Translations under genes and position numbers: made by a program
The notes under the pieces: generated by a model
Seen by the model: only the letters and a program-made list of their open reading frames with translations
Databases searched by the model: none
Told to the model about the DNA's origin: nothing
Part shown: piece after piece, positions 1 to 41,667 of the stretch
Layout of the letters: the number at the start of each line of letters is the position of its first letter
Position numbering within the stretch: the stretch's first letter is position 1
Assembly (NCBI GenBank): GCA_016930085.1
Contig: JAFGHO010000048.1
Coordinates: 1-41,667, forward strand
Reading direction: 5' to 3'
Origin: Spirochaetales bacterium
GTDB lineage: Bacteria; Spirochaetota; Spirochaetia; SZUA-6; JAFGRV01
Length of the DNA stretch: 41,667 nt

Positions 1-126
1 CCCCGATTTCATCGGCTTCCCCGATTTCATCGGCTTCCCCGATTCCTTCGGCTTCCCCGATTTCATCGGCTTCCCCGATTCCTTCGGTTTCATCAATCTC
101 TTCGACTTCTCCAATCCCGGTACCCG
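1..126. repeat. 18-bp tandem repeat coding for acidic hexapeptides
   Basis: The unit CCCCGATTTCATCGGCTT starts at 1, 19, 37, 55 and 73 with only CATCGG/CTTCGG variation, followed by two more decayed units at 91 and 109. On the minus strand each unit is six codons, E-A-D/E-E/G-I-G, so the array changes length without breaking frame. It continues past the window edge. Confidence 0.9.
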
Positions 127-1597
127 CTCCGCTTTTTTTACCTTCACCTGAAGAGATAATATCTTCGACGACGGCCTCAACTTCTTTCCCGATTGACAGG
201 GTATCTTCGGCTGGGGAGATGTCCTCAACATCCCCGATGCCTTCTTCTTCGGTATCTTCATTCATTTTTTCAGGCGGTTCCACGGCACGTTCCGCCGGAA
301 TGGCTATATTTCCGCTTTTTAGCGCCCGCTCGATGAGCTGCTCTATTCGCCCGATATCGATAGAAGTCCGGGGTTTTTGTTCCGCCTTTTTCCCGATAAT
401 TGAAAGAATATTATCCCAGCTTTTATTAATCAGATCGTCGACTTCTTCCTGACGCTCCTTTTTAATCTTCCCTATTCCCTTTTTAATATACTTTTTCAAT
501 TGCGAACCACTCATCATCAAATCCCGCCGCCACTTCGCCCAGTCGACTTCTTCCTGGGCATCGATAAACTGCTTGATGAATTGAATCTGAAGGTATTTTA
601 TCCTCCTCGTGATCACCACAAGAGGATCCTGTTTGATATTGAAAAGAATATAGACGATCAGAAAAATCGTGAGACAAATAAGAACGACAATGACGACTTC
701 ATAGAATCCGCCTATTTCAAACTGTTCTTCCGGGATGATCATCGACACAATACCATCGAGTTTTGATGGTGAAGAAAAAATCCTGTATTCCATATTTTTT
801 CCGTTTGTCACAACAAACAGATTCCCGTAGGAGGGTGCCTCACCGGATCTATTCTCCCAAATACGGAGGATATTTTCTTTGCTTTTTTCACGCTCGCTTT
901 CCGGAAGGTTGATCAAGATTCCCTTATCTCCGATAAGCGATAATTCCCGGCCTAAAGCGGGTTCACTTAGTGAGGCCAGGCGGACTGCAAGGCCTTCCTT
1001 TGATACATAATAGAGAGCGGTCCCTTTCAGAATATCATAGGAATCGATAACCGGAAACGTATAAATAAACCGTGAATTGTCACCGTCGACAACAAGCTTG
1101 TATTTGTCCTCTTTTGTGCATAATAGTCCGTCGGCATCAATCGATTGTTCTACCTGATTATAGTTAAAGTAAATTCGCTGCCCCAAAGCCTTTCTGTCCG
1201 TATAATCCGAAGGAAGGGTACTGAAATGTATCTTTCTGCCGTTCGATTCCAAAAACCGTACAAAGAGAAGATTCGGAAGACGTTGCTGCAGACTTGCATA
1301 GACCTCCTCCCTCCGCTGTGTGTCCGAAAGACTTTGACTCTGTTCGGGAAGAAATGCGCTTGAAATAAACGGATTGTCCAGAGTATCGGAAAAACGGTCG
1401 ATATTCTCCTGATGATAGGAGTCAACGAATCGTGCGATCTCTTCGATCTTTTTCTCAAATTGGGCCTTGAGGTTGGGAGCATAAAAATTTGTCGTGACAA
1501 ACCTGAAGAACAGACCGGACGATGGCAGAAAGAGCAGGAGAGCGGCAATAATGATCGAGATTAAAAAACTTAATGCTATCTTCAGGCTTTGCCTCAT
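1..1597 (-). CDS. Membrane-anchored sensor-like protein with acidic repeat tail (partial, C-terminus off window)
   Basis: No stop is reached before the window edge, so at least 532 codons are present and the C-terminus is missing. From ATG at 1597 the product starts MRQSLKIALSFLISIIIAAL, a short basic stretch then a transmembrane helix (about residues 6-26). An extracytoplasmic region of about 260 residues follows, a second hydrophobic helix (about 293-318, around VVIVVLICLTIFLIVYILF), then a charged, Lys-rich cytoplasmic part. The tail becomes Glu/Asp-rich and ends in hexapeptide repeats EADEIG/EAEGIG. The TM - large outer domain - TM layout resembles Cache-type sensors, but I see no HAMP, kinase or MCP signature in the visible part. 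The start has a weak GAGG about 12 nt upstream. Function is unknown; the frame is secure because composition and membrane topology hold over the whole length. Confidence 0.75.
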   Translation of the reverse strand, partial: MRQSLKIALSFLISIIIAALLLFLPSSGLFFRFVTTNFYAPNLKAQFEKKIEEIARFVDSYHQENIDRFSDTLDNPFISSAFLPEQSQSLSDTQRREEVYASLQQRLPNLLFVRFLESNGRKIHFSTLPSDYTDRKALGQRIYFNYNQVEQSIDADGLLCTKEDKYKLVVDGDNSRFIYTFPVIDSYDILKGTALYYVSKEGLAVRLASLSEPALGRELSLIGDKGILINLPESEREKSKENILRIWENRSGEAPSYGNLFVVTNGKNMEYRIFSSPSKLDGIVSMIIPEEQFEIGGFYEVVIVVLICLTIFLIVYILFNIKQDPLVVITRRIKYLQIQFIKQFIDAQEEVDWAKWRRDLMMSGSQLKKYIKKGIGKIKKERQEEVDDLINKSWDNILSIIGKKAEQKPRTSIDIGRIEQLIERALKSGNIAIPAERAVEPPEKMNEDTEEEGIGDVEDISPAEDTLSIGKEVEAVVEDIISSGEGKKSGAGTGIGEVEEIDETEGIGEADEIGEAEGIGEADEIGEADEIG

Positions 1598-2100
1598 CTG
1601 GCTTCGTTTCCTCGTCACTATATATTCATCCGGAAGTGCTTTCCGTTAAAAAACGATCCATAATCGCTCATCCGATTTCATATACCATCAGTATTGCTGA
1701 CCCACGCTTTGTCGAAAATCCGTATGATGGGTTCACCTCATGATTCCGAACGAATCATCGTTTCAAATAGTATAAGCATGGTGCTTTCCTTTTCTATTAT
1801 CGACTGTTATTGTATTTATCTAAAAACAACTCTCCCCACTCGCGATATTCGATAACGGATCTGAAGACATAACTTTCTTCCATATAGTATACTATAAAAA
1901 AGATCAATTTGCCAATTGAACTGACTCTTCCTCATATAGACCGTCTTTGACATGGGGAAGAAAATACGTTGCATGAGGGAAAACCAAGGTCGCTTTAGCC
2001 GATACCACTGCCGAAGGTCACTCGATAATGGATATATCTCCCGGGTATTCGATTTTTTGGATATCCCGGAAAGAAAAACCAACATCAAAAAACGGCAGGA
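1598..2100. other. Gene-poor interval between MFS gene and membrane-protein gene
   Basis: About 500 bp with no convincing gene. One 90-codon open frame on the minus strand (1816-2088) lacks a Shine-Dalgarno site and has erratic composition. An AT-rich stretch surrounds 1880-1920. A perfect 7-bp inverted repeat (ATGATTC at 1740-1746, GAATCAT at 1752-1758, 5-nt loop) has no T-run after it, so it is not a clear terminator. Confidence 0.5.
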
Positions 2101-3342
2101 TCAGTCTTCGCGGGCTGTATGACGCTTGATAAAAAGGGACAACACCGATCCAAGTAACGCCGCCGCACCGGCAATGACGAATGCTTTTGAATATGAACCG
2201 GTCGCATCGGCGATCCGTCCGGCCATTGCGGGCCCCAGGAACTGACCGATACCGAAAAGGAGCGTGATAAAGCCCAGGGCGGCAGGTGCGAGTTGGGATC
2301 CGACGACATCACCGGTTGTCGCCGCCATAATTGCCGGAATACTCCATGCCGTAAGGGCAAAGAGTATCGCAGAAATAATATGGCCTACCGGTTCATTCCA
2401 GATCCCGAATATCGTAAAGCATAAAAACTGGAGAAAGAAGACGATCGCAAGCCCGTATTTTCTTCCCACCTTGTCCGAGACAATGCCCCAGATAAGTCCG
2501 CTTCCGATACTAAGGCCGCCGAGAATGAGGGCGAGAAGCCAGTTTGCCGCTTCTTTTGTGTAACCCGCCTCCCCGGTAAGGTAGTGCACAAAAAACGTGG
2601 CGTAAATGATGTATGAAAAACCAAAAAGAATATAGATGATTCCCAGGTGCCAGACGGAAGGATTTTTATAGATACGGCCCCATTCGAGCCGTGAGGTTTT
2701 CCGTCTTTTTTCTTCCGGAACTATCTGCGCCCCCACGGGGGTAATCCCTTTCTCCGCGGGCGAGTTTCTCAGAAATATAAAACCGATGAAGGCGATACAC
2801 AGCGTCAGGGCCGCGAGAACATACCACGCATATCGCCATCCATCGACCCCCGAATCGAGAATACCCGGCAGGATACTCCCCGTGACAAGAAGACCGAAAC
2901 TCGAACCGCTGACCACGATCCCGGCAGCAAGTCCCCTCTTTTTCGGATGAAACCAGGAAGAGACGAGACCCATAACGGGTACATTCGCGCCCCCGCTTCC
3001 CATACCAGTGATCGTACGGGCAACCAGCGCCATGACGAAGGAGCCCGCGAGACCGGTCAGCGCCATGGAAGCGGCGACAACGAGCAACGAGACACCGATC
3101 ATCACCCTCGGCCCGAATCGTGAAGCGAGGATGCCGCACGTCAGCGCCAGAACGAGATAACCGATCATGTTTCCCGATGCGATATCGCCTGCCTCGACAT
3201 TGGTTAGGCCCAATCCCGATTTCATATCCGGAAGTATCGTCGTATACCCGAATCTCGCAAATCCAAGGGCGCCGGTGACGACAATGATCCCCAGAATGAG
3301 AATGATCCATCCATAATGAAGTCCGCCCTTGCCTATACTCAT
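2101..3342 (-). CDS. Major facilitator superfamily permease, YbfB/YjiJ-like
   Basis: 413-residue, 12-helix inner-membrane transporter. I chose ATG at 3342 because GAGGTGG sits 6-7 nt upstream; an upstream in-frame start would add 25 unlikely polar residues. The protein begins MSIGKGGLHYGWIILILG, and the first helix carries GFARFGYTTILPDM, typical of YbfB/YjiJ-type MFS members. The loop 2-3 motif A is present as ASRFGPRVMIG, and helices 4-5 are glycine-rich (GMGSGGANVPVMG). A central polar loop (about 190-215, PEEKRRKTSRLEWG) separates the two six-helix halves. The substrate cannot be read from sequence; organic anions or drugs are possible by family. It is divergent from the Clp1-like kinase gene and stands alone on its strand, 500 bp from the next gene. 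Confidence 0.85.
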   Translation of the reverse strand: MSIGKGGLHYGWIILILGIIVVTGALGFARFGYTTILPDMKSGLGLTNVEAGDIASGNMIGYLVLALTCGILASRFGPRVMIGVSLLVVAASMALTGLAGSFVMALVARTITGMGSGGANVPVMGLVSSWFHPKKRGLAAGIVVSGSSFGLLVTGSILPGILDSGVDGWRYAWYVLAALTLCIAFIGFIFLRNSPAEKGITPVGAQIVPEEKRRKTSRLEWGRIYKNPSVWHLGIIYILFGFSYIIYATFFVHYLTGEAGYTKEAANWLLALILGGLSIGSGLIWGIVSDKVGRKYGLAIVFFLQFLCFTIFGIWNEPVGHIISAILFALTAWSIPAIMAATTGDVVGSQLAPAALGFITLLFGIGQFLGPAMAGRIADATGSYSKAFVIAGAAALLGSVLSLFIKRHTARED

Positions 3343-3440
3343 CTGTTCCACCTCACTATTCCGAAATCGATGACCGACATATCTTTCGTTTATAGTCTTT
3401 CGGGATGAAAATGTCAATGAAAAGAGAATATGAAGATTCC

Positions 3441-3469
3441 TTGCATGCTTTACGTCATTCTGTCATAAT
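3441..3469 (+). promoter_or_regulatory. Sigma70-type promoter for Clp1-like kinase gene
   Basis: TTGCAT (3441-3446), 17-bp spacer, CATAAT (3464-3469). A start about 7 nt downstream would leave only about 9 nt before the ATG at 3485, and no Shine-Dalgarno site is visible there. Confidence 0.55.
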
Positions 3470-3484
3470 CGGTGTCAATCGAAT

Positions 3485-4363
3485 ATGATCACGGAAAAAG
3501 CATGGGACAACATCCTCGCTGAAATCAAAAACGACCACACGATCGGAAGCGTATACATTATAGGCGGTGTCGATACCGGTAAAACCACCCTCGCCTCTTT
3601 CCTCTATTCGTCCCTGAGAAAGCATTTTTCGATCGGATATATCGACTGCGATCCGGGGCAATCGACGATCGGCCCGCCGGCCACAATCGGGCTGGGCATC
3701 TATGGGAAAGCCGAAATTGTATCCGGACTAAACAAACCGGATGCGTTTTATCTGAGATTTATCGGGAATATCACCCCCACCCGTCACCTTCTTCAGACTG
3801 TTTCCGGAATAAAGCGGTGTGCGGAAAAAGCGGAAAAACTCGGCGTCGAGAAGTTAATCATCGATTCATCGGGATTTGTCAGAGGAAGCGCGGCAAGGGA
3901 GTTTCAGTTTACCGTGATCGATTTGATTCGCCCGGATTATATCATCGAACTCGCTTCGGATTTTCCACTCGAGTCCCTTCTTGTTAATTTCAGTCGACGT
4001 TTTCGTATTGTCTCCATAGCCGCCTCTCAAGCTGTCAGATCGCGATCGAAGGAAGAACGCCGGCACAACCGTGAAGAACGATTCCGTCATTATTTCACGA
4101 ACACCGAATTATCGAGTCTTGACACCGGTCGAATCGGTTTTCATGGAATGATTCCGGATGGAAGCGTAAAAGATTCATGGGATCAGCTGCTGGTGGCCCT
4201 CTGCAACAGAAATCAGTTTGTCATCAGTCTGGGTATTTTACAATCATTTAATCCGGGGAAAAAAAAGCTGACTGTGTTATCCCCCCCCTTTCCCGCGGAA
4301 AAGATCGTTTCGATTCATTTCGGATCGATCAGACTCCTGCCGTCGGGGATCCAATTGCCTTAG
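3485..4363 (+). CDS. Clp1/Grc3-type polynucleotide 5'-hydroxyl kinase
   Basis: 292 residues. The family transfers the ATP gamma-phosphate to the 5'-OH of RNA or DNA (Clp1, Nol9/Grc3, archaeal PNK). Visible signatures in order: Walker A GGVDTGKTT (27-35), the substrate-clasp/Walker B region IDCDPGQS (53-60), IIDSSGFVRG (125-134), and an Arg-rich lid RSRSKEERRHNREERFRHYF (184-203), which is the hallmark that separates this family from ordinary P-loop GTPases. It lacks the N-terminal and C-terminal beta domains of eukaryotic Clp1, so it is close to the archaeal core. ATG at 3485 follows a good promoter and has essentially no leader. The gene is alone on its strand and converges with the TM2 gene. 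In bacteria a role in RNA repair or processing is an inference; no ligase or tRNA nuclease is next to it. Confidence 0.8.
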   Translation: MITEKAWDNILAEIKNDHTIGSVYIIGGVDTGKTTLASFLYSSLRKHFSIGYIDCDPGQSTIGPPATIGLGIYGKAEIVSGLNKPDAFYLRFIGNITPTRHLLQTVSGIKRCAEKAEKLGVEKLIIDSSGFVRGSAAREFQFTVIDLIRPDYIIELASDFPLESLLVNFSRRFRIVSIAASQAVRSRSKEERRHNREERFRHYFTNTELSSLDTGRIGFHGMIPDGSVKDSWDQLLVALCNRNQFVISLGILQSFNPGKKKLTVLSPPFPAEKIVSIHFGSIRLLPSGIQLP

Positions 4364-4396
4364 GCTACCAAAAAGCGGGATGGTACAGGCGGTCTT

Positions 4397-4876
4397 TTAG
4401 AAGTCCTCGTATCCGCTTGATTTTGTCTCTGTCATAAACTCGGGGAAACAATAAACGATCACCCCGTTTGTTTTCACCCGCATTTCCGCATATCCTTTTT
4501 TGGCAAGCTTCTCCAGATATTCCTTTGCCTGATCCATGGTAAGATCGCTTTCGATGACCACTTCGGCAGGGGTGACAAATCCGGAGTTTTTCTTCGCGAC
4601 CTTCAGGATTATCCGTTCGAGGGATTCCTTTTTTTTCTGTTTGACCGGTTCCGGGAACGAACTCTGATACAATACCTGTTTGTATTTAAAGGCAAGGTTT
4701 GCCTCGCCGACCATCTGCGGCAGCCTGAAAAAATCGATCACCGTTCCAAAAAGGAAAAAGCCTCCGGTAAGCAGGTAAAGCAAACCCGATCCCCATTTCC
4801 CGAGGTAAAACCTGTGGAGACCGGGAATAAACAGGGAAAGAACCCAGAGAATACGCGCCGTTTCAAGACTAAACAT
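4397..4876 (-). CDS. TM2-domain protein with C-terminal winged-helix-like region
   Basis: 159 residues. Start at 4876 is fixed by AAAGGAGGAAAAGG immediately upstream; a longer frame from 4951 is possible but lacks a site. Residues 1-55 form a TM2 domain: two helices around LFIPGLHRFYLGKWGSGLLY, with the conserved G-x-H-R-F-Y-x-G turn, then FLFGTVIDFFRLP. A basic linker (about 80-90) leads to about 70 residues that read as a winged helix-turn-helix (GFVTPAEVVIESDLTMDQAK then EYLEKLAKKGYAEMR and a beta wing). The join suggests a membrane-tethered regulator or a protein-interaction module. It is divergent from hisC and ends 33 nt from the convergent kinase gene. Target unknown. Confidence 0.8.
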   Translation of the reverse strand: MFSLETARILWVLSLFIPGLHRFYLGKWGSGLLYLLTGGFFLFGTVIDFFRLPQMVGEANLAFKYKQVLYQSSFPEPVKQKKKESLERIILKVAKKNSGFVTPAEVVIESDLTMDQAKEYLEKLAKKGYAEMRVKTNGVIVYCFPEFMTETKSSGYEDF

Positions 4877-4944
4877 TCCTTTTCCTCCTTTGATAAAATC
4901 ATGATAGCAAAAATAGCCGGATATGACAAGAATACATCCCCCCA

Positions 4945-4973
4945 TTGACAATATAACCCGACTTTTCTATACT
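4945..4973 (+). promoter_or_regulatory. Consensus sigma70 promoter of hisC, predicting a leaderless mRNA
   Basis: TTGACA (4945-4950), 17 bp, TATACT (4968-4973). The expected +1, 7 nt beyond the -10 end, is position 4980, the A of the hisC ATG. Confidence 0.75.
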
Positions 4974-4979
4974 TTCGGA

Positions 4980-6041
4980 ATGAAACTCAGAAAAAATCTC
5001 ACCGGTATCACTCCCTATATTGCAGGAAAACTGAAAGAGGGTGCGGTCAAACTCGCTTCGAACGAGAATCCCCTTGGTTCCTCTCCAAAGGCGATCGAAT
5101 CGGTCCGCCGTTTCCTCGATAAAATCTGGCTTTATCCGGATTCCAATTGTGAAGCGATCAAGGCAAAACTCGCCCGCGCTTACGGCGTTACGGAAGACAT
5201 GCTTATCATCGGAAACGGTTCGGACGAAATACTTCTTTTTATCGCGGGAGCTTATATCGAGGAAGGATTGAACGCGGTTACATCGGAAGCGACCTTTTCC
5301 GAATATACATTTGCAACGACCCTTTTCGCGGGCGTTATGCGTTATGCACCGATGAAAGATTTCACCTACCACCTGCCGGCTTTGGCCTCACTTATCGACG
5401 AAAAGACACGGGTCGTCTTTTGCGCGAATCCGAATAATCCCACCGGTACCTACTTCACGGGGAAGGAGTTTGATGATTTCATCAAAGACGTACCGGAGAC
5501 AGTGCTCATTGTCGTGGATGAAGCGTATGTCGAATATGTCACGGAAAAGGATTTCCCCGACACGCTGTCGCGTCTTAAGGAACGCGATAATATTCTCATC
5601 CTCAGAACCTTTTCTAAATTGTACGGACTTGCCGGTCTTCGCATCGGGTACGGAATAGGCGGAAAAAAAGTGATCGCCGATCTGCATAAAACAAAAGAAC
5701 CCTTTAATATCAATTCGATCGCACAGGTCGCCGCGACCGCGGCACTGGACGATCACGAGTTTGTCAAAAAATCCCTCACGGTCAACAATGAAGGCAAGAA
5801 ATATCTCTATGGCGAATTCGATGCCATGGGATTATGGTATCTGAAAAGCGCCGCCAACTTTATCTTTCTCCGTATCGGGATGGATTGCAGGGAAGCATTC
5901 CAGACCCTTATGGAACGTGGAGTAACGATCCGTCCTATACCGGTACTCGGGATGCCGGACGGGATCAGGGTGACGGTCGGTACGGAAGAACAGAACAGGC
6001 TTTTTATCAATCTGCTGAAAGAGTTACTGCGGAAAAAATAG
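4980..6041 (+). CDS. hisC: Histidinol-phosphate aminotransferase
   Basis: 353 residues from ATG 4980. It transfers an amino group from glutamate to imidazole-acetol phosphate in histidine synthesis, using PLP. Class I/II fold: KLASNENPLGSSPKA near the N-terminus, NPNNPTGTYF in the middle, DEAYVEYV (PLP pyridine-N Asp and Tyr), and RTFSKLYGLAGLRIGYG with the Schiff-base lysine. The C-terminal arginine region appears as VTIRPIP and GIRVTVGTEEQN. Start choice: the frame is open to 4923, but the promoter and homologous N-terminus (MKLRKNLTGITPY) place the start at 4980. No other his gene is nearby, so histidine genes appear scattered. Related aminotransferases acting on other imidazole or aromatic substrates cannot be excluded. 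Confidence 0.88.
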   Translation: MKLRKNLTGITPYIAGKLKEGAVKLASNENPLGSSPKAIESVRRFLDKIWLYPDSNCEAIKAKLARAYGVTEDMLIIGNGSDEILLFIAGAYIEEGLNAVTSEATFSEYTFATTLFAGVMRYAPMKDFTYHLPALASLIDEKTRVVFCANPNNPTGTYFTGKEFDDFIKDVPETVLIVVDEAYVEYVTEKDFPDTLSRLKERDNILILRTFSKLYGLAGLRIGYGIGGKKVIADLHKTKEPFNINSIAQVAATAALDDHEFVKKSLTVNNEGKKYLYGEFDAMGLWYLKSAANFIFLRIGMDCREAFQTLMERGVTIRPIPVLGMPDGIRVTVGTEEQNRLFINLLKELLRKK

Positions 6042-6233
6042 AAGATATTTATACAGGCGTCGGATAGGATACGAGAAATAATTCTTGTTAATTAATTACG
6101 TCTTTGAGTCAGGAGTCTGTCGTTCCCGGTATTATAATGTATGAATGTATTGGACCTGTCAGGCATAATTATTCTGTTTTGTTTGGCGGGGGATGTATTT
6201 GTGGAAAGCGGGGTATGGTTTGACATTATGTTT

Positions 6234-6776
6234 TTATAGTCGGAGTATATAAAATGGCGAATAATGATTCGTATAGAGAGAAATTAGTCTATTTTGTCCA
6301 TGTAGATGCTGAATTATCCTTAACAATTGTCGTAAATTTTTCCTGAGGGACTGTTGTAATCTCTTCTTCTCGTTACTCCATTGCTTAAATCTTTTCTCGA
6401 ATTCTTCAATGACTTTTTTCCCATATTTCTCCACCATCACTAAAAACAACTCCAACAACCACCTCAAAAGCTGCGCGATACTATAGCAATTTAAATCGGC
6501 ATGCAGTAACTTGATCTTTCGGTAAACATCCTCCGGGAAATACACATGCACATGTTCCCGGCGTTCATCGGGATGGTTCGATACCGGTTGATATCGGCTC
6601 ATTCGCTGCCTTCCCCATTGATGTTCCCTTATAATCAATGGATCAACAAGAGACATAATCCCGACAATGACTCCTGATAACGTACGCCTTGAACCGAATG
6701 ATTTCAGGTTACGCAGCTTTTCTCGCATAATATCAGTAATGATAAAATGGAATTCATGCGGATCGGATTCTATCAC
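6234..6776 (-). CDS. Double ribbon-helix-helix-like protein, copy 1 of a paralogous pair
   Basis: 180 residues from a GTG at 6776, with AAGGAG 6-7 nt upstream. I read two strand-helix-turn-helix units: HEFHFIITDIMREKLRNL followed by a polar turn and LSGVIVGIMSLVDPLI (about 7-48), and HVHVYFPEDVYRKIKLLHA followed by IAQLLRWLLELFLVMVEKYG (about 76-118). The second unit is a textbook CopG/Arc-like ribbon-helix-helix pattern. A basic, Gln-rich helix and a short C-terminal tail ending YSPFYILRL follow. A close paralogue with identical length lies at 40573-41115; the second unit is almost unchanged between the two. It may belong to the DUF1564-type spirochaete proteins, but I cannot confirm that. 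A DNA-binding role is inferred from the fold pattern only. Confidence 0.7.
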   Translation of the reverse strand: MIESDPHEFHFIITDIMREKLRNLKSFGSRRTLSGVIVGIMSLVDPLIIREHQWGRQRMSRYQPVSNHPDERREHVHVYFPEDVYRKIKLLHADLNCYSIAQLLRWLLELFLVMVEKYGKKVIEEFEKRFKQWSNEKKRLQQSLRKNLRQLLRIIQHLHGQNRLISLYTNHYSPFYILRL

Positions 6777-6800
6777 GAGACACTCCTTGAATAATTATTC

Positions 6801-6829
6801 TCATACATTATATAACGCTTAAAAAGTAC
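6801..6829 (-). promoter_or_regulatory. Conserved 29-bp upstream block of RHH paralogue copy 1
   Basis: Reads TCATACATT...AACGCTTAAAAAGTAC on the plus strand and matches 41139-41167 with one mismatch. On the gene strand it holds TATAAT about 25-30 nt before the start codon but no good -35 box; the equally conserved GTACTTTTTAAGCG upstream of the -10 could be an activator or operator site. Confidence 0.55.
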
Positions 6830-7308
6830 CTACCGCATTGATTTTTTCTGAAAGAGAGGAAAAATCTGATAGAATCTTTCTATGTAAAAAGTTTTTATAA
6901 TTCAAGGAGGAACAAAAATGTTTTCATAGAGTACGCAAAGCACGCAAAGAAATTAATAAAAACCATTTCTCTGCCAGCAATACGAGAGAAATATTATAAA
7001 ATAATTTATTCAACAGGAACATGATAATAAGGAAATCAGGATGCCGGGAAAAGATAATAGCAATGGAGAATTCCATAGATCGATTCCGGGAGGTCAAGGT
7101 CTCGTGATAATTATTTCCTTTTTATAAGCGTTTTAACACTTTGAACATGAACTAATATCAGTAACCCGGCAGATATAAGAGATTATCACCAGTTTATAAA
7201 TTATCTCCAAAATTCCCGTTAAAATCGATGGTTCCATTGTGATTACGCTGTTTTGTACTTCCTCTTCTTTTTGTATTTATTTTTCAAGATTTTCCTCAAA
7301 GGCAGCTA
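6830..7308. other. Non-coding interval with relic start and degenerate repeat
   Basis: No gene fits. At 6904-6930 a strong AAGGAGG site precedes an ATG whose frame stops after three codons (ATG TTT TCA TAG), as if a gene start had lost its body. Right after it come short direct repeats GCAAAGCACGCAAAG (about 6937-6951). The rest is AT-rich with no stable hairpin that I can see. Confidence 0.45.
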
Positions 7309-8226
7309 TTAAAAATACCGTTTCGCGATTGATACCCAGAGGAGCCATGCGGCCTGAGCCTTGAGAATGCAGTTGAGGTTTGCCTCTGGGGGGGTATCGG
7401 AATGGGCGCACCCGCTGCATCCGCCGTATCCCTCAACGCCGTTTCCCACAGCAAGGCGGGCGAGTTCGGAATCCGGATTTTCCGCTATCCATTCCACGGC
7501 CCAGTTTCCCCCGTTGTAGTATAGATTATCGTACATGGCCCTGTCCCAGAAATAGTCGCCGTCGGGGTCGTAGGCTTCGATATCGGCAAAATCGTAGAGA
7601 ACCCTGTTATTGGCGAGGCAGTGGTTTCTGATGTATTCATTATTGTAATGAACACTGTCTGGTGTCATGTTTTCCGATTGTCCCTGCGCGTGGCCGGTCA
7701 TGAACACGAAAACGACCCCCGGGTATCCGGCAATGAGTTTTTCCATGTTGACGACATACCGTTCGGCGTTGTGGCCTGAAATACTGCACCACGACCATAC
7801 GATGACATTGATGTGCGAATTTGACGGATCATCGAGAAGACCGCGGGTTGCTGCGACCCATGGTGTGTCACCGTTTTCATCCTCGCTGTCCCCCTGGCTT
7901 AAATCCGCGCATCCGGGTATACCGTAATCATATAGGTGAAGTGATGACGAATCATGAAATTCACTGAAGCGGTACCTGTCTTTGAAATCGGGGTATGCTG
8001 CAAGGCACCTCATGCCGGTGACGAGCTGGCTTCCGTGCGAGGTATGCTGATAGGCGATATGGAGGACTCGCCTGGCTTTCGCGATCTCGGCATCAGCGAT
8101 TGTCGAAAGGTCACATTCGGTGTGGCCGACAAGAAGGAGGGCTTCGGCGGCGGTTCCCGACTCGAAATAACAGGAGTAAAAAACCGATATAATGAGAATC
8201 AAACAGATAAATCCGAAGGCCTTCAT
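7309..8226 (-). CDS. Secreted protein of unknown function, probable lipoprotein
   Basis: 305 residues. AGAGGAG lies 5-6 nt before ATG 8226. The N-terminus MKAFGFICLILIISVFYSC is a signal peptide with a plausible spirochaetal lipobox (FYS-C19). The mature part contains blocks I recognise from a widespread uncharacterised secreted family: AYQHTSHGSQLVTGM, HINVIVWSWCSI, FVFMTGHAQGQ, NNRVLYDFADIEAYDPDGDYF and a late Cys pair (GGCSGCAHS). The alternation of beta strands with conserved His/Ser/Asp is compatible with an SGNH-like hydrolase fold, but I cannot assign catalytic residues and give no function. The gene stands alone, flanked by non-coding DNA on both sides. Confidence 0.75.
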   Translation of the reverse strand: MKAFGFICLILIISVFYSCYFESGTAAEALLLVGHTECDLSTIADAEIAKARRVLHIAYQHTSHGSQLVTGMRCLAAYPDFKDRYRFSEFHDSSSLHLYDYGIPGCADLSQGDSEDENGDTPWVAATRGLLDDPSNSHINVIVWSWCSISGHNAERYVVNMEKLIAGYPGVVFVFMTGHAQGQSENMTPDSVHYNNEYIRNHCLANNRVLYDFADIEAYDPDGDYFWDRAMYDNLYYNGGNWAVEWIAENPDSELARLAVGNGVEGYGGCSGCAHSDTPPEANLNCILKAQAAWLLWVSIAKRYF

Positions 8227-8401
8227 GTTCTCCTCTTGAATACGATAATGCTGTATCGATATTCTCTATTCTACCTTACCTGGATGAGTATAACACGATT
8301 CCGGACTATAATAAACAGGCTTTTTGGCATAATTTACCCCGTATTTTCACATAAAGGTCGATGCCGTTAAAATTTATGGCCTCCTCCTGCCGAAATAATA
8401 A

Positions 8402-8674
8402 ATGAAACTCAAACGATCGAAAAACAGAAAGGGCATATCCCGCCATGAAATGTCATCGAGGCAGATCCCGGCCATGAATGTATATTGTAAAAACTGCGCT
8501 TACAGGGGCTTCTACGGCTCCCTTTTCTGTACCTATGAGGACAGGTTCACGAATACGGGGAATTATTGCAGAAAAAAAACAGACAAGAATGCGAACGGAA
8601 ATTGCAAACACTATAAATCCCTCTGGTGGAAATTCTGGCTTTCTGAAGATGCCACGGCATCCCGAAAACGCTGA
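8402..8674 (+). CDS. Small Cys-rich, probably metal-binding protein
   Basis: 90 residues if started at ATG 8402. The centre carries VYCKNCAYRG, LFCTYEDRF, NYCRKK and GNCKHYKS: five cysteines and a histidine spaced like a treble zinc ribbon. The N-terminus is very basic (MKLKRSKNRKGISRHE). No clear Shine-Dalgarno site exists for 8402; ATGs at 8450 and 8474 are alternatives, the last giving a protein that starts just before the first Cys pair. Composition differs from the shadow frames across it and Cys spacing looks selected, so I think it is real. Function unknown. Confidence 0.55.
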   Translation: MKLKRSKNRKGISRHEMSSRQIPAMNVYCKNCAYRGFYGSLFCTYEDRFTNTGNYCRKKTDKNANGNCKHYKSLWWKFWLSEDATASRKR

Positions 8675-8697
8675 TACGGGACGACACCTCAATGGGA

Positions 8698-9381
8698 TTA
8701 CTGCCCCGAAACATCTTCCCTGGTGATTATCCTGTATCCATCCCGTTTCATGTCGATATCGACCATGTGATCTTGAAAAAGGAAATTATAGGTTCCTCTT
8801 GAAATAAAGGAATCGAGAAGATAAAAGCTTTCGTGCTCCGAGAAAGCCATACTCATTTCCATCAAGCCTTTGTTTGTCAGAATAGTGATGCCGGTGGGGA
8901 AATGCGTGGCAGGATCATAGTTCATATGGCACTCGAAATCGACAAACCATTCGGTCGCGGTAAAATCGATCGTTCCCTCTTTTTCGTCGATCGATGAGGT
9001 TTTCCAGTTCATGGAAAAGAAACGATTGAGTTCATAAAGCCGTTTTAACGTTTCCTTCTTTTCATCACCTGCCGATATCCCGTCCCTGTTTTTTCCCGCT
9101 ATAAGGTCGAACTCAATCACCTTCGAGTATATCTTTTTCTCTGTAAAATCATATATATAGCGTTTTTTAATCGTATAATGAGTGACGAGCTTTCCTCCGG
9201 TTTTTATAAAGACACTGCCGTGCTCGTAAAATTCGATAGAAACACAATCCTCGAACGCCCTGGTTTCATATACTTGAATTGCATCGAGAAATTCTTTCTT
9301 TTCTAAAGCCGCGAGGTTGACACAAAAAAGCATCAGCATCACACAGACATACATTGTCCGTTTCCATACAGTATCGGTCAT
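8698..9381 (-). CDS. Predicted secreted protein of unknown function
   Basis: 227 residues. MTDTVWKRTMYVCVMLMLFCVNLAAL is a clear signal peptide, with cleavage probably after the Ala-Ala region. The mature part is a run of amphipathic beta strands (SIEFYEHGSVFIKTGGKLVT, KIYSKVIEFDLIAG) and polar turns. The alternation recalls LolA/outer-membrane lipoprotein-sorting-like half barrels, but no defining motif is visible, so this remains a guess. A TATAAT (9402-9397 on the gene strand) lies upstream; the best -35 (TTGATG) is only 15 bp away. It is divergent from the REC-PP2C gene. Confidence 0.65.
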   Translation of the reverse strand: MTDTVWKRTMYVCVMLMLFCVNLAALEKKEFLDAIQVYETRAFEDCVSIEFYEHGSVFIKTGGKLVTHYTIKKRYIYDFTEKKIYSKVIEFDLIAGKNRDGISAGDEKKETLKRLYELNRFFSMNWKTSSIDEKEGTIDFTATEWFVDFECHMNYDPATHFPTGITILTNKGLMEMSMAFSEHESFYLLDSFISRGTYNFLFQDHMVDIDMKRDGYRIITREDVSGQ

Positions 9382-9585
9382 ACCTGTTCCCGCCTTATTA
9401 TAATTTCCCTTTCATTACATCAATATAATGCCTTTTTAAAATAAATTCCACGGCCGATTTCTTTCAATCACTGCGCTGATTTTCCGGACGGCCGATATGC
9501 GCCGATTTTGATAATCGGTATCTTTATACAACACGAAAAACGATACTATTCCGAGTGGTTTATACGTCAAAACAGGCATTTTTTA

Positions 9586-9613
9586 TTGCAATGAAACTAT
9601 TTTTCACTAAGAT
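9586..9613 (+). promoter_or_regulatory. Promoter of REC-PP2C gene, nearly leaderless
   Basis: TTGCAA (9586-9591), 16 bp, TAAGAT (9608-9613). The -10 ends 8 nt before the ATG at 9622, and no Shine-Dalgarno site is present. Confidence 0.5.
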
Positions 9614-9621
9614 TTAATAGT

Positions 9622-10803
9622 ATGGAGAAAGAAATATATTTTGAAAAGCATATCCTGATCGTCGATGATTCTTCCATAGTACGCCAGCTTATCTCTACGG
9701 TACTCTCGCAGGCGGGATTTAAAAATATATATCAAGTCAATAACGGAAAAGCCGCCATCGATTTATTCACGGAAAAACATATCGATCTGGTGCTGCTTGA
9801 TTACAATATGCCTGAAATGAACGGCGAAGAAGTCCTGCATCATTTAAAAAGGCTTTTTCCGGATGTTATTGTCATTATGCTGAGTGATCAAACGGACAGA
9901 AATATCGTTATTTCTCTTATGCGGAATGCGGATGATTATATCGTCAAGGCGGAAGTCGACAAGGTAAAGGACGAGATGTTACATGTGTTCAATCGCTGCT
10001 TTGCCTACCATGATTTGAAAACCAAAAACAAGGACCTGATGAATAAATTAAGCCAGCGCAATAAAAAACTCGAAGAAGAAATCAAGATGGCAAGAAAACT
10101 CCAGAAAGAGATTTTCCCAGATAAAATCGAGAAATCGGATACATTTTCCATATATGTCTTATCGCGGCAAAGCGAAATTATCGGCGGTGATTTTTTTTCC
10201 GTTATTCGTCTCGATCCGGATTTTATCGGTATTTTTATCGGGGATATCTGCGGACACGGGATACAGGCGGCACTTCTCTCGTTTACCCTCGCCAATGCAT
10301 TCAAGACCGCGATGAACCTGAAAGAGCGGATATCGGCCCAGAAAACGGTGAAGACACTCAATTCGATGCTTGTCAGACAGTTCCCGGGAGGCAGCTTCGC
10401 GGCAGGCAGCTATCTTGTATTAAACGAAAAGACCGCATCGATAACCTTTTCAGGCGCTTTTGAAACACCACTGCTTCATTACCGGACAACGGGGAAAGTC
10501 GACCGTCTGATCAATGGTAATATCGTGTTTATGGGCCTTGTGGACAATGATATGGTCAATATCGAGGAGTCGAGGATTGAATTACAAAAAGGAGAGAAAA
10601 TAATCGCCTTTACCGACGGACTCGTGGAAGTACAGAATCAGGATAACCGGCGTCTCGGTGTTGAAAAAATAGAAAAGCTTCTCGTAAAGAACCGGCAACT
10701 TCCGGTAAACGTTCTCTGTGAAGGGTTGTACAAAGAGGCTGCCGGGTTCAGTAACAATATCATCTTGGACGATGTGACGATTATCGGAATAGAAAGAAAA
10801 TGA
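9622..10803 (+). CDS. Response regulator with PP2C (RsbU/SpoIIE-type) phosphatase output
   Basis: 393 residues. Receiver domain at about 9-125: acidic pair D15-D16 (ILIVDDSS), phosphoacceptor D60 (LVLLDYNMPEMNG), conserved lysine K109 (YIVKAEV). A charged coiled coil (about 130-170, SQRNKKLEEEIKMARKLQKE) joins it to a PP2C serine phosphatase domain with GGDFFSV and GDICGHGIQAALLS (metal Asp), FTDGLVEV and LDDVTIIGI. Such proteins dephosphorylate an anti-sigma-factor antagonist when the receiver is phosphorylated. No STAS antagonist is adjacent, but a REC-HATPase protein that could be the opposing kinase lies 2 kb away on the other strand (12952-13923). The sensor kinase feeding this receiver is not in the window. 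Confidence 0.9.
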   Translation: MEKEIYFEKHILIVDDSSIVRQLISTVLSQAGFKNIYQVNNGKAAIDLFTEKHIDLVLLDYNMPEMNGEEVLHHLKRLFPDVIVIMLSDQTDRNIVISLMRNADDYIVKAEVDKVKDEMLHVFNRCFAYHDLKTKNKDLMNKLSQRNKKLEEEIKMARKLQKEIFPDKIEKSDTFSIYVLSRQSEIIGGDFFSVIRLDPDFIGIFIGDICGHGIQAALLSFTLANAFKTAMNLKERISAQKTVKTLNSMLVRQFPGGSFAAGSYLVLNEKTASITFSGAFETPLLHYRTTGKVDRLINGNIVFMGLVDNDMVNIEESRIELQKGEKIIAFTDGLVEVQNQDNRRLGVEKIEKLLVKNRQLPVNVLCEGLYKEAAGFSNNIILDDVTIIGIERK

Positions 10804-10890
10804 GTGAGTGTTCCTGCTTAACGCGATGCGCGGAACGTATCAACGCAATCGGTTGAAAAAAGCCATCGCGGCATCTCCCGGAGGAGAAAA

Positions 10891-10950
10891 ATGAAGCCGG
10901 GGGATATCGAGCACATTGCCGCCTTTTTTTCTTTGCGATATATTCAATAA
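10891..10950 (+). CDS. Possible 19-residue leader or small peptide
   Basis: ATG 10891 follows GGAGGAG at a 4-nt spacing, the strongest ribosome site in this intergenic gap, and reads MKPGDIEHIAAFFSLRYIQ then TAA. The site and ATG sit in the loop of a possible 7-bp hairpin (CTCCCGG 10875-10881 with CCGGGGG 10897-10903). It lies between the REC-PP2C gene and the cotH-like gene. It could be a leader peptide, a small protein, or chance. Confidence 0.3.
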   Translation: MKPGDIEHIAAFFSLRYIQ

Positions 10951-11012
10951 CAGAAAAGCCCGTTACGGTGATCTTCACCGTGGCGTATTACCACGATCAA
11001 AAAAGGGATCCT

Positions 11013-12887
11013 ATGAAAAAACCCGAAATATCATTACCGGTCACCGCGCTTATATCGGGGGTCTTCCTCAATGTGCTTTCCTTCTCCTGCGTGAATCCCG
11101 GTGCGGCGGTTATCAGAGAAAACCGGCCAGTTCCTGTCTATGAGGAAGATACACGGAAACCGGTCTTCAGTGTTACACACGGCATTTACGAGTCCGCTTT
11201 TTCGGTCAGTGTGTCTTCGGATACGCCGGGAGCTTTCATTTCCTATACCCTCGACTGCTCGGACCCGCTTGAAGCAACCGGTGCAATCACCCTCCCCTCA
11301 CCGGCCGTCATCCGTATCGACCCGTATCGCAATCCGAACGGAACCCTTCCCGCCGTGATTCTCCGCGCATCAGCCTGCGCGGAAGGGTATAATCCCAGCG
11401 AATCGGTGACACATTCATACCTCTTCCTGAACGACATCGCCTCGTTGTCTCCCAACGAAAAACAGCCCGGAAAATTGTGGCCGGAACAGAACAAATACTC
11501 GAAAGTATATCAGCAATTCGATTACGGACTCGATCCGGAAATTTACACTCAACAGGAATACAAAGAAGACCTCTTTCCCGCCTTCAGGCAGATACCGATT
11601 CTCTCCCTTGTTTCCGGGCATGAAAATTTTTTCGACAGAAAAACAGGGATTTATACAAACCCCGAATATCATGGAAGGGAATGGGAACGGGCCGGCTCGC
11701 TCGAGCTTATCGATGAGGAAGTGGGGTTTCAGATCAACGCCGGTATACGGATTCGCGGGGGATGGAGCAGGCACAAGGACTTTCTGAAACACTCGTTCCG
11801 GCTGTTTTTCAGAAAAGAATACGGCAAGGGTAAACTCGATTATCCCCTCTTTGGCGACGAAGGGGTGGAAAGCTTTGACAAAATCGATCTCAGGACATCA
11901 CAGAACTATTCCTGGGCCAACAAATACGATACCGCGTTTTACAATACCATGCTGCGTGATATATTTTCACGAGATCTGCAGGGTGATATGGGACAGCCGT
12001 ATACGCGAAGCGAATATTATCACCTTTTTCTCAACGGTTGTTACTGGGGATTGTACCAGACACAGGAAAGGCCCGATGCCAGGTACGCGGCCGCGTATTT
12101 CGGTGGTTCGGTAGACGATTATGACGTCATCAAGGTCGATGTCGGTGAACGATGGAATATGTATAAAACAGAGGCGACCGACGGTACCACGGAAGCCTGG
12201 CGAAGCGTATACGATCTCGCTCGGGCCGGATTTGCCTCCGATGAAGCATACTTTCGTCTTGAAGGCAGAAACGGCGAGGGAAAACGTGAGTCCGATAAGG
12301 CGGTGCTTGTCGACATCGATAATCTGATCGATTTCATGATCATCGTTTTTTATACGGGAAACTTCGACTGCCCCCTCTGTAAATTCCGCGGCGACCGCGA
12401 CCCGAACAATTTCTATGCTATATATAACAGAACAGACAACGACAGGGGGTTTTTCTTTCTGGTTCACGATGCGGAACACTGTCTTTTTGTCGATCCGGTT
12501 GCCGTCGGAACAGGGCTGTATGAAAACCGGGTCGATCTTATAAGAAGTTTCCCGCGGTTCGAAAAATTCACCCCACAGGACCTTCACAACGCCCTGGTAA
12601 AAAGCCCCCGTTACAGAAAACGCTTCGACGAACGGGTCAAAAAACATTTTTCAGGCGATGGGGCGCTTACGTATGAAAACAACCTCGCCCGTTTCAAAAA
12701 AAGAATGAACCGGATCGATCTTGCGATCATCGCCGAATCCGCCCGATGGGGCGACGGGAAACGGAACAAGCCCATGACAAAAGAAAACTGGGTGTGGGCG
12801 GTAAAGCAGATACTCGAAGAGTTTTTTCCGAAACGCACCGCCATCGTTCTGGAACAACTCGAAGCGGCCGGGCTGTATGTGCCGTGA
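11013..12887 (+). CDS. CotH-kinase family lipoprotein with chitobiase-like N-terminal domain
   Basis: 624 residues from ATG 11013, with AAGGGAT upstream. Signal peptide ends in the lipobox LSFS-C26, so the protein is likely lipid-anchored outside the inner membrane. Residues about 45-140 resemble the C-terminal Ig-like domain of chitobiase (VSVSSDTPGAFISYTLDCSD, then PAVILRASACAEGY). The remainder is a CotH domain: FQINAGIRIRGGWSRHKDF, HSFRLFFRKEYGKGKLDYPL, EYYHLFLNGCYWGLYQTQER and FFLVHDAEHCLF. CotH of Bacillus is an atypical protein kinase acting on spore-coat proteins; non-spore-formers also have the family, sometimes in polysaccharide-linked surface proteins. Target here unknown. It converges with the REC-HATPase gene. 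Confidence 0.88.
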   Translation: MKKPEISLPVTALISGVFLNVLSFSCVNPGAAVIRENRPVPVYEEDTRKPVFSVTHGIYESAFSVSVSSDTPGAFISYTLDCSDPLEATGAITLPSPAVIRIDPYRNPNGTLPAVILRASACAEGYNPSESVTHSYLFLNDIASLSPNEKQPGKLWPEQNKYSKVYQQFDYGLDPEIYTQQEYKEDLFPAFRQIPILSLVSGHENFFDRKTGIYTNPEYHGREWERAGSLELIDEEVGFQINAGIRIRGGWSRHKDFLKHSFRLFFRKEYGKGKLDYPLFGDEGVESFDKIDLRTSQNYSWANKYDTAFYNTMLRDIFSRDLQGDMGQPYTRSEYYHLFLNGCYWGLYQTQERPDARYAAAYFGGSVDDYDVIKVDVGERWNMYKTEATDGTTEAWRSVYDLARAGFASDEAYFRLEGRNGEGKRESDKAVLVDIDNLIDFMIIVFYTGNFDCPLCKFRGDRDPNNFYAIYNRTDNDRGFFFLVHDAEHCLFVDPVAVGTGLYENRVDLIRSFPRFEKFTPQDLHNALVKSPRYRKRFDERVKKHFSGDGALTYENNLARFKKRMNRIDLAIIAESARWGDGKRNKPMTKENWVWAVKQILEEFFPKRTAIVLEQLEAAGLYVP

Positions 12888-12950
12888 ATATGAAAGAATT
12901 TGTTAACACGAAGGACTTCGGGAAACACGGAGTGCGAAGGTCTCGAAGGA

Positions 12951-13006
12951 CCTACCACAACTCGTTGATCTTGATCGAGCTGTTGTGGTAGGTGATCGCT
13001 TTTTTT
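12951..13006 (+). terminator. Possible terminator of the CotH-like gene, inside the convergent gene's 3' end
   Basis: An 11-bp perfect stem (CCTACCACAAC 12951-12961 with GTTGTGGTAGG 12982-12992) is followed 7 nt later by seven T (13000-13006). The right arm and T-run fall inside the last codons of the convergent gene at 12952-13923. The 20-nt loop and the gap before the T-run make termination plausible but not certain. Confidence 0.4.
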
Positions 13007-13923
13007 GAAATATTGACCATGACGATGACCTGGGTCATGACATCGGGCTTGATGTTGAAATAATAATCGTTCGACATGAGCCGTATCATCTGAAGGCCGC
13101 GCCCCGATGTCGGGATGGTATCGACAATATCGATCTCGAGAAGATCCTTTGAACTTTCGATAAGCTTTTTCTGATCGATCACGTTTTTAAACGACATGAG
13201 TATCTTTTTTTTTGTCAGGGTTCCGCGAAAATCGGTAACTGATATCCCCAGATGATAGTTGTTATAGCCGTAACATACCTCGACGATCTCGTTGGCCTGC
13301 AGTTCGACGGCCCTGTGTTCGAGTTTCGCCTGTGTGTGGCCGTGGGCGTGATAAACGGAGTTCGATATGATCTCGTCGAGGATTATCGCGAGGTAGGTTT
13401 TATTTTCCCCGGGCATGCCGTGCTTCAGGGCATAATCGACTATCTTTTGAATAATCGACTTTATTTGTACGGTATTGTTGATATGTTCGGTGACGAGTTT
13501 TTTTGCCTCCGGGATATAATGCTTCAGACCGAATATGTTCTCTCCCGTAATCAGGTTTCTGCATGTTCTTATGAACTCGACCTCGTTAATCTCTTTGGTG
13601 ATGATGTTTCCGATGTCCTTTTCGATCGCGAGGTTGATATAACTGTCGATATCCGCAGTCGTCATGATGATATGCGGAATGTTGATATTCGACTCTTTCA
13701 GCCGTGCGATCAACTCGAATCCATTGATTCCGGGTACATCGATATCGGTAACAAGAAGATCGATATGCTCTTCCCCGAGCAGCTTGAGGCCTTCATTCCC
13801 GTCGAGTACCGCTATCGCCTTGCCGCCCGCCCTGACGATATATCTGGAAAACAGTCCGCGTGCGGCAATCGAATGATCGACGATGAGAATCGTGAATCCT
13901 TCAAGTGTTTTGTCCGTTTTCAT
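12952..13923 (-). CDS. Receiver domain fused to an RsbW-like HATPase (anti-sigma/serine kinase type)
   Basis: 323 residues, AAGGAT 8 nt before ATG 13923. Receiver at about 10-128: ILIVDHS (D16, but H17 replaces the second acidic residue), phosphoacceptor D60 (LVTDIDVPGINGFE), T88/T89, K110. The C-terminal half is a GHKL ATPase of the small anti-sigma type: LAIILDEIISNSVYHA (N box, N188) and a G-box-like SGRGLQMIRLMSNDYYF (about 283-300). No dimerisation/phospho-His domain is visible, so it is not a standard histidine kinase. By analogy with RsbW/SpoIIAB it would phosphorylate a STAS protein or hold a sigma factor, gated by the receiver. It may oppose the REC-PP2C protein at 9622-10803. The gene lies 144 nt downstream of mutS2 on the same strand. 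Confidence 0.82.
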   Translation of the reverse strand: MKTDKTLEGFTILIVDHSIAARGLFSRYIVRAGGKAIAVLDGNEGLKLLGEEHIDLLVTDIDVPGINGFELIARLKESNINIPHIIMTTADIDSYINLAIEKDIGNIITKEINEVEFIRTCRNLITGENIFGLKHYIPEAKKLVTEHINNTVQIKSIIQKIVDYALKHGMPGENKTYLAIILDEIISNSVYHAHGHTQAKLEHRAVELQANEIVEVCYGYNNYHLGISVTDFRGTLTKKKILMSFKNVIDQKKLIESSKDLLEIDIVDTIPTSGRGLQMIRLMSNDYYFNIKPDVMTQVIVMVNISKKAITYHNSSIKINELW

Positions 13924-14067
13924 CGGTATTATCCTTCTCTATTGTAACCCATATCAGCATCACTCCGCAAGGATTATTTTGATACGCGAGTGCCGGATGA
14001 ATTTAACGGAAAATACTCGGTGCTTTCACGTTCGTTCGGCGCCGCATGTGGCTATTCCTTAACGTCA

Positions 14068-16416
14068 TCACACCTCGAGAATCACGATGGTCTTTCCGAA
14101 TCCCCCCTCTTCCGGCCGGGAAAAATGATAATCGGAAACCACCGGGCACTTTTTCAGATACCGGTGTACTCCCTGCTGGAGGATCCCGTCCCCCTTCCCG
14201 TGTATGATGCTGAATTCCCGGAGGCCCCGGATGATCGCACCGTCGATCTGCTTTTCGATCTGCCTGAGGGCGTCCTCGAGCCGATATCCCCTGAGATCCA
14301 TCTGGAGAACGGGATCGCCGGACAACCCGTGAGTCATCGTCGTCACCACCCCCTCATTTTTGTCCGTCTCTTCGCCGGCCGCTTCTATTTCATGGGCGGA
14401 AAGGGTCACCTTCATGGTCGGAGTTTCGACAATCCATCTGCCGCCTTTTACCTTGCGGATCACCTTCCCGATTTTTCCGGTATTTTTGATACGAACGGTC
14501 ATCCCCGTCTGTACCGGTATCGCCGATCTTTCGACAATTCCCTCGAACTGCTCTTGCAGCAATCGTTCCTCCGCACGTACCTTTTTCTCGATACCGCGTA
14601 GCCGGTCTTTCAGTTGCGAGACCTTGTCCTTTGTCACCTCTCCTTCCCGTAATTCCAGTACGAATTTCTCGAGTTCCTTTCTGCTTTTAAGGAAAAAATC
14701 CCTCAGTTCCCTGATACCGTGTTTTCTGAGTTCATATTCCTTCTGTCTGAGTCTGAGTTCCTTCAGATCGGCCCGGCGTTTCTCTTCGAGCAGCGCTTTC
14801 TCCCTGACCCGCTGGTTCATTTCTTCCTGCAGCAATTCCCGCTGCTTTTCCGAAAGCTTTCGGATCAGGCGGGATATATCCGTCCGTTCATCAGAAAGGT
14901 AGCGCTTGGCATGGTCGATGATTTCCGACGGGATGCCGTGTCTTCCGGCAATCGTCAGCGCGTAGCTTTCACCCGGCACTCCCATGATAAGGCGGTAGCG
15001 CGGGGTGAGTGTCTCGGTATCGAACTCCATGGCGGCATTTTCAACCGAATCCCTCGTATAACCGTAATTTTTGAGAATTCCGTGATGGGTCGTCGAAATC
15101 ACCATACTTCCCTTCTCGATAAAATGATCCAGAATCGCCATCGCGATCGCGACCCCCTCTTCCGGATCGGTTCCGGCCCCGAGTTCGTCGAGAAGAACAA
15201 GCGATTCCCCGCTGCTTCCTCCGATAATCCTCGAGAGGTTGACGATGTGGCCGGAAAATGTCGAGAGGGATTGTTCCAGCGACTGTTCGTCGCCGATATC
15301 GGCATAGATCGAATCGAAAACGGGAAGAACGCTTCCTTCGTCAGCAGGGATTTCCATACCGAACTGGGTCATCGCGGAAAGAAGACCGACGGTCTTGAGC
15401 GTGACGGTCTTTCCCCCGGTATTCGGGCCGGTGATGATGAGAACCCGGGAGGTATCGTTTATCGTTATGGTGGTGGGCACGACTTCCGGACCAAGGAGGG
15501 GATGCCTGGCATTACGGAGATCGAGTGTTGTATCCGACAATTCGGCGGGATTGCATTGGTGGATTATCGCGTAGCGTGATCTGGCGTAGATCGTATCGAT
15601 GCGGGAAACGGTTTTTTCCATCGAGAGGAGTGAATCCAGTTCCCCGGAAACACGCCGCGTCAGATCCTTCAACACCGCGATCAGATGTCTTCTGAATTCG
15701 TTTTCCCCCTGTTTTACCTGGTTGTTTTTCTCGACAACATCAAACGGCTCGAGAAAGACCGTTGCCCCGCTTGTCGAGACTTCATGCACGACCCCTTTTA
15801 TCCTTCCCTTGAAATTGGCTTTCATGGGAAGCACCGCCCGCCCGTCTCGTAACGTCGGCATATCCGACTGCCAGTACGCGGCGTATGAAGGATTGTCAAT
15901 ATAGCCTTTAATGAGCCGGTCGATCTCCGAGGAAAGCCCTGAGAGTTTTCGTTTTATCGCCTTCAACTCCGGGATCTTCTCCTCATTTATTTCACCATTC
16001 CTTTCGATAACGGCAAAGATACATGCAGCCGCCCCGGATAGATCGGGAATATTGTCCGAAAGCGTCTTCAGAAGGGGATCGTCACACAGCCTGCCGATAA
16101 CCCCCCTCAGCTTCGAGGCCGATTCAATATAAACACCAATCGATCCGAGTTCTTCGGGTTCTAAAAAAGCCCCCTCCTTTGAGAGCCGTCTGAACAGCGG
16201 GGTGATATCCGGAAAATCGATTCCCCCCAATACTTCACCGGATTGCAGGGCTTTTCGGAAAGCCGTCTGTGCGTTAAGGGCCTCTGCAATTACCGGTTTG
16301 TCTTTACTGATAACCTGACCGTCTAAAAGTCTTCTTCCTCCATCGCTTACAGCGTATTCTTTTAACTCGGCAATAATACGGTCGAATTGAAGCAGGGCCA
16401 GCGTATGACTATCCAT
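14068..16416 (-). CDS. mutS2: MutS2 family ATPase with Smr domain
   Basis: 782 residues, the normal MutS2 length. No mismatch-recognition N-terminal domains; instead core/lever, ATPase, coiled coil and Smr. ATPase motifs: ITGPNTGGKTVTLKT (Walker A), DEQSLEQSLSTFSGH, LVLLDELGAGTDPEEG (Walker B) and ISTTHHG. A long Glu/Arg-rich coiled coil spans about 505-620. The C-terminal Smr nuclease domain has LDLRGYRLEDAL and IIHGKGDGIL. Bacterial MutS2 restrains recombination and, in Bacillus, rescues collided ribosomes; both use the Smr domain. The start overlaps the end of rsgA by 8 nt, showing translational coupling in the Zn-ribbon - murI - rsgA - mutS2 operon; coupling with RsgA, another ribosome factor, fits the ribosome role. 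Confidence 0.95.
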   Translation of the reverse strand: MDSHTLALLQFDRIIAELKEYAVSDGGRRLLDGQVISKDKPVIAEALNAQTAFRKALQSGEVLGGIDFPDITPLFRRLSKEGAFLEPEELGSIGVYIESASKLRGVIGRLCDDPLLKTLSDNIPDLSGAAACIFAVIERNGEINEEKIPELKAIKRKLSGLSSEIDRLIKGYIDNPSYAAYWQSDMPTLRDGRAVLPMKANFKGRIKGVVHEVSTSGATVFLEPFDVVEKNNQVKQGENEFRRHLIAVLKDLTRRVSGELDSLLSMEKTVSRIDTIYARSRYAIIHQCNPAELSDTTLDLRNARHPLLGPEVVPTTITINDTSRVLIITGPNTGGKTVTLKTVGLLSAMTQFGMEIPADEGSVLPVFDSIYADIGDEQSLEQSLSTFSGHIVNLSRIIGGSSGESLVLLDELGAGTDPEEGVAIAMAILDHFIEKGSMVISTTHHGILKNYGYTRDSVENAAMEFDTETLTPRYRLIMGVPGESYALTIAGRHGIPSEIIDHAKRYLSDERTDISRLIRKLSEKQRELLQEEMNQRVREKALLEEKRRADLKELRLRQKEYELRKHGIRELRDFFLKSRKELEKFVLELREGEVTKDKVSQLKDRLRGIEKKVRAEERLLQEQFEGIVERSAIPVQTGMTVRIKNTGKIGKVIRKVKGGRWIVETPTMKVTLSAHEIEAAGEETDKNEGVVTTMTHGLSGDPVLQMDLRGYRLEDALRQIEKQIDGAIIRGLREFSIIHGKGDGILQQGVHRYLKKCPVVSDYHFSRPEEGGFGKTIVILEV

Positions 16417-17341
16417 GAATATTCCCTTCCATTTCTTTCAGGCTTTCGAATATCCTCACATAGCTTTCATACCTGTCACCAAGAATTTTCCCTTCTTCGA
16501 CATGCTTTTTAACCATGCAATCCGGTTCGGCAATATGAAGGCAGGTTGAATAGCCGCACTGTTGCTGCGGTACATTAAACTCGGGAAAATAATATTTCAA
16601 TTCCTCCGGCTTGAGGTTATAAAGAAAAAACTCCCGTATTCCGGGTGTATCGATTACCCGGGCACCCGAGGAAAGCCTCATCATAAGTGAAAAACGTGTC
16701 GTATGAACACCCCTGTCGTATTTCGAGGAGACCGCCCCGATTTTGAGTCCCAGATCCGGTTCGATCCGGTTTAAAAGCGATGATTTTCCCACCCCCGACT
16801 GGCCGATAAAGACGGTTAATTTTCCTTCCATGATTCCGGTAATGTCATTGACTCCTTTTCCGGTTATAGCGGAACAGTGAATGACCCGGTACCCGATTCT
16901 GCCGTATTCGTCAAGCCGTTCTTTTGTCATTTCCGAAAAACCGAGATCGCATTTGTTCGCCAGGATGACGACATCGATTCCTTCGATCTGTGCGGCGATG
17001 ATTATGCGGTCGATAAACCGCGGTCTGAACGGCGGTCTGTGATCGCAGCATACCGCCATAATACAATCGATATTGGATGCGATCACCTGGGGTAGTTTTT
17101 TCTTCCTGTTAAAGCGGTAGAATCCGTTGTCCCTCTCCCCGCGTTCGACAATCCAGCCCATACTGTCGGAAATAGGGTCTTCCATGACAACGACCCTGTC
17201 CCCGGATGCGATCGGATTGTAATACCGGCCTTCCTCCTCCAGTATTTTTCCCTTTATTCTGCACCGGAGTTCCCTGTTACCGGCAAGGACCGTATAGATA
17301 TTGTTGATGCCGTAAAGGACCGTCCCATTCAGGTATTCCAT
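16409..17341 (-). CDS. rsgA: Ribosome small-subunit-dependent GTPase A
   Basis: 310 residues from ATG 17341 (a TTG at 17350 would add three residues and overlap murI by 4 nt). The GTPase releases late assembly factors from the 30S subunit. Circularly permuted G motifs are present in the right order: ANKCD (G4), then FIGQSGVGKSSLLN (G1), then RGVHTTRFS and VIDTPGIREF (G3). An N-terminal OB-fold region (MEYLNGTVLYGINNIYTVL) and a C-terminal zinc finger (CGYSTCLHIAEPDC) complete the family architecture. Its end overlaps mutS2; its start touches the end of murI. Confidence 0.95.
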   Translation of the reverse strand: MEYLNGTVLYGINNIYTVLAGNRELRCRIKGKILEEEGRYYNPIASGDRVVVMEDPISDSMGWIVERGERDNGFYRFNRKKKLPQVIASNIDCIMAVCCDHRPPFRPRFIDRIIIAAQIEGIDVVILANKCDLGFSEMTKERLDEYGRIGYRVIHCSAITGKGVNDITGIMEGKLTVFIGQSGVGKSSLLNRIEPDLGLKIGAVSSKYDRGVHTTRFSLMMRLSSGARVIDTPGIREFFLYNLKPEELKYYFPEFNVPQQQCGYSTCLHIAEPDCMVKKHVEEGKILGDRYESYVRIFESLKEMEGNIHG

Positions 17342-17346
17342 ATTAA

Positions 17347-18168
17347 TCAATAATCCATTCGTAAAGCACCGGCAAAGACAAGCTCGTATGCTTTCGCAAA
17401 GAGGAAGTACTGCTCCCCCGCCTCGTCTTTATCCGGCCCGCCCGTATGATAAAAGGCGTCTTCCCCGTCCCTCTTTTCCGACCGAAGGCCGGAAGCATCG
17501 AGAACCCTGACGAGCTGATTTGCCACCCCTTCACGGGAATCGATGAGGGTCACCCTGTCGCCGAGAACACTTTTAAACTCTTTTTCCAGTAAAAGAAAAT
17601 GCGTACAGGCGAGGACAACGGAATCGATCCCCCGCTTCAGTATATCTTTCACGACGGCCTGCAAAACATCCAGCTTTTCATCTTCCGCTGCAGTGAAAAA
17701 CTCGTATTCGACAAGTTCCGTGACGCGACCGGCCGGAACAATAGCCACATCACACCCTGAAGCGAATTCTTTTATCAGATTATGCAGGTACGGGTTATTG
17801 ACTGTCTGCTGCGTGGCCAATACCCCGATCGTCCTCTTTTGCGAAGTAAAAGCTGCCGGCTTGACGGCGGGAACGACACCGATAAACGGTATGGAAAAGC
17901 GCTTACGGAGTTCCCCGAGTGCGACAACCGAAGCGGTATTGCAGGCGACGACCGCGCACTTCGGGTCGATCAGTGCGATAGCTGCGGCAACGGCATCGAT
18001 AACCGCTTTCTTTATTTGATCTTCGGATTTTTCCCCGTAAGGGAAATGGCGTGTATCCGCCAGATAGGCAAAGCGTTCATTCGGAAGTTTCATGCGCGCA
18101 CGTTCCAGATATGGAAGCCCGCCCACTCCGGAATCAAATATCAGAATCGGTTTTTGCTTATTCGCCAT
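17347..18168 (-). CDS. murI: Glutamate racemase
   Basis: 273 residues from ATG 18168 (a TTG two codons upstream is an alternative). It makes D-glutamate for peptidoglycan from L-glutamate without a cofactor. Signatures: ILIFDSGVGGLPYL, YLADTRHFPYGEKS, VVACNTASVVAL (first catalytic Cys) and VLACTHFLLLEKEF (second catalytic Cys and His). Length fits the family. The start overlaps the stop of the upstream Zn-ribbon gene by 11 nt and the stop adjoins rsgA, so all are co-translated in one operon. Confidence 0.95.
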   Translation of the reverse strand: MANKQKPILIFDSGVGGLPYLERARMKLPNERFAYLADTRHFPYGEKSEDQIKKAVIDAVAAAIALIDPKCAVVACNTASVVALGELRKRFSIPFIGVVPAVKPAAFTSQKRTIGVLATQQTVNNPYLHNLIKEFASGCDVAIVPAGRVTELVEYEFFTAAEDEKLDVLQAVVKDILKRGIDSVVLACTHFLLLEKEFKSVLGDRVTLIDSREGVANQLVRVLDASGLRSEKRDGEDAFYHTGGPDKDEAGEQYFLFAKAYELVFAGALRMDY

Positions 18169-18451
18169 TTCCAAACAGCTTCTTGAACTGATCCTTTGCC
18201 TTATCCTGTTGCGTTTTTCCCTCCCCCGTGCCCTCCACCTCTTTTAATTCAAAATATGCACAGAAATTCGCTTTATCTTTTTCAATAACCTGCTCGTCGA
18301 TTGTTTCCCTGCAATCCCAATATGCACCCGGACTGTAAAACCTGCAGTTCATGCATACCTTGACATCCCTTCCGCAACCGGAACATGTTGTCGAGCGAAA
18401 TACTTCAATATCTTCTTCAAAGATACTTTTACAGTAATAGCACCGGTACAT
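18158..18451 (-). CDS. Small zinc-ribbon protein heading the murI-rsgA-mutS2 operon
   Basis: 97 residues. Cys pairs YRCYYCKS, TCSGCGR and VCMNCRF, then DCRE and FCAYF, form two probable zinc knuckles; the block CMNCRFYSPGAYWDCRET looks strongly constrained. The C-terminus is a charged helix (QQDKAKDQFKKLFGNGE). It has no ribosome-binding site but a promoter placed so that transcription should begin at the ATG. Being first in the operon, it may be regulatory or simply a conserved passenger; function unknown. Confidence 0.75.
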   Translation of the reverse strand: MYRCYYCKSIFEEDIEVFRSTTCSGCGRDVKVCMNCRFYSPGAYWDCRETIDEQVIEKDKANFCAYFELKEVEGTGEGKTQQDKAKDQFKKLFGNGE

Positions 18452-18457
18452 GTGAAA

Positions 18458-18486
18458 ATAATATAAATAAAAAGTAAATCATTCAA
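18458..18486 (-). promoter_or_regulatory. Leaderless promoter of the Zn-ribbon - murI - rsgA - mutS2 operon
   Basis: On the minus strand TTGAAT (18486-18481), 17 bp, TATTAT (18463-18458), with 6 nt before ATG 18451. Predicted +1 is the A of the ATG. TATATT two bases upstream is an alternative -10. Confidence 0.6.
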
Positions 18487-18494
18487 TAACTTGC

Positions 18495-18523
18495 TTGTTA
18501 ATTATTGAAAAAAAAGTTACAAT
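18495..18523 (+). promoter_or_regulatory. Leaderless promoter of the pentapeptide-repeat gene
   Basis: TTGTTA (18495-18500), 17 bp, TACAAT (18518-18523), 6 nt before ATG 18530, so +1 should be the A of the ATG. Its -35 is 8 bp from the divergent -35 box of the Zn-ribbon operon. Confidence 0.65.
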
Positions 18524-18529
18524 AGACAC

Positions 18530-19129
18530 ATGTATCCGGCAGCGATCTGTAGCAAGGAAAACTGTTCAGAGAAGACTGTTTTTAACGCCGACACATGCCA
18601 AAAACATCTCGAAAACCCTGAAGCGTATTACGAGGGGTTGAGACAATACCTTCTTGAGAACAAGATTATAAAAAACCTCGAACTTTCAGGTGTCGTCTTG
18701 AATGATATCGATCTTTCGTCAAAGGAATTGTTCTTCTGTAATTTCAGCGGCGCGCGGTTTACCAATGTCAATTTCACCCGTTCGATGATTCGCATCGTTT
18801 TTTTTGACTACGCTTTTTTCAGCAATTGCGATTTCGGGGAAGCGGATATTATGGACAGCGTTTTCGCGGGATCGGAAATAACGGATTGCAATTTCAGAAA
18901 CAGTGAAGTCCTGCGATGTAATTTTATCGGTATAAACGGAAAAAATATCTGCTTCAATGATTCGGATCTCTATTCATCGCGGTTTACCATGGCATGTCTC
19001 AATCAGGTAGATCTCGAAGACTGCAATCTCAAACGAACCTTCTTCAAGAAATCCACGCTGAAAAACACGAACTTCAAATATTCGAACATAGAGGAAGCAT
19101 ATTTTGACGGGGCGGTACAGCAAAAATGA
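18530..19129 (+). CDS. Pentapeptide-repeat protein
   Basis: 199 residues. After an N-terminal segment with four Cys/His residues (AAICSKENCSEKTVF, DTCQKHLEN; a possible small zinc site) and a short helix, the protein becomes a right-handed beta-helix of A(D/N)LXX-type repeats from about residue 55: LSGVVLNDIDLSSKELFFCN, FSGARFTNVNFTRSMI, then repeated F/L at every fifth position to the end (NCNLKR-type turns). About 13-14 repeats, three to four coils. No signal peptide, so probably cytoplasmic. Family members range from DNA mimics (MfpA/Qnr) to scaffolds; none can be chosen here. Confidence 0.85.
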   Translation: MYPAAICSKENCSEKTVFNADTCQKHLENPEAYYEGLRQYLLENKIIKNLELSGVVLNDIDLSSKELFFCNFSGARFTNVNFTRSMIRIVFFDYAFFSNCDFGEADIMDSVFAGSEITDCNFRNSEVLRCNFIGINGKNICFNDSDLYSSRFTMACLNQVDLEDCNLKRTFFKKSTLKNTNFKYSNIEEAYFDGAVQQK

Positions 19130-19188
19130 TTGTCCCGGAAAGCGGTTCCATAACCATTCGGTGACGAAAAGGAAAAATACGGTAACAT

Positions 19189-19758
19189 ATGATATTTCAT
19201 AGTCACTTTTATGCGACAACCCTTTCAAACTCGTATGTGATCGGTCCTGAAGACGGGGGTGAGGCGGTCATCATCGATCCCGGATTATTCGATACCGATA
19301 TGCTTTCGATCATCGAGGGCAACAAACTCTATATCAGATATATCCTCATCACCCACGCACATGAAGCCCACATCCACGGGATCAAGACGATCTTTAAAAT
19401 TTACAACGCGAAACTGTTCAGCTACCGGCATTCGATTCTCGATTATAAAACGATCAAAGTGAGAGATTTTACGAAAATCAAATGCGGCAAATTCGTCTTT
19501 GAAGTACTTGAAACACCGGGACACTCAGGGGATTCCGTCACCTATAAATTCGACAAGTTCCTCTTTACCGGCGACACGCTTCTCGCCGGATCAATCGGCC
19601 CGGTATCGGACGGATTCGCGCGCGGACTCATTCTTTCATCGATTAAAGAAAAAATCCTCTGCCTCGAAGACGATTACTTCATCTTTCCGGGACACGGACC
19701 CCCGACAAAACTGAGTATCGAGAAAAAATACAATCCCGATTTCGCTGAAACGATCTAA
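19189..19758 (+). CDS. Metallo-beta-lactamase-fold protein with altered zinc motif
   Basis: 189 residues, glyoxalase-II/YcbL-like size. The fold is recognisable: NSYVIGPEDGGEAVIIDPG, ILITHAHEAHIHGI (55-65), VLETPGHSGDSVTY, FLFTGDTLLAGSIGP and FIFPGHGPPTKLSIEKKYNP. The canonical HxHxDH motif is H56-A-H58-E-A60-H61: the Asp that binds the second metal and activates water is Ala. H58, H61, the later His residues and the GDT Asp remain. It may hold one metal or use H63. The gene follows the pentapeptide gene by 59 nt and may be cotranscribed. Confidence 0.85.
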   Translation: MIFHSHFYATTLSNSYVIGPEDGGEAVIIDPGLFDTDMLSIIEGNKLYIRYILITHAHEAHIHGIKTIFKIYNAKLFSYRHSILDYKTIKVRDFTKIKCGKFVFEVLETPGHSGDSVTYKFDKFLFTGDTLLAGSIGPVSDGFARGLILSSIKEKILCLEDDYFIFPGHGPPTKLSIEKKYNPDFAETI

Positions 19759-19771
19759 AGATAACTTAACC

Positions 19772-20695
19772 TCACGCCTTTAATAATCCCAGTTTTTCAA
19801 GGATGTCCTTAAAACGCTCCGGAAGCGGCGATATAAACTCACGGCTTCCTTTCCCGGCCGGCAAACGGATAACGAGTTTATAGGCATGCAGCATGAGAGT
19901 GGCATCCGGGAAACGCCTGTCGCGCCTGCCGTAAAGCGGATCCCCGAGAATCGGAGAGGCGATATGTTTCAAATGCACACGAAGCTGATGTGTTCTCCCC
20001 GTCCGGGGATGCAGGAGGATGACACTGTAATGACCTGATGTTTTATGAAGCCTGTACCTGGTGACGGCGCGCTTTCCGGATGATTCCGATACCTTGAAAC
20101 ACTTCCTGTTGAGGCTATCCCTTACGATATGGGTCTCGATCACACCGCGTTGTTCCGGCGGTTGGCCGGATGAAATCGCATAGTAGTATTTTTTTACCCT
20201 CGATTCGCGAAACTGCCGCGCGAGAAACTCGTGGGAGGAGGGATTCTTTGCGACGATGATAAGCCCCGAAGTATCCTTGTCAAGCCGGTGAACGATCCCC
20301 GGCCTCAGGTTATCGAGGTAAAAAGCCCCGGCCATCGCCCGGCAGTGAAAAAGGAGGGCATTGACCAGGGTGTGGTTCGGATTGCCGCAACCCGGATGCA
20401 CGACCATGCCCTGAGGTTTATCGACGACGATCACGTTTTCATCTTCATAGACGATCGAAAGCGGTATCGCTTCGGGGACAAGTTCCGGAGGTTCCGGATC
20501 GCTATAGTAGAGTTCGAGTACGTCACCGGCCGTTACTTTTTTTCCCGGTTTTGCCTCCTTGCCGTTAAGGAGGACACTCGTTATCCTTGATTTACCCTGA
20601 CTCCGCGAAAAGAGGTTCAATTTTACGGAAATATAGCGGTCGATTCTCATGCCCGATGCCGCCGGATCTTCTATTATATGGCGGATATGATTCAT
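19772..20695 (-). CDS. RluA/RluD-family pseudouridine synthase
   Basis: 307 residues from ATG 20695. It converts specific uridines in rRNA or tRNA to pseudouridine. An N-terminal S4 domain (MRIDRYISVKLNLFSRSQGK, VLLNGKEAKPGKKVTAGDVL) precedes the catalytic domain: VVDKPQGMVVHPG, the catalytic-Asp motif GIVHRLDKDTSGLIIVAK, and HPRTGRTHQLRVHLKHIASP. S4 plus these motifs fits RluD or RluC more than RluA; RluD is most likely. The start codon overlaps the stop of the upstream membrane-protein gene as ATGA, so translation is coupled; both belong to the yggS operon. Confidence 0.92.
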   Translation of the reverse strand: MNHIRHIIEDPAASGMRIDRYISVKLNLFSRSQGKSRITSVLLNGKEAKPGKKVTAGDVLELYYSDPEPPELVPEAIPLSIVYEDENVIVVDKPQGMVVHPGCGNPNHTLVNALLFHCRAMAGAFYLDNLRPGIVHRLDKDTSGLIIVAKNPSSHEFLARQFRESRVKKYYYAISSGQPPEQRGVIETHIVRDSLNRKCFKVSESSGKRAVTRYRLHKTSGHYSVILLHPRTGRTHQLRVHLKHIASPILGDPLYGRRDRRFPDATLMLHAYKLVIRLPAGKGSREFISPLPERFKDILEKLGLLKA

Positions 20696-21114
20696 TTTGG
20701 ATGTGCTTTTTTCCGCTTGCTTTCCCGCTGCGAACAAACGATCAGATAATCGATCACCGCGATACAGAGAGATATCGAGAGTGCGGTAACGACAATAATC
20801 GCTTTTTCTTCTATTGTATAATCCGCTTCCAGCGGAGAGCGAAGAGGCCAGGGGTAATTGACCGGATTCATATCGCTTGAAAAAAACCGGTAGAAATCAT
20901 AGGCCTCGATCGCCAGAAACATTGTGAAGGGGATGGAACCGATTAATATAATCTCCGCGCGGCGGACATCCTTTAACCACTGCGGGAACTCCTCGTCAAG
21001 ATATGGAGCGTAGGTTTCAGCCTTATTTTCCCCTGCCCCCTGTGATTCCTGGGAATAACACACGACGACAGATAACAACAAAACAGCAAGACATATGATC
21101 CGCTTCTTTTTCAT
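20692..21114 (-). CDS. Exported membrane protein of unknown function
   Basis: 140 residues from ATG 21114, preceded by GGTGAGG; a GTG at 21123 would add three residues. MKKKRIICLAVLLLSVVVCYSQ is a signal peptide. Two further hydrophobic helices follow: AEIILIGSIPFTMFLAIEAY (about 50-70) and AIIVVTALSISLCIAVIDYL (about 107-127), with a basic C-terminus (RESKRKKAHPK). The segment ending PPxx-like PVNYPWPLRSP between them is probably extracytoplasmic. It is sandwiched between yggS and the rluD-type gene with overlaps at both ends, so it is expressed with them. I do not recognise a named family. Confidence 0.72.
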   Translation of the reverse strand: MKKKRIICLAVLLLSVVVCYSQESQGAGENKAETYAPYLDEEFPQWLKDVRRAEIILIGSIPFTMFLAIEAYDFYRFFSSDMNPVNYPWPLRSPLEADYTIEEKAIIVVTALSISLCIAVIDYLIVCSQRESKRKKAHPK

Positions 21115-21119
21115 GATCC

Positions 21120-21824
21120 TCACCGCCTTTCTCCGAAAAGTGCAGTCCCGATTCTAAGGAGTGTCGCCCCTTCTTCCACCGCGATCTCATAATCTGAAGA
21201 CATTCCCATCGAAAGAACGCGCATGTCGAGATCGGGATACCTGCCAAGGGTTTTTTCCTGCAGGCTTTTTAGCGATGAAAAAGCGGTGCGTATTTTCTTT
21301 TCCTCCGATGTCATTGGACCGACGGTCATAAGCCCGCGAAGATCGAGATATTCGAGTGCGAGCACACGGTCGACAAGCCGGAAATAATCGTCCGTCTTTG
21401 TGACACCGAATTTTGTTTTTTCCTCTGAAGTATTTACTTCAATAAGGATATCGATCTTCGTACCGAGTTTCTTCAGATGGCCGTTTAGCACTTCCGCCGT
21501 CTCGTGTTTATCGATTGACTGGATGCAGGAAAAAAACTCTGCCGCTTTTTGGGCCTTGTTCCTCTGGAGATGACCGACAAGATGAAGTTCGCATCGTTGT
21601 AAAAGCCCCCGATATTTGAATGCCGCCTCCTGAACCCTGTTTTCACCGAACAGCTTGACCCCGCATGAAAGCGCGATTTCCACATCCGATACCGGAAAAG
21701 ACTTGGTGACGGCCATAAGCCGGATGTCATCCCGATTTCTTCCGGTACGCCGACAGCCGGCGGCGATCCTTTCCTCAATCCGTTCCAGGTTGGTCTTAAA
21801 CTGTTCGTTCGTCATTACATGCAT
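21120..21824 (-). CDS. yggS: YggS/PROSC-family PLP homeostasis protein
   Basis: 234 residues (ATG 21824; ATG 21815 equally possible). It binds pyridoxal phosphate as a single TIM-barrel domain and keeps free PLP in balance. Motifs: IRLMAVTKSFPVSDVEIAL with the PLP lysine, LFGENRVQEAAFKY, HLVGHLQRNKAQKA, ILIEVNTSEEKTKFGV, LRGLMTVGPMT and VLSMGMSSDYEIAVEEGATLL with the phosphate-binding loop, ending LRIGTALFGERR. First gene of an operon with the membrane protein and the pseudouridine synthase; the pdxS-pdxT PLP-synthesis genes begin 630 bp away on the other strand. Confidence 0.93.
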   Translation of the reverse strand: MHVMTNEQFKTNLERIEERIAAGCRRTGRNRDDIRLMAVTKSFPVSDVEIALSCGVKLFGENRVQEAAFKYRGLLQRCELHLVGHLQRNKAQKAAEFFSCIQSIDKHETAEVLNGHLKKLGTKIDILIEVNTSEEKTKFGVTKTDDYFRLVDRVLALEYLDLRGLMTVGPMTSEEKKIRTAFSSLKSLQEKTLGRYPDLDMRVLSMGMSSDYEIAVEEGATLLRIGTALFGERR

Positions 21825-21850
21825 GATACGTATTTAGTCGCTTTCAGGCG

Positions 21851-22267
21851 TTACCCCGGCGGTTGTGACTCCGGAGGCCGTCTTTCCGGCGGTTTGAAGA
21901 CTTCCAGTATCCGTGCACCGACGGGGGTGCCGTCGACATTGAAGGTAAGCGAATAGACCCCTTCCTGCGGGAAAACAGCGCCGATAATCGGGAAAATGAG
22001 TTCCACGACACTCCCTGAATTTTCAACCTTGAATTTTCCGTTCCGGGCAAATATGACCTGTTGCTTTTCTTCGTAAAAAAGGTTGAGAGAAAAATCATTC
22101 TCACCATCGAGGTTTGTTACCGCGGCATAGACAAACCACGGAGGAAACGCCACAGGGAACCGCTCCGAATAAAATCGGCTGAATGTCCCGATGATCCCTT
22201 TTTTGTGATTTATCTCTTCAATAACTCTGTCCGCAAACAGTAATGCGACAAGTACCGGTTCACCCAT
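21851..22267 (-). CDS. DUF6941-like protein of unknown function
   Basis: 138 residues. The pattern VLVALLFADRVIEEINHKKG, then a G-x-F segment (IIGTFSRFYSERFP), FPPWFVYAAVTNLDG, and strands ending YSLTFNVDGTPVGARILEVF resembles the DUF6941 family of small beta-sandwich cytosolic proteins; I place this from memory and it is uncertain. The tail is Pro-rich (PPERRPPESQPPG). Promoter TTGACT-16-TATAAT lies upstream, with GGATG 5-6 nt before the ATG. Confidence 0.72.
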   Translation of the reverse strand: MGEPVLVALLFADRVIEEINHKKGIIGTFSRFYSERFPVAFPPWFVYAAVTNLDGENDFSLNLFYEEKQQVIFARNGKFKVENSGSVVELIFPIIGAVFPQEGVYSLTFNVDGTPVGARILEVFKPPERRPPESQPPG

Positions 22268-22296
22268 ATAGTCATCCTGATATAAATTTTCCTAGG

Positions 22297-22324
22297 ATTA
22301 TAAACCTTTTCTCTATATAGTCAA
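22297..22324 (-). promoter_or_regulatory. Promoter of DUF6941-like gene
   Basis: On the minus strand TTGACT (22324-22319), 16 bp, TATAAT (22302-22297). Expected +1 near 22290, leaving a leader of about 23 nt that includes a GGA site. Confidence 0.65.
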
Positions 22325-22363
22325 GTCTATTCATCGTGTTGAAGCCCGATATCCTTTCGTCTA

Positions 22364-22392
22364 TTGACTTTTCGCCGTTTCTGATTTAGTGT
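22364..22392 (+). promoter_or_regulatory. Possible promoter of pdxST
   Basis: TTGACT (22364-22369), 17 bp, TAGTGT (22387-22392). The -35 is good, the -10 weak, which might mean activator dependence. Leader of about 54 nt ends in AAAGGCGGTGA before pdxS. Confidence 0.4.
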
Positions 22393-22452
22393 AGAACCGT
22401 AAAAAGAGTTTATTATATTTCATTCATTTTTAAAGAAAGGCGGTGATGCTCT

Positions 22453-23358
22453 ATGAGTGAAGCATCATGGAGTGAAAGACAAAAATCGACATTCAGAAAC
22501 AAAGTGGGGCTTGCCGAAATGCTCAAGGGCGGGGTTATTATGGATGTCACCTCTGCCGAACAGGCCAGGATAGCAGAAGAAGCGGGTGCCGTCGCAGTGA
22601 TGGCATTGGAACGGGTTCCAGCGGATATACGTGTTCAGGGCGGCGTTGCAAGGATGGCGGATCCTTTAAAAATAAAAGAAATACAGGAATGTGTTTCCAT
22701 TCCGGTGATGGCCAAGTGCAGAATCGGTCATTTTGCGGAAGCCCAGATTCTCCAGGCGCTCGGCGTTGATTTTATCGACGAGAGTGAAGTATTGACGCCT
22801 GCGGATGAGATGTATCATGTCAACAAACACGACTTTAAGGTTCCTTTTGTCTGCGGGTGCCGCGACCTGGGAGAGGCCCTTCGCAGGATCGGCGAAGGTG
22901 CGGCAATGATAAGAACAAAAGGTGAAGCGGGATCCGGTAATGTCGTCGAAGCGGTACGGCACATGCGCGCGGTCATGGACGGTATTCGACGCCTTCAGAG
23001 CCTTGCATTTGAGGAACTCATGACGGAAGCGAAAAATCTCGGCGCCCCCTACGAGCTTGTCGTCGAGGTGGCGAAAATGGGCAAACTCCCGGTGCCCAAT
23101 TTTTCCGCGGGCGGTATCGCGACACCTGCCGATGCCGCATTGATGATGCAGCTTGGCGCCGAAGCGGTCTTTGTCGGTTCGGGTATCTTCAAATCGGCCG
23201 ACCCTGCCGTACGTGCAAAGGCGATCGTCAGCGCGGCCACCCACTACAATAATCCGGAAGCGCTTGCCGAAATATCGGAAGGCCTTGGAGAGCCGATGCC
23301 CGGCATCGATCTGAAACAACTCGATGAAAAGCAACGGCTTGCTTTACGCGGCTGGTAA
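22453..23358 (+). CDS. pdxS: Pyridoxal 5'-phosphate synthase, synthase subunit
   Basis: 301 residues. It condenses ribose 5-phosphate, glyceraldehyde 3-phosphate and ammonia into PLP (DXP-independent route). Highly conserved blocks: [60 protein letters not shown] (catalytic Lys), [19 protein letters not shown] (second Lys and phosphate loop) and GTxx-type [20 protein letters not shown]. Length is normal. Strong Shine-Dalgarno AAAGGCGGTGA. Followed after 21 nt by pdxT; the two proteins form a dodecamer complex. Confidence 0.97.
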
Positions 23359-23379
23359 CACAGGTCGAGACGGTATCAA

Positions 23380-23964
23380 TTGAAAACGATCGGTATTCTT
23401 GCCCTTCAGGGGGATGTGGCGAAACATGCGACAAGCATAGAAAAAGCCGGGGCACGGACCACAGAGGTCAGAAATAGCAGTGACCTCGATCGAATTTCGG
23501 GCCTCATTATTCCGGGCGGTGAAAGCACGACAATCGGCAAACTCCTGGTTCGGTTCTCGCTTCTCGAGCCGTTGCGTAAAAGAATAACGGAAGGACTCCC
23601 CGTATTCGGCACGTGCGCGGGAACGATTCTCCTTGCCGATACAATTATCAGTAAAGGGAACAAATGCGACCAGCCACACATCGGGACCATGGATATCACC
23701 GTTTCCCGAAATGCCTACGGGCCGCAGATCGAAAGTTTCGAAACGGATATCACCCTCACCTTTTCCCCGGGTGTCACGCTTCGAGCGGTTTTTATCCGGG
23801 CTCCGGTTATTGTACGGTCCGGAAAAAAAGTTGAAGTATTGGGCGTTTTCGAAAACACTCCGGTACTTCTCAAGCAGGCGAATATGCTCGCCGCGACATT
23901 TCATCCCGAACTGACAGACGATATACGGATACATGAGTATTTCTGCGCGATGACCAAAAAATAA
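23380..23964 (+). CDS. pdxT: Pyridoxal 5'-phosphate synthase, glutaminase subunit
   Basis: 194 residues. It frees ammonia from glutamine and channels it to PdxS. Class I glutamine amidotransferase motifs: IGILALQGDVAKHATSIEKA, IIPGGESTTIGKLL (oxyanion region), FGTCAGTILLA (nucleophile Cys) and AATFHPELTDDIRIHEYF (His-x-Glu of the triad). The only sensible start is TTG at 23380, which places the canonical MKTIGILALQG N-terminus; the ribosome site is weak, so translation may depend on pdxS. Confidence 0.96.
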   Translation: MKTIGILALQGDVAKHATSIEKAGARTTEVRNSSDLDRISGLIIPGGESTTIGKLLVRFSLLEPLRKRITEGLPVFGTCAGTILLADTIISKGNKCDQPHIGTMDITVSRNAYGPQIESFETDITLTFSPGVTLRAVFIRAPVIVRSGKKVEVLGVFENTPVLLKQANMLAATFHPELTDDIRIHEYFCAMTKK

Positions 23965-23973
23965 CAGGATATT

Positions 23974-24005
23974 AAAAAAGCCCGGTTTATTGTCATGCCG
24001 GGCTT
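23974..24005 (-). terminator. Rho-independent terminator of tRNA-Pro (also between pdxT and tRNA)
   Basis: Stem AAGCCCGG/CCGGGCTT (arms 23978-23985 and 23998-24005, 12-nt loop). Read on the minus strand it is followed by six U (23979-23974), directly after the tRNA 3' end. On the plus strand it may weakly end pdxST. Confidence 0.8.
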
Positions 24006-24017
24006 CAAGCGAAGTAC

Positions 24018-24091
24018 TCGGGCTGGGCGGACTCGAACCGCCGACCACACGCCCCCCAGACGCGTACGCTAACCAGCTGCGCCACAGCCCG
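24018..24091 (-). tRNA. tRNA-Pro (anticodon GGG)
   Basis: 74 nt. Acceptor CGGGCTG (24091-24085) pairs with CAGCCCG (24025-24019), discriminator A at 24018. D arm GCGC/GCGT, anticodon stem CGCGT/GCGTG with loop CTGGGGG (anticodon GGG, Pro), T arm GGCGG-TTCGAAT-CCGCC. The 3' CCA is not encoded. It has its own consensus promoter and terminator. Confidence 0.95.
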
Positions 24092-24104
24092 AAGATTCCC
24101 GTGC

Positions 24105-24134
24105 ATTATATAAGGTGAGCATGTTTTATGTCAA
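24105..24134 (-). promoter_or_regulatory. Consensus promoter of tRNA-Pro
   Basis: On the minus strand TTGACA (24134-24129), 18 bp, TATAAT (24110-24105): both boxes perfect. +1 expected near 24098, giving a short 5' leader removed by RNase P. The spacer side GCACGGG after the -10 is GC-rich, as in stringently controlled promoters. Confidence 0.8.
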
Positions 24135-24231
24135 GTTGATCGTGGAAATGTTTCTCAAAAGTTCTCAAACAAGACAATCATCTCCCCATACCGTTATGCC
24201 CGGCAGACGTTTGCCCCGGACTTTTCTCCTG

Positions 24232-25971
24232 TCACTTAAGTTCGACCGGCAGTCTGCCTTCGGGTGTATAGTCGCCGGCAAGGACGGCGAACCCGGCCTT
24301 GAATGAATCCTCTCCCGTCCCATAGACGGCGATCGCCGTTTCGACCCATGGCGCTTCCCGGAGATACACCGGGGTAAGCGACGAAACGACGATGACGGAT
24401 TTTCCGAATTGTCGTAATGATTTGAGTATTTCCAGACTACTCGGGTTGACGAGATGAAAGATGACGGTATCGCTGCTTCGGACAAGTTTCCCGATGGAAA
24501 CACAATCATTCCGTTTCGGCGTGACTGAGGGATAATATGAGTATTCGTATGCCGCTGCTTCCGGAAAACGTCTGCGTCCTGCTTTGATAAAATCGCTGTA
24601 CTGGCTGACAAGAACTATCTTTTCGTTTTTCCGGGGTTTATAGGGAACCTTCGCGTCTCTTATGATGGTAACACTCCTGCACACATGCTGAAAAACAGCC
24701 TCTTTCGATTCGGTTTCCTGAATCCTGATGATTTTCTCAACCGCGTGTTCATAATCCGGAAAAACGGGAAAAGGATGATCGCCCTTGAACGCGGCCGTTT
24801 TACATGCCAATACTCTCCGGACGGCTTCCTTAATTCTCGCTTTGAACGATCCGTCATTTTTAACAAAATGCAATAAGGAGTTCCATACACGCTCCTGAAC
24901 CTTCGGGGTATGAGAGATGAGGATCATATCACACCCGGCAAGGAACGCGTTTTTGGCCGCATCGGGAATATTCTCGCCCCCCCTTCGTGCACCGTACATT
25001 TCGAGGTCGTCGGTCACTACAATACCGGTAAACCCAAGGCGTTCGCGCAGCAGAGTCTTAAGCAAAAAACGTGAAGTGGTGGCCGGAATGTGTTTCCCGG
25101 TAATTTCAGGATAAGCGATATGACCGGTCATAATTGCGGGTATCCCTTCACGAATCAGAAACCGATAGGGGACGAGTTCACGTTCCCACAGCTGTTTCTC
25201 GCTGATATTTATCTCCGGAAGGCACCCGTGGGAATCCTCCAAAGCCGCGCCATGTCCCGGAAAATGTTTTGCCGTACAGATGATTCCCGCCTTTTTCATA
25301 CCGCGGTAATAGGCGAGTGCATCGAGACCCGCTGTTACCGGATCCGAAGAAAACGAACGCGGACCGATGGCGGTATTGTCCGGATTCGAATACACATCCA
25401 CTGTCGGGGCGAAATTCATATTGATGCCCAAAAGCGCAAGCTCTATCCCGATATAATAACCGGTCTCAAATGAATCCGCCGGCAGGGGGCTTGCGCCCAG
25501 AGCGAGATTGCCCGGAACGGTAATCACCTCGCCAAAAATATGACGCACCCACCCTCCTTCCTGGTCTGTTGAAACAAAGAGGGGAATTCCGAACCGACGA
25601 CCGGTCGCGAGCAGCTGGAGATCGTAAATATCTTTTGAAAGCGAGGTCAGATCGTCTAAATTCCGACTGAAAATCTTGAGACCGCCGAGATTACGGTGAG
25701 TGATCCATTGTTTGATGTCGTCCGAGGGGCGTTTTCCGATATAACCGAGGAAAAAGACCTGACCGAGCAATTCTTCATCCGACATGTGATCGATGATTCC
25801 CGTCGCAAGTTGCCCGGCGGGTAGATTGTCCGGGAATGAGGGTACAGCGGCCGCGCCGGTTGAACATACTGCAAGAAAAAACAAATACAGCATACGTACG
25901 GCCATCGGTATTCCATATGCCGTCACCCCGCGTACCATCAACTTATGTGCCCTCTCTTCAGGTGCATTCAT
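24232..25971 (-). CDS. Secreted glycoside hydrolase family 3, beta-N-acetylhexosaminidase (NagZ-like)
   Basis: Up to 579 residues. ATG 25971 lies 17 nt after the tatQM stop; an inner ATG at 25905 (MAVRMLYLFFLAVCSTGAAA) would give a standard signal peptide and may be the true start. Catalytic domain: STDQEGGWVRHI, NMNFAPTVDVY, AKHFPGHGAALEDSHG (235-249) with the Asp246/His248 acid-base dyad special to NagZ-type GH3, and the nucleophile in GIVVTDDLEM (D321). A C-terminal GH3 domain (about 450-579, VIVVSSLTPVYLREAP, GRLPVELK) makes it like the larger Bacillus NagZ. It should release N-acetylglucosamine from muropeptide or chitin fragments outside the inner membrane. It is the last gene of the TRAP operon, which suggests the transporter handles a related product; that is inference. 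Confidence 0.9.
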   Translation of the reverse strand: MNAPEERAHKLMVRGVTAYGIPMAVRMLYLFFLAVCSTGAAAVPSFPDNLPAGQLATGIIDHMSDEELLGQVFFLGYIGKRPSDDIKQWITHRNLGGLKIFSRNLDDLTSLSKDIYDLQLLATGRRFGIPLFVSTDQEGGWVRHIFGEVITVPGNLALGASPLPADSFETGYYIGIELALLGINMNFAPTVDVYSNPDNTAIGPRSFSSDPVTAGLDALAYYRGMKKAGIICTAKHFPGHGAALEDSHGCLPEINISEKQLWERELVPYRFLIREGIPAIMTGHIAYPEITGKHIPATTSRFLLKTLLRERLGFTGIVVTDDLEMYGARRGGENIPDAAKNAFLAGCDMILISHTPKVQERVWNSLLHFVKNDGSFKARIKEAVRRVLACKTAAFKGDHPFPVFPDYEHAVEKIIRIQETESKEAVFQHVCRSVTIIRDAKVPYKPRKNEKIVLVSQYSDFIKAGRRRFPEAAAYEYSYYPSVTPKRNDCVSIGKLVRSSDTVIFHLVNPSSLEILKSLRQFGKSVIVVSSLTPVYLREAPWVETAIAVYGTGEDSFKAGFAVLAGDYTPEGRLPVELK

Positions 25972-25988
25972 GTTGCCGTACCTTCACC

Positions 25989-28352
25989 CTACGTACCGCC
26001 GCTCCGCACCACCTTTGTTTTCCAGGATAATCCCCGAGGTTTTCCGATCACATTGTCCTCATCGTCGATCAGGGATATGAGGCGTATATCGAATGAGGTT
26101 TTGCCGCTTTTTTTGACAATCCAGGTGATGGTACAGACATGATTATCCCGTCCGGGATTTTTCCCGAACATATCGATCCCCTTTATAACGAGTACGCCGC
26201 CGGTCCGGACGCCGGCTGAGGTGACGAATCCGTTTATCCCCGGAATCACCCCATTATTTCCCGTTTCACCATCCGGTTCGACCATCTCAGGATCATAGAC
26301 AATCTCGAGTTCGTACGATGTAAGCTTCTGCGTTCCTGTGTCCATACGCAGATCGGTAATCAGGTTTCCGCTATCCGCGGATTCCTCTCCACCGGCCCCC
26401 CCCTCCACTTCGACCAGCCAGACATCGCCCGGGTTGTTGACGGGTTTGAGAAACATTGTCGTCACCGGTGGGACATAGGTAATAAAGAGAACGGCAATCA
26501 GCATTGCGACAAAAAAAGGCAATACCTGTTTGTAAATTTTCGTCAGGGGTTGTCCGAAACAGTACGAGGCGTAAAAGAGATTGAGTCCGACCGGCGGGGT
26601 GAGATAACCGAGCTGGAGGTTTGCGAGAAAGATGATGCCGAGGTGCACCGGATGGATGTTGTAGGCGACACCCAAAGGAACGATAAGGGGAACGACGACA
26701 AAAATAGCGGCATAGATGTCCAGAAAACAGCCGGTAATGAGAAGACCGATGTTGAGAAGCAGAAGGAAAACGATAGGTGACTGAATATATGTCCCGCACC
26801 ATTCGACAAGTTTCTGGGGAATCTCCTGGTCGATGATATAATAGGACAGCCCCTTGGCAACCGCCATGATAATGATGATTCCCCCGATGATGGGAATCGC
26901 CTTCAGAAATACATTCGGAAGCTCCCTGATTCTGATATCTTTATAAAGGAAAACTTCAATCAGAAGGATATAAAGGACGGTAATCGCGCTGGTTCCCACC
27001 AGGGTGGTAAAGCCGCTGAAAAAACTAATCGAAACGATAAAGGGAAGCGCGATTTCCGGGAGTGAGTTCCGAAGGGGAATCAGGGTGTCTTTCGCCTTGA
27101 AGGGAATTCGTTCGATTCTTTTTTTCACCGCATGCCAGATCCCCATACAGGAGAGGGTGATCACCAACAGCGCGCCGGGAACGACGCCGCCGATAAAAAG
27201 ATCCTTGATACTGATCGTCGCGGCCACACCATACATGATCACGGGAAGACTCGGGGGAAAAAGGAGGCCTACGCTCCCGGCGCCCGATAGCAGTCCGTAG
27301 CTGAAGTCTTCCCGGTAATTCCGTTTGATAAGGGCGATGGAAAGAAGCGCCCCGAGTGCCAGAATCGTCACCCCCGACGCTCCGGTAAACGTGGTAAAAA
27401 ACGCGCACACGATCACGGTGACGATCGCGAGTCCGCCCGGAAGCCACCCGAGCAGTGTCCGGAACAGCCTGACAAGCCGTTCGCTTGCCTTGCTTTCGGC
27501 AAGGAGAAAACCGGCAAGGGTAAAGAGGGGAATCGCTGGGATCTCATAGCCGGAAAGAACTTCGTAGACTTCATGGGGGATATCGCTCAAAGGCAGTCCC
27601 GCGCCGGAAAACAAAAGAACGGCCAGCCCGCCCAGAACGATAAAAATCGGTGCACCGAAAATTCCCGCTGCAATGAGAATGATCGAAGCCGGCCAGATAA
27701 AGACCGACATAAAAGGATCGAAAAAGGAGTTGAACCCCTCGATAAACCCTTCCATGTTTTCATACATGGTATAATCCTCCGGGTTTATCAACAGGGATAT
27801 TTCCTGTATTTCGTAGAATATAATGTGGAGTGAGAGGAATAATCCGATAAGGACACCGCTCGCGACAATGAGGGTTTCCTTGAGGTTTTTGCCCGCCTGG
27901 CGAATAAACCGGATCGTGATAATGAAAAACCCTAACGGCATAATTGCCAGAAACAAATGAACGGGAAAAATACCGACAGTTTTGCCGATATCAAACCCCG
28001 CGCGGAGGAATCGAATGGAAGCAACCGTGAGGACCGTACAGATTGCCGTCGATACGATACCCGTTCCGATCTTGATCCACGAACGGAAAGGTTCTGCGAC
28101 CATTTTTATACCGATTCCCAGTGAAAGATGTTTTCCTTCCCTGGTCGTAATCATCGCCCCGAGAAAAGCAGTCCAGAGGACAAAATGCTGAATATATTCG
28201 GATGCCGCCGGAATCCCAGCGCTGAACCTGCGCAGAATGATCTCGATAAAAAGAATGAGAACGATGACAAGGAGAACGGCGATCGCCGCGTAGTTCTCGA
28301 TGAGGCGGAAAATCGACTTCTTCACCGGATTATCGCTGTTTTCTGTATTCAT
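25989..28352 (-). CDS. TRAP transporter fused small/large permease (TatQM) with C-terminal cohesin-like domain
   Basis: 787 residues. Residues 1-165 are the four-helix DctQ part (ILRRFSAGIPAASEYIQHFV, typical Q motif). A linker with extra helices leads to DctM (about 215-636): IPAIPLFTLAGFLLAESKAS, FTTFTGASGVTILALGALL, LSGAGSVGLLFPPSLPVIMY, LQLGYLTPPVGLNLFYASYC, ending ITYVPPVTTMFLKP. Family DctM stops here; this protein continues about 150 residues (637-787) as a beta-rich domain with TSYELEIVYDPEMVEPDGE, GINGFVTSAGVRTGGVLVIK, VCTITWIVKKSGKTSFDIRL and SLIDDEDNVIGKPRG, matching the strand pattern of cohesin-like domains. The start overlaps tatP by 23 nt. Order tatT-tatP-tatQM matches T. pallidum. 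Confidence 0.88.
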   Translation of the reverse strand: MNTENSDNPVKKSIFRLIENYAAIAVLLVIVLILFIEIILRRFSAGIPAASEYIQHFVLWTAFLGAMITTREGKHLSLGIGIKMVAEPFRSWIKIGTGIVSTAICTVLTVASIRFLRAGFDIGKTVGIFPVHLFLAIMPLGFFIITIRFIRQAGKNLKETLIVASGVLIGLFLSLHIIFYEIQEISLLINPEDYTMYENMEGFIEGFNSFFDPFMSVFIWPASIILIAAGIFGAPIFIVLGGLAVLLFSGAGLPLSDIPHEVYEVLSGYEIPAIPLFTLAGFLLAESKASERLVRLFRTLLGWLPGGLAIVTVIVCAFFTTFTGASGVTILALGALLSIALIKRNYREDFSYGLLSGAGSVGLLFPPSLPVIMYGVAATISIKDLFIGGVVPGALLVITLSCMGIWHAVKKRIERIPFKAKDTLIPLRNSLPEIALPFIVSISFFSGFTTLVGTSAITVLYILLIEVFLYKDIRIRELPNVFLKAIPIIGGIIIIMAVAKGLSYYIIDQEIPQKLVEWCGTYIQSPIVFLLLLNIGLLITGCFLDIYAAIFVVVPLIVPLGVAYNIHPVHLGIIFLANLQLGYLTPPVGLNLFYASYCFGQPLTKIYKQVLPFFVAMLIAVLFITYVPPVTTMFLKPVNNPGDVWLVEVEGGAGGEESADSGNLITDLRMDTGTQKLTSYELEIVYDPEMVEPDGETGNNGVIPGINGFVTSAGVRTGGVLVIKGIDMFGKNPGRDNHVCTITWIVKKSGKTSFDIRLISLIDDEDNVIGKPRGLSWKTKVVRSGGT

Positions 28353-29322
28353 CCAGTAACACCTTTATCATCTCATAGGCTTCCGCACCGAACTCCTCGT
28401 CGATAAGACGTTGAAAATTGGCATCGACCACCGCCTTCCATTCCCTGACAGCTTGTTCCGGTACCGGATTGACGACGAGTCCGTTCGCTTTCATGATTTC
28501 CATGACCTCCTCGTCAGTTCTCCGGGTCTCTTCGTTGAGGGTTTTTCCCGCTTCACGGGCGGCATCGAGGAGGCGCGGCCGCAATGTTTCGGGGATCTTG
28601 TCCCACGTGCTTTTCGCGATCACGATCCCCGCTATCATCGGCGCCCAGTTCATCCCGCACATGTGATTGGCGATCCCGAACCACTGGTACGCGGCAGCCG
28701 AAAGCGGTGTCGCCATGACCGTCTCGATCATCCCGCTTTGAAGCGATGTCATGACGTCGGGCATCGGTAACGGAACGGGCTTGAATCCCGCCTCTTTCCA
28801 TATCTGGATCTCGTTCGTATTATCCTCCCATACCCACATCTTTTGTTCCTTGAGATCCGAGGGCCGGACAACCGGTTTTTTGGAAAAAAAATGCCCCCAG
28901 CCGGCAAACGTCCAGATAATCGGAATGAACTGCTTCTTTGTGAGTTCCTCCTCGAAATGGGGGATCATCCTTTCGAGGACATATTCGAGTTCCGCGTCAT
29001 TGCGAATGAGCATGGGAACCGAAAGCGCCAAAACGCCTTTGGCGATCGTGTTCAGACCGACCGATGTAATGGCTGCCGCGTGCAGCTGTCTGAGCCGAAT
29101 TTTCCTGAGCATGACGGTCTCATCTCCCACGATTCCTCCCGGATAAATTTTTACCTGGACCTTACCTCCGGAAATACTTTTCCACTCGGCCGCGAGCCGC
29201 TTCAGGCATTTATCCCAGGGTGAACCCGAAGGTGCAAGGCTGCCGATTTTTATCGTCAAGCCGAACACCTCTCCCGTAATCAGAAAAAAAAGTATCATAA
29301 GGAACAATATATGTCTTTTCAT
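28330..29322 (-). CDS. TRAP transporter solute-binding protein (TatP/DctP)
   Basis: 330 residues from ATG 29322 (TTG 29328 is a weaker alternative). The signal peptide MKRHILFLMILFFLITGEVFG leads to a DctP fold: LTIKIGSLAPSGSPWDKCLK, VQVKIYPGGIVGDETVMLRK, VGLNTIAKGVLALSVPMLIR, KMWVWEDNTNEIQIWKEAGF and VPLPMPDVMTSLQSGMIETV. The conserved ligand-carboxylate Arg of classical sialic acid or C4-dicarboxylate binders is not obvious at the expected place, as in other TatP proteins, so the ligand may not be a simple organic acid. Two nucleotides separate it from tatT; its 3' end overlaps tatQM. Confidence 0.92.
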   Translation of the reverse strand: MKRHILFLMILFFLITGEVFGLTIKIGSLAPSGSPWDKCLKRLAAEWKSISGGKVQVKIYPGGIVGDETVMLRKIRLRQLHAAAITSVGLNTIAKGVLALSVPMLIRNDAELEYVLERMIPHFEEELTKKQFIPIIWTFAGWGHFFSKKPVVRPSDLKEQKMWVWEDNTNEIQIWKEAGFKPVPLPMPDVMTSLQSGMIETVMATPLSAAAYQWFGIANHMCGMNWAPMIAGIVIAKSTWDKIPETLRPRLLDAAREAGKTLNEETRRTDEEVMEIMKANGLVVNPVPEQAVREWKAVVDANFQRLIDEEFGAEAYEMIKVLLDEYRKQR

Positions 29323-29324
29323 AA

Positions 29325-30266
29325 TCAAAACCCTTCTTCACCGGTATCGTCAAGAATAAAAAAATCTTCAATATGTTCAAGCAGCCATTCAGCCTTCTGC
29401 TGCGCCAGAATATTTAGCAGACGGTTTTCCGTCTCTTCGCTTACATCGATACTCAGGACCTTGTTCAGCAATTCCCGAAACTCCCGGGGATACTGCCTCG
29501 TCACACAGACCGATGTGGCAAGGGCGAGGTGGGGCCCCGCTTTCAGACCTTCCGAATATCGAAGGGCCTGCTCGTAATGAAACCGTGCCTTTTCCTCACT
29601 CCCGCCCATTTCGGCGGGAATGCCGCCGTAATAGGAAATGAGTAATTCGTGGGGAGACCCATTGTCGTATGATTCATCCATTTCAACCACTTTCAGGATA
29701 AAACCGACCGCAACAGGGTAGTCGATCATCAACTCGACATCGAACGGATCCGTGGTCACGGCCCCAAGCCACGCGGCCCCGGCCCAGTAAAGCCAGGGGA
29801 GGTGTTTCCCCTTGATACAAGAGAGGGCTTTTTCATGATTATCTTCTGAAAAAGCGGCATAAAAATCCTTGTTCAGAATGGAAAGCGCATGCATAAGATG
29901 ATGTCTGCCACGGAGATAGAGCTTCTTCGCACGGAGAAGTGCAGCTTCCTTTTTTTCATACTCATCATCCGGGAGCATTTCCGCAGGGGAAACGACATAG
30001 GCAAACGCATAGAGACAGAAGGCCTTGCCCGTTGACAGGAGAAGCTCCGTATTGTCGGGATCCGCTTCCAGAAGTGATTCGTAAAGTTTGAGGGCAAACG
30101 GGAGGGCGTCTCCGATAAGCTGCGGATCGTTGTCCCCGGTAAAGACAGTACTCTCCTCACCGGAAAGCATATCGGCGACCACAGAAACAGCCAGTCTATT
30201 GATCGAACAACTGAAACATAAAACAAGCAGCGACAAACATACGGATATTTTTGCTATTTTTATCAT
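29325..30266 (-). CDS. TatT-type TPR lipoprotein of TRAP transporter
   Basis: 313 residues. GGGAGGT precedes ATG 30266. Lipobox LCFS-C20. The mature protein is all-helical with repeated A-L-x-Y-x-x-A-L-type helices, the TPR-like pattern of T. pallidum TatT (TP0956): LLEADPDNTELLLSTGKAFC, YLRGRHHLMHALSILNKDF, KHLPWLYWAGAAWLGAVTTD (characteristic of the TatT family), ISYYGGIPAEMGGSEEKARF and ALATSVCVTRQYPREFRELL. TatT trimers bind TatP and are thought to assist ligand hand-over outside the membrane. First gene of the operon with tatP, tatQM and the GH3 enzyme. Confidence 0.9.
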   Translation of the reverse strand: MIKIAKISVCLSLLVLCFSCSINRLAVSVVADMLSGEESTVFTGDNDPQLIGDALPFALKLYESLLEADPDNTELLLSTGKAFCLYAFAYVVSPAEMLPDDEYEKKEAALLRAKKLYLRGRHHLMHALSILNKDFYAAFSEDNHEKALSCIKGKHLPWLYWAGAAWLGAVTTDPFDVELMIDYPVAVGFILKVVEMDESYDNGSPHELLISYYGGIPAEMGGSEEKARFHYEQALRYSEGLKAGPHLALATSVCVTRQYPREFRELLNKVLSIDVSEETENRLLNILAQQKAEWLLEHIEDFFILDDTGEEGF

Positions 30267-30297
30267 ATTACCTCCCATAAGGATATCCATACGGGCT

Positions 30298-30327
30298 ATC
30301 ATAACAATACAATACTATTATTGTCCA
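30298..30327 (-). promoter_or_regulatory. Promoter of the tat-GH3 operon
   Basis: On the minus strand TGGACA (30327-30322), 18 bp, TATGAT (30303-30298). Leader of about 25 nt to ATG 30266 with a strong Shine-Dalgarno site. Confidence 0.55.
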
Positions 30328-30446
30328 TCATTTTTAAGGAGTCAATTCCATATTTTTTGCCGGTTTCGCGAAATGCATGCACCCTTATTATCTTGATAAC
30401 ACAGTATGTCGTTATTTTCAACACCATTATTTTTTAGCCAAAGACC

Positions 30447-30475
30447 TTGACTCATGGCGGTATCATATCTATAGT
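30447..30475 (+). promoter_or_regulatory. Promoter of ilvC
   Basis: TTGACT (30447-30452), 17 bp, TATAGT (30470-30475). Leader of about 45 nt with AAAGGAGA before ATG 30527. No T-box, attenuator hairpin or leader peptide rich in branched-chain codons is visible in that leader. Confidence 0.65.
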
Positions 30476-30526
30476 GGGGGATACAAAATCGGTATTGACA
30501 CATCGTTATATAAAAGGAGAAAACGT

Positions 30527-31585
30527 ATGGCAAAAATGAATTTCGGCGGAGTTACCGAAACTGTCGTGACCCGCGACGAGTTTCCTCTCGCAAAAGCACA
30601 GGAGTTATTGAAAAAGGAAACAGTAGCAATCCTCGGTTATGGAGTTCAGGGGCCTGCACAGGCGCTGAATATGAAAGATAACAATATCAACGTGATCGTA
30701 GGCCAGGCAAAAGAGTTTAAAAAGGATTGGGAACGCGCATTAAACGACGGCTGGGAACCGGGAAAAACACTCTTTTCGATCGAAGAGGCGGCGGAAAAGG
30801 GGACGATTATCCAGTATCTTATTTCCGACGCAGGGCAGATGGCACTCTGGCCCAGGATCAAACCCTGTCTCAAGGAAGGTGATGCACTTTATTTTTCACA
30901 CGGATTTTCGATAGTCTACAGAAAGCTTACCAATGTGGTCCCGCCTGAAAACGTCGATGTGATTCTCGTCGCCCCGAAGGGTTCGGGCAGGAGTGTTCGG
31001 GAAAATTTCCTTGACGGAAGCGGAATTAACTCGAGTTACGCGGTGCATCAGGATTATACGGGTCGTGCATTGGAACGGACGCTCGCGGTCGGTATCGGGA
31101 TCGGGTCCGGTTACCTCTTTGAAACGACCTTCGAACACGAAGTCTACAGCGACCTCACCGGAGAACGGGGCGTCCTCATGGGAGCGCTCGCGGGGATCAT
31201 GGAAGCCCAGTACAAGGTCCTGCGCGAACACGGCCATTCGCCGAGCGAGTCATTCAACGAGACCGTCGAGGAACTCACGCAGAGTCTCATCCGACTTGTG
31301 GGTCGGAACGGAATGGACTGGATGTACGCGAACTGCTCGGCGACCGCGCAGCGGGGGGCGCTGGACTGGCGACACGAGTTCCGTAAAGCGGTCATGCCCG
31401 TTTTCAAGAAACTCTACAAGCGGGTCATCGACGGTGAAGAAACGAAAGTCGTGCTCAAGGCCAACAGCGCACCGGATTATCAGGAAAAACTGGGGGAAGA
31501 ATTACGTCAGATGAGGGAATCCGAGATGTGGCAGGCGGGGGCCGCGGTACGATCGCTCAGACCCGAGAACTGGAAAAAACAGTAA
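30527..31585 (+). CDS. ilvC: Ketol-acid reductoisomerase
   Basis: 352 residues; AAAGGAGA precedes ATG 30527. It isomerises and reduces acetolactate or acetohydroxybutyrate in valine/isoleucine synthesis. Rossmann motif VAILGYGVQGPAQALNMKDN (GxGxxG), LYFSHGFSIVY, VILVAPKGSGRSVRENF, and the C-terminal knotted domain with metal-binding acidic residues DLTGERGVLMGALAGIMEAQ and ESFNETVEELTQSL. Single C-terminal domain, so class I. The N-terminus MAKMNFGGVTETVVTRDEF is longer than in most class I enzymes and resembles the Bacteroidetes/spirochaete subgroup. Other ilv genes are not in the window. Confidence 0.95.
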   Translation: MAKMNFGGVTETVVTRDEFPLAKAQELLKKETVAILGYGVQGPAQALNMKDNNINVIVGQAKEFKKDWERALNDGWEPGKTLFSIEEAAEKGTIIQYLISDAGQMALWPRIKPCLKEGDALYFSHGFSIVYRKLTNVVPPENVDVILVAPKGSGRSVRENFLDGSGINSSYAVHQDYTGRALERTLAVGIGIGSGYLFETTFEHEVYSDLTGERGVLMGALAGIMEAQYKVLREHGHSPSESFNETVEELTQSLIRLVGRNGMDWMYANCSATAQRGALDWRHEFRKAVMPVFKKLYKRVIDGEETKVVLKANSAPDYQEKLGEELRQMRESEMWQAGAAVRSLRPENWKKQ

Positions 31586-31836
31586 AGCGAAGGGTACCGT
31601 TAAAAGCACCCGCGACATCGACCTTTGCGCTTGAAAAACGTTAAAACCTCATATGGAAATCACCAGAATCGAGAGAATCCCGATCAGCGGGAAAGGGCGA
31701 TGAAAAACGAACCGTTCGATAGAACAGCGGCGCGTCTCTCTCCCGGTTAATCCCGCATTGCTGAACGATTTTCGAACCGGATCAAGGCTTCATTTTCAAG
31801 TTTTTACTCCCGGACACCGACTATTGAGATAGGCAT

Positions 31837-32631
31837 ATGAGATTTCCATGTATTTATTATAAAGGAAAAACTCAATCGGCGCGATATTATCGATATATAT
31901 TCATCCTCGTATTAATTCTGATTCCATCCGTGATACTCCCGGCATCAACATCGGCGAGTATCACCATTCAAAAGGGTGAAACGCTTTACAAAATCGCGAA
32001 AAAATACGATGTCCCTGTCGATCTCCTCATGAAATACAACAATATAGGCGATCCGACAAAAATAAAGGAAGGGACGGAAATCAAAATTCCGCACGTTCAT
32101 ACGATAAAGAAAGGCGATACCCTCTATAGTATTTCACGGCATTACGATGTTTCCATCAATCTCATTCTCGAATACAACCACCTTTCGATCGATACACCCC
32201 TTGCGATCGGAAGTAAAATCATTATTCCTGTCTCCTCAACGATTGAAAACGGACACGGGCATGACGACGAACGCGACGACAGTCTCCTCTGGCCCCATTC
32301 GGGGAAAAGGGAGGCGTTGCAGGGAAAATTGACCGGGGTGGCGATTTACGGCGAACCCGGAGACACCATTGTTTCGGTATCGACGGGGACGGTGGTCTGG
32401 GCGGGCCTTTACCGGGGATACGGCAGTATCGTTTTTATAAAAACGGGCAGGGATTATGTTTATGTCTATGCGGGTAACGAAAAAATACTTGTGGAAGTCG
32501 GTGATTCGGTGCATCCTTCCACCCCGCTCGGCATCCTGGGAAGAAACTCCCATGACGGAATGGCCCGTGTTTTTTTCTGTGTGTACAAAAACCGGTGGCC
32601 GATAGATCCGTCAAAAGCGCCGAGGAATTGA
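31837..32631 (+). CDS. NlpD-like protein: two LysM domains and degenerate LytM (M23) domain
   Basis: 264 residues. One N-terminal hydrophobic anchor or signal (YIFILVLILIPSVILPAS, about 20-38) precedes two LysM domains (ITIQKGETLYKIAKKYDVPV, about 43-87; HTIKKGDTLYSISRHYDVSI, about 89-133) and an M23-like beta domain (about 150-260: LLWPHSGKREAL, GDTIVSVSTGTVVWAGLYRG, YGSIVFIKTGRDYVYVYAGN, KILVEVGDSVHPSTPLGIL). The active-site HxxxD and HxH residues of M23 peptidases are absent (ARVFFCVYKN replaces the HxH strand), so it should not cleave peptidoglycan itself. Such domains activate amidases (NlpD/EnvC). The next gene is an RpoD/RpoS-type sigma factor, the same pair as nlpD-rpoS in proteobacteria. 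Confidence 0.85.
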   Translation: MRFPCIYYKGKTQSARYYRYIFILVLILIPSVILPASTSASITIQKGETLYKIAKKYDVPVDLLMKYNNIGDPTKIKEGTEIKIPHVHTIKKGDTLYSISRHYDVSINLILEYNHLSIDTPLAIGSKIIIPVSSTIENGHGHDDERDDSLLWPHSGKREALQGKLTGVAIYGEPGDTIVSVSTGTVVWAGLYRGYGSIVFIKTGRDYVYVYAGNEKILVEVGDSVHPSTPLGILGRNSHDGMARVFFCVYKNRWPIDPSKAPRN

Positions 32632-32717
32632 TTTTTTTGGCATTTCCAAGTCATTTACCTTGACTTTTTTGAGTAAAAGTACTATGTTAAAATGGAAGTG
32701 GGGCTATATTATTGAAT

Positions 32718-33725
32718 ATGAAGGATATTAGACATTCACCTTCCTTCAACAATGATTATAAACCATCCCATTCACTTAAGTTTGTCGAAGACGGACAGAA
32801 CAGTTACAGGGAAAGCGATCCGCTTGTTCTTTATCTCAAGCAAATCTCACAATACCCTCTTCTCACCGAACAGCAGGAAAAACAGATCGGTAAACAGATC
32901 GACAAAACACGGGAAAAGTTGAAGGAATTAAAAGCCAGAAAAGGCAGCAATCAACTGGAAGAATCACAGCTCGCGAAAAACCGCATAATTATGGAAAAAA
33001 GCCTGATCGACCTGAAAAACAGGATGATTAATTCCAATCTCAGGCTTGTAGTTTCAATAGCAAAGAAGTACCAGCACAGGGGCCTATCGTTTCTCGACCT
33101 CATCGATGAAGGCAATATCGGCCTTATCGAAGCGGTCGAACGATTCGACTATAAAAAGGGGTGCCGTTTTTCGACGTACGGCACGTGGTGGATTCGGCAG
33201 GCGATCATCAAATCGCTCGCCGACAAAGGCCGCGTCATACGAATTCCCATCCATATGCTCAATACGATCAAAAAATGCTATTTTGTCGCAAAACATTTGA
33301 CACAGGAACTAGGCAGGGACCCGAGTGCGGGAGAACTCGCCGAATACATGAATCTTCCCATCACGAAAATAAAGGAAATCATGCAGCTTTCGCAGGAAAC
33401 CGCGTCACTCGACACATCGGTCGACGAAGAACATATCACGAAACTTTCGGACCTGATCGAAGATATCACCTCCGACGCGCCGTTTGAAAAGGTCTTCAAT
33501 ATGGCGCTTCAGGACACCCTGGACAGGGTACTCAAACACCTTACGGAACGTGAAATGAAGATCATAAAACTTCGGTTCGGGCTCGAAGGCGAAGGACCCT
33601 TTACCCTCGAAGAAACCGGCAGAATGCTGGGAATAACACGTGAACGCGTGCGCCAGATACAGGAAAAAGCGATTGCCAAGCTTCGCCATTTCAAACGGAT
33701 CGAAGATCTGAAAGATATTATCTAA
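32718..33725 (+). CDS. RNA polymerase sigma-70 family factor, RpoD/RpoS-like (group 1/2)
   Basis: 335 residues from ATG 32718 (337 from TTG 32712, which has better spacing from the GGAAGTGGGG upstream). Region 1.2 DPLVLYLKQISQYPLLTEQQ, regions 2.1-2.4 with NLRLVVSIAKKYQHRGLSFL, DLIDEGNIGLIEAVERFDY and RFSTYGTWWIRQAIIKSL, region 3, and region 4 ending ERVRQIQEKAIAKLRHF with the -35 helix-turn-helix (TLEETGRMLGITRERV). There is no region 1.1, and an insertion of about 30 charged residues separates 1.2 from 2. Size and lack of 1.1 favour a group 2 (RpoS-like) alternative factor rather than the main RpoD. A TTGACT-17-TATGTT promoter lies at 32660-32688. Confidence 0.9.
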   Translation: MKDIRHSPSFNNDYKPSHSLKFVEDGQNSYRESDPLVLYLKQISQYPLLTEQQEKQIGKQIDKTREKLKELKARKGSNQLEESQLAKNRIIMEKSLIDLKNRMINSNLRLVVSIAKKYQHRGLSFLDLIDEGNIGLIEAVERFDYKKGCRFSTYGTWWIRQAIIKSLADKGRVIRIPIHMLNTIKKCYFVAKHLTQELGRDPSAGELAEYMNLPITKIKEIMQLSQETASLDTSVDEEHITKLSDLIEDITSDAPFEKVFNMALQDTLDRVLKHLTEREMKIIKLRFGLEGEGPFTLEETGRMLGITRERVRQIQEKAIAKLRHFKRIEDLKDII

Positions 33726-33768
33726 TACGGAAGGCCCTCCACTTCTCCGTTCCCCCTTATTTTCATGC

Positions 33769-33797
33769 TTGACTTATGAAAGCTGTCCTCTTATGAT
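33769..33797 (+). promoter_or_regulatory. Promoter of glycogen phosphorylase gene
   Basis: TTGACT (33769-33774), 17 bp, TATGAT (33792-33797). Leader of about 38 nt with AGAAAGGA at a 7-nt spacing from ATG 33842. Confidence 0.7.
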
Positions 33798-33841
33798 GTT
33801 ATAGTATATCCCGATTGAATGACCACAGAAAGGATATGCAC

Positions 33842-36367
33842 ATGCCCGTAAAAAAAGGAAAAACAAAGGTAAAGTTGTCACCTTCGACTAACGAGTTTCA
33901 GGGGACCGACATTGCCTCGATACAGCGTTCGTTTGTCAACCACCTCGAGTATTCACTGGCCAAGGACGAGTATTCCGCGACACAACTCGATTGTTACAAA
34001 GCGATCGCCCTGACCGTCAGGGACAGGCTTATCGAACGCTGGATCGAAACTCAACAGACCTACTACCGCAAGGACGTAAAACGTATCTACTACCTGTCCA
34101 TGGAATACCTCATCGGCAGGACATTGGGAAACAGCCTCATCAACCTCGGTCTTTACGATGTCGTGCAAAAAGCCATGAAAGAACTCGGGTACGACCTTGA
34201 AGAACTCCGTCACATGGAATCCGATGCGGGATTGGGAAACGGAGGACTCGGGAGGCTTGCCGCCTGCTTCATGGATTCCATGGCGACCCTCGAGCTTCCC
34301 GCCTACGGGTACGGCATCCGGTATGAGTTCGGGATCTTTTCCCAGCAGATAAAGGACGGTTACCAGATTGAAAAACCTGACCACTGGCTGCGTTACGGGA
34401 ATATCTGGGAGATCGAGCGGCCCGAATACCTCTATCCGGTTCATTTTTACGGCCGCATCAATCAATATTACGACAAGGACAACAACCTGAAAACCGAATG
34501 GATCGATACACAGCAAATCATGGCAATCGCGAACGACATTCCCGTACCCGGTTACCGCAACAACACGGTGAACAACATGCGGCTCTGGTCCGCAAAGGCG
34601 ACCCGCGACTTTCATTTCGAATATTTCAATCACGGGGATTATGAAAAGGCGGTTTCGGAAAAGGTGCAGTCCGAAACCATCTCCAAAGTCCTCTATCCCA
34701 ACGACAATGTCAATCTGGGGAAAATGCTCCGGCTCAAACAGGAATACTTCTTTGTCTCGGCGACGCTTCAGGACATTATCAGACGGTATAAAAAAACAAA
34801 CACAAAGGATTTCGGCAATTTCCCGGACAAGGTCGCGATCCAACTCAATGACACCCACCCCGCCCTCGCAATCGCCGAACTCATGCGCATCTTGATCGAT
34901 ATCGAGGACATCGAGTGGGGTCGTGCGTGGGAAATCACGGTCGCCACCTTTGCCTATACCAACCATACGATTCTGCCCGAAGCCCTTGAAAAATGGCCTG
35001 TCTTTCTCCTCGAACAGCTGCTTCCCCGCCACCTGCAGATCATCTATGAAATCAACTACCGTTTGTTGCAGCAGATCAGCAAAAAAAATCCGAACAATCT
35101 CGAAAAGATGCGCCGGATGTCCATAATCGAAGAAGGACAGGAAAAAAGGGTTCGTATGGCGAATCTTTCGATCATGGGGAGCCATTCCGTCAATGGCGTC
35201 GCCGAACTCCACACCGATATTCTCAAAAAGCAGATCTTCAGAGATTTTTACGAAGAATGGCCCGAACGGTTCAACAACAAGACCAACGGTATCACTCAGC
35301 GCCGGTGGCTCAGACTCTGCAATCCGGGGCTTTCAGGGCTCATCACTGAAAAAATCGGCGACCGCTGGATAACCGATCTCTATGACCTTAAAAAAATCCT
35401 CCCGTACTCAGACGATCCCGCCTTCAGGAAAGTCTTTCAGGCGGTCAAAAAACGGAACAAGGAAGAACTTGCCGCTTACATTGAACGTCACAATGGGATC
35501 GTGGTCAACCCCGATTCCCTTTTCGACGTCCACATCAAGCGCATTCACGAATATAAACGCCAGCTGCTTAATGCCCTGCACATCATCACCTTCGCCAACT
35601 GGCTGATCGAGCACGGCGACGCAGATGTGGTCCCCAGAACGATGATCTTCGCGGGAAAGGCGGCCCCGGGCTATTACATGGCGAAACTCATTATCAAACT
35701 CATAAACGCGATAGCCGAAGCGGTGAACAACGATCCCCGTATCGGCGACAAACTCAAAATCGTGTTCCTTGAAAATTATTCGGTGACCCTCGCGCAAAAA
35801 ATCATTCCCGCGGCCGACCTTTCGGAACAGATTTCGACAGCGGGCACCGAAGCGTCGGGAACAGGAAACATGAAGTTCGCCTTGAACGGAGCGCTTACCA
35901 TCGGTACCCTCGACGGCGCCAATGTTGAAATCAGCGAGGCTGTCGGGCGCGAAAATATGTTCATTTTCGGTATGACATCGGAAGAAGTGGAAAAACGCCG
36001 GGCTGAAGGTTATAATCCCTGGGATTGCTATCACGCGAACGCGGAATTGAAAAAGGCGATCGATATGATCAATTCCGGGTATTTTTCAAAAACAAAGGTT
36101 TACCTGTTCCGTCCCATTATCGAATCCCTGCTCGACAACGGCGACCGATACATGCTGCTTGCCGATTATCCGGATTACGTCGAATGCCAGAAAAAAGTCA
36201 GCGCCGCCTACAGGGACCGTAAACGATGGATACAAATGGCCGTCCGCAATGTGGGAAACATGGGGAGATTTTCAACGGACAGGACGATCAGGGAATACAC
36301 GGAGGATATCTGGAAGGTAAAACCCATCCCGATTACCATACCCTCACATACGGGTGAGCAAGACTGA
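33842..36367 (+). CDS. glgP: Glycogen/starch/maltodextrin phosphorylase
   Basis: 841 residues from ATG 33842, chosen because AGAAAGGA is 7 nt upstream; ATG 33836 is too close to it. It releases glucose 1-phosphate from alpha-1,4-glucan ends with PLP. Motifs: YLSMEYLIGRTLGNSLINLG, GNGGLGRLAACFMDSMATL, YGYGIRYEFGIFSQQIKDGY, NDTHPALAIAELMRILID, NNKTNGITQRRWLRLCNP and EASGTGNMKFALNGALTIGT with the PLP lysine in this last block. Length and the NDTHPAL block put it in the classical (non-ThrP-like) GT35 group. It is monocistronic with its own promoter. Confidence 0.96.
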   Translation: MPVKKGKTKVKLSPSTNEFQGTDIASIQRSFVNHLEYSLAKDEYSATQLDCYKAIALTVRDRLIERWIETQQTYYRKDVKRIYYLSMEYLIGRTLGNSLINLGLYDVVQKAMKELGYDLEELRHMESDAGLGNGGLGRLAACFMDSMATLELPAYGYGIRYEFGIFSQQIKDGYQIEKPDHWLRYGNIWEIERPEYLYPVHFYGRINQYYDKDNNLKTEWIDTQQIMAIANDIPVPGYRNNTVNNMRLWSAKATRDFHFEYFNHGDYEKAVSEKVQSETISKVLYPNDNVNLGKMLRLKQEYFFVSATLQDIIRRYKKTNTKDFGNFPDKVAIQLNDTHPALAIAELMRILIDIEDIEWGRAWEITVATFAYTNHTILPEALEKWPVFLLEQLLPRHLQIIYEINYRLLQQISKKNPNNLEKMRRMSIIEEGQEKRVRMANLSIMGSHSVNGVAELHTDILKKQIFRDFYEEWPERFNNKTNGITQRRWLRLCNPGLSGLITEKIGDRWITDLYDLKKILPYSDDPAFRKVFQAVKKRNKEELAAYIERHNGIVVNPDSLFDVHIKRIHEYKRQLLNALHIITFANWLIEHGDADVVPRTMIFAGKAAPGYYMAKLIIKLINAIAEAVNNDPRIGDKLKIVFLENYSVTLAQKIIPAADLSEQISTAGTEASGTGNMKFALNGALTIGTLDGANVEISEAVGRENMFIFGMTSEEVEKRRAEGYNPWDCYHANAELKKAIDMINSGYFSKTKVYLFRPIIESLLDNGDRYMLLADYPDYVECQKKVSAAYRDRKRWIQMAVRNVGNMGRFSTDRTIREYTEDIWKVKPIPITIPSHTGEQD

Positions 36368-36485
36368 TACGTCAGCCCACCGCTTCCCACAGCGCCTTCT
36401 TTTTACAATGGTGTTGCACCCTTCCATCAAAAACTTCCCGCCGTTTTGATATCATTCATAACGGCAACATCGAACGATAACGTAT

Positions 36486-36510
36486 CCGGTCCGAAACAGG
36501 GCCGGACCGG
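36486..36510. other. Hairpin after glgP
   Basis: CCGGTCC (36486-36492) and GGACCGG (36504-36510) form a perfect 7-bp stem with an 11-nt loop. No T-run follows on either strand, so it is at most a processing or stability element. Confidence 0.3.
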
Positions 36511-36629
36511 CATCACCTGTATCGGCGATAATAAATGACGATTATCGGGGATATAAAAACAGGTCCGCCTCATGCATATTATAAATAACAGTATTTTACA
36601 TAAATTTATTTACAATGGAGGTATCAATA

Positions 36630-39317
36630 ATGAAAACCGATTCAAAAAATCCCCGGTTTTTCAGTCACCGAATACGCCCGAGGAGAAAAATCACACGCGT
36701 CTGTCTTATGTTTCTTCTGTTGCTCGTCCTCGTTCCTTATCTTTCCGCCGAGCAAAAAAAGATCGCCTTTAACGGCTCGACGCTTTCGATCGTCACCGAT
36801 CCCCTTAAAGCACCCGATAATGTCACGGTCGGAGGATATGTCTGGTTCGACAAGGTCCTGAAAAAAACCGTCGATTCCTCGGGCCGTATCGTCCTCTACG
36901 GGAACATAGGGCTTCGCGTATCGCTCAATGCCGGAACCGTCAAGATATACGGAAAATATCCGGGCGCCGCCTATAAAAAAATCACCGAAGCATCCGCCCT
37001 GCTGCAGAATCCGGCAAATCCGGTCCAGGTGTTCAACAGCGGCGGCGCAATCAGCCATATGGAATGGGCATCTCCGCTGTCCGAACCGGATTTCGAACCG
37101 CAAACCACCGAAACAGGCGGGACCGTCTTCACCTTGAAGGTGGTCTATACCGATGTGCCCGGCTCCCCGATATATACCTGGTATGACATCATCGTCGAGG
37201 ACACCATCCCCGGTTTGATTGCAGGCGGGATTATCGGCGACGAAGGAAACGAACGGCAGCTCGACAACTGCTATCAGATCGACGACGACGGGGAGTTGAA
37301 AAAGTATCCGGCGGACAGCGAACTGGAACAGTGGTATTTATGGAAAAGCTGGCTGGAATATGTTGGTTTTAACTGCGATGAAAGCTTACTCGCCTCATAT
37401 ATTCCGGACGAGACATGGTATGCCGATATAATGACAGAGGACGATCCCCTGACATCCAGCCCCTGCGATTATTCCGCATTCGTCTTTTTCGGATCGAGTG
37501 AGACGGGAACAAAAAAAACGGCCATAACCAAACCCATATTATTTTCCGAAGGAATCGATTTCGAGAACAACCTGTCATGGAGGTTTTACCTCTACAAGCT
37601 GCTGGGACGTTACGGCCTCTGGCGGACCTGCCTTGAACAGGGATACGACATCATCTTTCTCAATTACACGGATTCTCTCAAGTCCCTTCAATTCAGTGCC
37701 GAATGCGTCATCGATGTCATTGAAAAAATCAATGCGGAAAAGGTCCCGGACTCCCGGGGAATCCATAAAAACATTGTCATCGGCGGAAGTATGGGCGGAC
37801 TCGTCTGCCGCTACGCGCTGAAAGTAATGGAATCAGAAGCGTACATCGATGAACAGCAGACAGTCGGAACCGGCGGTATCGTCGGCCATGATACGGAACT
37901 CTTCGTCTCCTTCGATGCACCGCAGCAGGGCGCCAATCTTCCGCTATGCCTTCAGCTTGCCATTGAAGAAATAAACAACTGTATTCCACACGAAGACCTT
38001 GCCGATTTCCGGGCAACAATGCACGCATACGCCCCTAAATCGATGCTGATAAACCATGTCAAGGGATTGATCGACGATAACTACAAAGCGGAGTATCCCT
38101 CGTATCCGCATGCATATCGCGATTGGTTTTTGAACGATCTCGAAGCCCTTCGCACAGAGGAAGACGGATCAAGCGTATATCCGCGGGATTGCAGAAGCGT
38201 CGCGATGGCCAATGGAAGCGGATACGGAAGATCACAGCATATCGACGGCTTGACCATGGGGGAGCATACATTACTTTTCGGAACCGTTATCGGCGATTTG
38301 GTTTATTTGGGTTATTCTCTGGGAGAATCACTGCCGCTGATTGTGACCGACGCTGCCAATGTTCCTGAAATTCTGTTTCCACCTCTTTTGATTACCGACT
38401 TATTTTTACACAAGACCGTCCATTATGATAAAACTCATCTCGATGACCTGATTCCCATTGACAGCTGTCCCGGATCGACCACGCCCTTTATAAAAATGTT
38501 TGCCGACGCGATCAATGATGTCGACGGATGTGCAGGTATATTTGCTTATGCCGCATACACCTTCCCCGGCGTCACCTACATGCCCACGGTAAGCGCACTC
38601 GATATCAGGCACATGGATGGAACCCCCTGGAATGTCAACGGTAACCTCTCAGAAATCCCCAACATCCTTAACAAAACCGCTTTCTACGACATCAGATGGG
38701 AACCCGATAACAACGACCATGCTTCTATATCACCTCAATGTGCCAATTTCCTTTTGAAATACGTATCATTGACCGAACTTGACACCCTCGGCGGGCATAT
38801 CGGCGACGGCGACGTCTACCCGCCGGACAATCCTGACGGTATCCTCACCGCTTTTGACATAGAAGCGATCCGGGATTATATCGATGAAGCGCCCGGTTCG
38901 GATTTCACCGCCATGCAACTGCTGCGGGCCGACGCCAACAATGACGGGTATCTTTCCGTCCACGATATCGCGATTCTGGAAAACTCGATCGCGTGCGACA
39001 TGAACGGGAACAAAGCCGGAAAATACATAGTGGGCGATCTCGACAATAACATGATAATAAACGAAGACGATCTTGCCGCGCTGCAGACACTCCTTGAGAC
39101 CCCAGGCGCCGTCTCGTATCCACCCTTAACCGTCGAACAGGTACTTGCCGACGTAAACGGCGACGGCTTCACGAATGAAGACGATACGGTCTGTCTCGAG
39201 AATTTCCTGTTGGAAAGCCAATTGAATACCGGTATCGAGTTGTTATCCGAAATCGAAAACTGCAGGCGCATCTGGTTCATTCCCCCGCTTCTGCCGTCTG
39301 TCGGAGAACTGGATTGA
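36630..39317 (+). CDS. Secreted lipase-like alpha/beta hydrolase with dockerin-like repeats
   Basis: 895 residues; GGAGGT precedes ATG 36630. A basic N-region and a hydrophobic core (VCLMFLLLLVLVPYLSAEQ) give a signal peptide. Residues about 30-230 are beta-rich and unassigned. The hydrolase part has GYDIIFLNYTDS and the nucleophile elbow NIVIGGSMGGLVCRYAL with Ser387, like triacylglycerol lipases and PGAP1-type esterases; a later NNDHASISPQ could supply the His. Residues about 720-870 hold four Ca-loop/helix repeats of dockerin type: DNPDGILTAFDIEAIRDYI, DANNDGYLSVHDIAILENSI, DLDNNMIINEDDLAALQTLL and DVNGDGFTNEDDTVCLENFL. That suggests attachment to a cohesin-like partner or a calcium-stabilised tail. 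A strong terminator follows. Confidence 0.82.
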   Translation: MKTDSKNPRFFSHRIRPRRKITRVCLMFLLLLVLVPYLSAEQKKIAFNGSTLSIVTDPLKAPDNVTVGGYVWFDKVLKKTVDSSGRIVLYGNIGLRVSLNAGTVKIYGKYPGAAYKKITEASALLQNPANPVQVFNSGGAISHMEWASPLSEPDFEPQTTETGGTVFTLKVVYTDVPGSPIYTWYDIIVEDTIPGLIAGGIIGDEGNERQLDNCYQIDDDGELKKYPADSELEQWYLWKSWLEYVGFNCDESLLASYIPDETWYADIMTEDDPLTSSPCDYSAFVFFGSSETGTKKTAITKPILFSEGIDFENNLSWRFYLYKLLGRYGLWRTCLEQGYDIIFLNYTDSLKSLQFSAECVIDVIEKINAEKVPDSRGIHKNIVIGGSMGGLVCRYALKVMESEAYIDEQQTVGTGGIVGHDTELFVSFDAPQQGANLPLCLQLAIEEINNCIPHEDLADFRATMHAYAPKSMLINHVKGLIDDNYKAEYPSYPHAYRDWFLNDLEALRTEEDGSSVYPRDCRSVAMANGSGYGRSQHIDGLTMGEHTLLFGTVIGDLVYLGYSLGESLPLIVTDAANVPEILFPPLLITDLFLHKTVHYDKTHLDDLIPIDSCPGSTTPFIKMFADAINDVDGCAGIFAYAAYTFPGVTYMPTVSALDIRHMDGTPWNVNGNLSEIPNILNKTAFYDIRWEPDNNDHASISPQCANFLLKYVSLTELDTLGGHIGDGDVYPPDNPDGILTAFDIEAIRDYIDEAPGSDFTAMQLLRADANNDGYLSVHDIAILENSIACDMNGNKAGKYIVGDLDNNMIINEDDLAALQTLLETPGAVSYPPLTVEQVLADVNGDGFTNEDDTVCLENFLLESQLNTGIELLSEIENCRRIWFIPPLLPSVGELD

Positions 39318-39350
39318 CCTGATCGGTATAAGTAAAAGCCGAAGTGTAAA

Positions 39351-39379
39351 GCCGCCCGCTCAAGCGGGCGGCTTTTTTA
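39351..39379 (+). terminator. Rho-independent terminator of the lipase-like gene
   Basis: Perfect 9-bp GC stem GCCGCCCGC (39351-39359) / GCGGGCGGC (39364-39372), 4-nt loop, followed by six T. Confidence 0.92.
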
Positions 39380-39410
39380 TCGGGCGGCCTTTCCGCGCGC
39401 AGAATGGCCG

Positions 39411-40322
39411 TTATTTGCCGAGGTCGAGGAGTTCCAGCATCGCCTCCCCGTAGCGCTTTCCGATTTCACGCTGGCCTTCGAGATCGAAATGAAACTGGTC
39501 CACCCCGTTGAGCCCTTCCGCCGAAACAACCCTCGAATTGCTTATCCGGTCGGGCACCCGCTGGATGATCCGGTTATGGCCCGCGCACGGACCTTTGTAA
39601 TAGAGTTCGCCCGCAACGAAAGGAATGTCGCCGGTTTCGAGATCGTTCCGCAGGTTCGTCACCATTTCATCCACCTTGTCCAGCCAGACCGATTGTCCCG
39701 CGTCCGATTCCCCCTGGTGGAAGACGATGCCGGCGATCCGCCCTGCCTTCTGCGCGAGCCGCGCGCGCTCGATCACCCATTCATAGGCGCCGTCCCAGTG
39801 ATTATCCGGCGGAATCCTGAATTCCTTCCGTCGTTTGGAAACCACGCCCTTTCGAAAAAAATCGATATCCACCCCGGAGATTCCGCAGGGGACAAGAGCG
39901 ATCGAATATTTCTCCGAAAGCCCTTTGATAAGTGTTTTCGCAAAATAATCTCCGATTCCGACACCGAGTGAAGAACTGTGCAGGGGCGGGGTTGCGATAT
40001 ACCACTGATCGTACAGGCGTTTCTGCCGCGGTGAGTTCTGATAGGCGAGGACAAAGATCCGCGGATTTTCTTCCATATCCACGGCTTCCGGTTTCGGGAC
40101 CCCTTCCATATTCGACTGACCGATAAGCAGGAAAACGAGCCTGTTCGGGTCGTAATCCAGATCAATACCTTTCATATTTTCATTCGTGACGGAGCGTTTC
40201 GTATCCTGAACCGGTTCCTTTCCCTTCCCTGATTGGGTCACGCACGCGAAAATGGTGACCATGATAAGGATACACACAGGAACCAGGACGGTCAATATCG
40301 TTTTAATCGCATTCTTTTTCAT
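39411..40322 (-). CDS. SASA/CE6-type carbohydrate esterase lipoprotein
   Basis: 303 residues from ATG 40322, preceded by GGAGGATAAA (ATG 40334 overlaps that site and is rejected). Lipobox TIFA-C27. SGNH-hydrolase blocks: VFLLIGQSNMEGVPKPEAVD with nucleophile Ser70, SIALVPCGISGVDIDFF (oxyanion Gly), GIVFHQGESDAGQ (HQGESD, typical of sialate O-acetylesterase and CE6 xylan esterases) and GVDQFHFDLEGQREIGKRYG with the Asp-x-x-His pair. It should remove acetyl groups from sugars outside the membrane. It converges on the dockerin-repeat hydrolase, suggesting a shared role in degrading host or plant glycans; that is inference. Confidence 0.88.
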   Translation of the reverse strand: MKKNAIKTILTVLVPVCILIMVTIFACVTQSGKGKEPVQDTKRSVTNENMKGIDLDYDPNRLVFLLIGQSNMEGVPKPEAVDMEENPRIFVLAYQNSPRQKRLYDQWYIATPPLHSSSLGVGIGDYFAKTLIKGLSEKYSIALVPCGISGVDIDFFRKGVVSKRRKEFRIPPDNHWDGAYEWVIERARLAQKAGRIAGIVFHQGESDAGQSVWLDKVDEMVTNLRNDLETGDIPFVAGELYYKGPCAGHNRIIQRVPDRISNSRVVSAEGLNGVDQFHFDLEGQREIGKRYGEAMLELLDLGK

Positions 40323-40572
40323 TTTATCCTCCATTAAAATTTAAAGACATCCAAAAAAATTCTAAAACCACCTTGATTATAATACATGCAAATCCGGTTG
40401 TGATTAATTAAAATTTTATTATTTAACCGTGATGAAAGCGAATATGCTGCCATCGACAACTACATAACGGGGCGGCGGGTAAACGCGACATGGAGGGCTG
40501 TAGAGAAAAACTACGGATGAACGCCGGATGTGTGGGGATGTAAATGGGGGAAGCAGGGGGGGCGATGTGTTT

Positions 40573-41115
40573 TTAAAGCCGAAGTATCCAGAATGGTGAA
40601 TAATGGGTAGTATGGAGAGAGATTAATTGATTTCGACCCGGTAGATGCCGGATTATCATAAACAATTGTCGTAATTTCATTCGAGGGGTTTGTTGTAATT
40701 TCTTCTCCTCAACACTCCATCGCTTAAATATTTTCTCAAATTCTTCAAAGACTCTATTACCATATCTCTCCACCATTGCCAAAAACAACTCCAGCAACCC
40801 CCTCAAAAGCTGCGCGATACTATAACAATTCAAATCCGCATGCAGCAGCTTTATCTTCCGGTACACATCTTCAGGAAAATAAACGTGCACATGTTCCCGG
40901 CATTCATCGGGATCATCCGAGATCGCCCGATACCGGCTCATTCGCTGTTTTCCCCATTGATGTTCCATTATAATCAAAGGATCGACAATGGACACAATCC
41001 CGACAATGACACCGGATAACGAACCCCTCGAACCGCACAAGGTCAGATTAGTCAGCTTCTCTCTCATTATATCCGTCATTACAAAATGGAATTCATGCGG
41101 GGCTGCTTTTTTCAT
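40573..41115 (-). CDS. Double ribbon-helix-helix-like protein, copy 2
   Basis: 180 residues from ATG 41115, AAGGAG 6-7 nt upstream. Same length as the copy at 6234-6776, gap-free alignment, about 134 of 180 residues identical by hand count. The second ribbon-helix-helix unit (EHVHVYFPEDVYRKIKLLHA and on through SIAQLLR) is unchanged, while most substitutions fall in the first unit's turn, the middle linker and the C-terminal basic helix. Even so, the C-terminal end YSPFWILRL is kept. That pattern suggests both copies are functional and that the second unit carries the shared activity. Homology also extends a few tens of bases past the stop codon and into the upstream region. Confidence 0.7.
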   Translation of the reverse strand: MKKAAPHEFHFVMTDIMREKLTNLTLCGSRGSLSGVIVGIVSIVDPLIIMEHQWGKQRMSRYRAISDDPDECREHVHVYFPEDVYRKIKLLHADLNCYSIAQLLRGLLELFLAMVERYGNRVFEEFEKIFKRWSVEEKKLQQTPRMKLRQLFMIIRHLPGRNQLISLHTTHYSPFWILRL

Positions 41116-41138
41116 GTAACACTCCTTTTCTATTTCGG

Positions 41139-41167
41139 TCATACATTTTATAACGCTTAAAAAGTAC
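41139..41167 (-). promoter_or_regulatory. Conserved 29-bp upstream block of RHH paralogue copy 2
   Basis: Counterpart of 6801-6829 with a single mismatch, which changes TATAAT to TAAAAT-like sequence in the -10 position. The distance from the start codon is the same in both copies, within a base or two. Confidence 0.55.
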
Positions 41168-41570
41168 GTGCTGCTTTGTTTTTTTTTATAAAAGAGATAA
41201 AAACCCAAAAGAATCTTAATATTGACATAGGCACACAGAGAAAAATTTTTAATTCGCTTTAAATCGCCCCGGCTTTACCATCCACTCTGTGCGCTTCGTG
41301 GGCTCTGTGAGAAATTTCTTTTATTATATTATTTAGCATGAACTGAATAATTGAACCGTTATTAATCATGTCCCTGTGAATGGAGACACCTTGTCAATTC
41401 ACGAAACATAATATATACATTGGTAAAAAATTTTGATCACCTCTCTTTGGCCTCTGTGCTTCCCCTTGCATCTCGGAAACCAAAAGCTTCACTGTCACGG
41501 TATGGAACCGTCCGCATTATTCCTTCTCTCCCATCCTCCCTCCCCGGTATCATCCCCCTGACACCCTTAC
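41168..41570. other. Non-coding interval with degenerate dispersed repeat
   Basis: About 400 bp without a credible gene. Stretches such as CACACAGAGAAAAA (about 41232) and CTCTGTGCGCTTCGTGGGCT (about 41285-41304), then CTCTGTGCTTCCCCTTGC (about 41453), are inverted or direct variants of the cacagag/cgcaaag type repeat also seen near 6937. The rest is AT-rich. Confidence 0.4.
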
Positions 41571-41606
41571 AAAAAAACCCCGCCGGACGAACGGCCCGGC
41601 GGGGTT
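41571..41606 (-). terminator. Rho-independent terminator of the gene entering from the right
   Basis: Stem AACCCCGCCGG-type: ACCCCGCCGG (41577-41586) pairs with CCGGCGGGGT (41596-41605), 9-nt loop. On the minus strand it is followed by seven U (41577-41571). Confidence 0.85.
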
Positions 41607-41631
41607 CGAAGATGTGAGTTGTATATATTTT

Positions 41632-41667
41632 TTACGGAGCCATTTTCACTTCAGCAACCGAATGGAG
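41632..41667 (-). CDS. C-terminal end of a gene running off the right edge (partial)
   Basis: On the minus strand the last eleven codons read LHSVAEVKMAP then TAA (41634-41632), 26 nt before a strong minus-strand terminator. The terminator position makes a real gene end likely; the product cannot be named. Confidence 0.45.
   Translation of the reverse strand, partial: LHSVAEVKMAP

Follow-up and report, generated by a model that had tools for sequence, protein, structure and literature searches.

Cohesins are known as extracellular assembly modules. The fused TRAP permeases HiSiaQM (7QE5/8THI), FnSiaQM (8Y4W) and IseQM (9PYM) carry a DctQ part followed by a DctM part, joined by a connecting helix, and the known fused permeases end at their last helix. 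HiSiaQM has 15 membrane-crossing helices, and natural fusions of a periplasmic P domain to the C-terminus of the M subunit exist (PMC9352664). The authors of the FnSiaQM study assigned its N-terminus to the cytoplasm and its C-terminus to the periplasmic side, a placement which was not directly observed (PMC11801797). TatQM, a fused TRAP permease of a Spirochaetales bacterium, shares the domain order and the connecting helix of these proteins and can be compared with two further systems. As in the TRAP M-P fusion of Acidaminococcus intestini (G4Q5D7; PMC9352664), the C-terminus of its M part continues into a soluble domain predicted to be periplasmic; in A. intestini, however, this domain is the substrate-binding protein, whereas TatQM carries a putative cohesin and its binding protein TatP is separate. 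With the membrane- or wall-anchored cohesins of cellulosomes, namely anchoring scaffoldins and autonomous cohesins (for example 4N2O of R. flavefaciens), it shares a single cohesin at the cell envelope, but here a polytopic transporter serves as the anchor, and the domain is predicted to point into the periplasm of a diderm and not to the outside.

The gene tatQM (P0001; 25989..28352, minus strand) lies in a window of 41,667 nucleotides, the whole stretch of contig JAFGHO010000048.1 analysed here, and encodes an intact ORF of 787 aa without an internal stop. Pfam, NCBIfam and alignment to the solved permeases all placed DctQ (residues 30-154; 27891..28265, minus; PF04290, E 3.6e-15) and DctM (residues 225-629; 26466..27680, minus; PF06808, E 2.1e-76; TIGR00786 above cut-off) in one chain. 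TatQM matched HiSiaQM, FnSiaQM and IseQM both by sequence and by predicted structure (ranks 1-6 in Foldseek), and the match ran to residue 633-634. An earlier note on this DNA had set the end of DctM near residue 636, with about 150 residues following, and this was borne out, since the Pfam DctM match stops at residue 629 with nothing beyond it. Its span for the extension (25989-26441) covered the right region and began one codon late, as residue 637 corresponds to 26442-26444; the sequence strings quoted for residues 637-787 were present. By alignment, the last helix is followed by a short linker, residues 637-648 (LKPVNNPGDVWL; 26409..26444, minus), the end of which is probably the first strand of the cohesin. 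The last domain of TatQM, assigned below to the cohesins, spans about residues 649-787 (25989..26408, minus). Adjacent to tatQM is tatP (28330..29328, minus; PF03480, E 3e-39), encoding a DctP-type substrate-binding protein, as is expected of a TRAP system, and beside it tatT (29325..30302, minus; PF16811, E 5.3e-80), encoding a TRAP T-component. The locus thus reads tatT-tatP-tatQM, with a gene for a GH3 glycosidase with signal peptide (24232..25971, minus; PF00933, E 3.3e-74) directly downstream, an order kept in the related genome G004.

The extension on its own gave no match in Pfam, NCBIfam or the PDB (phmmer); its failure to reach the Pfam Cohesin (PF00963) cut-off gauges the sensitivity of that model, not fold or function. 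Used as a lone query, it retrieved some 30 further domains from its own genome (G000; best E 4.8e-23), the orthologous fusions in G002 (E 6.2e-32) and G004 (E 4.7e-27), and between 25 and 60 domains each from three genomes of its family (E to 1e-32), with almost no matches elsewhere in the class. Some of these own-genome homologues, on contig C104, pass the Pfam Cohesin cut-off, and 24 of 54 aligned copies of the domain matched PF00963 at E <= 0.5 (best 6.5e-10). A 54-row profile searched against the PDB ranked Clostridium cohesins first at a modest E of 0.008, mixed with chance matches to inositol dehydrogenases; the latter had been the sole PDB matches of a first profile with long flanks and were discarded. 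The extension was modelled as beta-rich, with low confidence (pLDDT about 35-64), and when the C-terminal part of the full-length model was compared with solved structures, the best matches were cohesins, namely the C. perfringens cohesin-like module 2JH2, R. flavefaciens cohesin 8AJY and CaCohA2 6KGF (Foldseek probability 0.98-1.00). The closest of these, 2JH2 and 6KGF (1.00), are extracellular proteins with an identity to the TatQM domain of only 10-18%. An AlphaFold model of the domain from two sequences (pLDDT 56) ranked C. thermocellum cohesin complexes first in Foldseek with poor scores, and comparing its profile with one type I cohesin gave a match that was in register, though weak (probability 25). 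Because some of its homologues pass the Pfam cut-off, and given the profile and low-confidence model matches, the extension is assigned by homology to the cohesin family, its nine-stranded cohesin fold being putative. The cohesin-like C-terminal domain proposed in the earlier note was upheld in this sense, and no non-cohesin fold emerged; of the HMM check it suggested, the direct search yielded nothing and recognition by PF00963 came through the homologous domains.

We surveyed 30 TatQM orthologues from related genomes and 80 loci from genome contigs for the extension. The statement that the last helix is the usual end of TRAP large subunits held for 27 of the orthologues, which end at most 18 residues beyond it, and for 79 of the loci, which end at most 10 residues beyond it. 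Among all TatQM-like sequences inspected, the extension was confined to TatQM itself and its orthologues in G002 and G004, the exceptional locus (L228, from the Spirochaetales MAG Zod_Metabat.855) being the same ORF as that of G004. Long open frames in G006, G011 and G016 were rejected as further cases, their extra length being N-terminal and their C-termini normal, and a collection scan with P0001 as lone query gave no match. The fusion junction is identical in the alignment of the three proteins, and in a tree of 54 domains the three fusion cohesins fall on one branch (support 99/93). While the extension diverges faster than the transporter part, it has been kept in frame and in pattern across two genera, with no stops and a pN of 0.26-0.43 (about 0.3-0.6 of pS) against a saturated pS, a saturation which made dN/dS incalculable for most pairs. 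Because of the shared junction, the limited pN at saturated pS and the single branch, the fusion is taken, from these sequence comparisons, to have arisen once and to have been retained under constraint. G003 has a full cohesin and dockerin set, about as numerous as in its relatives, but its TatQM is devoid of a cohesin; on this gene content, the fusion would be either younger than the cellulosome or lost in G003.

The membrane orientation of TatQM was predicted from the solved permeases and from its charges. Positive charge marks the loop that precedes the connecting helix, while the next loop has no K/R and eight D/E, a pattern which fits a cytoplasmic N-terminus and a periplasmic C-terminus. 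Since an Omp85 protein and a secretin are encoded in these genomes, the cells have an outer membrane. By homology to FnSiaQM and HiSiaQM, with the natural M-P fusions and the charge pattern pointing the same way, the cohesin is thus predicted to be periplasmic. The supposition that the domain lies outside the membrane was therefore supported, and a cytoplasmic placement did not result.

The genome in which TatQM occurs is a draft assembly of 135 contigs, and ORF counts given here cover the extracted contig stretches. It holds at least 152 Dockerin_1 matches (E <= 0.01); a dockerin match was found in 153 extracted ORFs, some of them short or overlapping frames, so that TatQM's own organism has about 150 Dockerin_1 ORFs, and Pfam was run on the 136 that reach at least 200 aa. 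Those scanned included 16 with GH5 and 11 with GH9, together with GH3, 6, 10, 11, 12, 16, 26, 30, 43, 44, 45, 53, 62 and 88, and also carried cellulases, esterases, xylanases, pectate lyases, expansin-like domains and carbohydrate-binding modules. Cohesins were found in 22 extracted ORFs (32 domains in all), among which a scaffoldin-like ORF of 1724 aa (C104:60679-65850; L083) has seven cohesins and an internal dockerin. A multi-cohesin scaffoldin is thus encoded together with dockerin-bearing plant-wall enzymes, and the gene set amounts, on sequence grounds, to a cellulosome-type inventory in a diderm spirochaete lineage, found also in G002, G003 and G004. A literature search of partial coverage returned no description of spirochaete cellulosomes, and no paper treating a TRAP transporter, a cohesin and a dockerin together; a spirochaete lineage with an inventory of cellulosome size (about 150 dockerins) is hereby brought to attention. 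Five dockerin-bearing serpins, two peptidyl-arginine deiminase-like proteins and several leucine-rich-repeat proteins were also seen among the cellulosomal enzymes of this genome.

At least four single-cohesin proteins of the genome have a lipoprotein signal (C117_25504, C56_19992, C56_20750 and C82_22154), with more in the relatives, and envelope-anchored cohesins are a theme in this lineage; two of the four (C56:19992 and C56:20750) are adjacent. No polytopic membrane protein other than TatQM is encoded by the extracted cohesin and dockerin ORFs, as late hydrophobic stretches of the dockerin ORFs lie mostly within the dockerin itself. Most of the roughly 150 dockerin proteins start with an N-terminal signal-like helix; many have the dockerin N-terminally, right after the signal peptide, and many others have it at the C-terminus.

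Two residues of C. thermocellum CipA cohesin 2, Asn37 and Asp39, touch the dockerin's recognition motif (PMC5772552). By the register of the weak profile comparison (probability 25), the equivalents of Asn37-Cys38-Asp39 in TatQM are S679-Y680-E681 (26310..26318, minus), a triplet which reads A-Y-G in most cohesins of the lineage. At the two contact-equivalent positions, A (80%) and G (76%) predominate across the 51 other cohesins, while the three fusion permeases have S, H or Y and E. All three fusions further share N at position D707 and K at position S724, and position F726 is changed too; the cohesin core residues are kept, with 24-27 of 41 consensus positions retained. The dockerins vary little: 188 of 226 halves have I-V as their recognition pair. 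From these altered contact residues we infer that the TatQM cohesin would not engage the bulk dockerins in the usual manner, and we expect its ligand to lie outside the bulk enzymes; such a specificity would also spare secreted enzymes from being caught in passage.

Docking of TatT, TatP or a dockerin-bearing enzyme had been suggested in the earlier note. Pfam found other domains and no dockerin in TatT, TatP and the GH3 neighbour, and these were rejected as dockerin carriers; docking of these three by a normal cohesin-dockerin contact was thus not supported. The enzyme part of the suggestion fared unevenly, with many such enzymes in the genome and the contact positions altered in the TatQM cohesin. 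The only other gene of the cohesin and dockerin system seen in the window encodes an exported protein of 900 aa (36615..39317, plus; PF00404, E 5.7e-10) with two divergent C-terminal dockerin regions (38829-38990 and 39033-39212), whose recognition pairs are, for example, VH and ED. It has an orthologue in G004 and none in G002, and its only claims to be a candidate partner are its nearness and its divergent sequence.

The explanation we favour, at roughly even chances, is that TatQM gained a cohesin once and that this would serve as a periplasmic docking site for one dedicated partner, aiding uptake. The permease would have taken up the domain from the cellulosome-type cohesin pool of its own lineage; tethered by its short linker to the final M-domain helix and lying in the periplasm, the cohesin would keep the partner next to the transporter's entrance, where a product of the partner might be handed on locally, or the partner itself might act as a substrate-delivery factor. 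Such a partner is probably not a bulk cellulosomal enzyme because the contact positions differ, and could be a protein with divergent dockerins, for example the 900-aa protein, or a TRAP component. In favour of this explanation stand the homology to Pfam-recognised cohesins, the model matches to solved cohesins, the genome's cohesin and dockerin ORFs, the single origin, the constrained pN, the predicted periplasmic C-terminus, the outer membrane, the lipoprotein cohesins of the envelope and the altered contact residues common to all three fusions. Against it we count the failure of the extension in family scans, its low pLDDT and faster evolution, the G003 genome without the fusion, and the 900-aa orthologue absent from G002. 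If docking is true, cohesin-dockerin assembly would extend to the periplasm through a cohesin on an inner-membrane transporter, and an importer would be directly linked to a chosen partner held beside its entrance; the system predicts a cohesin specificity that differs inside and outside the envelope. More tentatively, and with somewhat less than even confidence, we propose a broader scheme of periplasmic transport-coupled docking, in which a secondary transporter of a diderm spirochaete recruits a dedicated dockerin partner via a cohesin of changed specificity, with assembly taking place both inside the envelope and in the extracellular space.

Other explanations of the fusion were weighed against this one. 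The draft state of the assembly raises the possibility of an assembly or frameshift artefact, which we rejected as barely credible, since two other assemblies, G002 and G004, contain orthologous fusions of 61-63% identity that share the junction, and the order tatT-tatP-tatQM recurs in G002. A functionless gene-end fusion carried as a tolerated passenger would agree with an extension limited to three permeases and diverging faster than the transporter, but it is improbable given that frame and pattern persist across two genera whose synonymous distance is saturated, and that pN is held to the fraction of pS given above. An unlikely reading, though distinctly more plausible than these, is that the domain no longer docks any dockerin and is a periplasmic Ig-like module that would stabilise TatP or TatT at the permease or govern the elevator motion. 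The natural fusions of P domains to the M C-terminus (PMC9352664), the changed dockerin-contact positions and the adjoining tatT and tatP genes would all suit such a module; the retained cohesin core with a shared set of new residues in the three fusions, and the occurrence of the domain's lineage relatives in a cohesin and dockerin system, speak against it.

Marginally less probable still is that the TatQM cohesin binds ordinary I-V dockerins, and would recruit cellulosomal enzymes staying or pausing in the periplasm, so coupling late glycan breakdown to uptake. Partners would be plentiful, as the many dockerin proteins with a signal-like helix pass through the periplasm, and the overall cohesin pattern is kept. 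However, the residues at the Asn37 and Asp39 equivalents, positions which touch the recognition motif in C. thermocellum (PMC5772552), are not the usual A and G, the substitutions at D707 and S724 recur in all the fusions, and nearly all dockerins share the one hydrophobic pair, so that unselective binding would detain enzymes on their way out. The dedicated-partner explanation is thus the one to which we give most weight.

Elsewhere in the window, at 10968-12887 on the plus strand, a protein with a CotH kinase domain and a chitobiase C-terminal-like domain is encoded, and a CotH protein bearing a dockerin is also encoded in the same genome.
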